NCBI GenBank assembly: GCA_016213625.1
Contig: JACQZZ010000106.1
Coordinates: 62,001 to 126,000, forward strand
Source: Actinomycetota bacterium
GTDB lineage: Bacteria; Actinomycetota; Acidimicrobiia; Acidimicrobiales; Ilumatobacteraceae
DNA length: 64,000 nucleotides
Direction of reading: 5' to 3'
Shown here: positions 1 through 64,000 of the stretch, piece by piece
Layout of the letters: each line of letters starts with the position of its first letter
How positions within the stretch are numbered: position 1 is the stretch's first letter
The notes under the pieces: generated by a model
What the model saw: the letters and a program-made list of their open reading frames with translations, nothing else
Told to the model about the DNA's origin: nothing
The model's database searches: none
Position numbers and translations under genes: made by a program

Positions 1-41
1 CGTGATGTGGGGTGCGTGTCCTTGATGCGAGGGGAGGGACC

Positions 42-1310
42 ATGGCCGCACAGTGCACGAGCGTCGTTGCACACATCGCCGTCGACCATTCGTTGCCCCA
101 CGCACTCGTCGACGACGTGTTGGGGCCGGATGTCGACGTGGCGTTCGCTGCGGCGGATCGTCTGGCCGCATGGGTCGAGGCCCAGCGCCTGCGGCTCGTC
201 GCAGCGGTGCGCACCGAGGGGCGTTCGCCGCTCGAGTTGGTGAACGGTCAGTCGCCGCACGCCACGACGGCGTCGCTGGCGCGAGTCGAGCGACGAGCCG
301 ACGTCGGCGCACTGTTCCCGTCGTTCGTCACGTCGCTGGAGCGCGGTGAGTCGTCGGTGTCGCACCTCGATCGGCTGGGCGAGGCGTTGCGGCGCCTGCT
401 CCCGCACGAGCGCGACCAACTCGCCGGCGACGCCGCTCATCTGCTGACCATTGCCACTGCGGTGAGTGCCGCCCGGTTCGGGCGTCATCTCGCCCGCGAG
501 GTCGCGCCGCTCGAACGGATCCGACCTGTCCCCGATGATGCGACCGGATCCGACGATCCCGCCGAGGCGCGACTCGCGGCCCAGCAGGTCGGCATCCGGC
601 TCACCTCACACACGGATCGCGACACGGGAATGGCCGTCTACCGATTGGCGCTCGATCCGTTGCGTACGATCTCGTTCGAGCAACGATTGTCCGCCATGGT
701 CGAGGCCCTCCATCATGGGCCACCCATTCCTGGCTGCCCCGTCGATCCGGTGGAACGACAGTCGTTTCTCCGTGCCCACGCGCTGCTCCTGATGCTCGAC
801 GGGCAGGGCGGCAACCGTCGCGGTGGTGCCGAGGTGATCGTCGTGATCGACCACACCGTTCCCGACGACGAACCCGATGTCGATTGGGGCCAGCCGGTCG
901 ACATCCCGCAGCGCGTCCTGGACGAGTTGCTCGGGGCACCGACCACGAAGGTGATCGAGGTGGCCGTCCGCAATGGCGTCGTCATCGCTGCGCCCGGCGA
1001 GCTCGACCTCGGGCGTTCCACGCGCCTGGCCAATCGCGCCCAACGACGAGCACTCCGCGCCCTGTACCGCGGCTGCGGCGTTCCGGGCTGCGACGTCGGG
1101 TTCGACCGGTGCACCATCCACCACGTCATCTGGTGGCGACACGGTGGCGGTACCGATCTGCAGAACTTGATCCCCTTGTGCGGCCGTCACCACCACCTGG
1201 TGCACGACCGCGGCTGGCAGCTTCGCCTCGGCGCTCACCGGGAACTCTCCGTCACCACACCGTCCGGACGGGTGATGACCACCGGGCCGCCCCGGCGGTG
1301 GGCCGCCTGA
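42..1310 (+). CDS. DUF222-type protein with C-terminal HNH nuclease domain
   Basis: Predicted 422-aa protein. The C-terminal 70 residues carry an HNH-nuclease arrangement: a CxxxxC pair (CGVPGC), then TIHHVIWW, GGTDLQNLIPLC and HHHLVH, which supply the His-Asn-His metal site. The helical N-terminal region resembles DUF222, a combination often found in many copies in actinobacterial genomes. The ATG at 42 is preferred over an in-frame GTG at 12 because GGGGAGGGA at 31-39 is a good ribosome binding site for it. The biological role of the family is unsettled; nuclease activity is inferred from the motif only. It converges on the acyltransferase gene at 1386. Confidence 0.8.
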   Translation: MAAQCTSVVAHIAVDHSLPHALVDDVLGPDVDVAFAAADRLAAWVEAQRLRLVAAVRTEGRSPLELVNGQSPHATTASLARVERRADVGALFPSFVTSLERGESSVSHLDRLGEALRRLLPHERDQLAGDAAHLLTIATAVSAARFGRHLAREVAPLERIRPVPDDATGSDDPAEARLAAQQVGIRLTSHTDRDTGMAVYRLALDPLRTISFEQRLSAMVEALHHGPPIPGCPVDPVERQSFLRAHALLLMLDGQGGNRRGGAEVIVVIDHTVPDDEPDVDWGQPVDIPQRVLDELLGAPTTKVIEVAVRNGVVIAAPGELDLGRSTRLANRAQRRALRALYRGCGVPGCDVGFDRCTIHHVIWWRHGGGTDLQNLIPLCGRHHHLVHDRGWQLRLGAHRELSVTTPSGRVMTTGPPRRWAA

Positions 1311-1385
1311 CCAGCGGGGTTCGGTCGCTCCTTGACAACTGAAGAACGCGGCAACATCGAATGGCCGCGCGCGGCTCCGTCCTGC

Positions 1386-2402
1386 TCAGCCGAGGTCGGG
1401 CCAGCGGCGCTGTTGGCGACGGCGCTGGCCGGCCTTGCCGAGCTTGCGGTGCTCGGCGAGGGCCCACTGGCGGCGCCAGCTGTTGTGCTCGGGGCCGGTG
1501 AGCTTCGGGTTGGTACCCGCGGCGGATCGCACGCGAGCCGTCCAGAAGTCGGTGAGCGCCTCGTCGCCGAGCGCCGTCACGGCGGCTTCGATGCGGGCGT
1601 TGAAGCGGCGGGTGTTCTCGCCCTCCTGCGGCCACAGCGGGGCACCGAAGACCACCTTCGTGCTGCCGGGCTTGGGGCGCTTCATGCCCTTGCCGTAGAT
1701 GCTGCCCGTGCCGTCGATGAACACCGGCACCACCGGCGCACCGGTGCGGCCGGCGAGGTACGCGGCACCGCCCTTGAACTCCTGGCCCCAACCATCGGGG
1801 GAGCGACCGCCCTCGGGGTAGATCACCAGGCTCCAGCCGGTGTCGATGAGTCGACGCAGTTCGTCGCTGCTCTTGCGGGTGGTCACCTCGCGCTCGATGG
1901 GGAACGCGTTCAGCGCCAGCGCGGCCAGGTTGCCCTTCATCCGCTTGTCGAAGAAGTAGTCGGCCGCGGCGGCGACCACCAGGTGCTTGCGGAACTCCTC
2001 GGGCACGGTGGCGATGATGAGCGGTGTGTCCACGTGGCTGTGGTGGTTGGGGGCGAAGATCACCGCGGGCACTGGATCCAGTTCCAGCAGATCGGCCAAC
2101 CGATCGAGCCCTTCCACCTCGGGGTTCGCCAACGCCTTCACCATCGCGGCCATGGGGCCGCGCACGATGACGGTGCGTGCGGCGCGTGCGGGCGCCTTGC
2201 GTGCCCAGGCGGTGTCGAAGTCGGCGCCAAGGGTGCTCTTCTCGGCCGGCATCACCACACCCTTGGGGCGTGAGGGCTTGCGATAGGGGAAGCCGAGGTT
2301 GCGCGCCGGACGGAGCGCGGCCTGCATGGCCGAACTCGCGGCGTCGCCCACCCGGGCGACCTTGCGCAATTGCGCGACCGAGACCGTGCGCTTGTCGCTC
2401 AC
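1386..2402 (-). CDS. PlsC-family 1-acylglycerol-3-phosphate acyltransferase-like protein
   Basis: 338-aa lysophospholipid acyltransferase-like protein. The catalytic NHxxxxD box is NHHSHVD (residues 119-125) and the glycerophosphate-binding box is EGGRS (197-201), followed by a PVVPVFIDG segment typical of PlsC. An N-terminal extension of about 75 residues precedes the domain, longer than in minimal PlsC enzymes. The family transfers an acyl chain from acyl-CoA or acyl-ACP to a lysophospholipid or other alcohol. The start is GTG at 2402, overlapping the upstream stop by 4 nt (GTGA), so this is the last gene of a translationally coupled operon. The acceptor here is unknown; an unusual lipid headgroup or alcohol is possible given the neighbours. 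Confidence 0.85.
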   Translation of the reverse strand: MSDKRTVSVAQLRKVARVGDAASSAMQAALRPARNLGFPYRKPSRPKGVVMPAEKSTLGADFDTAWARKAPARAARTVIVRGPMAAMVKALANPEVEGLDRLADLLELDPVPAVIFAPNHHSHVDTPLIIATVPEEFRKHLVVAAAADYFFDKRMKGNLAALALNAFPIEREVTTRKSSDELRRLIDTGWSLVIYPEGGRSPDGWGQEFKGGAAYLAGRTGAPVVPVFIDGTGSIYGKGMKRPKPGSTKVVFGAPLWPQEGENTRRFNARIEAAVTALGDEALTDFWTARVRSAAGTNPKLTGPEHNSWRRQWALAEHRKLGKAGQRRRQQRRWPDLG

Positions 2403-3988
2403 TGGACGTCGGCCACCAGCAGCGAGGGCACGTGGAGGTGCGAGATGGTGGGGGTGCGGCCAACGACGTCGCTGGCGATCTCGAAGGCGTCGTCCAGCGT
2501 GGACGCAGGCGTGAAGCCCAGACGGCGCACGGTCGGTGCATCACCGCCGACGATGATCACCTTGCCGGCGTGTTGCTGGCCGTGTGCACCCCAATACCAC
2601 GCGTAGAACGGGTGCACGCCGTGGTAGGCGTTGCCGGTGCGGTACAGGTGGCGGTACCACTCGTCCTCGGCGAACTGCTTCTCCCACTTCTGGCCCATCA
2701 CCACGGGGTCGGTGGTGTCGGGCAGCACCTGCTCGAAGAAGTCGATGTAGCTCGGGTGGTGCACGGGGTTGAAGTCGCGGTAGGTGGGGTGGGTCATGAT
2801 GATCACGCCACCTTCACGCACCAGCGGCTTGTTGCGGTACATGTTGAACAGGTACCCGAGGCCCATGCACATCACCAGCACGGGGTTCATCACGCTGTCG
2901 GGGTTGTAGGGCGACACGAACGGGATGCCCAGCGTGAGGATGTCGGTCTGCCCCTCCACCGGCACGAGCTGCTGCTCGAACACCTTGGCCAGGGTGAGCT
3001 CGTGCACCGCCGATGTCTCACCGGCCTGCACGCTGGTCATCTGGTGCGGGCTGTGGATGTCGTGGAACATCTTGCGGCGAGCCTTCACTGGCAACAGGCT
3101 GAGGCCCTTGCTCACACCGAGGTACGTGGCGCGGTCCTTGGCGGTCCATTCCCACTCGCGCTTGTTGATGAACGCGTACTGCTCGGGGAACATGTCGGTG
3201 TTCAGCGTCGACTCGATCTGGAACACCTTCGGGCCGTGGTCGCGCAGCACCTTGCCCAGGCGCCAGATGCTGGTGTGCAGCGCGGAGTGCTCGCGGTGGC
3301 CCATGAGGCTCTTGGTGTTCTGCAGCGTCTCGCCGTTGTGGTGATGGCTGAGGCACTTGTAGCTGGCGAGGCCGGTGGTGATGCTCTTCCACCCACCGTC
3401 CATGCTGACCGAGTTGATGTTGACGTAGATGACCAGGTCGCTGTCGGCCGCCCGCTTGTTGATCTCCAGCACCTCGCCGTGCGGGGTGGTGCCGATGACG
3501 GTGAGGTTGTCGTAGTCCTCCGCGTCGTGCTGGTACAGCATGCCGCGCGGGTGGAACGCGTCGTAGACACGGTCGCCCAGGGCGTGGCGCAGTTCGTACT
3601 CGTGCATCCGCCGGTGAAGGCCCAGCGCAGCGATGATGTGCACGTCGTCGACACCGGCGGCGGCCACGAGATCCAGCACCGCTTCGATGACGCGCTGGCG
3701 GATGTCGGGGCGGCGCATCTTCGGCAGCGGCAGGCTCACGTCGTCGAACGCGATGGTGAGCTTCATGCCGGGGAACAGCAGCGCGGGCAGCGGGTCCTGG
3801 TCGTGCGGGTTCAGCAAGGCATGGCGGATGGCGCCGTCGATGTCCTTGATGGCGGGTAGCGGCTCGGGCGGGTAGATCACTCGGCTGCGACCGGCGGGCA
3901 GCTTCTCGAGGGAGAAGTTCTCGCCGCGCCAGAACAGCACCGGCGGGGTGGAACGGTCGACCTCGTGGACGAATCCGGGACGGCCCAT
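2399..3988 (-). CDS. LarA-like (DUF2088) protein with altered active site
   Basis: 529-aa protein whose N-terminal half resembles LarA, the nickel-pincer-dependent lactate racemase (DUF2088). Residues 122-127 (LGLHRR) match the LarA GTHRP box with its catalytic His (H125). GGWKS at 198-202 matches the GGRK box whose Lys anchors the pincer cofactor (K201). The second catalytic His that normally precedes this box is not visible; the aligned stretch is YVNINSVSMD. LarA homologues racemise or epimerise 2-hydroxyacids, but the substrate here cannot be read from sequence. No larB/larC/larE cofactor genes are present in the window. It overlaps the neighbours on both sides by 4 nt. Family membership is fairly sure; activity is not. 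Confidence 0.72.
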   Translation of the reverse strand: MGRPGFVHEVDRSTPPVLFWRGENFSLEKLPAGRSRVIYPPEPLPAIKDIDGAIRHALLNPHDQDPLPALLFPGMKLTIAFDDVSLPLPKMRRPDIRQRVIEAVLDLVAAAGVDDVHIIAALGLHRRMHEYELRHALGDRVYDAFHPRGMLYQHDAEDYDNLTVIGTTPHGEVLEINKRAADSDLVIYVNINSVSMDGGWKSITTGLASYKCLSHHHNGETLQNTKSLMGHREHSALHTSIWRLGKVLRDHGPKVFQIESTLNTDMFPEQYAFINKREWEWTAKDRATYLGVSKGLSLLPVKARRKMFHDIHSPHQMTSVQAGETSAVHELTLAKVFEQQLVPVEGQTDILTLGIPFVSPYNPDSVMNPVLVMCMGLGYLFNMYRNKPLVREGGVIIMTHPTYRDFNPVHHPSYIDFFEQVLPDTTDPVVMGQKWEKQFAEDEWYRHLYRTGNAYHGVHPFYAWYWGAHGQQHAGKVIIVGGDAPTVRRLGFTPASTLDDAFEIASDVVGRTPTISHLHVPSLLVADVQ

Positions 3989-5148
3989 CAGTGACTCCTC
4001 TGATCGTCAGAACGCATGTCGAAGGCGATCTTCACCGCACCCCGACGGCCTGCCTGGGCGGCATGACCGATGGCGTCGGTGTAGTCCTTCAGCGAATAGG
4101 TGGCCGACACCATGCGGCCGAGGTCGAACCGACGCACCACCTCGATGGCGGTGTCGAAGTCGGGTCGGGTGTAGGCGTAGCAACCACGAATGGCGGTCTC
4201 GCGGTGCCACAGCGACGTGAGCTCGAGCGACACGTTGCCGGGCATGCCCACCACTTGCACCTCGCCACCGGGCGCCACCACCTGCAGCGCCTGCTGCAGC
4301 GACTGGCTGCTGCCCACGCAGTCGATGACGTGCGGTGCGCCGCAGGTGAGTTGGTCGCCGAACACCAGCGAGCTGGTGGCCGAACGGACCCAGCGGGGCA
4401 GTTCGTCGGTGCCGCACACGATGTCGGCGCCCAGTTCCTTGGCCAGACGCTTCTGCTCGGGGTAGCGGGCGGTCACGACGATGGGGCCGGTGCGCTCGCG
4501 GTCGCGGGTGGCCGTGATGGCAGCGAGCGTCAGCAGGCCCAGTGTGCCGGCGCCGATGATGACCGTCTCGCGGCCGGTGTACCGAGCGGCAGCATGCACC
4601 GCGCAGGCGGTGGGCTCGATGAGCACGGCCGCTTCGTCCGAGAGATCGTCGGGTACCGCGACCAGCTGGCTCGGGTGCGCCACCATCTCGTGGCTCCACC
4701 CGCCGCCGGTGTCGGCGCAGAACCCGGTCTGCAGTCCCGGCTCGAGGTGACCGAAGGCGACGCGCTCGCACAGGTGGATGGCGCCGGCCTCGCAGGCGTG
4801 GCACACGGGCGAGATGCCGCGAGTGATGCACGACAGCACGGGCACGAGTACCACACGCTGGTCGGTGCCCTCCACGTTGGCCACCACCTCGTGGCCCGGC
4901 GTGAACGGGTAGCTCACCAACGGGTCGAAGTACGCCGCGGCGGTGCCGTCCACCAGCGACAGGTCGCTGCCGCAGATCCCGGCCAGGCGCGGGCGCAGGC
5001 GTACCCAGTCGGGTGCGGGCAGGGGAAGCGACTCGTCGGGTTCCAACGAGAGCGGTCCCACCGATGCGCCTCGACCGGGCATCAGCGTGCCGGCCAGGCG
5101 AGCGGCGGCGAAGCGTGCCGGCTTGCGGGAGAACACCAGGCGGCTCAT
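3988..5148 (-). CDS. Zinc-dependent medium-chain alcohol dehydrogenase
   Basis: 386-aa MDR-superfamily dehydrogenase. The catalytic zinc ligands lie in GICGSD (Cys) and PGHEVV (His-Glu). The structural-zinc cysteines are in the stretch from CITRG to HLCER (C-x9-C-x2-C-x7-C). The Rossmann glycine motif VIIGAGTLGLL follows at mid-protein. Such enzymes oxidise or reduce alcohols/aldehydes or sugar alcohols with NAD(P). It is the second gene of the operon: its ATG overlaps the stop of the acyl-CoA reductase/HAD gene and its own stop overlaps the LarA-like start (ATGA both times). The context suggests it acts on a product of those enzymes, but the substrate is not assignable. Confidence 0.85.
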   Translation of the reverse strand: MSRLVFSRKPARFAAARLAGTLMPGRGASVGPLSLEPDESLPLPAPDWVRLRPRLAGICGSDLSLVDGTAAAYFDPLVSYPFTPGHEVVANVEGTDQRVVLVPVLSCITRGISPVCHACEAGAIHLCERVAFGHLEPGLQTGFCADTGGGWSHEMVAHPSQLVAVPDDLSDEAAVLIEPTACAVHAAARYTGRETVIIGAGTLGLLTLAAITATRDRERTGPIVVTARYPEQKRLAKELGADIVCGTDELPRWVRSATSSLVFGDQLTCGAPHVIDCVGSSQSLQQALQVVAPGGEVQVVGMPGNVSLELTSLWHRETAIRGCYAYTRPDFDTAIEVVRRFDLGRMVSATYSLKDYTDAIGHAAQAGRRGAVKIAFDMRSDDQRSH

Positions 5149-7502
5149 CGCGATCCCTCGAACTGGCGTCGGCGTTCACGCTCGCTGAGCATGTTGCCCA
5201 GCGGCAGTACCTTGGTGGGTGCACCGGATGCCTTCTCCCAGTTCTCCACCAGCCAGCCGCGCTTGCGGGCGATGGCGGCGAGGCGGGTCTCCGGGTTCAC
5301 CGCCACCGGGAAGCCAACGGCTTCCAGCATGGGCAGGTCGCTGCTGGAGTCGGCATAGGCGATGCTCTCCTCGAGCTTCAGCCCCTCGGCCTCGCAGTAG
5401 TCGGCCAGGATCTGGGCGCGGGTCTCGCCGGTGGGCGGCACCACGCTGAGGTTGCCGCTGTACGTGCCGTCGGGCCGCACGCTCATCTCGGCGGCCACGA
5501 TCTCGTCGAACAGGGGCCGTAGCCCCTCGACGGCGAAGCTGAGCGCACCCGTGATGAGCACCGTGCGATGGCCGAGGGCGCGGTGCTCGCGTACGCGGCG
5601 CAGGCCAGCGGGGAACGACTTGGTGAGGATGAGCTGGGCCAGCAGCTCCTTCGAGTCCTCGGCGATCTGCTCCACGGGGGCGTCCTCGTAGCGGCGATAG
5701 AAGAACCGCAGGAAGTCGGCCCGGTCCTTGCGGTCGATCGAGCTGAGCGTGGGTGCTTCGGCCAGGGTGCGCACCACGTAGCGCACGCGCTCGGGCATGT
5801 TCAGGCGGCGGGTGGCGAGGAACGAGTAGCTCTCCACCACGTTGCTGGCGATGAGCGTGTTCTCGAGGTCGAACGCTGCGAGGTGTCGATCGGGGGAGAG
5901 CACCGAGCGGCGCAACCGCGCCTCCCGGTCCACCTTGTTCTTGCCGGGCTTCGTCTTCGCCCGAGAGTGGTGCACGATGGACGGCAGGTGGATGGTGCTG
6001 ATGTACGTGGGCCAGTCGACGCTCGTGGGGTCGAAGTTGAACGCCGCCTGATCCTCGGGCGACAGCGATGCCCACATCTCCATCAACCGGTCGACCTGGT
6101 AGATCGCCTCGCACTCGGTGTACAGGCCGTACAGCAGTACGTACTCGTACGCCCGGTCGATCTCGTTCTTCTTCTCCTCAAGCGACGCGGCCCATGCCGC
6201 CTGCTTGCCGCGCAGGGGCAGCGCCTGCAGCACCTTCTCGGTGCGCTCGGCGATCTGCTTGGCTCGCTGCAGTTGTTCCTTCACCCGGCCGCGTGCGGGG
6301 AACTGCCACTCGGGCACCACGATCGGTTGGCCCTCTTCGTCGTACAGCGGGTGCTCGGTGAACCAGGCGCGCACGTTGTCGACGAGCGTCTTGTACTTCA
6401 GCGGGTTGATGCCGCCGCTGGCCACCTGGGTGATGGGTGCGGCCTTCTCCGGGCCGAGCGCGGCGACGGCGATGATGGCCGACACCACGATGTCGACCGG
6501 GATGACGTCGACCGTGCCCTCAGGGACGCCGGGGAACTCCTTCAGCAGCCCGCGGGCGTAGCTGAGGATGACCGGCTCGGCCATGCGGAAGCCGCGGATC
6601 CAGCCGGGGAACGGCTCGGCGAGTGCGCTCTCGATGATGCTCGGGCGGACGATGCTGACCGGCACTTTGCCCTTCACCTCGGTGACGGCCTGCTCGCCGA
6701 GCGCCTTGGTGAACGCGTACGCGTCGGGCCAGCCGACGCTGGCGGCGCGGGCACGGCCGGCCTCCACGAGTTGCGCCTTCACCCACGCGAGGCGAAGGTG
6801 CTCGGTCTTCGACGCGAGGGCGGGTGCGCCGGCGGCACCGAGCTCCTGGCGGGCCTCGGCGCGGAACTTGGCCAGCTGTTCGGGGTGGCGGCTGGCTGCT
6901 TCGGTGTCGCCGCGCAGGCGACGAGTGGCTGCGACTTCCTTGCGCCAGTCGAGGCCGATGTCCCACGGCCCCTGGCTCACGAGCATCTCGGGGGCGTTGC
7001 CGCGGCGGTTGCCGGCGACATAGCAGGTGCTCACCGATACCAGGTGCGGCGTGACGTTCAGTGCGTTCAGCGTGTCGGCGATGCGCGGCGGGCCGAGCAG
7101 GTTGATCTCCACCGCCAGGTCGAGCGGGCTGTCGAAGCTGACGGCCGCCGCCGAGTGGATGATGGTGTGGCACGTGGAGAACAGCGCACGGTCGGTGTCG
7201 TTCAGGCCCAAGCCGTCGGTGCTGACATCGCCGCCGATGCAGGTGACACGGCGCAGGATCATCTCGTCGAAGGTCTCGCCGCCCGCGTCCGCCAGCTCCT
7301 GCTTCAGACGGTCGAAGGCGTTGTTCTTGAAGATCTCGCGGCGGGCGCGCTCGGTGGCGTCGTGGCGCTTGCTGGGCCGGATGAGGAGCACGAGCTCGCA
7401 CCCCGGGACGCCGCGCAGCAGCCGTTCCACGAGCGCCGTGCCCACGAAACCGGTGCTGCCGGTGATGGCGATGCGTTTCCCTGCGAGCTGTTCCGCGATC
7501 AT
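5145..7502 (-). CDS. Fatty acyl-CoA reductase-like SDR fused to HAD-IB phosphatase-like domain
   Basis: 785-aa two-domain protein. Residues 1 to about 420 are an extended SDR of the male-sterility/fatty acyl-CoA reductase type: TGSTGFVG (14-21) for the dinucleotide, an STCYVAG segment near 158, and the catalytic YAFTK (Y262, K266). Residues from about 540 form a HAD-IB (phosphoserine phosphatase-like) domain. Motif I reads DLENT (545-549) where DxDxT is usual, motif II is ITGA, and motif IV is DSSSD (718-722). The reductase half probably makes a fatty aldehyde or alcohol from acyl-CoA; the role of the phosphatase-like half is unknown. This is the first gene of the operon, 11 bp from a palindromic operator. 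No Shine-Dalgarno is visible, so the transcript may have a very short leader. Confidence 0.82.
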   Translation of the reverse strand: MIAEQLAGKRIAITGSTGFVGTALVERLLRGVPGCELVLLIRPSKRHDATERARREIFKNNAFDRLKQELADAGGETFDEMILRRVTCIGGDVSTDGLGLNDTDRALFSTCHTIIHSAAAVSFDSPLDLAVEINLLGPPRIADTLNALNVTPHLVSVSTCYVAGNRRGNAPEMLVSQGPWDIGLDWRKEVAATRRLRGDTEAASRHPEQLAKFRAEARQELGAAGAPALASKTEHLRLAWVKAQLVEAGRARAASVGWPDAYAFTKALGEQAVTEVKGKVPVSIVRPSIIESALAEPFPGWIRGFRMAEPVILSYARGLLKEFPGVPEGTVDVIPVDIVVSAIIAVAALGPEKAAPITQVASGGINPLKYKTLVDNVRAWFTEHPLYDEEGQPIVVPEWQFPARGRVKEQLQRAKQIAERTEKVLQALPLRGKQAAWAASLEEKKNEIDRAYEYVLLYGLYTECEAIYQVDRLMEMWASLSPEDQAAFNFDPTSVDWPTYISTIHLPSIVHHSRAKTKPGKNKVDREARLRRSVLSPDRHLAAFDLENTLIASNVVESYSFLATRRLNMPERVRYVVRTLAEAPTLSSIDRKDRADFLRFFYRRYEDAPVEQIAEDSKELLAQLILTKSFPAGLRRVREHRALGHRTVLITGALSFAVEGLRPLFDEIVAAEMSVRPDGTYSGNLSVVPPTGETRAQILADYCEAEGLKLEESIAYADSSSDLPMLEAVGFPVAVNPETRLAAIARKRGWLVENWEKASGAPTKVLPLGNMLSERERRRQFEGSR

Positions 7503-7513
7503 GCGGGCGTTAG

Positions 7514-7529
7514 TCTACCATTTGGTAGA
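7514..7529. promoter_or_regulatory. Perfect 16-bp palindrome, probable TetR operator
   Basis: The sequence is TCTACCA-TT-TGGTAGA, two perfect 7-bp arms with a 2-bp centre. It lies in the 44-bp gap between the reductase/HAD gene (start 7502, minus) and the divergent TetR gene (start 7547, plus). It is AT-richer than its surroundings. Its position fits autorepression and repression of the four-gene operon. The assignment is inferred from symmetry and location. Confidence 0.7.
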
Positions 7530-7546
7530 GAGATGCTGGAACACGG

Positions 7547-8149
7547 ATGACACGGAAGTCCTCGACACGCGAACGCATCCTGGATGCCGCCACCGATCTG
7601 TTCGGTTTGCGCGGTGTGGAGGCCGTGTCGATCGAAGTCATCGCCGCCGAGGTGGGGGTGGCCAAGCAGACGTTGCTGTACTGGTTCCCCAGCAAGGACG
7701 ACCTGGTGCAGGCCGTGTTGGAAGCGGCCGTGCTGGAACTGTCGGTGGGGGTGGAGGCCGCCATCCGCGCCACCACCGACGACCCGCTCGACCGCATCGA
7801 TGCCGTGGTGAAGGCGGTCTTCCGTCAGGCGGTGCGGCGGCCCGCACTGCTGGGCCTGGTGCGCGAGATCTCGCGGCTGTCGCCGGCCAGCGGCGATCAC
7901 CTGCACGACGCGTTCGAACCCCTGGTGCAGCGGGCCATCGGCTATCTGCGTCGCGAGATGGCACTCGGCCGCCTGCGTCAGGCCGACCCGCGCCTCATCG
8001 CCGCGCTGGTGTACGCCACCGTCACCGGCATCGCCACCGAACCGGAGGCGCTGCGAGCCGTCGGCTGGCAGCCCACCACCTCCGACCTGCGCCGCCTGCG
8101 CACCGAGTTGCTGGCCTTCCTCCGCGCCGCGCTCGCCCCGCCACCCTGA
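7547..8149 (+). CDS. TetR/AcrR family transcriptional regulator
   Basis: 200-aa regulator. The N-terminal helix-turn-helix domain is clear: TRERILDAATDLF, then SIEVIAAEVGVAKQTLLYWF, the usual TetR recognition-helix pattern ending in YWF. The remainder is the variable ligand-binding and dimerisation domain. It is transcribed divergently from the reductase/HAD-ADH-LarA-like-acyltransferase operon, and a perfect palindrome lies 17 bp upstream of its ATG. The simplest inference is local repression relieved by a lipid-like ligand such as an acyl-CoA. The ligand is not predictable from sequence. The downstream arr gene begins 26 bp after its stop and may be cotranscribed. Confidence 0.9.
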   Translation: MTRKSSTRERILDAATDLFGLRGVEAVSIEVIAAEVGVAKQTLLYWFPSKDDLVQAVLEAAVLELSVGVEAAIRATTDDPLDRIDAVVKAVFRQAVRRPALLGLVREISRLSPASGDHLHDAFEPLVQRAIGYLRREMALGRLRQADPRLIAALVYATVTGIATEPEALRAVGWQPTTSDLRRLRTELLAFLRAALAPPP

Positions 8150-8174
8150 TCGGAAAATGGGGCAGCATGGTGAC

Positions 8175-8588
8175 ATGCAGGCTGCACCGTTCGAGGTTCC
8201 CACCATCTACTTCCACGGCACTCGGGCCGCGCTGGGCGCGGGCGACATGCTCGGGCCCGGGTTCCGGTCGAACTTCGGGTCGGGTCGCGACGCCAACCAC
8301 GTGTACTTCACCGCCACGCTCGACGCAGCGGTGTGGGGAGCCGAACTCGCGGTGGGCGACGGGCCGGGCCGCATCTACCTCGTCGAACCCACGGGCGAGT
8401 TCGAGGACGACCCGAACCTCACCGACAAGAAGTTCCCCGGCAACCCCACGAGGTCGTACCGATCGAAAGAGCCCGTGCGCGTGATCGGTGAGCTGTGGGA
8501 ATGGGTGGGTCATCCGCCGGAGGTGCTGCAAGCGATGAAGGACAACGTCGCCAAGCTGGCCGCCGAGGGCGTGGAGGCCGACGACTGA
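8175..8588 (+). CDS. arr: NAD+-rifampin ADP-ribosyltransferase (Arr)
   Basis: 137-aa Arr enzyme, which ADP-ribosylates the C23 hydroxyl of rifampin and inactivates the drug. The match covers the whole protein: FHGT near residue 14, NHVYFTATLDAAVWGAELA at 41-59, RIYLVEPTG, EDDPNLTDKK at 77-86, PGNPTRSYRS and VGHPPE. The expected catalytic His (H14), Tyr (Y44) and the EDDPN Asp are present. The ATG at 8175 gives the length usual for the family; an upstream ATG at 8157 would add six residues. It may be cotranscribed with the TetR gene 26 bp upstream. It lies in ordinary chromosomal context with no mobile element nearby, so it is probably native rather than recently acquired. Confidence 0.93.
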   Translation: MQAAPFEVPTIYFHGTRAALGAGDMLGPGFRSNFGSGRDANHVYFTATLDAAVWGAELAVGDGPGRIYLVEPTGEFEDDPNLTDKKFPGNPTRSYRSKEPVRVIGELWEWVGHPPEVLQAMKDNVAKLAAEGVEADD

Positions 8589-8595
8589 GTGTGTG

Positions 8596-9669
8596 TCAGC
8601 GGGCCGTGTTGCGACGACGACGGGTGTGGCGTTCGAGCGCCAGGCGCACGAGTTCGTCGATGAGCCCCGAGTACGTCATGCCACTGGCGATCCACAGCTT
8701 CGGGTACATGCTGATCGGGGTGAAGCCGGGCATCGTGTTCACCTCGTTGAGCAGGAACCCGCGGCCATGCTCCTCGAAGAAGAAGTCGACCCGCGAGAGC
8801 CCTTCACATCGCATCGCCTGGAACGCGCGCACGGCCAGCGCCTGTACCTCAGCGGTCTGCTCGGGCGTGAGGGGCGCAGGGATGAGCGCCTGCGATCCGT
8901 CGTCGACGTACTTGTCGGCGTAGTCGTAGAACTCGGCGCCGGGCACGATCTCGCCGGGCAGGCTGGCCGTCGGGTGCAGGTTGCCGAGGACGCCCACCTC
9001 GATCTCGCGGCCGTCGATGGCTTCCTCCACCACGATCCATTCGTCGTACGACAGCGCCACTTCGATGGCGTCGCGCACGCCCTCGACGGTCTTCGCCTTG
9101 CTGACGCCGACGGACGAGCCCATGTTGGCGGGCTTCACGAACACCGGCAAGCCGAGCGAGTCGACCACGTGCTGCGGTGTGCCGGGGCCGATGTCGCTGG
9201 CCCGGAACGCGAGGTGGCGTGCCTGGGGAATGCCGTGCTGGGCGGTCACCACTTTGGCCATCGCCTTGTCCATGGCGACGGCCGAACCGAGCACGCCGGT
9301 GCCCACGTACGGGAGGTCGGCCAACTCGAGCATGCCCTGCACCGTGCCGTCCTCGCCGAGCGGTCCGTGCAGCAGGGGCACCACCACCGTGGTGCCCGAA
9401 CCCGATGGCGAGATGGCGAGCGTGGGTTCCACCACGGTGCCGCCGGCGTCGAGGTGGCCGGGAATGGCCTCGGGGCCAGATTCCAGGGCGGCCTGGGCGC
9501 CGCTGGCGAGCGACCAACGGCCGTCGCGGCCGATGCCGATGGGCGTGATGCGGTACTTGGCCGGGTCGGCCGCACGCAGCACGTGGGCGGCGGTGGTGCA
9601 ACTCACGTCGTGCTCGGCCGACTGGCCGCCGAACAGCACGATGAGGTGGATGCGCTCGTCGGGACTCAT
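8596..9669 (-). CDS. ddl: D-alanine--D-alanine ligase
   Basis: 357-aa ATP-grasp enzyme that joins two D-alanines for the peptidoglycan precursor pentapeptide. Diagnostic motifs are FGGQSAEHDVS at the N-terminus, HGPLGEDGTVQGMLE, YVGTGVLGSAVAMDK, the ATP-binding KPANMGSSVG, and NEVNTMPGFT near the C-terminus with the Mg2+-binding Glu-Asn. The ATG at 9669 is chosen because the first homologous residues follow immediately and a GGGGA ribosome binding site precedes it. It is divergent from murF with only 28 bp between start codons, so two consecutive pathway steps share one regulatory region. It converges on arr with a 7-bp gap. Confidence 0.96.
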   Translation of the reverse strand: MSPDERIHLIVLFGGQSAEHDVSCTTAAHVLRAADPAKYRITPIGIGRDGRWSLASGAQAALESGPEAIPGHLDAGGTVVEPTLAISPSGSGTTVVVPLLHGPLGEDGTVQGMLELADLPYVGTGVLGSAVAMDKAMAKVVTAQHGIPQARHLAFRASDIGPGTPQHVVDSLGLPVFVKPANMGSSVGVSKAKTVEGVRDAIEVALSYDEWIVVEEAIDGREIEVGVLGNLHPTASLPGEIVPGAEFYDYADKYVDDGSQALIPAPLTPEQTAEVQALAVRAFQAMRCEGLSRVDFFFEEHGRGFLLNEVNTMPGFTPISMYPKLWIASGMTYSGLIDELVRLALERHTRRRRNTAR

Positions 9670-9697
9670 GTGGTCCCCGACGGTACCGTGTCGGATC
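9670..9697. promoter_or_regulatory. 28-bp divergent ddl/murF promoter region
   Basis: The whole control region for two divergent cell-wall genes lies between start codons 9669 (minus) and 9698 (plus). It contains the 10-bp palindrome ACGGTACCGT at 9680-9689. The gap is too short for two separate promoters, so promoter elements must extend into the coding sequences or the mRNAs are leaderless. No clear -35/-10 pair was seen. Confidence 0.4.
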
Positions 9698-10990
9698 ATG
9701 CGATTCGAAGCAGTTGACGCGGCGTCGGCCGTCGGAGGCCGTCTGGTGGGCCCGAACGTCGTCATCGACGGGGTCTCCTTCGACTCGCGTTCACTGTTGC
9801 CCGGCCAGCTGTTCGTGCCGCTCGTGGCCGAGCGCGACGGTCACGACTTCATCGACGGCGCACTCGGTCGTGGTGCCGCTGCGTATCTGACGTCGCGGCC
9901 CGCAGGCGCCGGTACGGCCATCGAGGTACCCGACACCTTGCGCGCGCTGATGCAGTTGGGGGCGGCGATGCGGCCTCGGTTCGACGGCCCGGTCATCGGC
10001 ATCACCGGCTCGGTGGGGAAGACCTCCACCAAGGACCTCGCCTGGGCTGCGCTCGCGACGGCGCGGCCCACGTGGGCCAACGAGCGCAGTTTCAACAACG
10101 AACAGGGCCTACCCACCGCACTGCTCAACATGCCGGCGGGCACCGAGGTGATGGTGCTGGAGATGGGCATGCGCGGGTTCGGCGAGATCGCCGCGTTGTG
10201 CGACATCGCGCAACCCACCATCGGAGTCGTCACCCGAGTGGCCGAGGCCCACAGCGACCTGCTCGGCGGCATCGAGGGCGTGGCGCGAGCGAAGGCCGAG
10301 CTGGTCCGGGCGCTGCCTGCGCACGGCACCGCCGTGCTGAACGCCGACGACCCTCGGGTACGGGCCATGTCCGCCGCGTCGGCGGCACCGGTGCTGCTGT
10401 ACGGCGAGGCCGCCGACGCGCAGGTGCAGGTGTGCGACATCGTGCTCGACGAACTGGCGCGAGCGTCGTTCACCCTTCGGTCGCCGTGGGGCACTGCACA
10501 CGTCGTGCTGGGCATCAGCGGGCGACACATGGTGGCGAACGCGGCGGCGGCGCTGGCGTGCGTGGGGCTCGTGGGAGGCGATCTGCACGCAGCGGCTGCC
10601 GCGCTCGCGAACGTGGGTCTCACCGCGATGCGCATGGAGGTGCAGCGCACGGCCGCGGGCGCCATCGTGTTGAACGACAGCTACAACGCCAACCCCACCA
10701 GCATGCGCGCGGCGCTCGACGCGCTCGCGGCGCTGCCCGCGCCGCGCAAGCGTGCGGTACTCGGGCTGATGGCCGAGATCAGCGACCCGATCTCGGAACA
10801 CCTCGCCATCCTCGAGTACGCCACCGAACGGGGCATCGAAGTACTCGCCTACGGCACCGACCTCTACGGCGTGTCGCCGGTGAACGATCCGGTGGCGGCG
10901 CTGGGGTCACTCGCCGGCGGAGATGCCGTGCTCGTCAAAGGTAGCCGTGTGGTCGGGCTCGAGCGCGTGGCGGCCGCGCTGGTGCTCTAG
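9698..10990 (+). CDS. murF: UDP-N-acetylmuramoyl-tripeptide--D-alanyl-D-alanine ligase
   Basis: 430-aa Mur ligase that adds D-Ala-D-Ala, the product of the divergent ddl, to the UDP-MurNAc-tripeptide in the cytoplasm. Domain order is as expected: an N-terminal substrate domain with SFDSRSLLPGQLFVPL, then the ATP-binding P-loop GITGSVGKTSTKD, the central NNEQGLPTALLN segment, EMGMRGFGEI, and a C-terminal domain with NDSYNANPTSM. The start ATG is at 9698; the same frame is open far upstream but that stretch lies over ddl. Its last 84 bp overlap the convergent MFS gene. Other Mur ligases are not in the window. Confidence 0.96.
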   Translation: MRFEAVDAASAVGGRLVGPNVVIDGVSFDSRSLLPGQLFVPLVAERDGHDFIDGALGRGAAAYLTSRPAGAGTAIEVPDTLRALMQLGAAMRPRFDGPVIGITGSVGKTSTKDLAWAALATARPTWANERSFNNEQGLPTALLNMPAGTEVMVLEMGMRGFGEIAALCDIAQPTIGVVTRVAEAHSDLLGGIEGVARAKAELVRALPAHGTAVLNADDPRVRAMSAASAAPVLLYGEAADAQVQVCDIVLDELARASFTLRSPWGTAHVVLGISGRHMVANAAAALACVGLVGGDLHAAAAALANVGLTAMRMEVQRTAAGAIVLNDSYNANPTSMRAALDALAALPAPRKRAVLGLMAEISDPISEHLAILEYATERGIEVLAYGTDLYGVSPVNDPVAALGSLAGGDAVLVKGSRVVGLERVAAALVL

Positions 10991-12244
10991 CGCGTCGATC
11001 TTCACCAGGTCGCAGTACCACGACAGGAAGAGCGCCCACACGGCGCCACCGACCAACACCCACCGAGCGCCCACGGCATCCATCAGCGGTGCGAACACCA
11101 GGTTGCCCAACGGCACGGTGCCGCCGAACGCCATGAACCACAGGCTCATCACGCGGCCGCGTTCGTGATCGGCCACCCGACTCTGGAAGATGGTGTTCAT
11201 GCTCGTGGTCGTGCCGAAGTAGGCGAAACCCAGCAACGCGCCGAACACCATCGCCCCGATGGGCTCGCGCATCATCGCGAACGCGGCGAGGAACACGGCG
11301 AACGCCACGAACCCGACGCGGATGAGCCGACGCTTGTCGACGGCCACGAAGACGGTGCCGATGGCGAGTCCGCCCATCGCGGCGCCGAGCCCCCAGGTGG
11401 CGTACAGCCACTCGTAGCTGGTGGAGCCCTTCTCGATACCGAAGTTGATGCGTGCGACGGCAGCGAACAGCCCCACGTAGGGGAGTGACAGCAGCGAGAA
11501 CGTGAACAGCGTGACCAGCAATCGCCACACTGCGGGCTTGCTGCGGGCGATGCGCAGCCCGGCGGTGAGTTGACTCTTGCCAGGCTCCTTCGCCGGTGCC
11601 CTGTGCTGTTTGATCGGTGTGCGCAAGAGCGCGCCGACGACGAACAGGTAGGTCACCGCGTTGATGAGGAAGATCTGGGCGATCGACACGCCGGCCGACC
11701 GCAGCACGGCCACGACGATGGGGCCCACCACGCGCGACCCGTTGATCATCGTCGAGTTCAGCGACACCGAGCCGGGTAGGTCGGCGCGGCTCACCAGCGT
11801 GGGCAACATGGCCGACCACGCCGGTGCGTTCAATGCGTTGCCCACGCCCACGCCGCAGGCGACCAGGAAGATGCTCCAGATGGGTGCGTCGGCGGCGGCC
11901 AGTGGCGCCAGCGCGGCGGAGAACGTGAGCTGCACCAGCTGCATGGCGATGAGCCACCGGCGGCGATCGAACCGGTCGGCGATCACGCCGGCGGGGATGG
12001 ACAGGAACAGCAGCGGTCCGAGTTGGGCGAAGACCATCATGCCCACCACCGACGCCTTACCGGTGCGGTCGTACACGTAGAGCGGCAGCACCACGTTCTG
12101 CATCCAGGTGCCGATGTTCGAGCTGAAGCTGGCGATCCACATCCGGCGGAACCGCGGGTAGGCGAGCGCCGCTCGTGCGCTGCCGGGGGTGAAGCCGTGC
12201 TCGATGGTGTCGGTGCCAGATGTCGTCATGCCAGATGTCGTCAT
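10907..12244 (-). CDS. MFS transporter, EntS/DUF894-like exporter
   Basis: 445-aa major facilitator with about 12 hydrophobic segments. The A-loop between helices 2 and 3 is recognisable as GVIADRFDRRRWLI, and the N-terminal WIASFSSNIGTWMQ pattern is typical of the enterobactin-exporter-like MFS_3/DUF894 group. The substrate cannot be predicted. The start is ambiguous because a 15-bp tandem duplication creates two in-frame ATGs (12244 and 12229), each followed by TTSG. An earlier ATG at 12283 would run through an inverted repeat and is less likely. The C-terminus overlaps murF by 84 bp. Confidence 0.8.
   Translation of the reverse strand: MTTSGMTTSGTDTIEHGFTPGSARAALAYPRFRRMWIASFSSNIGTWMQNVVLPLYVYDRTGKASVVGMMVFAQLGPLLFLSIPAGVIADRFDRRRWLIAMQLVQLTFSAALAPLAAADAPIWSIFLVACGVGVGNALNAPAWSAMLPTLVSRADLPGSVSLNSTMINGSRVVGPIVVAVLRSAGVSIAQIFLINAVTYLFVVGALLRTPIKQHRAPAKEPGKSQLTAGLRIARSKPAVWRLLVTLFTFSLLSLPYVGLFAAVARINFGIEKGSTSYEWLYATWGLGAAMGGLAIGTVFVAVDKRRLIRVGFVAFAVFLAAFAMMREPIGAMVFGALLGFAYFGTTTSMNTIFQSRVADHERGRVMSLWFMAFGGTVPLGNLVFAPLMDAVGARWVLVGGAVWALFLSWYCDLVKIDALEHQRGRHALEPDHTATFDEHGISAGE
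12215..12244. repeat. 15-bp tandem duplication at the MFS gene start
   Basis: Two perfect copies of GCCAGATGTCGTCAT (12215-12229 and 12230-12244). On the minus strand each begins with ATG and encodes Met-Thr-Thr-Ser-Gly, so the duplication doubles the start codon of the MFS transporter in frame. Confidence 0.85.
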
Positions 12245-12264
12245 GGTGGGAGAGAGATGCTGCG

Positions 12265-12286
12265 GTCTTGACCGGCGGGTCAAGAC
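12265..12286. promoter_or_regulatory. Inverted repeat between MFS transporter and crotonase genes
   Basis: GTCTTGACC-GGCG-GGTCAAGAC has perfect 9-bp arms around a 4-bp centre. It lies 21 bp upstream of the MFS start (minus) and 52 bp upstream of the crotonase ATG (plus). Each arm contains TTGAC, so a -35-like hexamer is present on both strands. It is probably an operator in a divergent promoter region; the cognate regulator is not adjacent. Confidence 0.5.
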
Positions 12287-12337
12287 TAGGAGGTGGGGTC
12301 AGCCGTCGCGTGGTCGTCCGAGTGTCACACTTGCCAT

Positions 12338-13117
12338 ATGACCGCACACGCTGCGCAGTTCGACACCATCCTCGCCACGGTCGACGGCACCAGGGGAGCA
12401 CTCACCCTGAACCGTCCCGACAAGCTGAACCCACTGAGCAGCCACACGTTGCACGAGATCGAGTTGGCGGCCCGATGGTTCGACGAGCACCACGACGTGA
12501 AGGTGGTGGTGGTCAGTGGCGCGGGCCGAGCGTTCTCCGCGGGTGCCGACCTCTCCGCGTTCAGCACGGCCGCCCCGATGGAGGACCGGCAGGTGGGGTG
12601 GCGCATGGCCCGCGCGATGGACGAGATGCGCGCGGTCACGGTCGGTCGCCTGCACGGCTGGTGTGTGGGCGGCGGCTTGGTGGTGGCCGCGGGTTGCGAC
12701 CTGCGCATCGCCGCCGACACCGCTCGGTTCAGCATCCCCGAGGTGGACCTGGGCATTCCACTCGCGTGGGGTGGCATTCCGCGTCTGGTGCGCGAGATCG
12801 GGCCAGCGCTCACCAAGGAGTTGGTGATGACCTGCCGACCGTTCGACGCGCACGAAGCCAAGGCCGCCGGCTTCGTGAACCGCGTGGTGCCCGAGGCCGA
12901 GCTCGACGCGGCGGTGGAAGAGCTCGTGCAGCAGCTGTTGCAGAAGCCGACGCTCGCGCTCCTGGAGACGAAAGCGCACGTGAACGCGGTCACCGAGAGC
13001 ATGGTGGGCACCGGCCGCAGCTGGGCCGACGCCGATGGTCTGTACGCGGGTCTGCGCGACGACGAAGGCAGGGCGAGCGCGCAGGCGTACGTGCAGCGGC
13101 TGCAAGGAAAAGGCTGA
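12338..13117 (+). CDS. Enoyl-CoA hydratase/isomerase family protein
   Basis: 259-aa crotonase-fold protein. The oxyanion-hole segments are visible: GAGRAFSAGADLSAF (first) and GWCVGGGLVVAAGCDLRIA (second), followed by RFSIPEVDLGIPLAWGG and a C-terminal helical part. In true hydratases two glutamates are catalytic. Here the glutamate of PEVDLG fits one, and the residue after the GGG turn is Leu, so the exact reaction (hydratase, isomerase or hydrolase) is open. The ATG at 12338 gives a family-typical N-terminus; an in-frame GTG at 12293 would add 15 unlikely residues. It is divergent from the MFS exporter. Confidence 0.85.
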   Translation: MTAHAAQFDTILATVDGTRGALTLNRPDKLNPLSSHTLHEIELAARWFDEHHDVKVVVVSGAGRAFSAGADLSAFSTAAPMEDRQVGWRMARAMDEMRAVTVGRLHGWCVGGGLVVAAGCDLRIAADTARFSIPEVDLGIPLAWGGIPRLVREIGPALTKELVMTCRPFDAHEAKAAGFVNRVVPEAELDAAVEELVQQLLQKPTLALLETKAHVNAVTESMVGTGRSWADADGLYAGLRDDEGRASAQAYVQRLQGKG

Positions 13118-13215
13118 ACCGCGTCTGAACCCACCCCTTACTGGGGTACAACAGGGTTGACGCCCGGTCCTCGTGTCGGGTTGCTGCCTCTCTGTCGAGG
13201 CGATTGAGGGACGCC

Positions 13216-14292
13216 ATGGTCATCGCCGGTTCCACGGTCCAGGCCACTTCGGCGCGCGATCACGACATCGCAGTGGCGATGCGGCCGACCGAGGCCGAGC
13301 TGGTCCGCGCCCGCCGACGTCTGCACCGAAAGGCGGTGCTGATCGCAGCGCTCGTGGGCGTCAGCTACTGGGGGCTCGTCTTCACCACGCACTCGGTGGT
13401 CGTCACCGTGCTCGCGGCCGTCGGTCTGGTCATCGGTCTCACGGCGACGGCGACGTCGGTGTTCCACGACGGCAACCACGGCTCGTTCAGCACGTCGCGA
13501 CTGGTGAACCGAGTGGCGGGCTACACGGGCGATCTGATGGGCGCGAGCTCCTGGATCTGGAAGTTCAAGCACAACCGGCTCCATCACGGCAACACCAACG
13601 TGGTCGGCACCGACATGGACATCGAGCAGGCACCGTTCGCCCGTCTGACCCCGCAGCAGGCATGGCGCCCGTGGCATCGCTATCAACACGTCTACATGTG
13701 GTTGCTGTACGGCTTCCTCACGCTGCAGTGGTTCCTGATCTCCGACTTCGTCGACCTCGCCCAGCGGGGTATCGGCGGTCATCGCTTCCCTCGCCAGCCT
13801 CGCCCTCGCGACGTGATCGCCATCGCAGCCGGCAAGCTGCTGCACCTCACCTGGGCGGTGGCCATTCCGCTGATGTTCCACGCCTGGTGGGTGGTGCTCG
13901 TGGTGTACGTGAGCGTGTCGTGGAGCGTCGGTCTGCTGCTGGCCACCACGTTCCAGCTCGCACACTGCACGGCACTCGTGGAGTTCGCCGAACACGATGC
14001 ACCGAGGCGTGGCGAGCACTTCGTCGACCATCAGTTGCGCACCACCGCCGACATCGGGCGTGGGCCGAGTGTCGGCTCAGGCGCGGTGCATTGGATGATG
14101 GGTGGCCTGGACCGTCAGGTGGAGCATCACCTCGCGCCTCGGTTGCCGCACACCGTGTATCCGCTGGTCGCGACGCGGCTCGACCGTGCGTGTGCCGACG
14201 GCCCCGAACGCGTCCGCAGGTATGGAGGGCTGATGCCCGCCGTCAGGGCGCACGGCAGCTGGCTCCGCGCCATGGGCCGCCGACCGGTCTGA
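13216..14292 (+). CDS. Membrane fatty acid desaturase
   Basis: 358-aa integral-membrane di-iron desaturase/hydroxylase. The three histidine clusters are complete: HDGNH, then HNRLHHGN, then QVEHHL near the C-terminus. Hydrophobic segments flank them (YWGLVF region, an AVGLVIGL segment, a WVVLVVYVSVSW pair). Such enzymes insert a double bond in an acyl chain at the membrane using O2 and an electron donor; regioselectivity cannot be read here. The start ATG at 13216 follows GAGGGA at 13206-13211. No dedicated reductase or ferredoxin is adjacent. It converges on the S9 peptidase gene. Confidence 0.9.
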   Translation: MVIAGSTVQATSARDHDIAVAMRPTEAELVRARRRLHRKAVLIAALVGVSYWGLVFTTHSVVVTVLAAVGLVIGLTATATSVFHDGNHGSFSTSRLVNRVAGYTGDLMGASSWIWKFKHNRLHHGNTNVVGTDMDIEQAPFARLTPQQAWRPWHRYQHVYMWLLYGFLTLQWFLISDFVDLAQRGIGGHRFPRQPRPRDVIAIAAGKLLHLTWAVAIPLMFHAWWVVLVVYVSVSWSVGLLLATTFQLAHCTALVEFAEHDAPRRGEHFVDHQLRTTADIGRGPSVGSGAVHWMMGGLDRQVEHHLAPRLPHTVYPLVATRLDRACADGPERVRRYGGLMPAVRAHGSWLRAMGRRPV

Positions 14293-14314
14293 CGGCAGCG
14301 TCGGTCGGCGTGGG

Positions 14315-16183
14315 TCAGGTGAGTCCGAGGATTCGTTGGTAGAAGGCGAGTTCGTGCGACAGCTGGTGTTCGATGGTGGCCGCCTTGCGGAAGCCGTGAC
14401 CTTCGCCCTCGTACGAGTGGTACTCGCACTCCACCCCGCGTGAACGCAGGGCGTCGACGATCATCTCCGATTGGTTCGGCGGCACGACGCGATCGTCGAG
14501 ATCTTGGAACACGATGAGTGGCCGGTCGAAACCTTCGAGATGGTGGATCGGCGAGCGGTCCTCGTACACCGCACGCGCGTCGGGCCAGGGGCCGACGAGT
14601 CGGTCGAGATAGCGCGACTCGAACTTGTGCGTGTCGGTCGCGAGCGCCGTGAGGTCGGCCACGCCGTACAGGCTCGCGCCGGCAGCGAACACGTCGCGGA
14701 GGGCGAGCGCGGCCAACACGGTGAATCCACCCGCCGAGCCGCCGCGGATGACGAGTTGGGCTGGGTCGGCGAGGCCCTGCGCGGCGAGCCACTCGGCTGA
14801 GGCGCAACAATCGTCGACGTCGACCACGCCCCACTGCCCGTCGAGTTCGTCGCGCACGTCGCGGCCGTAGCCCGTGCTGCCGCCGTAGTCCACGTCGACC
14901 ACTGCGAAGCCGCGTGTGGTCCAGAACTGCGTGGAGAGACGGAACGAGGTCTGCGCGGCGGCGGTGGGTCCACCGTGGATCATCACGACGAGCGGGGGCG
15001 CCGCACCGGCAGGGCCATGGCATCGGCTGTTCGTGGGTGGGTAGTACCACCCGTGCGCGGTGCGCCCGCCGGAGGTGGGAAACGCGATGTCCTCCGGCTG
15101 GCTGACGTCGCCGGAACCGATGTCGACGGCCGCGCCCGAGGCGACGACCTCGACGTCGTCGGGTCGATCGACGGTGAACCTGATGATCGACGCAAGCCGG
15201 TCGGTGTACGACGCGAGTGCGGTGACGGTGCGACCATCCGGGTGCAGGTTCAGCTGGCGGATCTCGGCCGCCGTGGTGGGCGTGACGGCCGTGCCCACGT
15301 GCACGTCGCCCCCGACAGCGAACACCGGCGTGCCGTCGTGCAGCACCAGGTGATCGCGTTCGCCGAACACCCACGCCGGACCGCCGACTTCCGCGTCGAT
15401 CGGCGCGATGTGAGTGGCCGTTCCGTCGCTGCCGATGCGCCACACGTTACACCAGCCGGTGTGATCGGAGATCACGTGCTCGCCCACTGGTTGCATCACC
15501 GCATCGCCTTCGGCAAGGACCACCGGCGACCTGCCGAGGGCGCCGGTCGCCGCATCGAACGTGGCCTCGTGGAGCCTGGTGTGGTTCCACGGCATGTTCG
15601 GGTGGTCCCAGCTCACCCAGCGGAGGCGCGCATCGTCGACGAACGCCGGCGACATCACGAAGTCGGCGTCCGAGAAGAGCACCTGCGGTGTCGACGGTTC
15701 GAGCGCACGCAGCGCCACCAACTCGTTCCGCACGTCGTGCTCGCTGCCGTGATCGTGGTGGTGGGTCTCCCTCACGCACACGATCCACTCGCCGTCGGGC
15801 GAACGCCGCATGTCGGCCCATCGAACCGATCGGGGTTCCGTCGGTTCGGGCGTGAGCGCCACGGGAGCACCGTCGCCGTCCAGCACGTACAGACGCTGGT
15901 CGGCGAAGTTGACGAACCACACCGTCCCGCGGTGCACCAACACCGCGCCGCCGCCGTACTCGTGCACGGAGCTGCGAGCGTTGCACCCTTCGGGCAGCAG
16001 GTCGCGCCGCGACCCGTCGGCGAGTTGGCGAACCAGTTGCATGCGGCCGGCCTCTGCCGGGCGGGCCTCCAACCAGACCGTCGTGTCACCGTCGACCCAC
16101 ACGTCGGCGAACTGCGCGGGCGCCGTGGTGAGCATCGCCGGGGTGACGGGCGACGGCCAGGTGCCGAAGGGAAGCGTCTGCAT
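14315..16183 (-). CDS. S9 prolyl-oligopeptidase family serine peptidase
   Basis: 622-aa cytoplasmic-type peptidase with an N-terminal beta-propeller-like region and a C-terminal alpha/beta-hydrolase domain. The nucleophile elbow is GGSAGG (Ser about 483), preceded by MIHGGPTAA for the oxyanion region. The acid is in QDLDDRVVPP (about 563) and the His in GEGHGF (596). The length and DYGGSTGYGR segment fit dipeptidyl/acylaminoacyl peptidases. The ATG at 16183 lies 5 bp after the stop of the LLM oxidoreductase gene, so the two form a small minus-strand operon; the frame stays open upstream over that gene but is not coding there. No signal peptide is seen. Confidence 0.92.
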   Translation of the reverse strand: MQTLPFGTWPSPVTPAMLTTAPAQFADVWVDGDTTVWLEARPAEAGRMQLVRQLADGSRRDLLPEGCNARSSVHEYGGGAVLVHRGTVWFVNFADQRLYVLDGDGAPVALTPEPTEPRSVRWADMRRSPDGEWIVCVRETHHHDHGSEHDVRNELVALRALEPSTPQVLFSDADFVMSPAFVDDARLRWVSWDHPNMPWNHTRLHEATFDAATGALGRSPVVLAEGDAVMQPVGEHVISDHTGWCNVWRIGSDGTATHIAPIDAEVGGPAWVFGERDHLVLHDGTPVFAVGGDVHVGTAVTPTTAAEIRQLNLHPDGRTVTALASYTDRLASIIRFTVDRPDDVEVVASGAAVDIGSGDVSQPEDIAFPTSGGRTAHGWYYPPTNSRCHGPAGAAPPLVVMIHGGPTAAAQTSFRLSTQFWTTRGFAVVDVDYGGSTGYGRDVRDELDGQWGVVDVDDCCASAEWLAAQGLADPAQLVIRGGSAGGFTVLAALALRDVFAAGASLYGVADLTALATDTHKFESRYLDRLVGPWPDARAVYEDRSPIHHLEGFDRPLIVFQDLDDRVVPPNQSEMIVDALRSRGVECEYHSYEGEGHGFRKAATIEHQLSHELAFYQRILGLT

Positions 16184-16188
16184 CGCGC

Positions 16189-17217
16189 TCACCCGAGGAT
16201 GAGCTCGGCGTAGCTGCCGAGGATCTGCTTCGGTCCGCTCACGAGGAACGTGGTGAGACACGTGTCGCGCCATTGATCCAGCTCGGCGCGGATCTTGTCG
16301 GGTGGGCCCACCAGCGCCACGTCCTCCACCATCTTCAGCGGGATGGCGGCCGCGGCCTCCTGCTTCTTCCCGGCGAGGTACAGGTCCTGCACCTTCAACG
16401 CGACGTCCTCGTACCCCATGCGGGCGAAGACCTCGAAGTGGAAGTTGGCGCCGCGGGCACCCATGCCACCTGCGTACAGCGCGAGGAACGGGCGCACCAT
16501 GTCGGCGCACTTCTCCGGGTCGTCGCCGGGGATCATCATCAACGTCGCGGCCACTTCGAAGCGGTCCTTCTTGGTGGGGTCGCCTGCCTTGTCGAACCCC
16601 TCCTGCAGGCACGCGCGGTAGAACGCGTCCTCCTTCGGGCTGAAGAACAGCGGGAGCCATCCGTCGCAGATCTCGGCCGAGAGCGCGACGTTCTTCGGCC
16701 CCTCGGCGCCGAGGTAGATGGGGATCTCCTTGCGTCGCGGATGGATGGTGCTCTTCAGCGGCTTGCCCAGCCCGGTGCCACCCTTGTTCGGCATGTCGTA
16801 GAACTCGCCGTGGAAGTCGACGGGCGCCTCGCGGCGGATGATCTGGCGCACGATCTCGACGTACTCGCGTGTGCGGGCGAGTGGCTTCGGGTACTCCTGG
16901 CCGTACCAGCCCTCCACCACCTGCGGGCCGCTCGCCCCGAGGCCGAGGATGAACCGGCCCTCGGACAGGTGGTCCAGCGTCATCGCCGCCATGGCGGTGG
17001 CGGCCGGCGTGCGCGCGCCCATCTGCACGATGGCCGTACCGAGCTGGATGGTGCTGGTGTGCGAACCCCACCAGGCGAGTGGAGTGATGGCGTCGCTGCC
17101 GTACGCCTCGGCGGTCCACACCGAACTGAAGCCCAATCGTTCGGCTTCGACGATGGACTCCAGTGCACCGTTCGGAGGGCCGCTGCCCCAGTAGCCAGTG
17201 TTGTAGCCGAGCTTCAT
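16189..17217 (-). CDS. LLM class F420-dependent oxidoreductase
   Basis: 342-aa luciferase-like monooxygenase-fold protein. Recognisable parts are MKLGYNTGYWGSG at the start, AERLGFSSVWTAEAYGSDA, LGTAIVQMGARTPA, TLDHLSEGRFILGLGASGPQ and WYGQEYPKPLARTREYVEIVRQI. These match actinobacterial F420-dependent members rather than FMN luciferases, which is an inference from overall resemblance. Substrate unknown. The start at 17217 has GGGA about 10 bp upstream. It is divergent from a GNAT gene across 23 bp that contain CCATATGG (17226-17233), and it is followed by the S9 peptidase. Confidence 0.88.
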   Translation of the reverse strand: MKLGYNTGYWGSGPPNGALESIVEAERLGFSSVWTAEAYGSDAITPLAWWGSHTSTIQLGTAIVQMGARTPAATAMAAMTLDHLSEGRFILGLGASGPQVVEGWYGQEYPKPLARTREYVEIVRQIIRREAPVDFHGEFYDMPNKGGTGLGKPLKSTIHPRRKEIPIYLGAEGPKNVALSAEICDGWLPLFFSPKEDAFYRACLQEGFDKAGDPTKKDRFEVAATLMMIPGDDPEKCADMVRPFLALYAGGMGARGANFHFEVFARMGYEDVALKVQDLYLAGKKQEAAAAIPLKMVEDVALVGPPDKIRAELDQWRDTCLTTFLVSGPKQILGSYAELILG

Positions 17218-17240
17218 GTCACGTCCCATATGGTGACGGT

Positions 17241-17834
17241 ATGTCAGCTGCTGCCCGCAAGGCCACACCCGACGACATTCCGGAGTTGTCGATCACGTTG
17301 GCGAAGGCGTTCCACGACGACCCGATCAAGATCTTCCTGTCGGGTGGCAAGGCGCTCACCACGGAACAGGTGGTGCCGTTCTTCGACGCCTTCGCTCGCA
17401 TCCAGGTGCCCCACGACGAGACCTACGTGACGCCGGGGCTGGAGGCCGCCGCGCTGTGGGCGCCGCCGGGGCAGTGGAAGGTGCCGTTCACGAAGATCCT
17501 TCGCTACTCGCCGCGCTTCCTCAAGCTGTACGGCACCCGGTTCATCCCCAACCTCTCGGTGCTCACCGACATCGAGAAGCTGCATCCCGAGGAGCCGCAC
17601 TACTACCTCGAGTTCATCGGCACCGATCCCGCGCACCAGGGCAAGGGGTTCGGCCGTGCGCTGTTCGACCCGATGGTCGAGCGTGCCGATCGCGAGGGCG
17701 TCGGCATGTACCTGGAGAACTCGAAGGAGCAGAACATCGCGTTCTACGGCCGGTTCGGGTTCGAGGTGCGCCAGAAGATGACACATCGTCGCAACGGCCC
17801 GCCGATGTGGCTCATGTGGCGCGACCCCCGCTGA
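17241..17834 (+). CDS. GNAT family N-acetyltransferase
   Basis: 197-aa acyl-CoA-dependent transferase of the GNAT fold. The pyrophosphate-binding loop is [15 protein letters not shown] (Q-x-x-G-x-G), preceded by the YYLEFI beta strand and followed by [12 protein letters not shown], the usual C-terminal half. The acceptor (amine, antibiotic or protein) cannot be deduced. The ATG at 17241 is used because the sequence upstream overlaps the divergent LLM gene and lacks family similarity. A perfect inverted repeat lies 10 bp after the stop. Confidence 0.87.
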
Positions 17835-17844
17835 GGCCGACTAC

Positions 17845-17860
17845 GTTCCCCCCGGGGAAC
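17845..17860. promoter_or_regulatory. Inverted repeat between GNAT and serine hydrolase genes
   Basis: GTTCCCC-CC-GGGGAAC has perfect 7-bp arms. It is in the 46-bp gap, 20 bp before the next ATG. There is no following T-run, so it reads better as an operator than as an intrinsic terminator. The assignment is tentative. Confidence 0.35.
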
Positions 17861-17880
17861 AACTGAACTTGGGGGACACC

Positions 17881-19017
17881 ATGGCCGAGATCCACGGCAA
17901 CTGCGATCCGCGCTTCGCCGCGATGACCGAGATCCTGTCGACGAACATCGACTCCGGCGCCGACGTCGGCGCATCGGTGGCCGTGATGTTGGAGGGTGAG
18001 CTCGTCGTCGACATCTGGGGCGGCTGGGTGGACCAGGAGCACACCGCGCCCTGGCAGGAGGACACCATCACCAACGTGTGGTCCAGCACCAAGACGCAGA
18101 TGGCGCTGTGCGCACTGATGCTGGCCGACCGCGGTCAACTCGATCTCGACGCGCCGGTCGCCACCTACTGGCCCGAGTTCGCCCAGAACGGCAAGGAGGG
18201 CGTGCTCGTCAGGCACCTCATGTCGCACACGTCGGGCGTGTCGGGCTGGGACCAGCCGGTCACCGTCGAGGACATCTACGACTGGGACACGAGCACCGCC
18301 AAGCTCGCCGCGCAGGCGCCGTGGTGGGAGCCCGGCACGGCCAGCGGCTACCACGCGTTGAACCAGGGCCACCTGGTGGGTGAGGTCATCCGTCGCATCA
18401 CCGGCAAGAAGTTGGGCGAGTTCTTCCGCGACGAGGTGGCGGGCCCGCTCGGCGTCGACTTCCACATCGGCCTCCCCGAGAGCGAGTTCGGCCGCATCAG
18501 CAACGTCATCCCGCCGCCGCCCCTGCCCATCGACATGTCGCAACTCGACCCGAACATGGTCGTGGTGAAGACCTTCACCGGCCCTGCACCGGGCGCCGAG
18601 GCATCGTGGACGAAGGAGTGGCGTCAGGCCGACATCGGCGCGGCCAACGGCCACGGCAACGCGCGGTCCATCGCCATTCCGCAGAGCGCCATCAGCAACG
18701 GCGGCGTGGTGAACGGTCACCAGTTGCTCAGCCAAGCCACCATCGACCGCATCTTCGAGGTGCAGGCCGAAGGCGTCGACCAGGTGCTGATGGTGCCGTC
18801 GAAGTTCGGAATCGGCTACGGCCTGGCCACCGAGTCGATGCCGTTCGTGCCCGACCGCCGGGTGTGCGTGTGGGGTGGCTGGGGCGGGTCACTCGTCATC
18901 AACGACCTCGACAGCCGGATGACCATCACCTACGTGATGAACCGCATGGAAGGCGGCCTGGTGGGCGACGAGCGTGGCTCCGCCCTGGTGCTGGCCGCCC
19001 TCGAAGCCGTCGCCTGA
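17881..19017 (+). CDS. Serine hydrolase, class C beta-lactamase/EstB-like
   Basis: 378-aa beta-lactamase-superfamily hydrolase. The SxxK nucleophile motif is SSTKT within [13 protein letters not shown]; the second motif is Y-x-x-N in GYHALN; the third element is the WGGWGGS stretch near the C-terminus. Proteins of this type are esterases or peptidases more often than true beta-lactamases. No signal peptide is visible, which fits a cytoplasmic esterase. The ATG at 17881 is preceded by GGGGGA at 17871-17876. It converges on the P450 gene. Confidence 0.88.
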
Positions 19018-19052
19018 CCCGCATCGCCTGATCCGCGTCGTCGAACGGGCGG

Positions 19053-20252
19053 TCAGTGGCCCGGGTCGAACGAGATGGGCATGTGGGCGGGGCCGAAGAT
19101 GCCCACGCCGTCGGGCTTCCAGGTCGTGTCGCCGTCGAGCCGCAGATTCGGCATGCGTCGAGCCAGCAGGGGCAGGGCCTCCTGCAGCTCGGCGCGGGCC
19201 AGCGCCTGACCGAGGCAGTAGTGGATGCCTGACCCGAACGTGAGTTGCGGCTGGTCGCCCTTGTGGGCGGTGATGTCGAACACCGCCGGTTGATCGAACA
19301 CGGCGTCGTCGTGGTTCGCCTCGTCGAGCCCCACGGCCATGAACGTGCCGGCGGGGAACAACACGTCCTTGTACTCGATGTCGACGCTGGCGAAACGGGC
19401 GGTGCCGCGCACCGCGCCGAAGTGGCGCATGGATTCCTCCACGGCGCGTTGCGCGAGTTCGGGCCGTTCCGCCAGGAGCGCCCACTGCTCGGGGTGCTGG
19501 GCGAACAGGTTGACCGCGCAGCCGAGTTGGTTGCGGGTGGTGTCGGTGCCGCCGACGATGACCGCGTTCACCATCATCACCAGCTCGTCGTTCGACAGCT
19601 TGTCGCCCGCTTCCTCCTGCGCGATCAGGTCGGTCAACAGGTCGTCGGCCGGCTTGCTGCGCCGCTCGGCGATGAGCTCGCGGGTGTAGGCATCGAGCTC
19701 GTCCTGTGTGCGCATGATGAGGTCGAGCTTGTCGACCACGTCGAGGGAGAAGATCTCGAGCACGTCGTTGGCCCAGCGGCTGAAGAGCTGCCAATCGCTC
19801 TTCGGGGCACCGAGCAGCTCGCAGATGATGGGGATGGGATACGGCTCACAGATGTCCTTGGCGAAGTCGGCCCGGCCCGCGGCCGACACGTTGTCGACGA
19901 GTCCGTTGATGACCTCGCGCATGAACGGGCGCAGGCGGTCGGCCGACCGCGGCGAGAACGCCGGCGCCACCAGTCGCCGGAGCCGAGTGTGCACCTCGCC
20001 CTCCGCGCTGAGGATGCTGACGCCCTGGCGCGACAGGAACTCCTCGTTGGTGATGCCCATCAGTTCGGGGATACGTCCGGAGGCGCTGTGCCAGCGCTTG
20101 TCGCGCAGGATGCCGACGGCGTCGTCGTAGTGCCAGACGGCATAGCCGAAGAAGTTGCGCGCCAGCCATTGGCCGTCGGGCAGTTCGGTCATCTGTTCGA
20201 CGTCGCGACCTTCGTAGAAGGGCAGGTCGAGTTCCGCAGCGAGGGTTGCCAT
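19053..20252 (-). CDS. Cytochrome P450
   Basis: 399-aa soluble bacterial P450. The I-helix oxygen-activation motif is VGGTDTTR, the K-helix ExxR is EESMR, and the haem-binding loop is FGSGIHYCLGQALARAE with the axial Cys. The N-terminus has no membrane anchor. The family hydroxylates small hydrophobic compounds; substrate unknown. It lies 28 bp downstream of alanine dehydrogenase on the same strand, so readthrough is possible though the functions look unrelated. No ferredoxin or reductase gene is adjacent. Confidence 0.94.
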   Translation of the reverse strand: MATLAAELDLPFYEGRDVEQMTELPDGQWLARNFFGYAVWHYDDAVGILRDKRWHSASGRIPELMGITNEEFLSRQGVSILSAEGEVHTRLRRLVAPAFSPRSADRLRPFMREVINGLVDNVSAAGRADFAKDICEPYPIPIICELLGAPKSDWQLFSRWANDVLEIFSLDVVDKLDLIMRTQDELDAYTRELIAERRSKPADDLLTDLIAQEEAGDKLSNDELVMMVNAVIVGGTDTTRNQLGCAVNLFAQHPEQWALLAERPELAQRAVEESMRHFGAVRGTARFASVDIEYKDVLFPAGTFMAVGLDEANHDDAVFDQPAVFDITAHKGDQPQLTFGSGIHYCLGQALARAELQEALPLLARRMPNLRLDGDTTWKPDGVGIFGPAHMPISFDPGH

Positions 20253-20280
20253 GGGCGAACGGTACGCCCTCGGGATGGCC

Positions 20281-21399
20281 TCAGGCGAGCGCGGTGAGCG
20301 GTGCGACGAAGCCGGTGTTCAGGAACTCGGCCACCGGTGCATTGGTCACCTGGCCGGCGTGCGTGTTGAGGCCGTGCGACAGCGCCTCGTCGCGCCGACA
20401 CGCCTCGGCCACGCCGTGACGCGCCACTTCCAGTTGGTAGGGGAGCGTGGCATTGGTGAGGGCGTACGTACTGGTGTGGGGGACGGCGCCCGGCATGTTG
20501 CCGACGGCGTAGTGGAGCACGCCGTGCAGCTCGTACACCGGGTCGTTGTGGGTGGTCTCGTGGATGGTCTCGATGCACCCGCCCTGGTCGACCGCGACGT
20601 CGACGATGACGGCGCCCTTCTTCATCGTGCGCACCATGTCGTCGGTGACCACCACCGGCGCACGACCACCGGCGACGAGCACCGCGCCGATCACCAGGTC
20701 GGCGTCGGCGATGTTGCGCTCGAGCGCGCCCCGGTTCGACGCGAGCGTGACGATGCGGCCCTTGTTGATCTGGTCCACCCAGCGCAGCCGGTCGAGGTTC
20801 TTGTCGAACAGCACCACTTCGGCCTCCATGCCGGCGGCGATCCACGCCGAGTGCCAGCCCACGTTGCCGGCGCCGAGCACGACCACCTTCGCAGGCTGCA
20901 CACCGGGCGCACCACCCATCAGCACGCCGCGGCCACCGTTGTGACGCTCGAGGTAGTGGGCGCCCATCTGCGGGGCGAGTCGACCGGCGACCTCGCTCAT
21001 CGGGGCGAGCAGCGGAAGCGCGCCGCCGGGGAGTTGGACGGTCTCGTAGGCGATGCTCGTGGTGCCGGCGTCGAGCAGGGCCTTGGCCACGCCCGGGTAC
21101 GCGGCGAGGTGGAGGTAGGTGAACAGGGTGAGGTCGGGTCGCAGGAAGCTGAACTCCTCCTCCTTGGGCTCCTTGACCTTCACCACCATCTGCTGGGCCC
21201 AGGCATCGGCAGCGGTGGGCACGATGGTGGCACCGGCGGCGCGATAGTCGTCGTCGCTGAAGCTCGCGCCTTCACCCGCGGAGGTCTCCACGAACACGTC
21301 GATGCCGAGTCGTTCGAACTCGCGCACGCCGTCGGGCGTCATCGCCACGCGGTGTTCTGCGGTCTTGATTTCCTTGGGCACGCCGACGGTGTTGATCAT
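20281..21399 (-). CDS. ald: Alanine dehydrogenase
   Basis: 372-codon gene for NAD-dependent alanine dehydrogenase, which interconverts L-alanine and pyruvate plus ammonia. Diagnostic stretches are GVPKEIKTAEHRVAMTP at the start, VKVKEPKEEEF, LFTYLHLA, the Rossmann motif VVLGAGNVGWHSA, and DVAVDQGGCIET. The ATG at 21399 gives the standard N-terminus; the open frame upstream crosses the regulatory palindrome and is rejected. It is divergent from an Lrp/AsnC regulator with CCGTTGATCAACGG between them, the same arrangement as ald/aldR in mycobacteria, so regulation by alanine-responsive AldR-like protein is likely. Confidence 0.95.
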   Translation of the reverse strand: MINTVGVPKEIKTAEHRVAMTPDGVREFERLGIDVFVETSAGEGASFSDDDYRAAGATIVPTAADAWAQQMVVKVKEPKEEEFSFLRPDLTLFTYLHLAAYPGVAKALLDAGTTSIAYETVQLPGGALPLLAPMSEVAGRLAPQMGAHYLERHNGGRGVLMGGAPGVQPAKVVVLGAGNVGWHSAWIAAGMEAEVVLFDKNLDRLRWVDQINKGRIVTLASNRGALERNIADADLVIGAVLVAGGRAPVVVTDDMVRTMKKGAVIVDVAVDQGGCIETIHETTHNDPVYELHGVLHYAVGNMPGAVPHTSTYALTNATLPYQLEVARHGVAEACRRDEALSHGLNTHAGQVTNAPVAEFLNTGFVAPLTALA

Positions 21400-21423
21400 G
21401 CGCTGATCTTCCACCTGTCGATA

Positions 21424-21437
21424 CCGTTGATCAACGG
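21424..21437. promoter_or_regulatory. 14-bp palindrome, probable Lrp/AldR operator
   Basis: CCGTTGA-TCAACGG is a perfect palindrome centred in the 62-bp gap between ald (start 21399, minus) and the Lrp gene (start 21462, plus). Its placement fits control of both genes by the adjacent Lrp-type regulator. Confidence 0.6.
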
Positions 21438-21461
21438 CAGTTTCTCCGACAGAATGGCGCA

Positions 21462-21908
21462 ATGGCCGTGGAATCCACGACAATTGACCGAATCGACCGT
21501 CGAATCATCGACATCCTGTGCAGTGACGGGCGGGTGAGCTGGAAGGAGCTGGCCGATCGCGTGCACCTGGCGCCCAGCTCGGTGGCGGATCGCGTGCGCC
21601 GCCTGGAAGCCAACGGGGTCATCCGCGGCTATGCGGCCCAGATCGACCGCAAGGCGTTGGGCCGCGACGTGCGCGCGGTGGTCGATGTGGCGCTGCCGCC
21701 GGGCCTGGCACCGGCAGAGTTCGAACAGCGGCTGGCCGCGCGTGAGGAAGTGGCACTGGCGATGTACGTCACTGGGCCTGCCGACTACACCATCATCGTC
21801 GACTGCGACGGCGCCGAGGGCCTCGACGACTTCATCCGCTGGCTGAAGACCGACGGGGGAGTCGCCCGCACCGAGAGCAAGTTCGTCCTGCGCCCCGTCC
21901 TCGGCTGA
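21462..21908 (+). CDS. Lrp/AsnC family regulator, AldR-like
   Basis: 148-aa feast/famine regulator. The N-terminal winged HTH is clear: IDRIDRRIIDILCSDGRVSWKELADRV, then LAPSSVADRVRRLEANGVI. The C-terminal alpha/beta RAM domain that binds amino acids follows, with MYVTGPADYTIIVDC. Divergence from ald and the shared palindrome argue for an alanine-responsive role like mycobacterial AldR, although the family also includes broad regulators. It converges on the DUF6886-like gene. Confidence 0.9.
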   Translation: MAVESTTIDRIDRRIIDILCSDGRVSWKELADRVHLAPSSVADRVRRLEANGVIRGYAAQIDRKALGRDVRAVVDVALPPGLAPAEFEQRLAAREEVALAMYVTGPADYTIIVDCDGAEGLDDFIRWLKTDGGVARTESKFVLRPVLG

Positions 21909-21917
21909 CCAGCCGGG

Positions 21918-22433
21918 TCAGCGCCGAGGGCCAGCGTTGGCTTTCCGCACGATGCTGAAGTCCCACTCGTCGCTCATCGCGGCATCGATCACCGGCCACA
22001 GGTCGTCCACCACTCGGAGATCGATGCCGAGCGCCTCGTGGACGTGCACCAGATCTCCCATCGGCTCCACCCTGATCGGCTCGACCGTCGTCCGGCACAC
22101 CCAGTATCCCGATGCGGCCGGCCAACGCTCGAAGCGCTCGGCATCGAAGGAGTACCGGAACAACATGGTGGTGCGCATGCGCTCGAGCCAGTCGCGCCCG
22201 ACGAACTGGACGCGCCCTGACACTCCCCACGCATCGCGGAACGGCGTCGTGTCGCGACCCGGCCACGGCCACACGGCGACTCTCGGACAATCACGAGGAA
22301 ACCAGTACAGCGGCGCGTGCTCGTGATCGATCGCCCACACCGCCGGGGGCTCGGTCGGGTTCGTGGCCGGGACGTGCGGCACGAACCGCTCGATCGTCGG
22401 GTCCTCGCTGAAGTGGAACAGCCACCCTGCCAT
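21918..22433 (-). CDS. DUF6886-like uncharacterised protein
   Basis: 171-aa cytosolic protein beginning MAGWLFHFSEDPTIERFVPH and containing NPTEPPAVWAIDHEHAPLYWFPRDCPRV, a pattern I associate with the DUF6886 family. No transmembrane segment or catalytic motif is evident. Function unknown. The start at 22433 is set by the conserved LFHFSEDP opening. Upstream lie a 15-bp inverted repeat and four 20-bp tandem repeats that separate it from the Lrp gene on the same strand. Confidence 0.75.
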   Translation of the reverse strand: MAGWLFHFSEDPTIERFVPHVPATNPTEPPAVWAIDHEHAPLYWFPRDCPRVAVWPWPGRDTTPFRDAWGVSGRVQFVGRDWLERMRTTMLFRYSFDAERFERWPAASGYWVCRTTVEPIRVEPMGDLVHVHEALGIDLRVVDDLWPVIDAAMSDEWDFSIVRKANAGPRR

Positions 22434-22465
22434 CAGCGCAGTCTCGCGCCAGGACGCAGCCGATC

Positions 22466-22505
22466 CGAGTGGGTACTCGCACCCCGGGGCGCGAGTACCC
22501 ACTCG
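22466..22505. repeat. 15-bp perfect inverted repeat (hairpin)
   Basis: The arms CGAGTGGGTACTCGC (22466-22480) and GCGAGTACCCACTCG (22491-22505) are perfect complements around a 10-nt ACCCCGGGGC loop. It lies upstream of the DUF6886-like start. No T-run follows on either strand, so it is not a standard intrinsic terminator. Confidence 0.85.
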
Positions 22506-22516
22506 CATGGTCACGT

Positions 22517-22596
22517 GGCACTCGGGCCGGCGGCCTGGCACTCGGACCGGCGGCCTGTCACTCGGACCGGCGGCCTGGCACTCGGACCGGGGGCAA
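22517..22596. repeat. Four tandem 20-bp repeats
   Basis: The unit is GGCACTCGGACCGGCGGCCT at 22517, 22537, 22557 and 22577. Copies 1 and 3 differ from it at one base each, and copy 4 diverges at its 3' end. The array fills the space between the stop of the second Lrp gene (22601) and the inverted repeat at 22466-22505. No function is assignable. Confidence 0.85.
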
Positions 22597-22600
22597 CGCG

Positions 22601-23059
22601 CTAGTGGGCGCCCCAGGTGAAGGTCTGCTTCACCAGGTCGAGGTAGATGAACGTCTCGGTGTTGCGGACGCCGGGAACGGCGCGGATGCGGTTGGTGAGG
22701 TCGAGGAGCTGCAGGTCGTCCTGTACGACCACCTCGCACATCAGGTCGAACGTGCCGGCGGTGATGACCAGGTAGTCGATATCGGACATCGCCTGCAGCG
22801 TGCCGGCGATGTGCTCGGTGGGGCCCTCGGTACGCACGCCGATCATCGCCATGCGCCGCTTGCCGTGCGAGAGCGGGTTGGTGACGGCCACGACCTGCAT
22901 CACCCCGGCGTCGGTGAGCCGCTGCACCCGCTGGCGGACCGCCGCTTCCGAGAGGCCGACCGCGGCACCGAGCCGCGTGTACGGCACGCGGCCGTCGCGC
23001 TGCAGCTGTTCGATGATGGAACGGTCGATGTGATCGATCTGCGTACCGGTTCTGTCCAT
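22601..23059 (-). CDS. Lrp/AsnC family transcriptional regulator
   Basis: 152-aa regulator. The HTH reads IDHIDRSIIEQLQRDGRVPYTRLGAAV, then LSEAAVRQRVQRLTDAGVM. The RAM-like C-terminal domain includes DYLVITAGTFDLMCEVVV. It is divergent from a polyamine-type ABC operon across about 290 bp, so control of amine uptake and catabolism is a reasonable inference. An inverted repeat (23089-23104) sits 30 bp upstream of its ATG and may be its autoregulatory site. It is only distantly similar to the AldR-like protein at 21462. Confidence 0.88.
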   Translation of the reverse strand: MDRTGTQIDHIDRSIIEQLQRDGRVPYTRLGAAVGLSEAAVRQRVQRLTDAGVMQVVAVTNPLSHGKRRMAMIGVRTEGPTEHIAGTLQAMSDIDYLVITAGTFDLMCEVVVQDDLQLLDLTNRIRAVPGVRNTETFIYLDLVKQTFTWGAH

Positions 23060-23088
23060 TGGCTACGGATACTGGTGCTCGAACGACC

Positions 23089-23104
23089 GATTCGCAACCG
23101 AATC
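23089..23104. promoter_or_regulatory. Inverted repeat upstream of second Lrp gene
   Basis: GATTCG-CAAC-CGAATC has perfect 6-bp arms, 29 bp upstream of the Lrp ATG at 23059. Spacing and size fit an Lrp-type half-site pair; this is unproven. Confidence 0.35.
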
Positions 23105-23152
23105 CGTCGCGCGCAAACCCGTCATCTTCGGTTTCCTTGCTTTTGCGTTACT

Positions 23153-23356
23153 GTGCGTGACACCGTGAAGCACCCCGCACCGATCGACCTCGTTTCCGGA
23201 GCTGCACCCAGCGCCGTGCCGATCGTGCGTACACTTTTCGCACCGCAGTCCTTTGCACCGCAGACCTTTGCACCGCAGACCTTCGCACCACAGACCTTTG
23301 CACGACAGACATCGGTGGGCCCGTCGCCCATCACAGCTCGGGGGAGACAACAGTGA
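23153..23356 (+). other. Possible leader ORF upstream of the ABC operon
   Basis: From GTG 23153 a 67-codon frame runs to a TGA at 23354-23356 that overlaps the GTG start of the ABC ATPase (23353). The frame encodes repeated Phe-Ala-Pro-Gln-Thr pentapeptides because it crosses 15-bp tandem repeats. No ribosome binding site was seen before 23153, so translation is uncertain. If it is translated, it would couple to the ATPase start. The remaining 23060-23152 interval holds the inverted repeat described separately and no recognised promoter. Confidence 0.3.
23237..23311. repeat. Five tandem 15-bp repeats in ABC operon leader
   Basis: The consensus is TTTGCACCGCAGACC, starting at 23237, 23252, 23267, 23282 and 23297. 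Copies 2 and 3 are identical; the others differ at one to a few positions. The period of 15 keeps the reading frame. The array lies 42 bp before the ATPase start codon. Confidence 0.9.
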
Positions 23357-24510
23357 CGGATACATCGATGGCCCCGGCTGTGGGCGATGGGCTCAGTGGC
23401 CAACGCGGCTCGGTCGAGTTGCAGGGTGTCACCAAGCGCTTCGGCACGATGGTGGCCGTCGACAACTTGAACCTCGAGGTGAAGCCGGGCGAGTTCTTGT
23501 CGTTGCTCGGCCCGTCCGGCTGCGGGAAGACCACCACGCTGCGCATGCTCGCCGGCTTCGAGCAGCCCGACGAAGGGTTCATCCGCATCAGCGGCCAGTA
23601 CGTGCAGGGCATCCCGCCGTACAAGCGCGACGTGAACACGGTGTTCCAGGCGTACGCACTCTTCCCGCACATGACCGTCGCCGAGAACGTCGCGTACGGC
23701 CTGCGCCAGAAGGGTGTCAACAAGAGCGACATCGCCACCCGAGTGGCTGAGGCGCTCGACATGGTGAAGATGAGCAAGCTCGCCGAGCGCAAGCCACGCC
23801 AGATGTCGGGCGGCCAGCAGCAGCGTGTGGCCGTGGCCCGCGCGCTGGTCAACCGGCCCAGCGTGCTGCTGCTCGACGAGCCCCTCGGCGCGCTCGATCG
23901 CAAGCTCCGTGAAGAGATGCAGATCGAACTGAAGCTGCTGCAGAGCCAGCTCGGCATCACGTTCATCTTCGTCACCCACGACCAGGAAGAGGCCATGAGC
24001 ATGAGCGATCGCATCGCCATCATGCTCGACGGTCACGTGGAGCAGCTCGCCGACCCCGAGACCGTCTACGAGCGCCCGTCCAGCGCGTTCGTGGCCGGCT
24101 TCATCGGTCGCAACAACTTCTGGACCGGCCGCTCGAACGGTCATGGCGCCATTGCCGACGACGGCACGGTGTTCGAGGTCTCCAAGCCGGAGGAGAGCGT
24201 CGCGTCCGGCGATGCGGCTCTCGTGGCCATCCGTCCCGAGAGCGTCGTGCTCAAGTCCGCAGACCCGGGCGCTGGCGCCAACGTCATGGCCGGCGAGGTG
24301 GCCGGCGTGTCGCACTTCGGCGACACCCTGCAGTACGTGGTGCGCACCCAGAACCGCACGCTCGTGGTGCTCACCCCGCGTGCCCAGGCCGTGCGCCTGC
24401 AGGTGGACGATCCGGTGTGGTGCACCTGGTCCGCCGACGACGTCTACATGTTCTCCGCCGCTCAGGCGGACCTCGTGCTCAAGGAGCCGGCTGCCGAAGC
24501 CGGCGAGTGA
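23353..24510 (+). CDS. potA: Polyamine-type ABC transporter ATP-binding protein (PotA-like)
   Basis: 385-aa ABC ATPase of the spermidine/putrescine/iron class. Walker A is GPSGCGKTT, the Q-loop is VFQAYALFPHMTV, the signature is MSGGQQQRVAVARAL, Walker B is VLLLDEPLGALD, and the switch His is in FVTHDQEEAM. A C-terminal TOBE-like regulatory region of about 120 residues follows. The start is GTG at 23353 with GGGGGAGA about 8 bp upstream. It is first in an operon with a binding lipoprotein, a fused permease, an amine oxidase and a 2-hydroxyacid dehydrogenase. The polyamine substrate is inferred from these neighbours. Confidence 0.87.
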   Translation: MTDTSMAPAVGDGLSGQRGSVELQGVTKRFGTMVAVDNLNLEVKPGEFLSLLGPSGCGKTTTLRMLAGFEQPDEGFIRISGQYVQGIPPYKRDVNTVFQAYALFPHMTVAENVAYGLRQKGVNKSDIATRVAEALDMVKMSKLAERKPRQMSGGQQQRVAVARALVNRPSVLLLDEPLGALDRKLREEMQIELKLLQSQLGITFIFVTHDQEEAMSMSDRIAIMLDGHVEQLADPETVYERPSSAFVAGFIGRNNFWTGRSNGHGAIADDGTVFEVSKPEESVASGDAALVAIRPESVVLKSADPGAGANVMAGEVAGVSHFGDTLQYVVRTQNRTLVVLTPRAQAVRLQVDDPVWCTWSADDVYMFSAAQADLVLKEPAAEAGE

Positions 24511-24562
24511 GCACACCCATCCCATGCGAAATCCCGTGAACACATCCCACAAGGGGGAACCC

Positions 24563-25816
24563 ATGACCAAGCCCAACGAACCGATGCGGATGTTGGCGCC
24601 CGACAGTTTCCGTTCGGTGCTCTCGCGCCGCGCGCTCTTCCAGGTGGGCGGCGCCGCGGCCGGCCTCGCCATCCTGGCGGCCTGCGGTGACGACTCGTCC
24701 GACAGCAGCGGGGGCTCCGACACCACCGCGGCGTCGGGTGGCTCCACCGGTGGCGGCTCGGATCTGCTCAGCCAGTTCAGCAACGTCGTCAACACGGCGA
24801 GCGGTTCGCTCGCGATGTTCACCTGGGGCGACTACAACGACCCCGACATCGTCGGCGCCCTGGCCGAGAGCACGCTCGGCGTCACCATGAAGGTCGACTA
24901 CTACCCGAGCAACGAAGACCTCATCACCAAGCTGTCGGCCGCCAATGGCAACAGCGGCTTCGACATCGTGGTGCCCACCGGCCCGTACATCCCGCAGATG
25001 CTCGAGAAGGGTCTGCTGCAGAAGTTCGACAAGTCGCTCCTGCCGAACATCGTCAACGTCGACCCGCAGTACCTCGGTCGCGACTGGGACCCGGGCAACG
25101 AGTATTCCGTCTGCAAGGACTGGGGCAGCACCGGCTGGATCTACAACTCGAAGGTCATCACCACGCCCATCACCACGTGGCAGGAGTTCATGGACGCCAC
25201 CAAGGGCGCGGCCAGTGGCCGCGTGTCGTGGCTCGACTCGTCGCCGAACGTGGTCGGCCCGTACTTCTGGGCCAACGGCATCGACTGGAACACCGAGGAC
25301 ACCGCCGACCTCGACGCGTGCGAGAAGTACCTCGTCGACGAGATCGCCCCGCACATCAAGGGCTTCGACAGCTACCCCAGCACGGCCATCGCCGAAGGCC
25401 AGTACGACCTGTGCATGGCGTGGAACGGCGACGCCCGTCAGGCGTACGCCCGCATCGCCGATGCCGGCGGCACCCCCGAGGACTGGGTGTGGGCGCTCGG
25501 CGCTCCTGAGACCGAGCTGTGGATGGACAACTACTGCATCCCCACCGGCGCCCCGAACGTCGAAGGTGCCCACGCCTGGATCAACTGGCTGCTCACGCCG
25601 GAGATCAGCATCAAGGACCTGCTGTACCACGGCTATCACAGCGGCATGAAGGACATCGACAAGCTGATGGCCGAGCTGGCTCCCGACGCACCGCGCGTCG
25701 ACATGATCTTCTTCCCCGAGGATCTGGTGGCCACCATGCGCACGGGTGAAGTGAACAGCGCGCAGGATCGCCACACGGAGATCCTCGACAAGATGAAGGC
25801 CGCAGCCGCAGGCTGA
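24563..25816 (+). CDS. potD: Polyamine-type ABC transporter substrate-binding lipoprotein (PotD-like)
   Basis: 417-aa extracellular binding protein. The N-terminus has a twin-arginine-like SRRALFQVGGAAAG and a lipobox LAAC, so it is probably Tat-exported and lipid-anchored. A Ser/Thr/Gly-rich linker follows, then the periplasmic-binding-protein fold with MFTWGDYNDPDIV, YYPSNEDLITKL and IVVPTGPYIPQMLEKGLL, as in PotD/PotF proteins. The ATG at 24563 is preceded by AAGGGGGAA. It captures the substrate for the fused permease downstream. The exact amine bound is not predictable. Confidence 0.87.
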   Translation: MTKPNEPMRMLAPDSFRSVLSRRALFQVGGAAAGLAILAACGDDSSDSSGGSDTTAASGGSTGGGSDLLSQFSNVVNTASGSLAMFTWGDYNDPDIVGALAESTLGVTMKVDYYPSNEDLITKLSAANGNSGFDIVVPTGPYIPQMLEKGLLQKFDKSLLPNIVNVDPQYLGRDWDPGNEYSVCKDWGSTGWIYNSKVITTPITTWQEFMDATKGAASGRVSWLDSSPNVVGPYFWANGIDWNTEDTADLDACEKYLVDEIAPHIKGFDSYPSTAIAEGQYDLCMAWNGDARQAYARIADAGGTPEDWVWALGAPETELWMDNYCIPTGAPNVEGAHAWINWLLTPEISIKDLLYHGYHSGMKDIDKLMAELAPDAPRVDMIFFPEDLVATMRTGEVNSAQDRHTEILDKMKAAAAG

Positions 25817-25821
25817 TTCCT

Positions 25822-27846
25822 GTGACGGCCACCGCACACGTGCCGAACAAGCGGAAGTGGCGGGGCCCCAAGTGGGGCCTCGCCATTCCGTCGTTCATCT
25901 GGTACACCCTCTTCTTCGTCGCCCCCATCGCGATCATCGTGCTGTACTCGTTCGGCACGAAGGACTCCACCCAGCTCGTCCCGGTGGATCTCGGCAATCT
26001 GGGGTTGCACAACTACCGCGAGGTGTTCTCGGAGCTGTTCTTCGACGTGTTCGCGAGCACGCTGAAGATCGCGGTGTTCGCCACGGTGCTGTGTCTGGTC
26101 ATCGGCTTCCCGGTGTCGTACTTCATCGCGTTCAAGGTGAGCGAGAAGTGGCGCGCCATCCTGCTGGCGATGGTGGTCATCCCCAGCTTCACCAGCTTCC
26201 TCATCCGCACCATCGCCTGGCGCATCCCGCTGTCGGCGAATGGCGAACTCTCCAGGTGGCTGCAGGACATCGGTGTGCTCGACGCACCCTTCGACGTGCT
26301 CGGCACGAAGACCGCCGTGTTCCTGGCCATCGTCTACAACTACGTCGGCTTCATGGTGCTGCCCATGTTCGTGGCCCTCGACCGCATCGACCCGTCGCTG
26401 CGCGAGGCCTCGAAGGACCTCGGCGCCACCCGCAGTTCCACGTTCATGTCGGTCACCCTGCCGCTCTCGGGGCCGGGCGTCATCGCCGGCATCATCCTCA
26501 CGTTCATCCCGATGTGCGGCGACTACGTCACGGCCACGGTGCTCGGTGGCACCAAGGGTCTGATGGTCGGTGCGCTCATCGACAGCCAGTTCCGCGGTTC
26601 GCAGAACTGGCCGCAGGGTTCGGCCATGGCCGTGCTGATGATCGTGATGGTGTTGCTCTCATTGGTCGTCGGTGCTGCACTCGTGTGGCTCGTGCGCAAG
26701 CTGCTGAGGTTCGCCCGCCCGGCGGTCGACCGGTACCGCAGTCGCCCGCGCCGCGAGCCCACGCCCAGCCGCATTCCCGATCTGCTGCGTCCGCTGCTGG
26801 CCGTGTGGACCGGGCTGGTGTTGCTCTTCCTGTTCATCCCGATCTTCCTCGTCATCCGCCACTCGTTCAACGACGGCCCGTCGTTCTCGGTGTGGAGCGG
26901 TCGCTACAGCACGGTCTGGTGGGGTGGCGCCCCCGGGCGCACGCCGGCGGGCATCCCGATGGTCGGCCTGTTCGACTTCGCCGAGGCCGGCCCGATGCTG
27001 GTGCGCTTCGCCGTCATCATGGCCATCGGCATCGCGCTGCCGTACGTGTACCGGGCCATCACCGGCGCTCACAACCGGCACCTGCGCCGGTGGTCGGCGC
27101 TCGTCGCGTTCGTCATCGCGATCGTGGTCAACGGCATGATGACCGACTGGTACCTCACCATCTTCCAGCAGGCCGGTGTGGGCGAGGGCCTGCGCGGCTC
27201 GTTCCTCGCCGCCTTCGGCGCCACCATCATCGCCGTCACCATCGGCGGTCTGTGCGGCGTGGCGCTCGCCCGTCACCCTGGCAAGTGGAGCGCGGTGATG
27301 ATGGCGCTGCTGTTCCTCATCCTCGTCACCCCCGAGATCATGGACGCCATCGCGCTCGCCGGATGGATGCAGCGCATCGGCGGGCCGTTCAACAGCGACA
27401 CCCTGGGTGTGCCGTTCGGCATGCTGCGCCTGTGGGTCGGCCAATCGCTGTACGCCAGCGCGGTGGTCACGCTCATCGTGCGTGCCCGGCTCGCCGGACT
27501 CGATTCGTCGCTCGAAGAGGCCGCAGCCGACCTCGGTGCCCCGCCAGGCCGGGCATTCCGTCAGGTCACGCTGCCGCTCATCAGCTCGGCGCTCATCGCC
27601 GGTGGCCTGCTGTCGTTCACGCTGTGCCTCGACAACACCATCATCTCCTCGCTCATCAGCGGTGCGTCGTCCACCTTCCCGGTGGCGCTCATCTCGGCGA
27701 CGAAGAGCGAGATCAAGCCGTTCTGGGGCGTGGGTTCGGTGGTGCTGTTCGTCATGACGATGGCACTGCTCGCGTTCGTCGCCAGGGTGCTGAAGAAGTC
27801 GGGCGATTCGTCGGCGCAGATCGCCGCCACGCTCGGCGGCGGCTGA
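25822..27846 (+). CDS. Fused two-domain ABC permease (PotB-PotC in one chain)
   Basis: 674-aa permease carrying two binding-protein-dependent transport domains in one polypeptide. Each half has its own EAA loop: EASKDLGATRSSTFMSVTLP near residue 195 and EEAAADLGAPPGRAFRQVTLP near residue 570. About 6 membrane segments lie in each half, separated by a basic cytoplasmic linker (RYRSRPRREP). PotB and PotC are usually separate subunits; a fused form is less common but known among permeases of this superfamily. The start is GTG at 25822, 5 bp after potD. Conservation of reading frame through the junction argues against an annotation artefact. Confidence 0.9.
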   Translation: MTATAHVPNKRKWRGPKWGLAIPSFIWYTLFFVAPIAIIVLYSFGTKDSTQLVPVDLGNLGLHNYREVFSELFFDVFASTLKIAVFATVLCLVIGFPVSYFIAFKVSEKWRAILLAMVVIPSFTSFLIRTIAWRIPLSANGELSRWLQDIGVLDAPFDVLGTKTAVFLAIVYNYVGFMVLPMFVALDRIDPSLREASKDLGATRSSTFMSVTLPLSGPGVIAGIILTFIPMCGDYVTATVLGGTKGLMVGALIDSQFRGSQNWPQGSAMAVLMIVMVLLSLVVGAALVWLVRKLLRFARPAVDRYRSRPRREPTPSRIPDLLRPLLAVWTGLVLLFLFIPIFLVIRHSFNDGPSFSVWSGRYSTVWWGGAPGRTPAGIPMVGLFDFAEAGPMLVRFAVIMAIGIALPYVYRAITGAHNRHLRRWSALVAFVIAIVVNGMMTDWYLTIFQQAGVGEGLRGSFLAAFGATIIAVTIGGLCGVALARHPGKWSAVMMALLFLILVTPEIMDAIALAGWMQRIGGPFNSDTLGVPFGMLRLWVGQSLYASAVVTLIVRARLAGLDSSLEEAAADLGAPPGRAFRQVTLPLISSALIAGGLLSFTLCLDNTIISSLISGASSTFPVALISATKSEIKPFWGVGSVVLFVMTMALLAFVARVLKKSGDSSAQIAATLGGG

Positions 27847-27853
27847 CCCCCAC

Positions 27854-29173
27854 ATGCGAGTCGTCGTCATCGGGGCCGGCTTCGCCGGTCTGCGAGCCGC
27901 GTCGCGTCTGCAGGCCGCGGGCGCCGACGTGGAACTGATCGAGGGAGGTCATCGGCCCGGCGGTCGGGTGCGCACGGTGCGCGACCCGTTCGTCGGTGGC
28001 CAGTACTCCGAGAGCGGTGCCGAGTGGGTCGACGACTATCACCATCGGTTGCTCGACCTGCTCGACCGGTACGGCGTGCGCACCCTCGGCGCCGGCGAGC
28101 AGTGGACCGTCATCCGTCGCTGGCTGCACCACGGTGGTCGACTGCTGGATCCGCAGGCGGTGCTGTCGGCCGACCCCGGCATCGAGCATCAGTTCGCCGC
28201 GTTCGACGCCATCATCGATTCGGTCACGGCCGACCTGGTGGACTCCGCGGCTCCGCACCTGCACCCCGACGCCGCGGCCATCGACGCTCGCTCGTTGGCC
28301 GATGTGGCGGCCGAGGTGCAGTTGGGTGAACTCGCCGGCATCTTCAAGCGACGCGATGCGCAGGGCGAGTTCGCCGCGGAGCCGTCGCAGGTGTCGCTGC
28401 TGTTCGTGGCCCAGCAGCGGGCGCATCAGCGCGACGCCGCCGGCGATCGCACCATCAGCGCATTCCGCGTCGACGGTGGCTTCAGCCGAGTGGCCGAGGG
28501 CATGGCGACCGAGTTGGGCGGCATCGTCCGCTACGGCGAGATGCTCACGGAGCTGGAACAGGATGCCGATGGCGTGGTGGTGCACACGGACCAGCGCACG
28601 CTCGCGGCCGACCACGTGGTGTTGGCTTGCTCGTTGGTGCCGCTCAGGTCGGTCGAGTTCCGCACTCCCATGCCGCCAGCGCTGCACGCCGCCGTGCACG
28701 GCCTGGGGTACGGCACGGTCACCAAGACCTCGGTGCAGTGGGAGCGTCGCGAGTGGCCGGCGGGTTACGCCACCACGGAGGGTCGGGCACAGCGGGTGTA
28801 CGAGCCCACGGCCGACCAGTCGGGCGACACCGGGATCCTGATGAGTTACTGCGGTGGCGCCGGCGGTCACGAGTGGGCGCGGATGACCGAGGCGGAACGC
28901 ATCGAACTCGCGGCCGGCGAGATGCGCTCGATGCACTCGCTCACCGCCGGACAGTTGGGTGGCTACTCGCGGGCATGGAGCACCGAGGCGCGCTACGGCG
29001 GGTCGTACGCGGTGTACGAACCCGGCCAGGTCACCGCCCACTGGGACGTGCTGCGGCAGCCGTGGGGCAGGGTGCACCTGGCGGGCGAGCACGTCGCCGA
29101 CTGCTGCGGATACATGGAAGGCGCGCTGGAGAGCGGAGAAACCGCAGCGTCGCGGATCATCGCCGCGGGCTAG
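27854..29173 (+). CDS. FAD-dependent amine oxidase
   Basis: 439-aa flavoprotein. The N-terminal FAD-binding motif is VVVIGAGFAGLRAASRLQAAG, followed by GGRVRTV, the arginine motif of flavin-containing amine oxidases. The C-terminal FAD motif is HLAGEHVADCCGYMEGALESG. The family oxidises primary amines, polyamines or amino acids to aldehydes and ammonia with O2. It starts 7 bp after the permease of a polyamine-type transporter, so oxidation of an imported amine is the natural inference. No signal peptide is seen, so it acts in the cytoplasm. Confidence 0.88.
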   Translation: MRVVVIGAGFAGLRAASRLQAAGADVELIEGGHRPGGRVRTVRDPFVGGQYSESGAEWVDDYHHRLLDLLDRYGVRTLGAGEQWTVIRRWLHHGGRLLDPQAVLSADPGIEHQFAAFDAIIDSVTADLVDSAAPHLHPDAAAIDARSLADVAAEVQLGELAGIFKRRDAQGEFAAEPSQVSLLFVAQQRAHQRDAAGDRTISAFRVDGGFSRVAEGMATELGGIVRYGEMLTELEQDADGVVVHTDQRTLAADHVVLACSLVPLRSVEFRTPMPPALHAAVHGLGYGTVTKTSVQWERREWPAGYATTEGRAQRVYEPTADQSGDTGILMSYCGGAGGHEWARMTEAERIELAAGEMRSMHSLTAGQLGGYSRAWSTEARYGGSYAVYEPGQVTAHWDVLRQPWGRVHLAGEHVADCCGYMEGALESGETAASRIIAAG

Positions 29174-29185
29174 CCTCGTTGCACC

Positions 29186-30139
29186 ATGCCAAGTACCACC
29201 GCGCCTCGATCCGGGCCCGACTCCGACGGCCCTCCTCGCATCGCACTCGCACCTGAGGGTGCGCCCACCTGGATGGCCGATGCCATCACCGCCGGGGGCG
29301 GGCACCTCGTCCCCCTCGCCGACGCCGAAGCCCTCGTGTGGGCTGCACCCCGCGACCCCGACGCGCTGCGCGACGCGCTGGTGGTGAACCCCGGGTTGTC
29401 GTGGGTGCAGCTGCCGTTCGCCGGCATCGAGACCTTCGTCGACCTGGTCGACGACGACCGGCTGTGGACCTGCGGCAAAGGTGTCTACGCCGAACCCGTG
29501 GCCGAACTGGCGTTGTCGCTGGCCCTGGCCGGCCTGCGGCACGTGGGCCAATACGCCCGGGCCACGGAGTGGTCGCGGCCACACGGTCGCAACCTGAAAG
29601 GCGCCAACGTCACCATCCTCGGTGGCGGCGGCATCACCGAGGAGCTCCTGCGTCTGCTGCAACCGTTCGATTGTCACGTCACGGTCGTGCGCAACCGGGT
29701 CGCCGACATGGAGGGCGCCGACGAAGTGCTGGAGCCCGACCGCTACGTCGATGCGCTCGCGGGTGCCGACGTCGTGTTCCTCGCGCTCGCGCTGACGCCC
29801 GAGACCGAGGGGATGATCTCGCACAGCGAGCTCGAGCAGATGAAGTCCGACGCGTGGATCGTGAACGTGGCGCGCGGTCGCCACATCGTCACCGACGATC
29901 TGGTGTGGGCGCTGCAGCACGGGGTCATCGGTGGTGCGGCGCTCGACGTCACCGATCCCGAGCCGTTGCCCGCCGATCATCCGCTGTGGTCGCTCCCGAA
30001 CTGCATCATCACCCCGCATGTGGGCAACACCCCCGAGATGGCCATCCCGCTGTTGAGCGAACGCATCGCCACCAATGTCCGGGCGTTCGAGCAGGGCGAA
30101 CCGTTGGTGGGGGCCATCCACGTCGACCTCGGGTACTGA
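29186..30139 (+). CDS. D-isomer-specific 2-hydroxyacid dehydrogenase family protein
   Basis: 317-aa NAD(P)-dependent dehydrogenase. The Rossmann motif reads ILGGGGITEELL, where the third glycine of GxGxxG is Thr, a small deviation. The catalytic triad is present: Arg in NVARGRHIV, Glu in DVTDPEPLP and His in ITPHVGNTPE. The enzyme class reduces 2-ketoacids to D-2-hydroxyacids or the reverse. It follows the amine oxidase by 12 bp and probably belongs to the same transcript. A role in processing an amine-derived ketoacid or aldehyde acid is inference. Confidence 0.87.
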   Translation: MPSTTAPRSGPDSDGPPRIALAPEGAPTWMADAITAGGGHLVPLADAEALVWAAPRDPDALRDALVVNPGLSWVQLPFAGIETFVDLVDDDRLWTCGKGVYAEPVAELALSLALAGLRHVGQYARATEWSRPHGRNLKGANVTILGGGGITEELLRLLQPFDCHVTVVRNRVADMEGADEVLEPDRYVDALAGADVVFLALALTPETEGMISHSELEQMKSDAWIVNVARGRHIVTDDLVWALQHGVIGGAALDVTDPEPLPADHPLWSLPNCIITPHVGNTPEMAIPLLSERIATNVRAFEQGEPLVGAIHVDLGY

Positions 30140-30142
30140 GCC

Positions 30143-30475
30143 GTGTCCGATTCCCGCGACGACGTGCCCCTCGAGCTGCAGCCCGAGATGCAGCGGGTGT
30201 TGCGCGCGTTCGTGGTCGACGGCCGCATCGTGGCGCTGCCCAGCAAGTACGCCAAGCGACTGATCCTGCTCGACTGGTTGGCGCAGGATTTCGAGCCCGG
30301 CCGGAAGTACAGCGAGCAGATGGTGAACCTCATCATCGGCCGTCGCCACGCCGACACCGCCGCGCTGCGTCGCTACCTCGTCGACGAAGGGTTCATGGAC
30401 CGCGAGGCCGGCCAGTACTGGCGGGCGGGCGGAACCATCTCCGACCGAGGCGACACACTCGGCACCGGGTCGTAG
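30143..30475 (+). CDS. DUF2087 domain protein
   Basis: 110-aa protein. The central stretch RIVALPSKYAKRLILLDWLAQDFEPGRKYSE, then VNLIIGRRHADTAALRRYLVDEGFMDRE, is the DUF2087 pattern: a small winged-helix-like domain often attached to regulators. No ligand domain is present. The start is GTG at 30143, 3 bp after the dehydrogenase stop, so it may end that operon. Function unknown; a nucleic-acid-binding role is possible. The in-frame stop at 30473 is followed in the same frame by the J-domain gene. Confidence 0.8.
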   Translation: MSDSRDDVPLELQPEMQRVLRAFVVDGRIVALPSKYAKRLILLDWLAQDFEPGRKYSEQMVNLIIGRRHADTAALRRYLVDEGFMDREAGQYWRAGGTISDRGDTLGTGS

Positions 30476-30511
30476 GCTCGCGGTATCGGCACCCTCTACG
30501 ACCTGCTGGGC

Positions 30512-31075
30512 GTGGCGCCCGATGCGTCAACGGCGGCCATCCGCGACGCGTATCGGCGAGCCGCGCGGGCCCATCACCCCGATCGTCACGGTCCGGGCGC
30601 GTCCACCCGCATGGCCGAGGTGAACCATGCGTGGCAGGTGCTCGGCGATGCGAGCCGACGCCAGGAGTACGACCTGTCGCTGCGCGAGCCGGTGGCGTTC
30701 AGCGGGACGCCGTCGCCCGCAGCGTCCACGCGGCCCATGTCGTCCGAGCCGGCGTTCAACCCGTTGGCCCGCTACCAGGACCCGCCGCGGTTCCCGTGGA
30801 AGCTGATGGGCGTGCTCGCCCTCGTGGGCGCGGCGTTCGTGCTGCTCGGTGTGGCCACGGCGGGGAACCCGAAGCCACCGGTGGTCGACAACGTGCTCGA
30901 GCCCGGCGACTGCGTGGCCATCCAGGCCAACGGCGACGCCGCCGAACGACTGTGCAGCGAGCCGCACGACGCGGTGGTGGAGCTGCTGGTGAGCACCGGC
31001 GAGACCTGCCCCGGCGCCAGCGAAGCGCACCGCGACCAGCAGGGCATGGGCACCGCGTGCGTTCGGCGGATCTGA
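30512..31075 (+). CDS. J-domain (DnaJ-like) membrane-anchored protein
   Basis: 187 aa from the GTG at 30512. The J-domain HPD motif is in RAHHPDRHG, followed by a helix ending LGDASRRQEYD. A proline-rich linker leads to one transmembrane segment (LMGVLALVGAAFVLLGVATAG) and a C-terminal extracytoplasmic part with four cysteines. Typical J-domains start with LYDLLGV; here those residues are encoded just upstream (30494-30514), before any canonical start codon but after the TAG at 30473. Translation may begin at a non-canonical codon such as ATC 30485. J-domain identity is good; the exact N-terminus is open. The partner would be a DnaK-type chaperone. Confidence 0.75.
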   Translation: MAPDASTAAIRDAYRRAARAHHPDRHGPGASTRMAEVNHAWQVLGDASRRQEYDLSLREPVAFSGTPSPAASTRPMSSEPAFNPLARYQDPPRFPWKLMGVLALVGAAFVLLGVATAGNPKPPVVDNVLEPGDCVAIQANGDAAERLCSEPHDAVVELLVSTGETCPGASEAHRDQQGMGTACVRRI

Positions 31076-31110
31076 CCCGCGAAATGCCCCCGGGACGGCC
31101 CGTGAGCCAG

Positions 31111-31139
31111 GTGGCAAACCCAGCGTGCCCTGATAGATT
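31111..31139 (+). promoter_or_regulatory. Putative promoter of tRNA-Val
   Basis: GTGGCA (31111-31116) and TAGATT (31134-31139) with a 17-bp spacer match sigma-70 hexamers moderately. They lie about 14 bp before the first base of the tRNA. Score by eye only. Confidence 0.45.
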
Positions 31140-31152
31140 GCGTCGCCTGTAA

Positions 31153-31226
31153 GGGCGATTAGCTCAGTCGGCTAGAGCGCTACGTTCACACCGTAGAGGT
31201 CACAAGTTCGAGCCTTGTATCGCCCA
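31153..31226 (+). tRNA. tRNA-Val (anticodon CAC)
   Basis: A 74-nt cloverleaf. The acceptor stem GGGCGAT pairs with ATCGCCC; the D-arm contains AGCTCAGTCGGCTAGAGC; the anticodon stem CTACG/CGTAG encloses TTCACAC with anticodon CAC (GTG codons, valine); the T-arm contains GTTCGAGCC. The 3' CCA is not encoded. A promoter precedes it and an intrinsic terminator follows within 6 bp, so it is a single-gene unit. Confidence 0.95.
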
Positions 31227-31231
31227 CACGA

Positions 31232-31263
31232 AAGGCCCCGCCCGGTGTTCCGGACGGGGCCTT
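31232..31263 (+). terminator. Intrinsic terminator after tRNA-Val
   Basis: AAGGCCCCG-C-CCGG, a TGTT loop, then CCGG-A-CGGGGCCTT form a 13-bp stem with one C/A mismatch, followed by GTTCGTT. It begins 5 nt after the tRNA. Being nearly symmetrical, it could also serve the minus-strand pseudogene that ends at 31282. Confidence 0.7.
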
Positions 31264-31281
31264 GTTCGTTCCCACCACGTG

Positions 31282-31708
31282 TCAGACGATCGGGATGCAG
31301 TCCGTGTTCATCGCGTTCAGTGTGCTGGCGGTCACCACGCCCTGGCAGGTGAAGCCGGTGCCCTCGACCGGACCGCCGTCGAGTCCGCTCGCCGCGATCA
31401 GGGCGAGTGCCGTGTCGATGTTCGTGACGCTGCTGGTGTCGCCGGCGATGGTGGAGGCCCGCACCACCGGCACCGTGCCGTCGCCGTTCCACATGCCGAC
31501 GCTGGAGACGCCAGTCCTTCAACGTGATCGGGCCGGGCTCGAGGTACGTGCCTGGCGCGATCTTGACCAGATAGGGGCGATCCGCACTGTTGAACGACGA
31601 CGGCGTACCATCGGCGGCATTGGCCACGAAGGCGACGCCTCCAGCGCCCAGTGAGACCGCGACTGCGGCACCGATCGCCGCCCACTTCGAACGCATGCCA
31701 CCAGACAT
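31282..31708 (-). pseudogene. Frameshifted exported-protein gene remnant
   Basis: Two pieces of one protein lie in different frames. Reading from ATG 31708, a signal peptide (WAAIGAAVAVSLGAGGVAFVANA) is followed by PYLVKIAPGTYLEPGPITLK, the pattern of secreted right-handed-helix repeat proteins. Near 31510 this frame turns into Arg/His-rich low-complexity sequence. A second frame continues with GVSSVGMWNGDGTVPVVRAS and ends at 31282. One indel near 31504-31516 would rejoin them. The gene is also short for such proteins, so part of the repeat region may be lost. A sequencing error is the main alternative to true decay. Confidence 0.5.
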
Positions 31709-31880
31709 CTCGGGCCTGCCATCAGCCGTGGACGCCCGTTCGGGTTGGCGCCTCTCCCGTACGAGCCGCCCGAAGGTATGGGTGGGCATCGGTCCGTCGC
31801 CGCATCGTCTTGAGAAGAAGTTGAGGGAACAGGCGGGATGAGTCCGGCTTCGGTCCGTGGTGAGCACTAGTTTTCCTGGC

Positions 31881-32345
31881 ATGGCACGACTTTGCGAACG
31901 ACCGGGGTGTTCGCAACCAGCTGATGTCATCTACGGCATCGACGCCGATCACCTCACGGTGTGGATCGAACCGTTCGACGGAGCAGTCGCGTATCGGGCC
32001 GGCGTGCTCTGTCGCCGGCATGCCGACGCCATGGTCGTGCCGCTCGGTTGGATGCTCGACGACCGCCGCGAAGCGGTGCCTCGTCTGTTCAAGCCTCGCG
32101 AGACCGCACCGCCGGCCAGGGTGAAGCAGGCCAAACGAACCCGGTCGTCATCGCGCGACGAGACCGGTCAACTGGAGCTGGGCGTGGTCGCCGACGACAC
32201 CAGCGAGATGCCCCGGCCGTTGGCCACGCGCGCGGCCACGGCGTGGAAGCCGGTGTTCGACCAGACCGACGACCTCGACGGCCTGCTCACCGCCGACAGC
32301 CCGCTGCTGTCGCGGGCGTTCGGTCGGCGGGAGCGGCCGAAGTAG
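31881..32345 (+). CDS. DUF3499-like actinobacterial protein
   Basis: 154-aa protein starting MARLCERPGCSQPADVIYGI, with a CxxxxC pair, then VLCRRHADAMVVPLGWMLDD with a Cys and His. The four residues could bind zinc. This layout matches DUF3499, a short protein widespread in Actinobacteria without known function. The C-terminal half is basic then acidic and probably disordered. The ATG at 31881 is chosen over an upstream in-frame ATG at 31857 because similarity begins at MARLC. Between 31709 and 31880 I see no gene or clear signal. Confidence 0.7.
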   Translation: MARLCERPGCSQPADVIYGIDADHLTVWIEPFDGAVAYRAGVLCRRHADAMVVPLGWMLDDRREAVPRLFKPRETAPPARVKQAKRTRSSSRDETGQLELGVVADDTSEMPRPLATRAATAWKPVFDQTDDLDGLLTADSPLLSRAFGRRERPK

Positions 32346-32361
32346 TGCGGAGGTCGGCGGG

Positions 32362-32736
32362 TCAGCAGTGCTCGCTCACCCAGGTCTGGTACTTCCCGTA
32401 GCGAGTCTCCACTCGCTCCTGCACGGTCTCGAGTCGCGAGATGCGCTGGTCCAACTGCGTCACCAGTTCGGTGTCGCCCGCCGCGTCGGCTTCGGAGCGC
32501 CGCTCGTTCAGCGACGCGAGTCGGTCGGTGAGGCGCTGCTGCACCTTGTTGACACGCTCGGCGATCTGATCCTGGTACTCGCACTTCTGTTCCGCGGTGA
32601 GGTGAGGCCGGTTGCCGCGGCGGCCGCCGAGCCCGCCGTCGTCGTTGCCGGCCGCGGAGGCGACGCTGCCGAGTGCCATCGTTCCCACCAGCACGATGCC
32701 GCTGATGCCCAGTGCGTACTTCTTCGTGATCTTCAT
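32362..32736 (-). CDS. Small secreted coiled-coil protein
   Basis: 124-aa protein with a signal peptide (MKITKKYALGISGIVLVGTMALGSVASAA). Next comes a Gly-rich stretch, then a charged helical region of about 85 residues with heptad-like spacing (AERVNKVQQRLTDRLASLNER, RISRLETVQERVETRYGK) ending in a Cys. The ATG at 32736 has an AAAGGA ribosome binding site about 8 bp upstream. It resembles small exported helical proteins found in Acidimicrobiia but I do not recognise a named family. Extracytoplasmic location is well supported; function unknown. Confidence 0.72.
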   Translation of the reverse strand: MKITKKYALGISGIVLVGTMALGSVASAAGNDDGGLGGRRGNRPHLTAEQKCEYQDQIAERVNKVQQRLTDRLASLNERRSEADAAGDTELVTQLDQRISRLETVQERVETRYGKYQTWVSEHC

Positions 32737-32840
32737 GGAGGTTCCTTTCGTGATGAAGGTCATTCGTGATGAAGGCCATGGTGAGCCCGCGGTGTGAGGA
32801 AACTGTGAAGTGACGCGAATGGATCGGCGATACTGCACCC

Positions 32841-33281
32841 ATGGACGTCCACGCCACGCTCGAAGCCCCGTGTCGGCCCGATGAGCTGTTCGCGTTCGTC
32901 GACGACCTCGGCCGCTACCCGCTGTGGGTGGATCTGGTGCACCGGGCATCGCCGGTCGACGGTGCCACCGCCGAGTGGCAGGTGGAGCTCCGGGCGCGCA
33001 TCGGTCCGTTGGCTCGCAGCAAGCAACTCCGCATGCAGCGCACGGTCCACGATCCCGACGCGTGCGTGGCGGTGTTCGAACGCCACGAGGTCGACGGGCG
33101 CCGTCATTCGCCATGGGTGCTGCGCGCCGAGGCCCGTCCCGACGGCGAGGGGAGCCGGTTGCACATGCACCTGCACTACGGCGGCGGGTTGTGGACCGGG
33201 GGAGTGCTGGAGCGAGCGCTGGCCGATCAGATCACGAACGGGCGCGAGCGTCTGCTGTCGTTGGTGCGTGCCACGCAGTGA
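32841..33281 (+). CDS. SRPBCC family protein
   Basis: 146-aa START/polyketide-cyclase-like fold: an N-terminal strand with the usual TLEAPCRPDELFAFVDDLGRY followed by PLWVDLVH, alternating strands, and a long C-terminal helix beginning [17 protein letters not shown]. Members bind hydrophobic ligands or act as cyclases; this one shows no specific catalytic motif. It overlaps the convergent ABC ATPase gene by 50 bp. No operon partner on its strand. Confidence 0.78.
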   Translation: MDVHATLEAPCRPDELFAFVDDLGRYPLWVDLVHRASPVDGATAEWQVELRARIGPLARSKQLRMQRTVHDPDACVAVFERHEVDGRRHSPWVLRAEARPDGEGSRLHMHLHYGGGLWTGGVLERALADQITNGRERLLSLVRATQ

Positions 33282-34047
33282 ATCGGCCGTCGGGACGACG
33301 TTGCAATTGCAACGGCATGTCGAAGCAGGAGCTGAGGTTGGCCGCGGTGAGGTGTCGGTCGATGGGACCCTTGGCGACGACGACGCCGTCGCGCAGCATG
33401 AGCACGTGGGTCATGCCCGGCGGCACCTCGTCGAGGTGATGTGTCGCCAGCACCAGCGGGGGAGCGGTGGGGTCCATCGTGAGGTCGGCCAGCGCCATCA
33501 CCAACTGCTCGCGGCCACCGAGGTCGAGCCGGGCGCTCGGTTCGTCGAGCAGCAGCACGCCCGGTGAGTTCATCAGCGTGCGGGCGAGCAGCACACGCTG
33601 CTGTTCGCCGGAGGAGAGCGTGGACAGGGGGCGAGCGGCCGTCCACTTCACACCCATCCGGTCGAGACAGGCCTCGGCCTGCGCCTCGTCGTCGGTGGTG
33701 TACCGGTGCCACCAGGGTTCGAGGGCGGCGTACTTCGCGGTCATGACCACGTCGAGCGCCTTCAGCTCCTGGCGGATCTGCACCGCCAACGCGGCCGACA
33801 TGTACCCCACTCGACGGCGCAGTTCACGTACGTCGGTGCGGCCCAGCCGCTCGCCGAGCACCTCCACCGTTCCCGATGACGGGTGCTCGTACATCGAAGC
33901 GATGCGCAGCAGGGTGGTCTTGCCGGAACCGTTCGCGCCGAGCACCAGCCATCGCTCGGTATCCCGCACCTGCCACGTCAACGGCGACAGAATGGAGCGC
34001 TCATCGCGCACGAAGTTCACTCGCGACAGTTTCAGTACCGCAGTCAT
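33232..34047 (-). CDS. ABC transporter ATP-binding protein
   Basis: 271-aa ABC ATPase. Walker A is GANGSGKTT, the signature is [15 protein letters not shown], Walker B is [13 protein letters not shown], and the switch His is in [10 protein letters not shown]. Extra residues between the Walker A and signature ([17 protein letters not shown]) resemble the PhnT/iron-type or molybdate-like subfamily. No permease or binding protein is adjacent, so it may serve a distant transporter or have a non-transport role. The ATG at 34047 is used; the open frame upstream lies over the divergent M23 gene and is not coding. Confidence 0.85.
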
Positions 34048-34164
34048 CCGGCCGATGACACTATGCCAGTGCACGACAGAACGCGCGAGTGCACGTCCGA
34101 ATGCGCCAACCCTCCCCCCGGGGTGAATGTAACCGAAATGAAACAACCGGTAGCCTGGCCTTCG

Positions 34165-35352
34165 ATGCGCCGATTTCTCCCCCTCGTCCTCGCGCTGTGT
34201 GCCGTGGTGCCGCTGGCACCTGCGGCGCCCGTGCGCGCCGACAGTGCGGCCGAGCAAGCAGCGCGCGAGATCGCCGATGCGCGCGAGCGCGCCAACGCTG
34301 CTGCCGACGCCTACTTCGAGGCGGAGTCCCGGCTCGACGGTTTGTCGCTCGAGGCACAGGCGCTGGAGGCCGAGGTCGCGGATCTGCAGGGCCAGGTGGA
34401 TGCGCTGCAGGAACGGGTACAGCAGATCGCGGTGAACAGGTTCACGCGTTCGTCGGCGTCGTCGTCCCCGCTGCTCAACGGCTTCGCCACCCCCGAGGAA
34501 CAGATGCAGGTTGCGGCACTGTCGGCCGTCATCAGCGACACCTCCGATGAGGACTTCGACAACTACGACTCGCTCAATCGCGACCTCGACAAGAAGCGAG
34601 CGGCGCTCGAGAACAAGCAGGCCGAGGCGGAGGACGCCAAGGCCAACGCCGCCGCGCTGCGCGACCTCGCCACCGCTGAGGTGGAAAACCTGAAGGAAGT
34701 GGAAGCGCAGCGGCTGAAGGACGAGGCCGTCAAGAAGGCCCTCGCTGCCGAGGAGGCTGCTCGCGCCGCGAAGGCCGCTGCTGAAGCGGCCAAGCAGGCC
34801 CAGGCCACCACCACCGAGGTCGGGTTCGACCCGGCCGGTGCCGATGGCGGTGGCGGCGTGCCGCAGACCTCGGCCCCTCGCGCCGGTGGTGCCGGTGGCC
34901 AGACCGGTGGCGGCGGCGCCGGCGGGCGCCCGGGCGGTGCCGGTGGCAGCGACTACGGCGGTGCCAGCTTCGTCTGCCCCACCGGCTTGTCGCCGGTCGC
35001 GTTCGGCGACACGTGGGGCGCGCCGCGCAGCGGCGGTCGTCGCCATCAGGGCGTCGACATGATCGGTCCCATCGGCACACCGCTGCTCGCCACCGTCGAC
35101 GGGTTCGCGCAGCCGAAGAGCAACACCCTCGGTGGCATCACCATCTGGTTCACCGGCAACGACGGCAACAAGTACTACTACGCCCACCTCGACCGGTACG
35201 AGAAGCTCGGGGCGGTCAACGCGGGCGACATCATCGGGTACATGGGGCAGACCGGCAACGCCAAGTTCAGCGTGCCGCACCTGCACTTCGAGATCCACCC
35301 GGGTGGCGGCGCGGCAGTGAACCCGTACCCCACCGTGCGCGCGCACTGCTGA
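34165..35352 (+). CDS. M23 family peptidase with N-terminal coiled coil
   Basis: 395-aa exported protein resembling EnvC/NlpD-type murein hydrolase factors. A signal peptide ([20 protein letters not shown]) is followed by a long coiled coil (about residues 30-215), a Gly-rich linker ([20 protein letters not shown]), then an M23 LytM domain. Zinc ligands are in HQGVDM and in PHLHFEIHP (HxH). All ligands being present suggests an active endopeptidase rather than a degenerate activator. An ATG at 34138 would add nine residues before the signal peptide and is less likely. It is divergent from the ABC ATPase across about 115 bp. Confidence 0.87.
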
Positions 35353-35404
35353 GCGCGGTCGCACGGTTCGCGACCGGCGAGCCGCGTCGGCAAGGCTGCA
35401 CCCG

Positions 35405-36340
35405 ATGGATGAGCTCGCCGCTTCGCTCGCCGCCGTGCTCGGCGCACGACGGGTCACCGACCTCACCCGCTTGTCGGGTGGTGCATCGCGCGAGACGTTC
35501 CGCTTCGTGGCCGACGGTCGGCCGTTGGTGCTGCAGCGCCAACGAGGCGGCGACACCCGCAACATGGGCATGGAGGCTGCGGTCCTGCGCGCCGTGTACG
35601 CCGCCGGAGTGCCGGTGCCCGAGCTCGTCGCCTCGTCGCCCGACTCCTCCGACATCGGGGCGGCCTACATGATCTCGGCGGCGGTCGAGGGTGAGACCAT
35701 CGCTCGCAAGATCCTGCGCGACCCCGAGTTCATCGCGGCCCGGCGCAACCTGCCCGGCCAGCTCGGACACGCGCTGGCGCACCTCCATCGGGTCGATGTG
35801 TCGTCCGTCGAGGGCTTGGCCACACAGGATCAGGTGGCGATGTACCGAGCCGTGCTCGATGCCACGGGCGAGCCGCATCCCGCGTTCGAGTTGGCGTTCA
35901 AGTGGCTCGAGGATCATCGCCCGCCGGCCTGTCCGCCGGCCCTCGTGCACGGCGACTTCCGGATGGGCAACATCATGGTCGGCCCCGATGGCCTGAACGC
36001 CGTGCTCGACTGGGAGCTGGCGCACATCGGCGACCCGATGGAAGACCTCGGCTGGCTGTGCGTGAAGGCGTGGCGGTTCGGCTCGGACAAGCCGGTGGCC
36101 GGCGTCGGTGAGTACCACCAACTGCTCGACGCCTACGCCGAGGCCAGCGGTGCCGACGTGAACCCGTTGGTGGTGCGCTGGTGGGAGGTGCTCGGCACCC
36201 TGAAGTGGGGCATCATGTGCATCGGTCAGGCGAGCACGCACCTCAGCGGCGCGGTGCGCAGCCACGAGCTGGCGGCCATCGGTCGCCGCGTGTGCGAGAA
36301 CGAACACGACCTGTTCCTGGCACTGGAGGGACGCTGGTGA
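35405..36340 (+). CDS. APH/ACAD10-like phosphotransferase family protein
   Basis: 311-aa kinase-fold protein of the choline/aminoglycoside phosphotransferase type. The catalytic loop is VHGDFRMGNIMV and the metal-binding Asp is in AVLDWELAHIGDPMEDLGW, as in the ACAD10/11-associated group. An N-terminal SGGASRETFRF nucleotide-binding loop is present. These kinases, next to a DUF6285 partner, commonly sit with acyl-CoA dehydrogenases and may phosphorylate a hydroxyacyl compound, which is inference. The next gene's GTG overlaps its stop (GTGA). Confidence 0.87.
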   Translation: MDELAASLAAVLGARRVTDLTRLSGGASRETFRFVADGRPLVLQRQRGGDTRNMGMEAAVLRAVYAAGVPVPELVASSPDSSDIGAAYMISAAVEGETIARKILRDPEFIAARRNLPGQLGHALAHLHRVDVSSVEGLATQDQVAMYRAVLDATGEPHPAFELAFKWLEDHRPPACPPALVHGDFRMGNIMVGPDGLNAVLDWELAHIGDPMEDLGWLCVKAWRFGSDKPVAGVGEYHQLLDAYAEASGADVNPLVVRWWEVLGTLKWGIMCIGQASTHLSGAVRSHELAAIGRRVCENEHDLFLALEGRW

Positions 36341-36680
36341 ATCCGCACGACCTGCCGTCGGCAGAACAGCTCGTCGAATCCGTGCGCGAATGGCTGGAAC
36401 GCGACGTGCTCACCGCCACCTCCGGGCGCCTGCAGTTCCACACGCGGGTCGCCATCAACGTGCTGGCCATGGTCGAGCGCGAGCTGCAGGTGGGCGCCAC
36501 TCAGGCAGCCGTGCACCGCGACCGTCTCGCGCAGCTCGGCTGCGCCGACGAGCGCGAACTGGCCGACAAGATCCGCAACGGTGCCCTCGACGATCGTCTC
36601 CCCGAAGTGCGCGAACTGGTGTGGGCCACGGTGCAGGACAAGCTCACCGTCGCCAACCCCAAGTACCTCGACGCGCGAAC

Positions 36681-36684
<4 letters not shown>
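36337..36684 (+). CDS. DUF6285 domain protein
   Basis: 115-aa small helical protein: HDLPSAEQLVESVREWLE, FHTRVAINVLAMVEREL and ADKIRNG are typical of DUF6285. It is coupled by a 4-nt overlap to the upstream phosphotransferase, the usual pairing for this family, so it is probably an accessory subunit. GTG start at 36337. It converges on rlmN with a 4-bp overlap of coding ends. Function unknown. Confidence 0.82.
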
Positions 36685-37726
<1,042 letters not shown>

Positions 37727-37730
<4 letters not shown>

Positions 37731-39550
37731 ACGACCTCGGCAGCGAGCTGCTCGTAGGCACGAATTCGTTCGCGCGCCACGTCGAGACTGGCGAGCCAGA
37801 ACGCTCCGTCGGTGACGTCGAAGCCGAAGACCGCGCCGAGCTCCTCGGCCGTGTTCATGCCGGCTCGCGACAGTGCGTCGTCGTAGTGAGCGCGGAACCG
37901 ATCGGGGTCGGCCTGGTATTGGGCGAACAGGCCGAGGCCGAAGAGGAGCCCGTACGTGTAGGGCCAGTTGTAGAAGTGCGAGCCGTAGTAGTGCGGCTTC
38001 ACCGCCCACATGTACGGATGCGCCGTGGACTGGTCGAGCCCGTCGCCGTAGCTGTCGGCCTGCGCTTGCAGCATCATCTCGTTCAGTTCGGTGGCGCCGA
38101 CCGTTCGCCGCTGACGCTTGGCGAAGAGCTCGGTCTCGAACAGGAAGCGGCTGCGGATGTCGACGACCACCTGGGTGGAGCCCTGCAGGTCCGTGTCGAG
38201 CAACGCCAATCGGTCGCGGCCCTCGAGCCGTTGCAGCCCTTCCTCCACCACCAGGGTCTCGCAGAAGATGCTCGCGGTCTCGGCCAACGCCATCGGCACG
38301 GCTCGCTGAAGGGGCGTGCGATGTGCCAGCTGGGTGTTGTGGTAGGCGTGCCCCAGCTCGTGGGCCGTGGTCTGCGCGGCGTCGACACTGCCGCTCCAGT
38401 TCAGGAACACGAGCGACCGATCGTCGATGAACGGCATGCAGAACGCGCCGCCTCCCTTTCCAGGGCGAGGACCGGCATCGATCCACCGCTCGTCGACCGC
38501 TCGATCGACCAGGCCGCCGAGTGGTGCGCTGTACGAGTTGAACGCGGTGCGCACCACCGACAGACCTTCGTCCCAGGAGATGGACGCCGGAGCGAAGGGG
38601 AGTGGGGCGAACAGGTCCCACCAGGGGAGCGCCCCGTCGTGCCCGTGCAGGCGCGCCTTGGTGCGCATCCATTGACGGAAGTCGGGCAACGACTCGGTGA
38701 CGGCGTCGTGCATCGCTTCGAACGTGGCGCGGCTGACGCTGTTGCCGAAGAGCGACGCATCGAGCGGGGAGTTCCACCCGCGTCGGCGGTTGACCACCGT
38801 GGCCTCGCCCTTCACGCCGTTCATGGCCGCGGCGCAGGTGGCGGCCACCGTGGGCCAGGCCGCGAGCTCCGCGTCGTACGCAGCCTTGCGCACCGCGGGA
38901 TCGGCATGGGTGGCGAGACCGCGCACCCCTGCCATCGGCAGGGTGGAGCGTGTGCCATCGGGCATCGCGACCTCGGCCGTGAGTTGCGACGTGACGACGC
39001 TGTGCAGCTGTGACCATGCACCGGATCCGGAGGCGACGAGCTCGGCGTAGAGGCCTTCCTCCACCTCGCTCATCTGGTGCTCGGCCCGAGCAGCGAGCTT
39101 GTCGAGCGTGCCGCGGTGCTCGGCGACTTCGTGGCTCACCGCTGACAACTCGTCGACACCGAGCGATGCCATCCATGCCGCGAGACGAGCGATCAGCGGC
39201 TTCTCGCGCATGGCCGCCATGGTGAACTCGCCGAGCAACCCCTCGGCCCGCTCGTTGAAGCTGTCGGTGCTGGTGGTGGCGTAGATGTACGCCTCGAGCC
39301 GGTCCATGTGCTCGCGGGAGGCGTTGATCGCGACGATGGCGGCGTCGGCGGCCGCGCCGTCGGCGGTGGTGACCGGGCGAGGCGCTGTGGCGCGGATGTC
39401 GTGCTCGTCGAACAACGCCTCCAACCGTGTGGCATCGGCGGAGGCCCGGTCCATGGCGTCCTGGAAGGACCGCGAATCGAACGACTCGTACAGGTCGGCC
39501 ACGCTCCAACGGGGGAGTTCGTCGGTGGCGGGGTGATCGATGGTGGTCAC
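37727..39550 (-). CDS. M3 family oligoendopeptidase (PepF-like)
   Basis: 607-aa zinc oligopeptidase. The metal site is TTAHELGHAYHN with downstream Glu in MALAETASIFCETLV, typical of M3B PepF enzymes. N-terminal helices (YESFDSRSFQDAMDR) match the PepF_N region. It degrades short peptides in the cytoplasm. The start is GTG at 39550, overlapping the mshD stop (GTGA); its own stop overlaps the rlmN start. Such tight coupling suggests one transcript, although the three functions are not obviously linked. Confidence 0.92.
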
Positions 39551-40455
39551 TGGGATGATCCTCCAGATGGTCGGACGTAGGACTGGTCGGTGTGTGCCAC
39601 CTCGAAGCCCAACTGATCGTAGAGACGGACGGCCGACGTGTTGGTCGCGTCGACGTAGAGCATGCCTTCGGTCGCGCCCGCTGCGTACAGACTGCGCAGG
39701 CCGGCGACGGTGAGCGCGCGACCCAGACCCAACCCGTGAAAGCGGGGGTGGACGGCGATGACGTAGATCTCTCCGACGAGCGCGCCGTCGGGTGTGTCGG
39801 GGACGTGCAGCTTGGTCCAGCAGAACGCAGCGAGCTCGCCGTCGCGCTCGTGGAGCAGGAACCCTTCGGCACGGAACCACGGTTCCCGCTCTCGTTGCTG
39901 GAGGGTGGCGAGGTCCCATCCACCCTGTTCGCCGTGCCAGGCGAAGGCAGCGTTGTTCACCTCGAGCCATGCCTGCTCGTCGGCGCCCACCTGGAAGCCG
40001 CGTACCTCGACGTCGGTGCTCGCATCGATGGGAAGGTCGCGGCGCATCTGCAGCAGCGAACGACCGGGTCGCATCCCGAGCGACGCGGCCAACTCGCGGG
40101 CACTGTCGCCATCGTGGGTCCACCAGGTGACGGCCGCATCATCCGGGAGTTCGTCGAGCAGACGATGGAGCAGCGCGGCCGAAGCGAGGTCGGTGTCGCC
40201 GTCGAAGCTCGACCAGACGATGGCGTCGACGACGAAGCCCTCGTTGCCGGCGGAGGCCTGCGCATAGCCGATGAGCTCGTCGTCGCCCGTGGTGGCCAGC
40301 GCTGCCAGGAATCCCGGGCGCGGCCCGTGGCGGAGGTCGGCGCGCAGGTGGTCGTTCAGCTGTGCGCAGTCGAGCACGTGCGCGGAATCGAGGAACGTGC
40401 GCACCGCTGCGAGGTCGGCGGGCGAGAGTGCGCGCAGGACCCGGATGCTCACCAT
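39547..40455 (-). CDS. mshD: Mycothiol synthase
   Basis: 302-aa protein with tandem GNAT domains, the final enzyme of mycothiol synthesis, acetylating Cys-GlcN-Ins. The C-terminal active domain shows EVNNAAFAWHGEQGGWDL, REPWFRAEGFLLHERDG, FCWTKLH, GEIYVIAVHPRFHGLGLGRA and LYVDATNTSAVRLYDQLGFEV, all typical of MshD. The N-terminal GNAT half is degenerate, as usual. The ATG at 40455 is divergent from nth (start 40507). Its presence places the organism in Actinomycetota. Confidence 0.93.
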   Translation of the reverse strand: MVSIRVLRALSPADLAAVRTFLDSAHVLDCAQLNDHLRADLRHGPRPGFLAALATTGDDELIGYAQASAGNEGFVVDAIVWSSFDGDTDLASAALLHRLLDELPDDAAVTWWTHDGDSARELAASLGMRPGRSLLQMRRDLPIDASTDVEVRGFQVGADEQAWLEVNNAAFAWHGEQGGWDLATLQQREREPWFRAEGFLLHERDGELAAFCWTKLHVPDTPDGALVGEIYVIAVHPRFHGLGLGRALTVAGLRSLYAAGATEGMLYVDATNTSAVRLYDQLGFEVAHTDQSYVRPSGGSSQ

Positions 40456-40506
40456 CGTGACGAGGCTAATGGCTGCCTACGGTCGGCATCGCGTAGCCTC
40501 GCCGAG

Positions 40507-41175
40507 ATGGGGACGCCACGAACGCCGAAGGGTCGCGCCAAGGTCATCGCCGCACGACTGGCCGACGAGTATCCCGAGGCCATCTGCGAGCTCGATCACC
40601 GATCCCCGTTCGAACTGCTCGCCGCCACCGTGCTGTCGGCCCAGACCACCGATGCGCGGGTGAACATGGTGACTCCCGCGTTGTTCGCTCGCTATCCGGA
40701 CGCGCCGTCACTGGCGGCGGCGAACCCGGCCGAGCTGGAGGACATCGTCCGCTCCACCGGCTTCTACCAGAGCAAGGCGAAGAATCTCATCGCCATGGCC
40801 CAGGGGCTGGTCGAACGATTCGGCGGCGAGGTGCCCACCGCATTGGACGATCTCGTCACCCTCGCCGGCGTGGGCCGCAAGACCGGCAATGTGGTGCGCA
40901 GCGTGGCCTTCGGCCTGCCCGGGTTGCCGGTGGACACCCACGTCGGCCGGCTCTCGCGCAAGCTCGGCCTCACCACGGAGGAGGACCCGGTGAAGGTGGA
41001 GGCCGAGTTGTGCGGCTACCTCCCGCCAGCCGACTGGGGCGACTTCAGTCTGCGGATCATCCTGCACGGTCGGCGGGTGTGCGATGCGAAGAAGCCACGG
41101 TGCTCGGACTGCACGCTCGAGGACCTCTGCCCGTCGTCGCTGCTCCCGCGGAAGCGTCAAGGCCGGATCAAGTAG
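40507..41175 (+). CDS. nth: Endonuclease III (DNA glycosylase/AP lyase)
   Basis: 222-aa base-excision enzyme for oxidised pyrimidines. The helix-hairpin-helix with catalytic Lys is LVTLAGVGRKTGNVV, the catalytic Asp is in VDTHVGRLSRKLG, and the 4Fe-4S cluster cysteines are CDAKKPRCSDCTLEDLC (C-x6-C-x2-C-x5-C). The ATG at 40507 sets the usual N-terminus; the long open frame upstream covers mshD and is not coding. It is followed by a probable small RNA gene. Confidence 0.96.
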   Translation: MGTPRTPKGRAKVIAARLADEYPEAICELDHRSPFELLAATVLSAQTTDARVNMVTPALFARYPDAPSLAAANPAELEDIVRSTGFYQSKAKNLIAMAQGLVERFGGEVPTALDDLVTLAGVGRKTGNVVRSVAFGLPGLPVDTHVGRLSRKLGLTTEEDPVKVEAELCGYLPPADWGDFSLRIILHGRRVCDAKKPRCSDCTLEDLCPSSLLPRKRQGRIK

Positions 41176-41195
41176 TTCGACGGAGAGCAGGACCC

Positions 41196-41223
41196 TTGCC
41201 ACGTCAAGCGTCCGGTGTATCAT
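41196..41223 (+). promoter_or_regulatory. Sigma-70-type promoter of putative small RNA
   Basis: TTGCCA (41196-41201) and TATCAT (41218-41223) are separated by 16 bp. They lie 20 bp after the nth stop and just upstream of two hairpins and a terminator, which gives a predicted start near 41230. Confidence 0.6.
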
Positions 41224-41229
41224 GGGAGT

Positions 41230-41326
41230 TCAACCAGGTTCCCGCCACCTGGTTTGTGAGCGATACTGGGATCCGCCGCCTGGTATTGCCGGCGACGGCC
41301 CCCTGGGGGGGCCGTCGCCGCTTTTT
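41230..41326 (+). ncRNA. Putative 6C-like small RNA
   Basis: The predicted transcript is about 97 nt. Hairpin 1 is AACCAGGT/ACCTGGTT (41232-41254) with C-rich loop TCCCGCC. Hairpin 2 spans about 41258-41289, pairing GCGATACTGGG with CCTGGTATTGC (11 bp with G-U pairs) around loop ATCCGCCG. A strong intrinsic terminator follows directly. Two C-rich-loop hairpins plus a terminator is the architecture of the actinobacterial 6C RNA family; here the C runs are interrupted by G, so it may be a divergent member or an analogue. It lies alone between nth and a convergent small ORF. Confidence 0.6.
41291..41326 (+). terminator. Strong intrinsic terminator of the small RNA
   Basis: GGCGACGGCCCCC (41291-41303), loop TGG and GGGGGCCGTCGCC (41307-41319) form a perfect 13-bp stem followed by GCTTTTT. 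It would also stop any transcript reading through from nth. Confidence 0.9.
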
Positions 41327-41346
41327 CCAGCGTGCTGCGTGGCCGG

Positions 41347-41562
41347 TCAGTGTCGCGGCGTGGCCGTCTTCGAGGCCTTGCGCACCAGTCGCGCGGCCGT
41401 GCGCAGCGAGCGTTCGGCCTCGACCAGCGCATTGATCATGTCGCCCTGGTCGTCGTGCTGATAGTGCGGCACCATGTCGCCGATCTGCTCGTGATACCGC
41501 TCGAGATGGTCGGCGATCACCGCGAGCATGGCGGACGGGTTGCCGGCGAGGTGAGAAGCCAT
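41347..41562 (-). CDS. Small hypothetical helical protein
   Basis: 71 aa from ATG 41562: MASHLAGNPSAMLAVIADHL, then HYQHDDQGDMINALVEAERSL and a basic tail. It is predicted helical and soluble with no recognised motif. The ribosome binding site is weak. It is divergent from hisC (53 bp) and convergent with the small RNA. It could be a genuine small conserved protein; the amino-acid composition is protein-like rather than the Arg/Ala-rich pattern of shadow frames. Function unknown. Confidence 0.5.
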   Translation of the reverse strand: MASHLAGNPSAMLAVIADHLERYHEQIGDMVPHYQHDDQGDMINALVEAERSLRTAARLVRKASKTATPRH

Positions 41563-41615
41563 GTCGCCCAGTCTGGCCCGAATGCATCCGTCCCGGGCGA
41601 TGCCTGCTCGGTAAC

Positions 41616-42698
41616 GTGGCCGACGTGACCCGAGTACCTGTGCGCGACGACCTCCGGGCGCTCGAGGGCTATCACTCGCCGCAGGTGCACGTTCGCGTGC
41701 GCCTGAACACCAACGAGTCGCCCTTCCCGCCGCCCCCTGCCTGGCGCGATGCGTTCGCCGCCGAACTGTCGCGGGTGGAGTGGCATCGCTACCCCGACCG
41801 TGCCGCCACCGCATTGCGGGAGGGCATCGCCGAACAGCACGGCGTGCGCCCCGACCAGGTGTTCGCCGCCAACGGCAGCAACGAGGTGCTGCAGACCCTG
41901 CTGCTGGCCTATGCCGGCCCAGGCCGCACGGTGGCAACGTTCGAGCCGACCTACCAACTCCATGGTCACATCGCCCGGCTCACCGGAGCGACGGTCGCCG
42001 AGGGCGAACGCGCCGACGACTTCACCCTCGACCTCGACGAAGTGCGTCGAGTGATGTCCGCCTCGCGCCCCACCGTCACGTTCCTGTGTTCGCCGAACAA
42101 CCCGACGGGTCTGGTCGAGCCCGAGTCCAACATCCGCACCGTGCTCTCGCTGGTGCAGGAGCAGGGCGAGTCCCTCCTGGTCGTCGACGAGGCGTACGGA
42201 CAGTTCGCCGACTGGTCGGCCATGGGACTGGTGCACGACGACATCCCGATGGTGGTGTCGCGCACGTTCTCCAAGACCTGGTCGATGGCCGGCTCGCGCC
42301 TCGGCTACCTCGTGGGCCCGTCGTGGCTGGTCGACGACCTCGACAAGGTGGTGCTGCCGTATCACCTCGACGTGGCCAAGCAGATCGCCGGCCGCCTGGC
42401 ACTCACCTTCGTGCACGAGATGGAGGACCGGGTGAAGGTGATCGTGGCCGAGCGTGAGCGGCTGTCCGCCGCCATGACCGCGATGCCCATCGACGTGTTC
42501 CCCAGCGGAGCGAACTTCATCCTGTTCCGGACGCGCACCCTGGCGGGCAAGCATGTGTGGCAGGGATTGCTCGACCGCAGCGTCCTCATCCGCGACTGCT
42601 CGGGCTGGCCGCGCCTCGAGGGTTGTCTCCGCGTCACCATCGGCACGCCCGCCGAGAACGACGAGTTTCTCACCTCCCTCTCGGAGGTCCTTGCATGA
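41616..42698 (+). CDS. hisC: Histidinol-phosphate aminotransferase
   Basis: 360-aa PLP enzyme converting imidazole-acetol phosphate to histidinol phosphate. Features are RLNTNESPFPPPP, YPDRAATALREGIA, FAANGSNEVLQTLLLAY, FLCSPNNPTG, LLVVDEAYGQF and the PLP lysine in SRTFSKTWSMAGSRLGY. The start is GTG at 41616; a second GTG at 41625 is possible. It opens a compact hisCBHAF run in which every junction overlaps by 4 nt. The first intergenic space (41563-41615) contains no clear promoter hexamers. Confidence 0.95.
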   Translation: MADVTRVPVRDDLRALEGYHSPQVHVRVRLNTNESPFPPPPAWRDAFAAELSRVEWHRYPDRAATALREGIAEQHGVRPDQVFAANGSNEVLQTLLLAYAGPGRTVATFEPTYQLHGHIARLTGATVAEGERADDFTLDLDEVRRVMSASRPTVTFLCSPNNPTGLVEPESNIRTVLSLVQEQGESLLVVDEAYGQFADWSAMGLVHDDIPMVVSRTFSKTWSMAGSRLGYLVGPSWLVDDLDKVVLPYHLDVAKQIAGRLALTFVHEMEDRVKVIVAERERLSAAMTAMPIDVFPSGANFILFRTRTLAGKHVWQGLLDRSVLIRDCSGWPRLEGCLRVTIGTPAENDEFLTSLSEVLA

Positions 42699-43285
42699 GC
42701 CGATCCGCCACACGCCAGCGCGCCACGAAGGAGACCGCCATCGAGCTCTCCATCGAACTCGACGGCGCCGGAACCGCGTCGGTGAGCACGGGTATCCCGT
42801 TCTACGACCACATGCTCGAGCAGTTGGGCAAGCACGGTGGCTTCGACCTCCGCATCGCGGCCCAGGGCGACCTGCACATCGACACCCACCACACGGTGGA
42901 GGACGTGGGCATCGCGCTCGGCGAAGCGTTCCGCGAGGCTCTGGGCGACAAGGCCGGGGTGCGCCGGTTCGCCAGCGGACTGTTCCCGCTCGACGAAGCG
43001 CTGGTCGAGGTGGCGCTCGACCTGTCGGGTCGTCCGTTCGTGGTGTGGGACGTGCCGATGCCCGAGGTGCTGCCGTTGGGCAACCCGCCGTTCGATCCGC
43101 AGCTCGCGGAACACGCAGTCCACTCGTTCGCCACCGCGGCGGGCATCACCCTGCACGTGCGGCTGTGCCACGGCACCAACGTGCACCACATCATCGAGGC
43201 GACGTTCAAGGGGCTGGCCCGCTGCCTGCGCGACGCCGTGCGGGTGGAGGGCTCCTCGGTGCCGTCCACCAAGGGCGTGCTGTGA
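42695..43285 (+). CDS. hisB: Imidazoleglycerol-phosphate dehydratase
   Basis: 196-aa Mn-dependent dehydratase. The repeated metal-binding motifs are present: FYDHMLEQLGKHGGFDL, DTHHTVEDVGIALGEA, and the second half AEHAVHSFATAAG with CHGTNVHHIIEATFKG. It is the monofunctional form, without the histidinol-phosphatase domain found in enterobacteria. ATG at 42695 overlaps the hisC stop (ATGA). Confidence 0.96.
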   Translation: MSRSATRQRATKETAIELSIELDGAGTASVSTGIPFYDHMLEQLGKHGGFDLRIAAQGDLHIDTHHTVEDVGIALGEAFREALGDKAGVRRFASGLFPLDEALVEVALDLSGRPFVVWDVPMPEVLPLGNPPFDPQLAEHAVHSFATAAGITLHVRLCHGTNVHHIIEATFKGLARCLRDAVRVEGSSVPSTKGVL

Positions 43286-43905
43286 CCGCACCGCTCGTGG
43301 CCGTGCTCGACTACGGCATCGGGAACCTTCGGTCCGCGCAGAAGGCGCTCGAACACGTGGGCGCTGACGCGCGGCTCACCGCCGACCCTGCGCTGGTGGC
43401 CGATGCGGCAGCTGTCGTGCTGCCCGGTGTCGGCGCGTTCGACGCCTGCATGCGCGCCCTGCGCGACGCTCAACTCGAAGCCGTGTGCCACGAGTCCGTG
43501 GCCTCCGGACGCCCGTTCATGGGCATCTGCGTGGGCATGCAGATGCTGTTCTCGCGCAGCGACGAAGGCGACGCGGCGGGGCTGGGCATCATTCCCGGCA
43601 CCATCCGTTGGATCACCGACCAGCTGCCGCGGCCGCAGATGCAATGGAACCAACTCCACCTGCACACCGCCGACCCGTTGTTCGCGGGTCTCGGGGATTC
43701 GCCGTGGGTGTACTTCGTGCACTCGTTGCACGGCGTGCCCGACGACCCGGCCACCGTGGCCGCCAGTTGCGACTACGGCGGCACCGTGAACGCGGTGTTC
43801 CGTGCGGACAACGTGTTCGCCACCCAGTTCCACCCCGAGAAGTCGGGCGCCGCGGGCCTGGCGCTGTTGCGCAACTTCGTCGCCGCGTTGGAGGACCCGT
43901 CGTGA
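43282..43905 (+). CDS. hisH: Imidazole glycerol phosphate synthase, glutaminase subunit
   Basis: 207-aa class I glutamine amidotransferase that supplies ammonia to HisF. The N-terminus is VAVLDYGIGNLRSAQKAL, the nucleophile Cys is in FMGICVGMQMLF, and the catalytic His-Glu are in TQFHPEKSG. GTG start at 43282 overlaps the hisB stop. The partner hisF is two genes downstream. Confidence 0.96.
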   Translation: MTAPLVAVLDYGIGNLRSAQKALEHVGADARLTADPALVADAAAVVLPGVGAFDACMRALRDAQLEAVCHESVASGRPFMGICVGMQMLFSRSDEGDAAGLGIIPGTIRWITDQLPRPQMQWNQLHLHTADPLFAGLGDSPWVYFVHSLHGVPDDPATVAASCDYGGTVNAVFRADNVFATQFHPEKSGAAGLALLRNFVAALEDPS

Positions 43906-44618
43906 TCGATCTCTATCCCGCCATCGACCTGCGCGACGGCAAGGTGGTGCGCCTGCTGCAGGGCGACTACGACCAGCAGACCACGTACGGCGACGACCCG
44001 GTCGCCGTGGCGCGCTCGTTCGCCGAGGCCGGCGCCCGGTGGATCCACGTGGTCGACCTGGATGCCGCACGCAGCGGCTCACCGGTGAACCGGCCGGTGG
44101 TGGCCGCCATCGCCAGCGCCGTGGCCGGCACGGCGTCGGTCCAGACCGGTGGGGGAGTCCGCACGGTCGGTGATGCCCAGTCGCTGGCCGATGCCGGCGT
44201 GGCCCGCGTGGTGATGGGCTCGGCCGCGGTGGCCGACCCGTCGCTCGTCGAAGCAGCGTCGCAGGTGGTGCCCGTGGCGGTGGGGCTCGACCATCGCAGT
44301 GGCGAGGTCGCGGTGCACGGCTGGACCGAGGGTTCGGGCGTGCAACTCGCCGACGCGCTCGGTTGGTTCCCCACCGCAGCCGTCTTCGTCATCACCGACA
44401 TCGCCCGCGACGGCATGCTCGGCGGACCCGACATCGAGGGATTGGCCGACGCCGGCCGGGCCACTTCGATTCCTGTCATCGCCAGTGGTGGTGTGTCGTC
44501 GCTCGCCGACATCGCGGCACTGCGTGGCGTGCCGGGCGTGTCAGTTGTCATCACGGGCAAGGCGTTGTACGAGGGACGGTTCACCGTCGAACAGGCGCTC
44601 GCGGAGCTGTCTCGATGA
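43902..44618 (+). CDS. hisA: Phosphoribosylformimino-AICAR ribotide isomerase HisA
   Basis: 238-aa TIM-barrel isomerase. The catalytic Asp is in [18 protein letters not shown]; a half-barrel repeat appears in VQTGGGVRT and VIASGGVSS; the loop VHGWTEGSG followed by [15 protein letters not shown] is of the ordinary HisA type. Most actinobacteria instead carry the bifunctional PriA (HisA/TrpF) with an Arg-Gly-Trp loop; that Arg is His here. So monofunctional HisA is likely. GTG start overlapping hisH. Confidence 0.95.
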
Positions 44619-45379
44619 GGACCGCTCGTGTCATCCCGTGTCTCGACGTCACCAACGGTCGCGTCGTGAAGGGCGTCAACTTCATCGAGCTGCGCGACGC
44701 CGGCGACCCGGTGGAGCTGGCGGCGCGATACGACCTGGAGGGCGCCGACGAGTTGGTGTTCCTCGACATCACCGCCTCGTCCGACGGGCGCGACACGATG
44801 GTCGACGTGGTCGAGCGCACCGCCGATCAGGTGTTCATCCCGTTCACCGTTGGCGGCGGCATCCGCGCCGTCACCGATGCGCGCACCATGTTGCGCGCCG
44901 GCGCCGACAAGGTGAGCGTGAACACCGCGGCGGTGCAGCGCCCCGAGCTCATCCGCGAAATCGCCGCCGAGTTCGGTGCGCAGTGCTGCGTGTGTGCCAT
45001 CGACGCCAAGCGACGCCCCGACGGCAGTGGCTACCAGGTGTACCTTCACGGCGGTCGCACCCCCACGGGTCTCGACGCGGTGCGGTGGGCCATCGAGGCC
45101 ACGTCGCTCGGCGCGGGCGAGATCCTGCTCACGTCCATGGATCGCGATGGCACCAAGGAAGGGTTCGACCTCGGCCTCACTCGCGTCGTGGCCGACGCCG
45201 TGGGCGTGCCGGTCATCGCGAGCGGCGGCGTCGGCACCTTGCAGCACCTGGTCGAAGGCATCATCGACGGCCATGCCACCGGCGTGCTCGCGGCCAGCAT
45301 CTTCCACTTCGGCGAGCACACCATCGCCGAGGCGAAGGCCGTGATGGCCGCGGCAGGGGTGCAGGTGCGCCCGGCATGA
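44615..45379 (+). CDS. hisF: Imidazole glycerol phosphate synthase, cyclase subunit
   Basis: 254-aa TIM barrel forming the HisHF complex. The catalytic residues are in [19 protein letters not shown] (Asp 11) and [16 protein letters not shown] (Asp about 130 of the usual numbering). Phosphate loops VGGGIRAV and ASGGVG are present. ATG at 44615 overlaps the hisA stop, and its stop overlaps the next gene's start. Confidence 0.96.
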
Positions 45380-46251
45380 GTCCGTTGGTGCGCGAGCCGT
45401 TCACGCTGATCGACGGTGGTCTGTCCACGGCGCTCGAAGAGCTGGGCGAGCACCCGGTGGGTCTGTTGTGGACGGCTGCAGTCCTCGTCGACCGTCCGGC
45501 CCTGATCACCGAGGCCCACCGCCGGTACGTGGAGGCCGGCGCCGACCTGGTCATCACCTCGAGCTACCAGGCAAGTGAACCGGGCTTCGTGGCCGCGGGC
45601 ATGTCGCCCGTCGAGGCGCGCCGCGTGCTCGCGAGCACCACCGACGTGGCGCGTGCCTCCGGAGCGTCGCTGGTGGCGGCCTCGGTGGGTCCCTACGGCG
45701 CGTACCTGGCCAACGGCAGCGAGTACCACGGCAGGTACGGCGTCGACTGGGCCGACGTGCGGGCCTTCCACCGGGCGCGCCTGGAGGTGCTGGTGACCAC
45801 CGGCCCCGACGTGTTCGCCATCGAGACCCTGCCGTTGGCCGTCGAGGCCGAGATCGTGGTGGAGGAGCTCCGCGCGCTCACCGACGCGCCCGCGTGGGTC
45901 ACGTTCTCGTGCGTCGACGAGGCGCACACGTGCGGGGGTGACGTGCTGGCCGATGCCGTTGCTCGGGTGGCGTCGTCGGCGCAGGCCGTCGGTGTGAACT
46001 GCACGGCACCGGGCCTGGTGGCGCCGTTGCTGCGGTCGTGCGCGGTGGACCTACCGCTGGTGGTGTACCCCAACCACGGGGCGGCGTGGGACGCCGAGCA
46101 CAAGTGCTGGATCGGTCCCACCGGCGGGGCCGAGCTGCCGGGTCATCTGCCCGACTGGCTCGCCGCGGGTGCTCGGCTGGTGGGCGGCTGTTGCGGCGTG
46201 GGCACCGAGGGAATCCGCGCACTCGCCGAATGGCGGCATACGCACCGTTGA
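45376..46251 (+). CDS. Homocysteine S-methyltransferase family protein (MmuM-like)
   Basis: 291-aa TIM-barrel methyltransferase. It starts [15 protein letters not shown] and carries [19 protein letters not shown]-like [21 protein letters not shown], and the zinc cysteines in VGVNCTAP and VGGCCGVG. The length and DGG opening match S-methylmethionine/SAM-homocysteine methyltransferases. It is coupled to hisF by an ATGA overlap, an unexpected tail for a his operon. Methyl donor is not certain. Confidence 0.88.
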
Positions 46252-46275
46252 GCAGCCGGGGGTATGGTGCCCCAC

Positions 46276-47250
46276 ATGGCTTCCAAGATGCAGTATCGCC
46301 GGTTGGGTCGGAGTGGATTGCAGGTCTCGGTCCTGTCGTTCGGGAGCTGGGTGTCGTTCGACAACCAGATGAAGGACGATCTGGCGGCCGAGTGCATGCA
46401 GACGGCGTTCGATGCCGGGTGCAACTTCTTCGACAACGCAGAGGGCTATGCGGCGGGTGAGAGCGAGGCCATCATGGGTCGCGTCATCCGCCAGCTCGGT
46501 TGGAAGCGTCACGAGTACGTGCTGAGCACGAAGTTCTACTGGGGCATCCACGGCAACGTGCGCAACATGCGGAACACGCTCAACCGCAAGTACCTGATGC
46601 AGGCCATCGACTCGTCGCTCGAGCGCTACGAGCTCGACTTCATCGACCTGGTGTACTGCCACCGTCCCGACCCGGCCACTCCCGTCGAAGAGACCGTGTG
46701 GGCCATGAGCGACATGATCAGCCAGGGCAAGGCGCTGTACTGGGGCACCAGCGAGTGGTCGGCCGACGAGATCCGAGCGGCGTGGAACATCGCCGATCGC
46801 CACCACCTGCACAAGCCGGTGATGGAGCAGCCGCAGTACAACCTGTTCGCCCGCGACCGGGTCGAGAAGGAGTACGCGCGGCTGTACGAGGACATCGGCC
46901 TGGGCACCACCATCTGGAGCCCGCTGGCGTCGGGCCTGCTCACCGGCAAGTACAAGGACGGCATCCCCGCCGACAGTCGCGGTGCGCTCGAGGGGTACGA
47001 GTTCCTGAAGGATCGCCTCACCGAGGGCAGCGCCATCGCCAAGGTCGAGCAGCTGCGCCCCATCGCCGAGGAACTGGGCTGCTCGCTGGCCCAGTTGGCC
47101 ATCGCGTGGTGTGCGTACAACAAGAACGTGTCCACCGTCATCACGGGTGCCAGCCGCCCGAGCCAGGTGGTCGAGAACTTCGCTGCGCTCGACGTGCTGG
47201 CGGCCCTCACGCCGGAAACGGTCGCCCGCATCGAGGCCACCGTCGCGTAG
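46276..47250 (+). CDS. Aldo/keto reductase, K+ channel beta-subunit-like
   Basis: 324-aa TIM-barrel NADPH-dependent reductase. The catalytic tetrad is visible: Asp and Tyr in [11 protein letters not shown], Lys in LSTKFYWG, His in YCHRPD. The [13 protein letters not shown] and SEWSADEI segments place it in the KCNAB/YghZ-like branch. The ATG at 46276 ([11 protein letters not shown]) is preferred; an ATG at 46264 is also possible. It lies between two homocysteine methyltransferase-type genes and is followed closely by the second one. Substrate unknown. Confidence 0.9.
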
Positions 47251-47260
47251 CCTCGAAGCG

Positions 47261-48259
47261 ATGCGTACTTCTCTCTCGGAACTGCTGGCCACCGGTCGAG
47301 TGCTGTTGGCCGACGGCGCCACCGGCACCAACTACTTCGCTGCTGGTCTCGAGTCGGGCGAGCCGCCGGAGTTCTGGACTGTCCAGCGCCCCGACGAGGT
47401 CAAGGGTCTTCACCAGCGCTTCGTCGATGCCGGGGCCGACATCATCCTCACCAACACATTCGGCTGCAATCCCCATCGGTTGAAGCTGCACAAGGCTCAG
47501 GACCGCACCTTCGAACTCGCCAAGGGCGCCGCCGAGCTGGCGCGCCAGGTGGCCGACGCCGCACCGCGTCCGGTCGTGGTGGCAGGGTCGGTGGGCCCCA
47601 CCGGCGAGCTGTTCGAACCGATGGGTGCGCTCACGCACGATGCCGCGGTCGCCTCGTTCTCGGAGGAGATCCGCGGGCTGAAGGCCGGCGGCGCCGATGT
47701 GGTGTGGATCGAGACCATGTCGTCGGCCGAGGAAGTGCACGCGGCCGCCACCGCGGCCATCGCGCATGACATGCCCTACGTGGCCACGTGCTCGTTCGAC
47801 ACGGCCGGCCGCACGATGATGGGCATGATGCCCAACCAGTTGGCCGCGGTGCTCGACGCCGAGCCCGTGGCGCCGTTGGCCCAGGGCGCCAACTGTGGTG
47901 TTGGTGCGCCCGACATCCTGGTCACGGTGCTCGAGATGAACGGCTGCAGCCGCCCCATCGTGAGCAAGGGCAACTGCGGTGTGCCGCAGTTCGTCGGCAC
48001 CGAGATCGTGTACTCGGGCACGCCCGAGCTGATGGCGCGCTACGCCGGCCTCGCGGTCGATGCCGGTGCCCGCATCGTCGGTGGGTGCTGCGGCACGTCG
48101 CCCGAGCACCTCGCCGCGATGCGTGGTGCCATCGACCAGCACGAAGCCGGCGCACGACCCACCGTCGACGACATCGTCGCCGCCGTGGGTCCGCTCACGA
48201 ATTCTGCGCCCACCGCCAGCACGGGTGAGCGTCGCAGCCGTCGCAGCCGCGGCGACTGA
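47261..48259 (+). CDS. Betaine/methyl donor--homocysteine S-methyltransferase (BmtB-like)
   Basis: 332-aa methyltransferase. It starts LLADGATGTNYFAAGLESGEPPE and carries FVDAGADIILTNTFGCNPHRLKLH, VAGSVGPTGEL, WIETMSSAEEV, a GANCGVG Cys and zinc cysteines in VGGCCGTS. This is the BHMT/BmtB branch, which methylates homocysteine from betaine or related donors. It begins 10 bp after the aldo/keto reductase. The C-terminal tail is Arg/Ser rich. The specific donor cannot be determined from sequence. Confidence 0.88.
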   Translation: MRTSLSELLATGRVLLADGATGTNYFAAGLESGEPPEFWTVQRPDEVKGLHQRFVDAGADIILTNTFGCNPHRLKLHKAQDRTFELAKGAAELARQVADAAPRPVVVAGSVGPTGELFEPMGALTHDAAVASFSEEIRGLKAGGADVVWIETMSSAEEVHAAATAAIAHDMPYVATCSFDTAGRTMMGMMPNQLAAVLDAEPVAPLAQGANCGVGAPDILVTVLEMNGCSRPIVSKGNCGVPQFVGTEIVYSGTPELMARYAGLAVDAGARIVGGCCGTSPEHLAAMRGAIDQHEAGARPTVDDIVAAVGPLTNSAPTASTGERRSRRSRGD

Positions 48260-48273
48260 TCAGCCGCCGCTGG

Positions 48274-48819
48274 TCAGGGCGTCAGCCACTTCGCCAGCAC
48301 GGCCGCCGACAGCGGCACCTGCTCGCTCAGCGCGCCGCCGGTGACGTTGGTGAGCACGGTGTAGACCGTGCCGTTGGCGGTGATGAACAGCGTGGAGTCC
48401 ACGCCCACCTGCGCGCCCGGGAGCGCTGGGTCGGTGTACGGCGTGGGGGCTCCGAGCGATGCCTGGAGGTCGGTGAACGCGGCTTGGTCGACCGGGTCGA
48501 TGAAGGCGGACAGGGTGACCGACTTCGACTGGTCGTTGAGCCCGAGGTACTGGCACGTTCCCGAGCCGGTCACCTGCCCGTCGCCGAGTGGCACGCCGAC
48601 CGCGGCGCTGATGTCGCCGACGCGGGGCATGAGCGCGCAGTCGACGATGAACGTGGTGGTGGGGGCGATGGTGGGCGGAACGGTCTCGCCCGGAGCGAGC
48701 GTCGCACCCGGCGCTGTGGAGCCGGCACCGCCGGCGTCGTCGCTGTCGTCGCTGCACGCGACGAGCAGGAGAGCGGCGAGAGAAGTGGTGACGATGGCGC
48801 GAGCGACGGAGTGACGCAC
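48274..48819 (-). CDS. Hypothetical lipoprotein
   Basis: 181-aa protein with signal peptide and lipobox (TTSLAALLLVACSDDS), so it is membrane-anchored outside the cell. A low-complexity Thr/Pro/Gly linker is followed by a globular part with two Cys (VDCALMP and GTCQYLG) that may form a disulfide, reminiscent of DUF3558-type lipoproteins. Function unknown. It converges on the BmtB-like gene (14 bp). Confidence 0.75.
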   Translation of the reverse strand: MRHSVARAIVTTSLAALLLVACSDDSDDAGGAGSTAPGATLAPGETVPPTIAPTTTFIVDCALMPRVGDISAAVGVPLGDGQVTGSGTCQYLGLNDQSKSVTLSAFIDPVDQAAFTDLQASLGAPTPYTDPALPGAQVGVDSTLFITANGTVYTVLTNVTGGALSEQVPLSAAVLAKWLTP

Positions 48820-48905
48820 GGTGGTCCTTTCGAATGATCGACGTGACGATCCGTGGAGGTATCGGCGCGTTGGGGCCGCGACGTGAGCGACGGTACCCTG
48901 CCGCC

Positions 48906-49232
48906 GTGCCCTTGGACGACCAGAAGTTGCCCATCAAGATGCTCAACGACCGGGTGTTGGTGCGCATCCCCGAGAAGGACGGCGAGCGCCGTTCCTCTGG
49001 TGGCATCCTCATCCCGGCCACCGCACAGATCTCCAAGCGCCTGGTGTGGGCCGAAGTGGTGGCGCTGGGCCAGAACGTGCGCACCGCCGAGGTGGGCGAC
49101 CGCGTGCTCTTCAGCCCGGAAGACCGCTACGAGGTGGAAGTCGGCGGCACCGACTACATCATGCTGCGCGAACGCGACATCCACGCCGTGGCCGCATCCC
49201 GCATCGAGCAACACACCGGCCTCTACCTGTAG
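48906..49232 (+). CDS. GroES-like (Cpn10 family) protein
   Basis: 108-aa chaperonin-10-like protein: [32 protein letters not shown], the mobile-loop region, then [21 protein letters not shown] and [15 protein letters not shown] at 48906 is chosen since similarity begins there; an upstream ATG at 48834 would add Arg-rich residues. It is not next to groL, so it is likely a paralogue of the main GroES or a stand-alone cofactor. Lower GroES similarity at the roof loop makes its partner uncertain. Confidence 0.8.
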
Positions 49233-49275
49233 GCAGCTGCTATCTCTGGGTCTCGGAGCGGGTCGTTCTCCTAGC

Positions 49276-49647
49276 ATGGCGGTCATGCCCGACGCCGTCG
49301 CCATCTCCGCCTCTGCCGAGCAGTTGGCCACCGTGAAGTACGACGCCAATGGACTCGTGCCCTGCATCGCCCAGGACGTGCACACCCGCTCGGTGTTGAT
49401 GATGGCCTGGATGAACGCCGAGACGCTGCGGATGACGCTCACCGAAGGGCGGATGGTCTACTGGAGCCGCAGCCGCCAGGAGGTGTGGCGCAAGGGCGAC
49501 ACCAGCGGCGACCGGCAGTTCGTGCGCGAGGCGTACTACGACTGCGATGGCGACACGCTGCTGTTCCTGGTCGAGCAGGAGGGCAAGGGCGCGTGCCACA
49601 CCGGTGAGTACTCGTGCTTCTACCGAGCGTTCGGCGCCGCCACGTGA
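49276..49647 (+). CDS. hisI: Phosphoribosyl-AMP cyclohydrolase
   Basis: 123-aa metal-dependent cyclohydrolase of histidine synthesis. Signature segments are [33 protein letters not shown], the metal Asp/Cys stretch [17 protein letters not shown] and [12 protein letters not shown]. It is monofunctional (no HisE domain). ATG 49276 or 49285 could start it. It is split from hisCBHAF by about 4 kb and is coupled to trpE by a GTGA overlap. Confidence 0.95.
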
Positions 49648-51164
49648 GCGAACTGCGCATGCGGCCCAGCCGCGAGGAGTTCCACGCGCTGGCCGCCGAG
49701 CACACGGTGGTGCCGGTGTGGACCGAGCTGCTCGCCGACCTGGAGACGCCGGTGTCGGCGTACCTGAAGCTGGTGGGCGAGGGCGACGGCTTCCTGCTCG
49801 AGTCGGTCGAACACGGCGAACGGTGGAGCAGGTTCAGCTTCGTGGGCCACGACCCCGTGGCCACGTTCGAGCTCCGCGATGGCGTGGTCACCAAGCACGG
49901 CCAGCACCTCAGCGCCACCATCCCGTACGACCAGGGCATGCTGGCGGTGCTCGACGCCGTGCTGGCCGCGTACAAGGCGCCCATCATGCCCGACCTGCCG
50001 CCGCTGCAGGGTGGGGTGATGGGGTACCTCGGCTACGACGTGGTGCGTGAGGTCGAGCACCTCCCGAACGCCCCGCACGACGACCGGCGGATGCCCGACG
50101 CGGTGATGAGCATCATCGGCTCGCTCGCCGCGTTCGACCACTGGCGCCAACGCATGTACCTCATCGAGAGCGTGCCCGTGCTGCACATGGACACCGAGGG
50201 CATCGACCGCGAGTACGACGCCGCGATCGATCGTGTGATGTCGTCGGCGGCCAAGTTGTCGCGACCGCTGGCCGCACCTGCCGTCGAGCCGCCCGAGCGG
50301 GGCGAGACACCGCCAGCGGTGCGCAGCACGATGGCCGACGGCGTGTACCAACAGGCCGTGGAGGTGGCCAAGGAGCACATCCTGGCCGGCGACATCTTCC
50401 AGGTGGTGCTCGCCCAGCGGTACGACATCGACCTGCAGGCCGACCCGTTCGACTTCTACCGCGTGCTGCGCCAGGTGAACCCCAGCCCCTACATGTACTT
50501 CCTCCGCCACCCCGACATCACCATCGCCGGCAGTTCGCCAGAGCCGATGGTGCAGGTGCTCGGGCGCAAGGTGGTCAGTCGGCCCATCGCCGGGACACGC
50601 CGACGTGGCCGCACGGAGGACGACGACCGTCGCATGGCCGGCGAGTTGAAGGAGAACCCGAAGGAGGTGGCCGAGCACATCATGCTCGTCGACCTCGCGC
50701 GCAACGACGTGGGTCGCATCGCCCAGTTCGGCAGCGTCAGCGTCGACGAGTTGATGACACTCGAGAAGTACAGCCACGTCATGCACCTCACGTCGGAGGT
50801 CAGCGGCGAACTGCTCGAGGGCAAGACGCCCATCGACGTGCTGCGCGCCACGCTGCCGGCCGGCACCGTCAGCGGGGCGCCGACGGTGCGTGCGATGGAG
50901 ATCATCGACTCGCTCGAGCCCGTGAAGCGCGGGCCGTACGCGGGTGTGGTCGGCTACGTCGACTTCAGCGGCAACCTCGACACGGCCATCGCCATCCGCA
51001 CCATGTTCGTCGGTGCCAACGGCGCCTCGTTCCAGGCGGGCGCCGGCATCGTGGCCGACAGCGTCCCCGACGACGAGGACCTCGAATGCCGCAACAAGGC
51101 CGCCGCGCTGCTCGCCGCCGTGCCCGCCGCCCGCCGCATGAGCCAAGCCCGCGCGAAAACCTGA
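49644..51164 (+). CDS. trpE: Anthranilate synthase component I
   Basis: 506-aa chorismate-using enzyme of tryptophan synthesis. The feedback site is [16 protein letters not shown]; catalytic segments are [66 protein letters not shown] and [19 protein letters not shown]. The LLES motif suggests normal inhibition by tryptophan. GTG start at 49644 overlaps the hisI stop. No trpG is adjacent. Confidence 0.95.
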
Positions 51165-51195
51165 GTTCGGTGCTCACCGTCTTCTAACGTGCGGC

Positions 51196-54051
51196 ATGCG
51201 CGGAGGACGGTCCGTTCGACACCTGGCCCCATTCGTCGTCGCGGCGTTGCTCGTCGCGGCCTGTTCGGCGTCCGATCCGGGGGTGAAGGCGGTGTCGGTC
51301 GCGCCCACGGGAGGTGTCGACCTCGGACCGTTGGCGCTGGACCCCGATGTGCTGACCGGCGAGCTCGACAACGGGCTCACCTACTTCATCCGCTCCAACG
51401 ATCGCCCGGGCGGCCAGGCTGAGCTGCGTCTGGCCGTGAACGCGGGCTCGGCGCTGGAGGACGAGGATCAGTCGGGCGTCGCGCACTTCCTGGAACACAT
51501 GATGTTCAACGGCACGGAGAAGTACGAGAAGAACGCCATCGTCGACGTGTTGCAGCGTGGTGGATCGAGCTTCGGCGCCGACGTGAACGCGTACACGTCG
51601 TACGACGAGACGGTGTACCAGCTGAACGTCAGCAACACCGACGACGAGATCGACACCGGCCTCGACATCCTGCACGAGTGGCTCACCGCGGTCACGCTCG
51701 ACCCGGCGGAGGTGGAACGCGAGCGCGGGGTGGTGCTCGGTGAGTATCGCGATCGGGAGCTGACGGCCGACGGCCGTGTGTCCGGCGCGATCGCCGATCT
51801 GTACCTCGCCGGCTCGGCCTACGACGGTCGGGCGCCCATTGGTACGGAGGCGGCGATCTCGGCGATGACGCCCGAGTTGCTGCGCAGGTTCTGGGACGAC
51901 TGGTACCGGCCCGACAACGTGGCCGTGGTGGTGGTGGGCGACATCGAACCTGACGACATCGAGCGGCGCATCGAGGAGATGTTCGGCGTCGCGGCGCCCC
52001 GCAGCGACGTGCGCGAACGGCCCGCGCTCGGCTGGCCGGTGCCCGACGCGCCGAGAGCTGCCGTGGTCACCGACGCCGATCTGGTGACCGCTGCGGTGGA
52101 GCTGGCCCTGCCCACCGAAGCCACCGACGCGTCGCTGGGATCCACGGTGGTCGACCAGATCACCGACGCGGTCGCGATGACCGCCATCGCCGATCGGCTC
52201 CGTACCGACATCAGTGAATCCGCGGCACCGTTCAACTCCGTCGACGCGTCGTCGAGCAGTTTCGTCCGCCCGTTGGACGCGCCGAGCGTGTACCTCAGTG
52301 CCAACAGCGGCGACGCCCCAGCGGCCACCCAATCGCTGCTCGACGAGTTCGCCCGAGTGCTGCAGTTCGGCCTCCACGTCGACGACGTGGACCGCGCCGT
52401 CACCGAGATCCGTTCGTTCGTCGAGGCCGACTACGAGCGGCGCGACACGGTGCAGGACGCCAACTACGCGGATTCGCTCGTCGCTCACTTCCTCGCCGGC
52501 TCGCCGTCGCCGTCGGCCGATGTCGCCTATGCGGCCGCGGTGGCCGTGCTCGATGGGCTCGACGCCGCCGCGGTGAACGCGCGGCTGACCACGCGGTTCG
52601 GGGCCGGGCATCCCGTGCTCGCGGTGACCACCACACCCGGGGTCGAGGGTCTACCCGACTCGGCAGCGCTGGAAGTCGAGATGGCCGACCTGCTCGCTCG
52701 GCCGGTGGAGGATCGAGCGACGGTGGCTGCCGGCGCCACCTCGCTGATGGTCGCGCCCGAGCCGGCCGAAGTGTCCGACTCGGGTCGCCTGCCGAGCCGC
52801 CTCGACTTCTTCATCGATCCATCTGCCTTCACGTTCGACAACGGCGTCACGGTGATCCTCAACCCGACCGACATCGTCGACGACCGCATCGAGATCCTGG
52901 GGATCAGCCCGGGCGGCTTCTCGGCCACCGATCCGGCCGATGCACCGGCGGTGTGGTTGATGAACGAGGTGAACAGCGAGTCGGGCTTCGGCGACCTCAG
53001 CCAGGTCGACGTGGATCGCATCCTGTCGTCGTCGACGGTCGACGTGATGCCGTTCCCGTCGGCCAACGTGGAGGTGTTCAACGGCAGCTCGTCCACCGAC
53101 GACCTCGAGTTGGCATTGCAGACGATCCATCTGTTCGTCACCGGTTCGAACTTCGACGAAGGGGCCCTCGAGCGCGCGGTGGACCGCAACCTCGGGTACG
53201 TCGCGGACCCGGAATCCGACCCGGACCTGGCGACCCAGATCGCGCTCAACGACGCCCGGTACGGGAACGACCCGCGGCGTCGCGTGGTGCTCACCTCGGA
53301 GGACCTCGCGCCCATCACCGCCGACCAGCTGGCCCGGGTGTGGCAGGAGCGGTTCGGCAACGCCGCCGACTGGGTGTACGTGCTGTCCGGTGACTTCGAG
53401 CTGGACACGGCCATCGACCTGGCGGCGAGATACCTCGGCACGTTGCCATCGACCGGTGAGACGGAGGAGCGTGTCGATGTGACGCCGCCGCCGCCGGCTG
53501 GAGTGGTGACCCGCGAGGTGCGCGCTGGTAGTGGCGACACCGCGCAGTTGCTCGTGCAGTACACCGCCGCCAGCGACGGCTCTGCTGCGGAGCGAATCCA
53601 TGCCGACCTGCTGACCGAGGTGCTGAGCAACCGACTCACGGAACGCATCCGTGAGGAGCTCGGTGCCTCGTACTCGCCCAGTGCGTTCGTCGCCGTCGAT
53701 CCCGGTCCGCCCGCAGAGGTGGTGACCGGCTTCAGCATCTCCGGCGCCCCCGACGACATGGAGAACCTGGCAGCCGTGCTGCAGGAGGAGCTGGCCTCAC
53801 TGCGCTCCGACGGACCATCGCCCGACGACCTGACCAAGGCGATCGCGGTGGTGAAGGAGCAGTACGGGTTGATCGACGACACCGAGATCATCGACACCAT
53901 CGTGCGGTGGCTCGACGACGACCAGGCCATCGACGACTACGCCAACGCGTACGACGACGTCGAGGACGTGACGGTCGACGACCTGCGCACGTTCATCGCC
54001 CGTGCGCTCCCTGCCGGCCAGTACATCCAGATCACCCAACTCCCGCGCTGA
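51196..54051 (+). CDS. M16 family zinc metallopeptidase, lipoprotein
   Basis: 951-aa protein with a lipobox (VVAALLVAACSAS), so it is secreted and lipid-anchored. The first half carries the inverted zinc motif HFLEH (HxxEH) with the more distal Glu in ERERGVVLGEYRDRE, as in pitrilysin-type peptidases. The second half is a non-catalytic M16 domain (ending GASYSPSAF and VKEQYGL), so one chain has four M16 subdomains. It may degrade peptides at the cell surface. ATG at 51196. Confidence 0.9.
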   Translation: MRGGRSVRHLAPFVVAALLVAACSASDPGVKAVSVAPTGGVDLGPLALDPDVLTGELDNGLTYFIRSNDRPGGQAELRLAVNAGSALEDEDQSGVAHFLEHMMFNGTEKYEKNAIVDVLQRGGSSFGADVNAYTSYDETVYQLNVSNTDDEIDTGLDILHEWLTAVTLDPAEVERERGVVLGEYRDRELTADGRVSGAIADLYLAGSAYDGRAPIGTEAAISAMTPELLRRFWDDWYRPDNVAVVVVGDIEPDDIERRIEEMFGVAAPRSDVRERPALGWPVPDAPRAAVVTDADLVTAAVELALPTEATDASLGSTVVDQITDAVAMTAIADRLRTDISESAAPFNSVDASSSSFVRPLDAPSVYLSANSGDAPAATQSLLDEFARVLQFGLHVDDVDRAVTEIRSFVEADYERRDTVQDANYADSLVAHFLAGSPSPSADVAYAAAVAVLDGLDAAAVNARLTTRFGAGHPVLAVTTTPGVEGLPDSAALEVEMADLLARPVEDRATVAAGATSLMVAPEPAEVSDSGRLPSRLDFFIDPSAFTFDNGVTVILNPTDIVDDRIEILGISPGGFSATDPADAPAVWLMNEVNSESGFGDLSQVDVDRILSSSTVDVMPFPSANVEVFNGSSSTDDLELALQTIHLFVTGSNFDEGALERAVDRNLGYVADPESDPDLATQIALNDARYGNDPRRRVVLTSEDLAPITADQLARVWQERFGNAADWVYVLSGDFELDTAIDLAARYLGTLPSTGETEERVDVTPPPPAGVVTREVRAGSGDTAQLLVQYTAASDGSAAERIHADLLTEVLSNRLTERIREELGASYSPSAFVAVDPGPPAEVVTGFSISGAPDDMENLAAVLQEELASLRSDGPSPDDLTKAIAVVKEQYGLIDDTEIIDTIVRWLDDDQAIDDYANAYDDVEDVTVDDLRTFIARALPAGQYIQITQLPR

Positions 54052-54072
54052 CGGCGCGGACTCTGGTGGCGG

Positions 54073-54597
54073 TCAGTCGATGACGCCGCCGATGAGCAGG
54101 ATGGTGCCCAGGCCGCCCACGACGAGCATGCCCAGGAACGTGATGGCCGCGAGCGCCGGCACCAAACGGATCGCGCGCACGCCCAGCCACAGTGCCGGCA
54201 GTTCGGACCTACGGGTGCTGAGGTCGGCGCTGAGACCGTTCATGCGCTTGGCCGACATGGAGATGGGCTGGCCGGTGTCGTAGTCGATGAGCACGTCGGC
54301 GGAGGGGGAGGGCGACTTCAAGAAGGTGCCGATGTCGGCGATGAGCCGGGGTGCGTAGCGGGCGGCGCCGTGCACCATCAGCCAGGCCAACCCGGCGGCG
54401 GCAGCGGGTGTGACGCAGATGAGCCCGCCGAGCACGAGCCACGACGTGCTGCCGTCGAACACCCACCATCCGGTGGCGAAGGTGGCGGCGCCGATGAGGA
54501 GCGCGAGCACCACCAGCCCACCGACCAACGAGGCGAGTCGGCGGAGTGTGGTCTTCAGGCCATCCCCTGCGCGACGGGCGACGAGCTCGGTTTCCAT
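54073..54597 (-). CDS. Hypothetical membrane protein
   Basis: 174-aa protein with hydrophobic segments in three places (LVGGLVVLALLIGAATFA, STSWLVLGGLICVTPAAAAG and a C-terminal ITFLGMLVVGGLGTILLIGG), so it is a small integral membrane protein. It has no recognised family. It is divergent from the YgfZ-like gene; an imperfect inverted repeat (AGTGTGTCACC ... GGTGGGACACT, 54605-54636) lies between them. It converges on the M16 gene. Function unknown. Confidence 0.7.
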   Translation of the reverse strand: METELVARRAGDGLKTTLRRLASLVGGLVVLALLIGAATFATGWWVFDGSTSWLVLGGLICVTPAAAAGLAWLMVHGAARYAPRLIADIGTFLKSPSPSADVLIDYDTGQPISMSAKRMNGLSADLSTRRSELPALWLGVRAIRLVPALAAITFLGMLVVGGLGTILLIGGVID

Positions 54598-54642
54598 GGT
54601 CGCGAGTGTGTCACCTTCCTCGGTCGGTGGGACACTGGTCGC

Positions 54643-55338
54643 ATGTTCTGGTTCGAGTACCCCCGCGATGTGGTCCAGGTGTCCGGCCCCGATGCAGCCA
54701 CCTACCTGCAGTCGCAGACCAGTCAGGACCTGCGCCCGCTCGCGGTGGGCTCGTCCGTGTGGACCTTTCTGCTGCAGCCCACCGGGAAGATCGACGTCCT
54801 GGCCCGCGTGTGGCGCACCACCGACGACACGTTCGTGCTGGACACCGACGCCGGGTTCGGCGAGGTGCTCGTGGCGCGCATCAATCGCTTCAAGATCCGC
54901 GTGAAGGCCGATGTGACCGTGCTGCCATGGCGATGCATCGCGGTTCGTGGCGTCGACGGCGACGGCCTGTCGACGTGGGGGAGTGGGTACGACCTGCTCG
55001 GCGATGATCCCCAGCCGCCCGCCAGCGTGCCCGCCGGCACGGCCGACGATCTGCTGGTCGCGCGCATCGACGCGGTCTGGCCACAGATGGGCTCGGAGAT
55101 CGTGCCCGGCGAGACCATCCCGGCCGAGACGGGGGTCACCGACGTGGCGGTGAGCTTCACCAAGGGCTGCTATCCGGGCCAGGAACTGGTCGAGCGCATG
55201 GACAGCCGCGCCGCCACCGCGCCCCGCGTGTTGCAGCGCGTCACGGCCGCAGAGGCCGAGTCGCTGGGCGCTCGCGTCACGAGCTCGCACGGCGACGCCG
55301 TGCTCGCGTTCGTGCCCCGATCTGCTCTGCAACACTGA
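54643..55338 (+). CDS. ygfZ: YgfZ/GcvT-like folate-binding protein
   Basis: 231-aa GcvT-fold protein. The family signature KGCYPGQE is intact (SFTKGCYPGQELVERMDSR), as is the N-terminal GPDAATYLQSQTSQDL. YgfZ proteins use folate to assist iron-sulfur enzyme maturation or repair. It starts at ATG 54643. The following MmcQ-like gene begins 4 bp after its stop. Iron-sulfur clients in this window include Nth, RlmN and others, but no direct link is shown. Confidence 0.9.
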   Translation: MFWFEYPRDVVQVSGPDAATYLQSQTSQDLRPLAVGSSVWTFLLQPTGKIDVLARVWRTTDDTFVLDTDAGFGEVLVARINRFKIRVKADVTVLPWRCIAVRGVDGDGLSTWGSGYDLLGDDPQPPASVPAGTADDLLVARIDAVWPQMGSEIVPGETIPAETGVTDVAVSFTKGCYPGQELVERMDSRAATAPRVLQRVTAAEAESLGARVTSSHGDAVLAFVPRSALQH

Positions 55339-55342
55339 GGCG

Positions 55343-55702
55343 ATGGCGCTCACTCCAGCGAAAGCAGCCCGCCAGCTCGACCGCATCCGCTCCATCGCGA
55401 TGGCCTTGCCGGAGGCCACCGAGGAAGTCACCTGGGGCACCGACATCAACTTCCGCGTCCGGAAGAAGATCTTCTGCTTCCCCGGTGACGGCGGCTCGCT
55501 GTGTGTGAAGGCCGATCGCGAGGAGTTGCCCGCACTGCTCGGTGACCCGCGGGTCTCGCCGGCGCCCTATCTCGCCCGCGGCGGCTGGGTGGTGCTCGAC
55601 CTGTCGACCGCCGTCGACTGGTCCGAGGTGACCGAGCTGATCCACACCTCGTACTGCCTCATCGCCCCCAAGACGCTGGCGAAGCAGGTGCTCAGCGACT
55701 GA
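55343..55702 (+). CDS. MmcQ/YjbR family protein
   Basis: 119-aa protein with a MmcQ/YjbR DNA-binding-like fold: RIRSIAMALPEATEEVTWGT, FRVRKKIFCFPGDGG, then a basic region and a C-terminal helix LIHTSYCLIAPKTLAKQ. The family is common and poorly characterised; DNA binding is only suggested by structure in relatives. Probably cotranscribed with ygfZ. It overlaps the convergent M50 gene by 11 bp. Confidence 0.8.
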   Translation: MALTPAKAARQLDRIRSIAMALPEATEEVTWGTDINFRVRKKIFCFPGDGGSLCVKADREELPALLGDPRVSPAPYLARGGWVVLDLSTAVDWSEVTELIHTSYCLIAPKTLAKQVLSD

Positions 55703-56888
55703 CGGCCGCGGCGAACTCGGGGTCGTGGCGGAGGGAGTCGAACTCGCGGGCCCCGTCGATGGCGTTGGCCACGAGGTCGGGCGAGGTGCTCGACGCGGTG
55801 CGCAGCCAGGCGAGCGCAGTGGCCCGGTGGCCCAGCGCAGCAGCGGCGCGGGCCACGTGCACGGCGAGCATCGGTGCCCGGTTCGCCTCGTACGCCGCGG
55901 CGGCGTAGCGAGCCGCTTCGTCGTGACGGCCCACACGCAGCAGGACACCGGACAACACGAATGCACTGAACGATCGCCCCTGAGGGATGGGTGAGGGCAG
56001 TACTTCGGCGACTCGTGCGAGCGCCTCCACCGGCGCGGCATCGGGGGGCCACCAGTTGACGGGTTCGGTGTCGGCGAGGTCGAGCAGCAACACGTGCAGG
56101 GCGGCCTGGCGTTCGCCGGCCTGCAGTTGCTGCCAGGCTCGGAACCACGGTGACGGCACCGTTCCGTCGGGGAACTGCACCTGCCCGGTCGCCCACGCCA
56201 GCGCCTCGGAGCGGGCGAGGATCTGTTGGCTGCGAGCACGACGCTCGCGAGCGCGCTCGGCGCTCATCGACGCCGCCACCGACAGCAGCGGGATGAGCGC
56301 GAAGAAGATGAACCGCACGAGGTTCGGGTCCAGCGCCATCCACACCATCGCCCCGACGGCGACGACGATGGTGAACCACTCCATGAACCGGTGCGCTCGT
56401 TCGCCGATGACGGTCTCGACCGCCACCTCGGTGATGTGGCCGCCATCGAACGGCAGCACGGGAATCAGGTTGAACAGACCGATCATCGGGCCGGCCCAGA
56501 ACACGGCGAGTTGGATGGCGTTGCCGGATTCGGGTGCCTGCACGCCACCGCGGACCGCGACGTACACGATGCTGCCGAGCAGGATCTGCACGCCGGGCCC
56601 GGCGAACGAAATGCCCACTCGTTCCCACTTGGTGAGCACTCGGGTGGGGGTGAATGCTGCGTAGCCGGCCATGAAGTCGAGTGCGATCTGGGCCTCGGCG
56701 CCCGTGCTGCGCGCGGCGAACGCGTGGCCCAGTTCGTGGATGACGGTGAACACGGCCATGAACACGGCGAAGGGGATGCCGAACGTGGGGCCCTGGGCGA
56801 CCACGACGAGCACCATGAACATGAAGAAGCCGGGGCGCACGTGTACCGGGAATCCGAACAGGCGGAACACGGCGGCAGCGGACGGCAC
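55692..56888 (-). CDS. M50 family site-2-like membrane metalloprotease
   Basis: 398-aa polytopic protein. The zinc site is HELGHAFAAR (HExxH) in the second hydrophobic segment, and the third ligand Asp is in PVLPFDGGHI (NxxPxxDG-like). The N-terminus has two membrane segments, and the C-terminal half (about residues 210-398) is helical and Ala/Leu/Arg-rich, TPR-like. It may cleave a membrane substrate; no anti-sigma factor gene is adjacent. GTG start at 56888, divergent from ppdK across 94 bp with no clear promoter seen. Confidence 0.88.
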   Translation of the reverse strand: MPSAAAVFRLFGFPVHVRPGFFMFMVLVVVAQGPTFGIPFAVFMAVFTVIHELGHAFAARSTGAEAQIALDFMAGYAAFTPTRVLTKWERVGISFAGPGVQILLGSIVYVAVRGGVQAPESGNAIQLAVFWAGPMIGLFNLIPVLPFDGGHITEVAVETVIGERAHRFMEWFTIVVAVGAMVWMALDPNLVRFIFFALIPLLSVAASMSAERARERRARSQQILARSEALAWATGQVQFPDGTVPSPWFRAWQQLQAGERQAALHVLLLDLADTEPVNWWPPDAAPVEALARVAEVLPSPIPQGRSFSAFVLSGVLLRVGRHDEAARYAAAAYEANRAPMLAVHVARAAAALGHRATALAWLRTASSTSPDLVANAIDGAREFDSLRHDPEFAAAVSR

Positions 56889-56982
56889 GGCATGAGCCTA
56901 CGGTGACGAATCGGCCGGTGCGGATCGGGACCTCCATATCGAGCACCTGCAGATCGGCACGGTGGACGTAGACTCGAACCTC

Positions 56983-59637
<2,655 letters not shown>

Positions 59638-59643
59638 TCGAGC

Positions 59644-59662
59644 GCGGACCGCTTCGGTCCGC
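59644..59662 (+). terminator. Hairpin after ppdK, possible weak terminator
   Basis: GCGGACCG-CTT-CGGTCCGC forms an 8-bp stem 7 bp after the ppdK stop. There is no T-run, so termination is uncertain; it may instead stabilise the ppdK mRNA end. Confidence 0.35.
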
Positions 59663-59695
59663 CACAATGGTCATCACAACCGAAAGGAGCCAACG

Positions 59696-60418
59696 ATGCA
59701 GGTACAGACGCGTCAGGGTCCGGCCTACGGCGTGGCACGACTCACGCTCAGCCCGAACGAACCGGTGAAGGTGGAGGGTGGTGCGATGATGGCCATGTCG
59801 GCCGGCGTCACGCTGGCCGCCAAGGCCGAGGGCGGCATCATGAAGTCGCTCAAGCGTGCCGCGCTCGGCGGGGAGAGCTTCTTCGTCAGCACCTACACGG
59901 CGCCGCCCACCGGTGGCTTCGTCGACGTGGCGGCTCGCCTGCCCGGCGACATCACCACGCACGACATCACGCCCGGCCACGCCCTGTTCATCTCCAAGGG
60001 TTCGTGGCTCGCCAACGACGTGAACGTGAACATCGACGCCAAGTGGGGCGGGTTCAAGAACATGTTCGGCAGCGAGGGCGGCTTCATCGTCCGCGCCGAA
60101 GGCCAGGGCACCACGGTGTTCGCCTGCTACGGCGCGCTCGAGGTGTGGAACCTGCAGCCGGGTCAGTCGCTCATCGTCGACACCGGCCACATGGTGGCCT
60201 ACGAGGACACCGTCGCCATGGGGTTCCGCAAGGCCAGCGGTGGCGGCCTGGTGCAGAGCTGGAAGAGCGGCGAGGGCTTCGTGTTCGAGTTCACCGGCCC
60301 CGGCAAGGTGTGGACCCAGACCCGCAACCCGAACGAGCTCCAGAGTTGGATCATGAGCTTCGTCGGCACCAGCAACTCCAGCGGCGTCAACGTCGGCGGC
60401 CTCTTCACCCGTGACTGA
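59696..60418 (+). CDS. AIM24 family protein
   Basis: 240-aa beta-rich protein. The stretch SPNEPVKVEGGAMMAMSAGV, then LGGESFFVSTYTAP, and ALFISKGSWLAND match the AIM24/TIGR00266 family, a double-psi-like fold found in bacteria and mitochondria with no firmly known role. The ATG at 59696 has a GAAAGGAGCC ribosome binding site. It is followed after 3 bp by the TerC gene. Confidence 0.87.
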   Translation: MQVQTRQGPAYGVARLTLSPNEPVKVEGGAMMAMSAGVTLAAKAEGGIMKSLKRAALGGESFFVSTYTAPPTGGFVDVAARLPGDITTHDITPGHALFISKGSWLANDVNVNIDAKWGGFKNMFGSEGGFIVRAEGQGTTVFACYGALEVWNLQPGQSLIVDTGHMVAYEDTVAMGFRKASGGGLVQSWKSGEGFVFEFTGPGKVWTQTRNPNELQSWIMSFVGTSNSSGVNVGGLFTRD

Positions 60419-60421
60419 GTC

Positions 60422-61426
60422 ATGCTGATCGCCGCTGCGGAGGAGACCTCCGGTTCCTTCGTCCAACTCGATGTCGGTGTCGGCTGGTGGGTCGGCCTGC
60501 TCGCGCTCATCATGGCGTTGCTGCTCGTCGACCTGCTGGTCGTGCACCGCGAGGGCCACGAGGTCTACACCCGCGAGGCCGCCATCGAGTCGACGGTCTG
60601 GATCAGCATCGGTCTGGCGTTCGGGTTGGTGGTGTGGTGGGGCTTCGGTGGCGCGGCTGCCGGCGAGTACTACTCGGGTTACCTCATCGAGAAGAGCCTC
60701 AGCGTCGACAACGTGTTCGTGTGGGCGCTCATCATGAGCTACTTCGTGGTGCCGCGTCGGTATCAGCACCGGGTGCTGTTCTGGGGCATCTTCGGAGCCC
60801 TCATCCTGCGCGCCGTGTTCATCTTCGCCGGCATCGCCCTCATCGAGAAGTTCGAGTGGGTGCTGTACATCTTCGGTGCGTTCCTGCTCTACACGGCCGT
60901 GAAGCTGGTGGTGGGCGGCGACGATCACGTCGACCCGTCGAAGAGCAAGTTCCTGAAGCTGGTGCACAAGGTGATCCCGCTCACCGACCAGATGGACGGG
61001 CAGCGACTGTTCACCCGCATCGACGGCAAGCGATTCGCCACGCCGTTGTTCGCGGTGCTGCTGCTGGTGGAGGCCACCGACGTGCTGTTCGCCGTCGACT
61101 CGGTGCCGGCGGTGCTGGCCGTGAGCCACGAGCAGTTCATCGTGTTCGCGTCGAACGCCTTCGCCATTCTCGGGCTGCGAGCGCTGTACTTCCTGCTCGC
61201 CGACATGCACGCACGGTTCAGCTATCTCCAGGAGGGCCTGGCCATCATCCTCGCCTTCGTCGGCGTGAAGATGCTCATCCATCGCTGGTACGTCATCCCC
61301 ACGTGGCTGTCGCTGCTCGTCATCGCCATCGTGCTGTTTGCTGCCATCGGTTTCTCGCTGCGGGCCACGCGCGGGCAGGACACGATGGAAGTGCCCGAGG
61401 AGATGCCGCCACCGCAGGAGCGGTAG
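60422..61426 (+). CDS. TerC family integral membrane protein (Alx-like)
   Basis: 334-aa protein with 9 or so membrane segments. The TerC core is IEKSLSVDNVFVWALI, YQHRVLFWGIFGALILRA, FEWVLYIFGAFLLYTAVKL and VEATDVLFAVDSVPAVLAVS, in which the acidic membrane residues are thought to act in metal or proton transfer. Members (Alx, TerC, MeeF/MeeY) export Mn2+ or relate to metal stress. Substrate not proven here. It ends with a proline-rich tail. Confidence 0.92.
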   Translation: MLIAAAEETSGSFVQLDVGVGWWVGLLALIMALLLVDLLVVHREGHEVYTREAAIESTVWISIGLAFGLVVWWGFGGAAAGEYYSGYLIEKSLSVDNVFVWALIMSYFVVPRRYQHRVLFWGIFGALILRAVFIFAGIALIEKFEWVLYIFGAFLLYTAVKLVVGGDDHVDPSKSKFLKLVHKVIPLTDQMDGQRLFTRIDGKRFATPLFAVLLLVEATDVLFAVDSVPAVLAVSHEQFIVFASNAFAILGLRALYFLLADMHARFSYLQEGLAIILAFVGVKMLIHRWYVIPTWLSLLVIAIVLFAAIGFSLRATRGQDTMEVPEEMPPPQER

Positions 61427-61452
61427 ACACCCCGCCGGTAGGGTGCAGCAAC

Positions 61453-63198
61453 ATGGCGATCGTCGAGGAGGATCTGGAGCGGCTACGGGCCTCGCTGGTG
61501 CTCTCCGACGTCATCTCCCAGTACGTCGCGCTGCGGCGAGTGGGGCGCAACCAGGTGGGCCTGTGCCCGTTCCACGCCGAACGGTCGGGTTCGTTCAACG
61601 TGCGCGACGAGACCGGCCGTTACCGCTGCTTCGGCTGCGGGGCGGCGGGCGACGTGTTCAAGTTCGTGCAGGAGATCGAGCACGTCGACTTCGTGACGGC
61701 GGTCGAACAACTGGCCGGCAAGGCCGGCATCCAGTTGCGCTACACGACCGGCGGCGAAGGCAAGGAGCGCTCCCGTCGCAAGTCGCTGGTCGAGGCGATG
61801 ACCAAGGCGGTCGACTGGTACCACGACCGACTGCTCAACGGGCCCGACGCGCGTGCCGCCCGGGACTACCTGCGCAAGCGCGGGCTGGCGGGCGACGTGG
61901 CGCGGCAGTTCAAGCTGGGCTGGGCGCCCGACGACTGGGACGCGCTCTGCCGCGACCTGAAGCTGCCGGCCGACGTGTTGCGCGACACGGGCCTCGCGTT
62001 CACCAACAAGGCCGGTCGCCTGCAGGACTCGTTCCGTGCTCGCGTGATGTTCCCCATCTTCACCGAGAACGGCGAGCCCGTGGCCTTCGGCGGGCGCATC
62101 ATGCCGGGCAGCACCGACCCGGCGAAGTACAAGAACTCGTCCGAGACCGCCATCTACGCCAAGTCGAAGACCCTCTACGGGTTGCACTGGGCCAAGAACG
62201 AGGTGGTCACCTCCGACCAGGTCATCGTGTGCGAGGGGTACACCGACGTCATCGGGTTCCACCGAGCCGGCCTGCGCCGCGCCGTGGCCACCTGCGGCAC
62301 GGCGCTCACCGAAGACCACGTGCGCCTGCTCAAGCGCTACGCGAGCCAAGTGGTGCTGGCGTTCGATGCCGACGCCGCCGGCCAGGGCGCCGCACAGCGG
62401 TTCTACGAGTGGGAAGAGAAGTACCAGGTGCGCGTCAGCGTGGCTCGCTTCCCGGCCGGCAAGGACCCCGGCGATCTCAGCGTGAGCGACCCCGACGCCC
62501 TGAGGGAAGCCGTCGACCACGCACTGCCGTTCCTGGGGTTCCGGCTCAATCGTGTGCTGAACAGTCGTCCGCTGCGGTCCCCGGAAGACCGGGCCAGCAT
62601 GGCGCAGGAGGCGCTGAGCATCGTCAACGAACACCCCAACGAGAACGTGCGCAAGCTGTACGCCGGTCAGGTGGCCACGCACGTCGGCCTGCCGGTCAAT
62701 GATCTGGTGGCGGCCGCCCAGCGCGGTGGGCGAGTGGGCACCGTGCGCATCGCACCCACCCGACAGGTGGGCGCGGCCGAGAACGCGGAGTTCGTCGCGG
62801 TGGCCATGCTCCTGCAGCGGTGGGACGACATCGCCCCGTGGCTCGTGGAGGACCTGTTCGCCCACGATGTCGCCCGCCGTGCCTTTCTGGCAGTGGCCGA
62901 GGCGGGCGGCGCCATCGAGCGAGCGCTCGAGCTGGCCGACCCCGAGGCCCGCGAGTTCCTCGAGCGCGCTGCGGTCAGCGACGTCGACGCCGAGCCGGTC
63001 ATCGAGGCCCGCAACCTCATCTCGGCCACCACCCGCCGCCTGCTCACACGGCAGGTGCAGGCCACCGATCCGGACGACCTGCGCGAGATGCGCGACGCCC
63101 GTTTGCAACTGGAACTCATCGACGACGCGGAAGCAGCCGATGACGCAGCGGAGGCGTTGCTAGGGTGGATCCAACGGGTGAGTGAGGAGCGTGGGTGA
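61453..63198 (+). CDS. dnaG: DNA primase
   Basis: 581-aa primase. The N-terminal zinc-binding domain has [11 protein letters not shown] and [11 protein letters not shown]; the TOPRIM domain has [14 protein letters not shown] with the Glu and DADAAGQGA; the RNA-polymerase-like core ([16 protein letters not shown]) lies between. The C-terminal helicase-binding part is present but divergent. ATG at 61453 fits the standard start; the frame is open upstream across terC but not coding there. Its stop overlaps the sigma factor start (GTGA). Confidence 0.96.
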
Positions 63199-64000
63199 GT
63201 AACGGCACGGCTGACGCAGCTGCCGATTCCACTCCGTATGTCGGGGTCGAATCGGAAGAATGGAATTCCATGGTCGAGCGTGGCTCCGCCGCGGGCGTCC
63301 TGCAGGCCGACGACATCGCGCACGTGCTGCGCAAGGTGGAACTCACCGGCGACGTGTTGCAGGAAGTGCACGACATGCTCGGCAGTCGAGGCATTCGCAT
63401 CGACGACGGCGTCGAGGAATTGGCCGACATCACGCACCCGAATGGCATCGAAACACCGGTGGTCGCCGAGCCCGAGGAAGACACCGATGGCCTGCTCGCA
63501 CGCCGGTTGCGCAAGCGCAACACACGCGCCGGTCACGAGCGTGTCGACGCCGGCAGCACGGCCGACACGGTGCGCATGTACCTCAAGGAAATCGGTCGGG
63601 TCGACCTGCTGAGCGTCGACGACGAACGTCGGTTGGCCCAGGCCATCGACGAAGGGAACCGCGCTGCCGCCACGCTCGACGCGGCGCTCGAGGACGCCGC
63701 CGTCGACGACGTCGAGCAACGCCGCCTGCTGCGCCTGGTGCACAACGGCCAGCGGGCCAAGAGCGAGCTCATCCAGGCGAACCTGCGCCTCGTGGTGAGC
63801 ATCGCCAAGCGCTACAGCGGCCGGGGCATGCAGTTCCTGGATCTCATCCAGGAAGGCAACCTGGGCCTGATGCGTGCGGTCGACAAGTTCGATCACACCA
63901 AGGGCTTCAAGTTCTCCACCTACGCCACGTGGTGGATCCGCCAGGCCATCACTCGCAGCATCGCCGACCAGGCTCGCACCATCCGCATTCCGGTGCACAT
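63195..64000 (+). CDS. rpoD: RNA polymerase primary sigma factor, 5' part (truncated by window)
   Basis: The first 268 codons are present; the gene runs off the window. GTG at 63195 overlaps the dnaG stop. Region 1.1-like acidic N-terminus ([20 protein letters not shown]) is followed by region 1.2 ([20 protein letters not shown]) and region 2 ([53 protein letters not shown]), the -10-recognition core. This is the dnaG-rpoD arrangement of the primary sigma factor. The N-terminus is shorter than in some group 1 sigma factors. Confidence 0.93.

Follow-up and report, generated by a model that had tools for sequence, protein, structure and literature searches.

According to the available text of two studies, every LarA homologue of known activity acts on 2-hydroxyacids (PMC7583248, PMC11770544). 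Within the nickel-pincer enzymes, LarAH14 forms an orphan group; as far as the accessible portion of PMC7583248 goes, a Frankia LarAH14 is the one member tested in print, and it was inactive in seven hydroxyacid assays, so that the published tests of the group given there are all negative. In myxobacteria, the elb genes, which encode a fatty acyl reductase (FAR), a HAD protein and an acyltransferase, form alkyl ethers, and ElbC is described in the available text only as a protein of unknown function (PMC9131029). A literature search covering main article text found no paper describing the operon reported here; Table S1 of PMC7583248, which from the accessible part of that paper gives neighbouring COGs for each LarA group, may already hold part of its context.

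In the window (the whole 64,000-nucleotide stretch of DNA analysed here), an earlier note had named four adjacent genes and their families; we found the four open reading frames on the minus strand, and the profile matches agree with the family assignments (Table 1). The same note had described a 4-nt overlap at every junction and had concluded that the products should be made in fixed proportion. We found 4-nt overlaps between the FAR-HAD and ADH genes (ATGA) and between the LarA and PlsC genes (GTGA); however, the ADH and LarA genes overlap by just 1 nt (TGATG), and a fixed proportion of products is not a consequence of gene overlaps. In relatives (duplicate genomes removed), where spacings are approximate because start codons were chosen by closeness to the window's start, the commonest arrangement is a 4-nt overlap at the FAR-HAD/ADH junction (60/87), a 1-nt overlap at the ADH/LarA junction (43/89) and a gap of 0–30 nt at the LarA/PlsC junction (47/88, with a 4-nt overlap in 21/88).

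Table 1. Positions of the operon genes, the divergent regulator gene and the site between them in the window.
Feature	Coordinates	Strand	Domains or context
FAR-HAD fusion, 785 aa	7502-5145	-	Pfam NAD_binding_4, Sterile, HAD
Zn-dependent medium-chain alcohol dehydrogenase (ADH), 386 aa	5148-3988	-	ADH_N + ADH_zinc_N
LarAH14-type LarA homologue, 529 aa, presumed to use nickel-pincer nucleotide	3988-2399	-	Lar_N / LarAH14-15-16
PlsC-type acyltransferase, 338 aa, GTG start	2402-1386	-	PF01553 67.2 bits
TetR-family regulator, 200 aa, divergent from operon	7547..8149	+	TetR_N 53.9 bits
Palindromic operator-like site CTACCATTTGGTAG	7515..7528	.	between operon and divergent TetR gene

The four genes are a real, deeply conserved operon. 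In the 30 best of the 72 genomes with a LarAH14 over the family cut-off, where the loci extend over just 4.5 kb or so and contig edges cut some of them short, ADH adjoins LarA in 30 of 30 loci, PlsC does so in 28 and the FAR-HAD end in 27. This arrangement is not due to chance. The earlier note had held that an order unique to this strain, together with independent expression of the genes, would speak against a pathway; distant actinobacteria, some of them outside the window's class, have the same genes in the same order, so the order is not peculiar to one strain. Among 296 genomes of the phylum, FAR-HAD is present in all 72 genomes with a LarAH14 over the cut-off, and the 78 FAR-HAD genomes comprise these 72 with a full LarAH14, four with fragments only and two without, in both of which the FAR-HAD contig breaks off (Fisher 2e-62, with genomes treated as independent). 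The pairing holds even in a genome (G064) where FAR-HAD and LarAH14 are on separate contigs, each well inside its contig. We regard it as almost certain that the operon is a real functional unit. ADH and PlsC are not strictly required, since 4 of 52 well-covered loci have no ADH in the interval from FAR-HAD to LarA and, in family f24, no PlsC homologue was found by tblastn near the fetched loci. In 3 of the 7 fetched f24 loci (L054, L056, L072), a gene for PlsY (glycerol-3-phosphate acyltransferase) abuts and precedes FAR-HAD.

The N-terminal part of the fusion protein (residues about 1–510, 7502-5973) is an NADPH-type fatty acyl-CoA/ACP reductase and the C-terminal part (residues about 540–785, 5885-5145) is a HAD-IB domain, with Pfam scores of 185.7 bits for NAD_binding_4, 36.3 for Sterile (cut-off 35.4) and 92.1 for HAD. 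Beside its two domains, the FAR part has the TGxxGFxG and YxxxK motifs, and Y262 and K266 are kept in 91/91 distinct homologues. The closest PDB sequence is the fatty acyl-CoA reductase 7eoz (1e-59); this rice DPW enzyme is also the closest fold to the AlphaFold model (pLDDT 85), and the HAD part of the model resembles 3fvv. In the HAD domain, the nucleophile D545 and the motif IV acids D718 and D722 are present in 91/91 distinct homologues; motif I, DxDx[TV] in its usual form, reads DLENT in the window, and its second acidic position is Glu in 80 and Asp in 11 of the 91. Because DxE predominates, the HAD domain may not be an ordinary phosphatase. The closest PDB match of the ADH is the ketose reductase 1e3j (2e-21); the catalytic-zinc residues C59, H86 and E87 are found in 90/90 distinct homologues and E178 in 89/90, and all four structural-zinc cysteines are found in 47 and jointly missing in the other 43. 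The acyltransferase is closest in the PDB to the LPA acyltransferase 5kym (1e-9) and has the HX4D and EGxR motifs, with H120, D125, E197 and R200 in 76/76 distinct homologues.

The third gene product scores 854.4 bits against the LarAH14/15/16 profile NF052592 (cut-off 740; profile positions 1–520 of 520) and has the two-domain LarA fold. The equivalents of LarA D72, K184 and H200, which belong to the site of the nickel-pincer nucleotide (NPN), and of its first catalytic histidine H108 (D83, K201, H217 and H125) are invariant in 105 distinct homologues. In contrast, alignment with Lactiplantibacillus plantarum LarA shows that His174, the second catalytic histidine, is deleted in the window protein, which agrees with the absence of a His174 equivalent from groups 14 and 15 in the available text of PMC12611868. 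LarA Arg75, which binds the NPN phosphate and the substrate carboxylate, is replaced by Leu86, and by Leu, Ile and Cys in 102, 2 and 1 of the 105 distinct homologues. With the cofactor residues kept but His174 and the carboxylate-binding Arg missing, the window LarAH14 is unlikely to be a 2-hydroxyacid racemase of the ordinary kind. The earlier note had suggested a lipid carrying a hydroxyacid or a fatty alcohol. The enzymes do fit lipid synthesis; the hydroxyacid half has become doubtful given these two changes and the inactive Frankia protein, and a hydroxyacid lipid is possible but not favoured. As first read, LarAH14 would act by inversion or otherwise on a 2-hydroxyacid, be it a small acid of a head group or a 2-hydroxy fatty acid, from which FAR and PlsC would make a diol- or hydroxyacid-bearing lipid. 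The LarA fold with most of its cofactor residues, the NCBIfam family name (NPN-dependent hydroxyacid isomerase) and the activities known for other homologues fit this account, and a sister group (L057, L058; 38–39% identical) has a class III CoA-transferase as its neighbour, as would match hydroxyacyl-CoA chemistry in that group; set against the altered site and the inactive Frankia protein, we consider this account rather unlikely.

The window's genome has LarB, LarC and LarE. Of 28 LarAH14 loci retrieved by position, the window's own among them, four have larE, larB and larC next to the operon: three (L047, L048, L065) show the order FAR-HAD, ADH, LarA, PlsC, LarE, LarB, LarC with all genes on the same strand, and the fourth (L042) has LarE (opposite strand), LarB and LarC beside PlsC. 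LarC is found in 62/72 LarAH14 genomes as compared to 128/224 others. In four operon-bearing genomes (G260, G287, G105, G083; 91–98% complete), no LarC, LarB or LarE scored over the cut-off, and LarC and LarB were not found in three more (G180, G212, G159; 81–84% complete). NPN use may thus not be universal, and these seven genomes would fit a LarAH14 that is NPN-free, a LarA-fold protein with another role such as binding or shuttling an intermediate. However, the NPN-site residues are invariant even at the loci of two genomes without cofactor genes (L062, L063), and NPN genes lie in or beside the operon at the four loci above; we consider an NPN-free protein improbable, and NPN is likely to be the cofactor of LarAH14 in most hosts, if not all.

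A divergent TetR homologue lies less than 600 nt from FAR-HAD in 64 loci (including the window's own copy). Among the intergenic regions of 62 distinct relatives that have a divergent TetR gene, 60 contain TACC-N2..8-GGTA and 57 contain the stricter TACCA-NN-TGGTA; mononucleotide shuffles lead to an expectation of 0.4 of 64 regions. TetR control beside lipid enzymes would also fit an inducible salvage or detoxification response, and ADHs of the MDR type frequently act in catabolism. In such a response, membrane lipids would release fatty alcohols, aldehydes and acids, ADH and FAR would convert these into one another, and PlsC would re-esterify them; however, FAR-type reductases work in the reductive direction, and the strict pairing with LarAH14 together with the occasional linkage to cofactor genes suggests a dedicated pathway, so that we give salvage a poor chance. 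Poorer still are the prospects of wax-ester or fatty-alcohol storage: a FAR making fatty alcohol and an acyltransferase esterifying it are the minimal logic of wax esters, but this acyltransferase is PlsC-like, with an LPA acyltransferase rather than a WS/DGAT-type enzyme as its closest PDB relative, PlsY takes its place next to FAR-HAD in some relatives, and the nickel-pincer enzyme would be left without a role.

Taken together, these data lead us to favour, with a probability of roughly 0.4, the reading that the operon, under TetR control, serves to make a membrane lipid of the glycerolipid type. One chain of this lipid would derive from a fatty aldehyde or alcohol, and the lipid would most probably be of the alkyl-ether type. 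For the parts of this reading, the odds are even that the product is a fatty-alcohol-derived glycerolipid, an ether bond is a tentative and somewhat unlikely element, and the exact LarA chemistry proposed here is a long shot. We infer the chemical steps and the product as a whole. FAR would reduce an activated fatty acid, giving a fatty aldehyde or alcohol; NPN-loaded LarAH14 would carry out a hydride transfer on this product, a substrate with no carboxylate, or on the adduct that it forms with a glycerol-phosphate-like acceptor; the ADH, which is of the polyol/ketose type, would adjust a backbone carbonyl; an acyl chain would come from PlsC, or from PlsY in some relatives; and the HAD domain would move or remove phosphate. 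PlsC in the operon and PlsY abutting FAR-HAD in some f24 loci suggest the glycerolipid link, although both could instead serve ordinary phospholipid synthesis. With FAR-HAD as an obligate partner, these acyltransferases narrow the search for LarAH14 substrates to lipid phosphates and to fatty alcohols or aldehydes. If this reading is right, nickel-pincer chemistry would reach into the making of lipids, and it would become directly testable how aerobic actinobacteria came by their unusual membrane lipids.

In its most specific form, which we think has little chance of being right, LarAH14 would be a hydrogen-borrowing, ether-forming nickel-pincer enzyme in which NPN accepts a hydride from a fatty alcohol, or from the hemiacetal of that alcohol with a glycerol-phosphate-type acceptor, and returns it to the carbonyl or oxocarbenium so formed to give an alkyl ether. 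Such an enzyme would explain the lost second histidine and carboxylate-binding Arg, the strict pairing with FAR and the PlsC or PlsY neighbours. The ether idea leans partly on lipid work in Rubrobacter: reportedly, five species of this genus in which mixed ether/ester lipids abound share a putative operon for 1-O-alkyl glycerol phosphate, in a study attributed to Sinninghe Damste et al. in 2023, and two genomes that we take to be Rubrobacter (G041, G011) carry FAR-HAD, ADH and LarAH14. If true, the ether-forming reaction would be the first NPN reaction beyond hydroxyacid isomerisation, and it would give bacteria a route to ether lipids that tolerates oxygen and does not depend on AGPS.

Among known systems, the peroxisomal pathway (FAR1, GNPAT, AGPS) has a FAR and a glycerolipid acyltransferase in common with the operon. 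In contrast to that pathway, there is no AGPS among the operon genes; an AGPS-like gene on another contig of the window's genome offers another possible ether route, and AGPS-like HHHG-bearing proteins are present in 2 of 6 operon-bearing genomes examined. The myxobacterial elb cluster (ElbA-E) and the MXAN_1676-1674 operon likewise bring together a FAR-like domain, a HAD protein (ElbB) and a PlsC-like acyltransferase, and this likeness between the elb genes and the operon speaks for the favoured reading; however, according to the available text, elb adds an acyl-CoA synthetase, ACP domains and epimerase-type reductases (PMC9131029), where this operon has an MDR ADH and LarAH14. The four genes include no counterpart of the ACS, the ACP or an epimerase-type gene as found in ElbD (FAR-ACS-ACP-AT) and ElbE. 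The single-histidine proteins LarA_Sp and LarA_Bw (9q3k, 9q3j) have Asn at His174 and Lys at Arg75, in contrast to the deletion and Leu seen here, and in the accessible text their authors suggest carbohydrate metabolism, not lipids (PMC12611868). The window protein belongs to the same family (NF052592) as the Frankia LarAH14 and shares the LarA fold without a His174 equivalent; what the present analysis adds to that family is an operon context, the partnership with FAR-HAD, an operator-like site and the linkage to NPN genes.

The fatty acyl-CoA/ACP reductase fused to a HAD-IB domain (FAR-HAD) and LarAH14, the LarA homologue encoded by the third operon gene, are partners. In a phylum-wide search, we found matches to the LarAH14 profile NF052592 in 135 of 296 genomes, 72 of them above the curated cut-off. 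In the same 296 genomes, FAR-HAD (E at most 1e-40) was matched in 78, including all 72 LarAH14 genomes (Fisher value 2e-62, only indicative as genomes are treated as independent). Four of the six remaining FAR-HAD genomes (G094, G137, G140, G292) have partial NF052592 matches of 150–592 bits. The other two (G040, G256) gave no LarAH14 match, and its absence is not established there because their FAR-HAD contigs end inside or 233 nt past the match to the zinc alcohol dehydrogenase (ADH). G064 retains both genes although they sit on separate contigs, each well away from where its contig stops.

Features of the operon and its surroundings in the window
Feature	Position	Strand	Remarks
432-aa protein, C-terminal HNH endonuclease domain	12–1310	+	beside operon end
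PlsC-type acyltransferase, 338 aa	to 1386	minus	fourth gene
LarA homologue, 529 aa		minus	third gene
Zinc alcohol dehydrogenase, 386 aa		minus	second gene
FAR-HAD, 785 aa	from 7502	minus	first gene
Palindrome CTACCATTTGGTAG	7515–7528		in 44-nt intergenic region
TetR gene	7547–8149		divergent from operon
Arr-ms, rifampin ADP-ribosyltransferase homologue	8157–8588	+	PF12120, 163.9 bits; directly after TetR gene

The earlier note described a 4-nt overlap at every junction, which holds for the first and last; the middle junction overlaps by 1 nt. At the 30 best loci, which are short, LarA is flanked by ADH (30/30), PlsC (28/30) and FAR-HAD (27/30). A genome-contig scan gave at least 570 relatives, and the best 80, which we kept, are mostly titled Acidimicrobiia, Ilumatobacteraceae or plain Actinomycetota; a few titled as other taxa (e.g. 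Acidobacteria, Bifidobacterium) are taken to be mislabels. Of these 80 loci, 52 have enough sequence on either flank to show the whole arrangement; we found TetR, FAR-HAD, ADH, LarA and PlsC in 45 of them, the same arrangement without a TetR match in three, and no ADH in four. The order FAR-HAD, ADH, LarA, PlsC also holds in the phylum's other classes, but there the TetR homologue, where found, is at the PlsC side. In seven loci fetched from one bacterial family (f24), there is no adjoining PlsC homologue, inserted genes can separate LarA, and PlsY abuts FAR-HAD in three. Protoglobin genes (PF11563) lie between ADH and LarA in three f24 loci (L051 11803–12393, L052 12666–13322, L073 6677–7267).

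When we counted distinct intergenic regions with the window's own left out (n=62), TACC-N2..8-GGTA was present in 60 and the stricter TACCA-NN-TGGTA in 57; shuffling gives an expectation of 0.4 of 64 regions. We infer that TetR binds the palindrome upstream of FAR-HAD. On contig C21 of the window's genome, a longer palindrome containing TACCACTTGGTA (L230 1489–1513) separates a divergent gene pair whose leftward member looks TetR-like by eye; the palindrome is probably another regulator's own site.

FAR motifs are present in all 91 distinct homologues, and the nearest structure is rice DPW, a fatty acyl-ACP reductase. The HAD domain keeps its nucleophile and motif IV; the second Asp of motif I is Glu in 80/91. 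ADH is similar to ketose, sorbitol and threonine dehydrogenases, retains the catalytic zinc residues and falls into two classes, with the four structural-zinc cysteines all present in 47 and lost together in 43 of 90 distinct sequences (homologues in loci L081–L160). PlsC motifs are unbroken.

LarB, LarC and LarE, which make the nickel-pincer nucleotide (NPN), are encoded elsewhere in the window's genome. In three loci of one family (L047, L048, L065), plsC is followed by larE, larB and larC on the same strand, and in a locus of another family (L042) the three adjoin plsC with larE reversed. Among the 28 LarAH14 loci retrieved by position, four thus have such genes beside the operon; none of the best 80 of at least 570 relatives from the genome-contig scan does. 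LarC of L047, L048 and L065 has partial tblastn cover (about residues 4–239 or 102–239 of 396) and is perhaps split or frameshifted, as is known from L. plantarum. LarC is found in 62/72 LarAH14 genomes versus 128/224 others. Speaking against the nickel-pincer link, ten LarAH14 genomes are without LarC: three of them have LarB (G162, G265, G283) and seven do not. Four of these seven, which are 91–98% complete and carry the operon with LarAH14 (G260, G287, G105, G083), have no LarB, LarC or LarE over cut-off, and every NPN-site residue is kept in L062 and L063, from two of them. Either LarA works without NPN in these four, or there is another NPN source, or the assemblies have gaps. The window's genome has one more Lar_N match, a very distant one (25.1 bits; L002/L202, contig C22), near an FAD-oxidase_C gene and in a context that differs from the operon's.

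The component families are already known. We found no description in the literature of the gene combination, the obligate partnership or the operator; PMC7583248 Table S1 and 2023 Rubrobacter work, outside the search, may hold parts. LarAH14 would carry out an NPN hydride step on a carboxylate-free substrate. The broader reading, a fatty-alcohol-derived glycerolipid with ether types included, has roughly even odds. Within it, an ether-type glycerolipid is the leading product (probability about 0.3) because of likeness to myxobacterial genes, the lipids and putative operon of Rubrobacter, and the gene content of two genomes. The hydroxyacid lipid proposed in the earlier note is a live rival that we consider rather unlikely. 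Rubrobacter species have abundant 1-O-alkyl glycerol lipids, for which a putative operon was reportedly described in 2023. The two genomes (G041, G011), which we take to be Rubrobacter, carry FAR-HAD, ADH and LarAH14, and we found no HHHG motif like that of alkyl-DHAP synthase (AGPS) among the three PF02913 proteins in each. The window's genome encodes an AGPS-like FAD enzyme on contig C9 (L209 1483–3081; 4bby, an alkyl-DHAP synthase, is its top PDB match at 2e-45) and, on contig C81, a second with the HHHG motif (L206). The operon's combination of FAR, PlsC/PlsY acyltransferase and HAD domain recalls the myxobacterial ether-lipid genes (PMC9131029).
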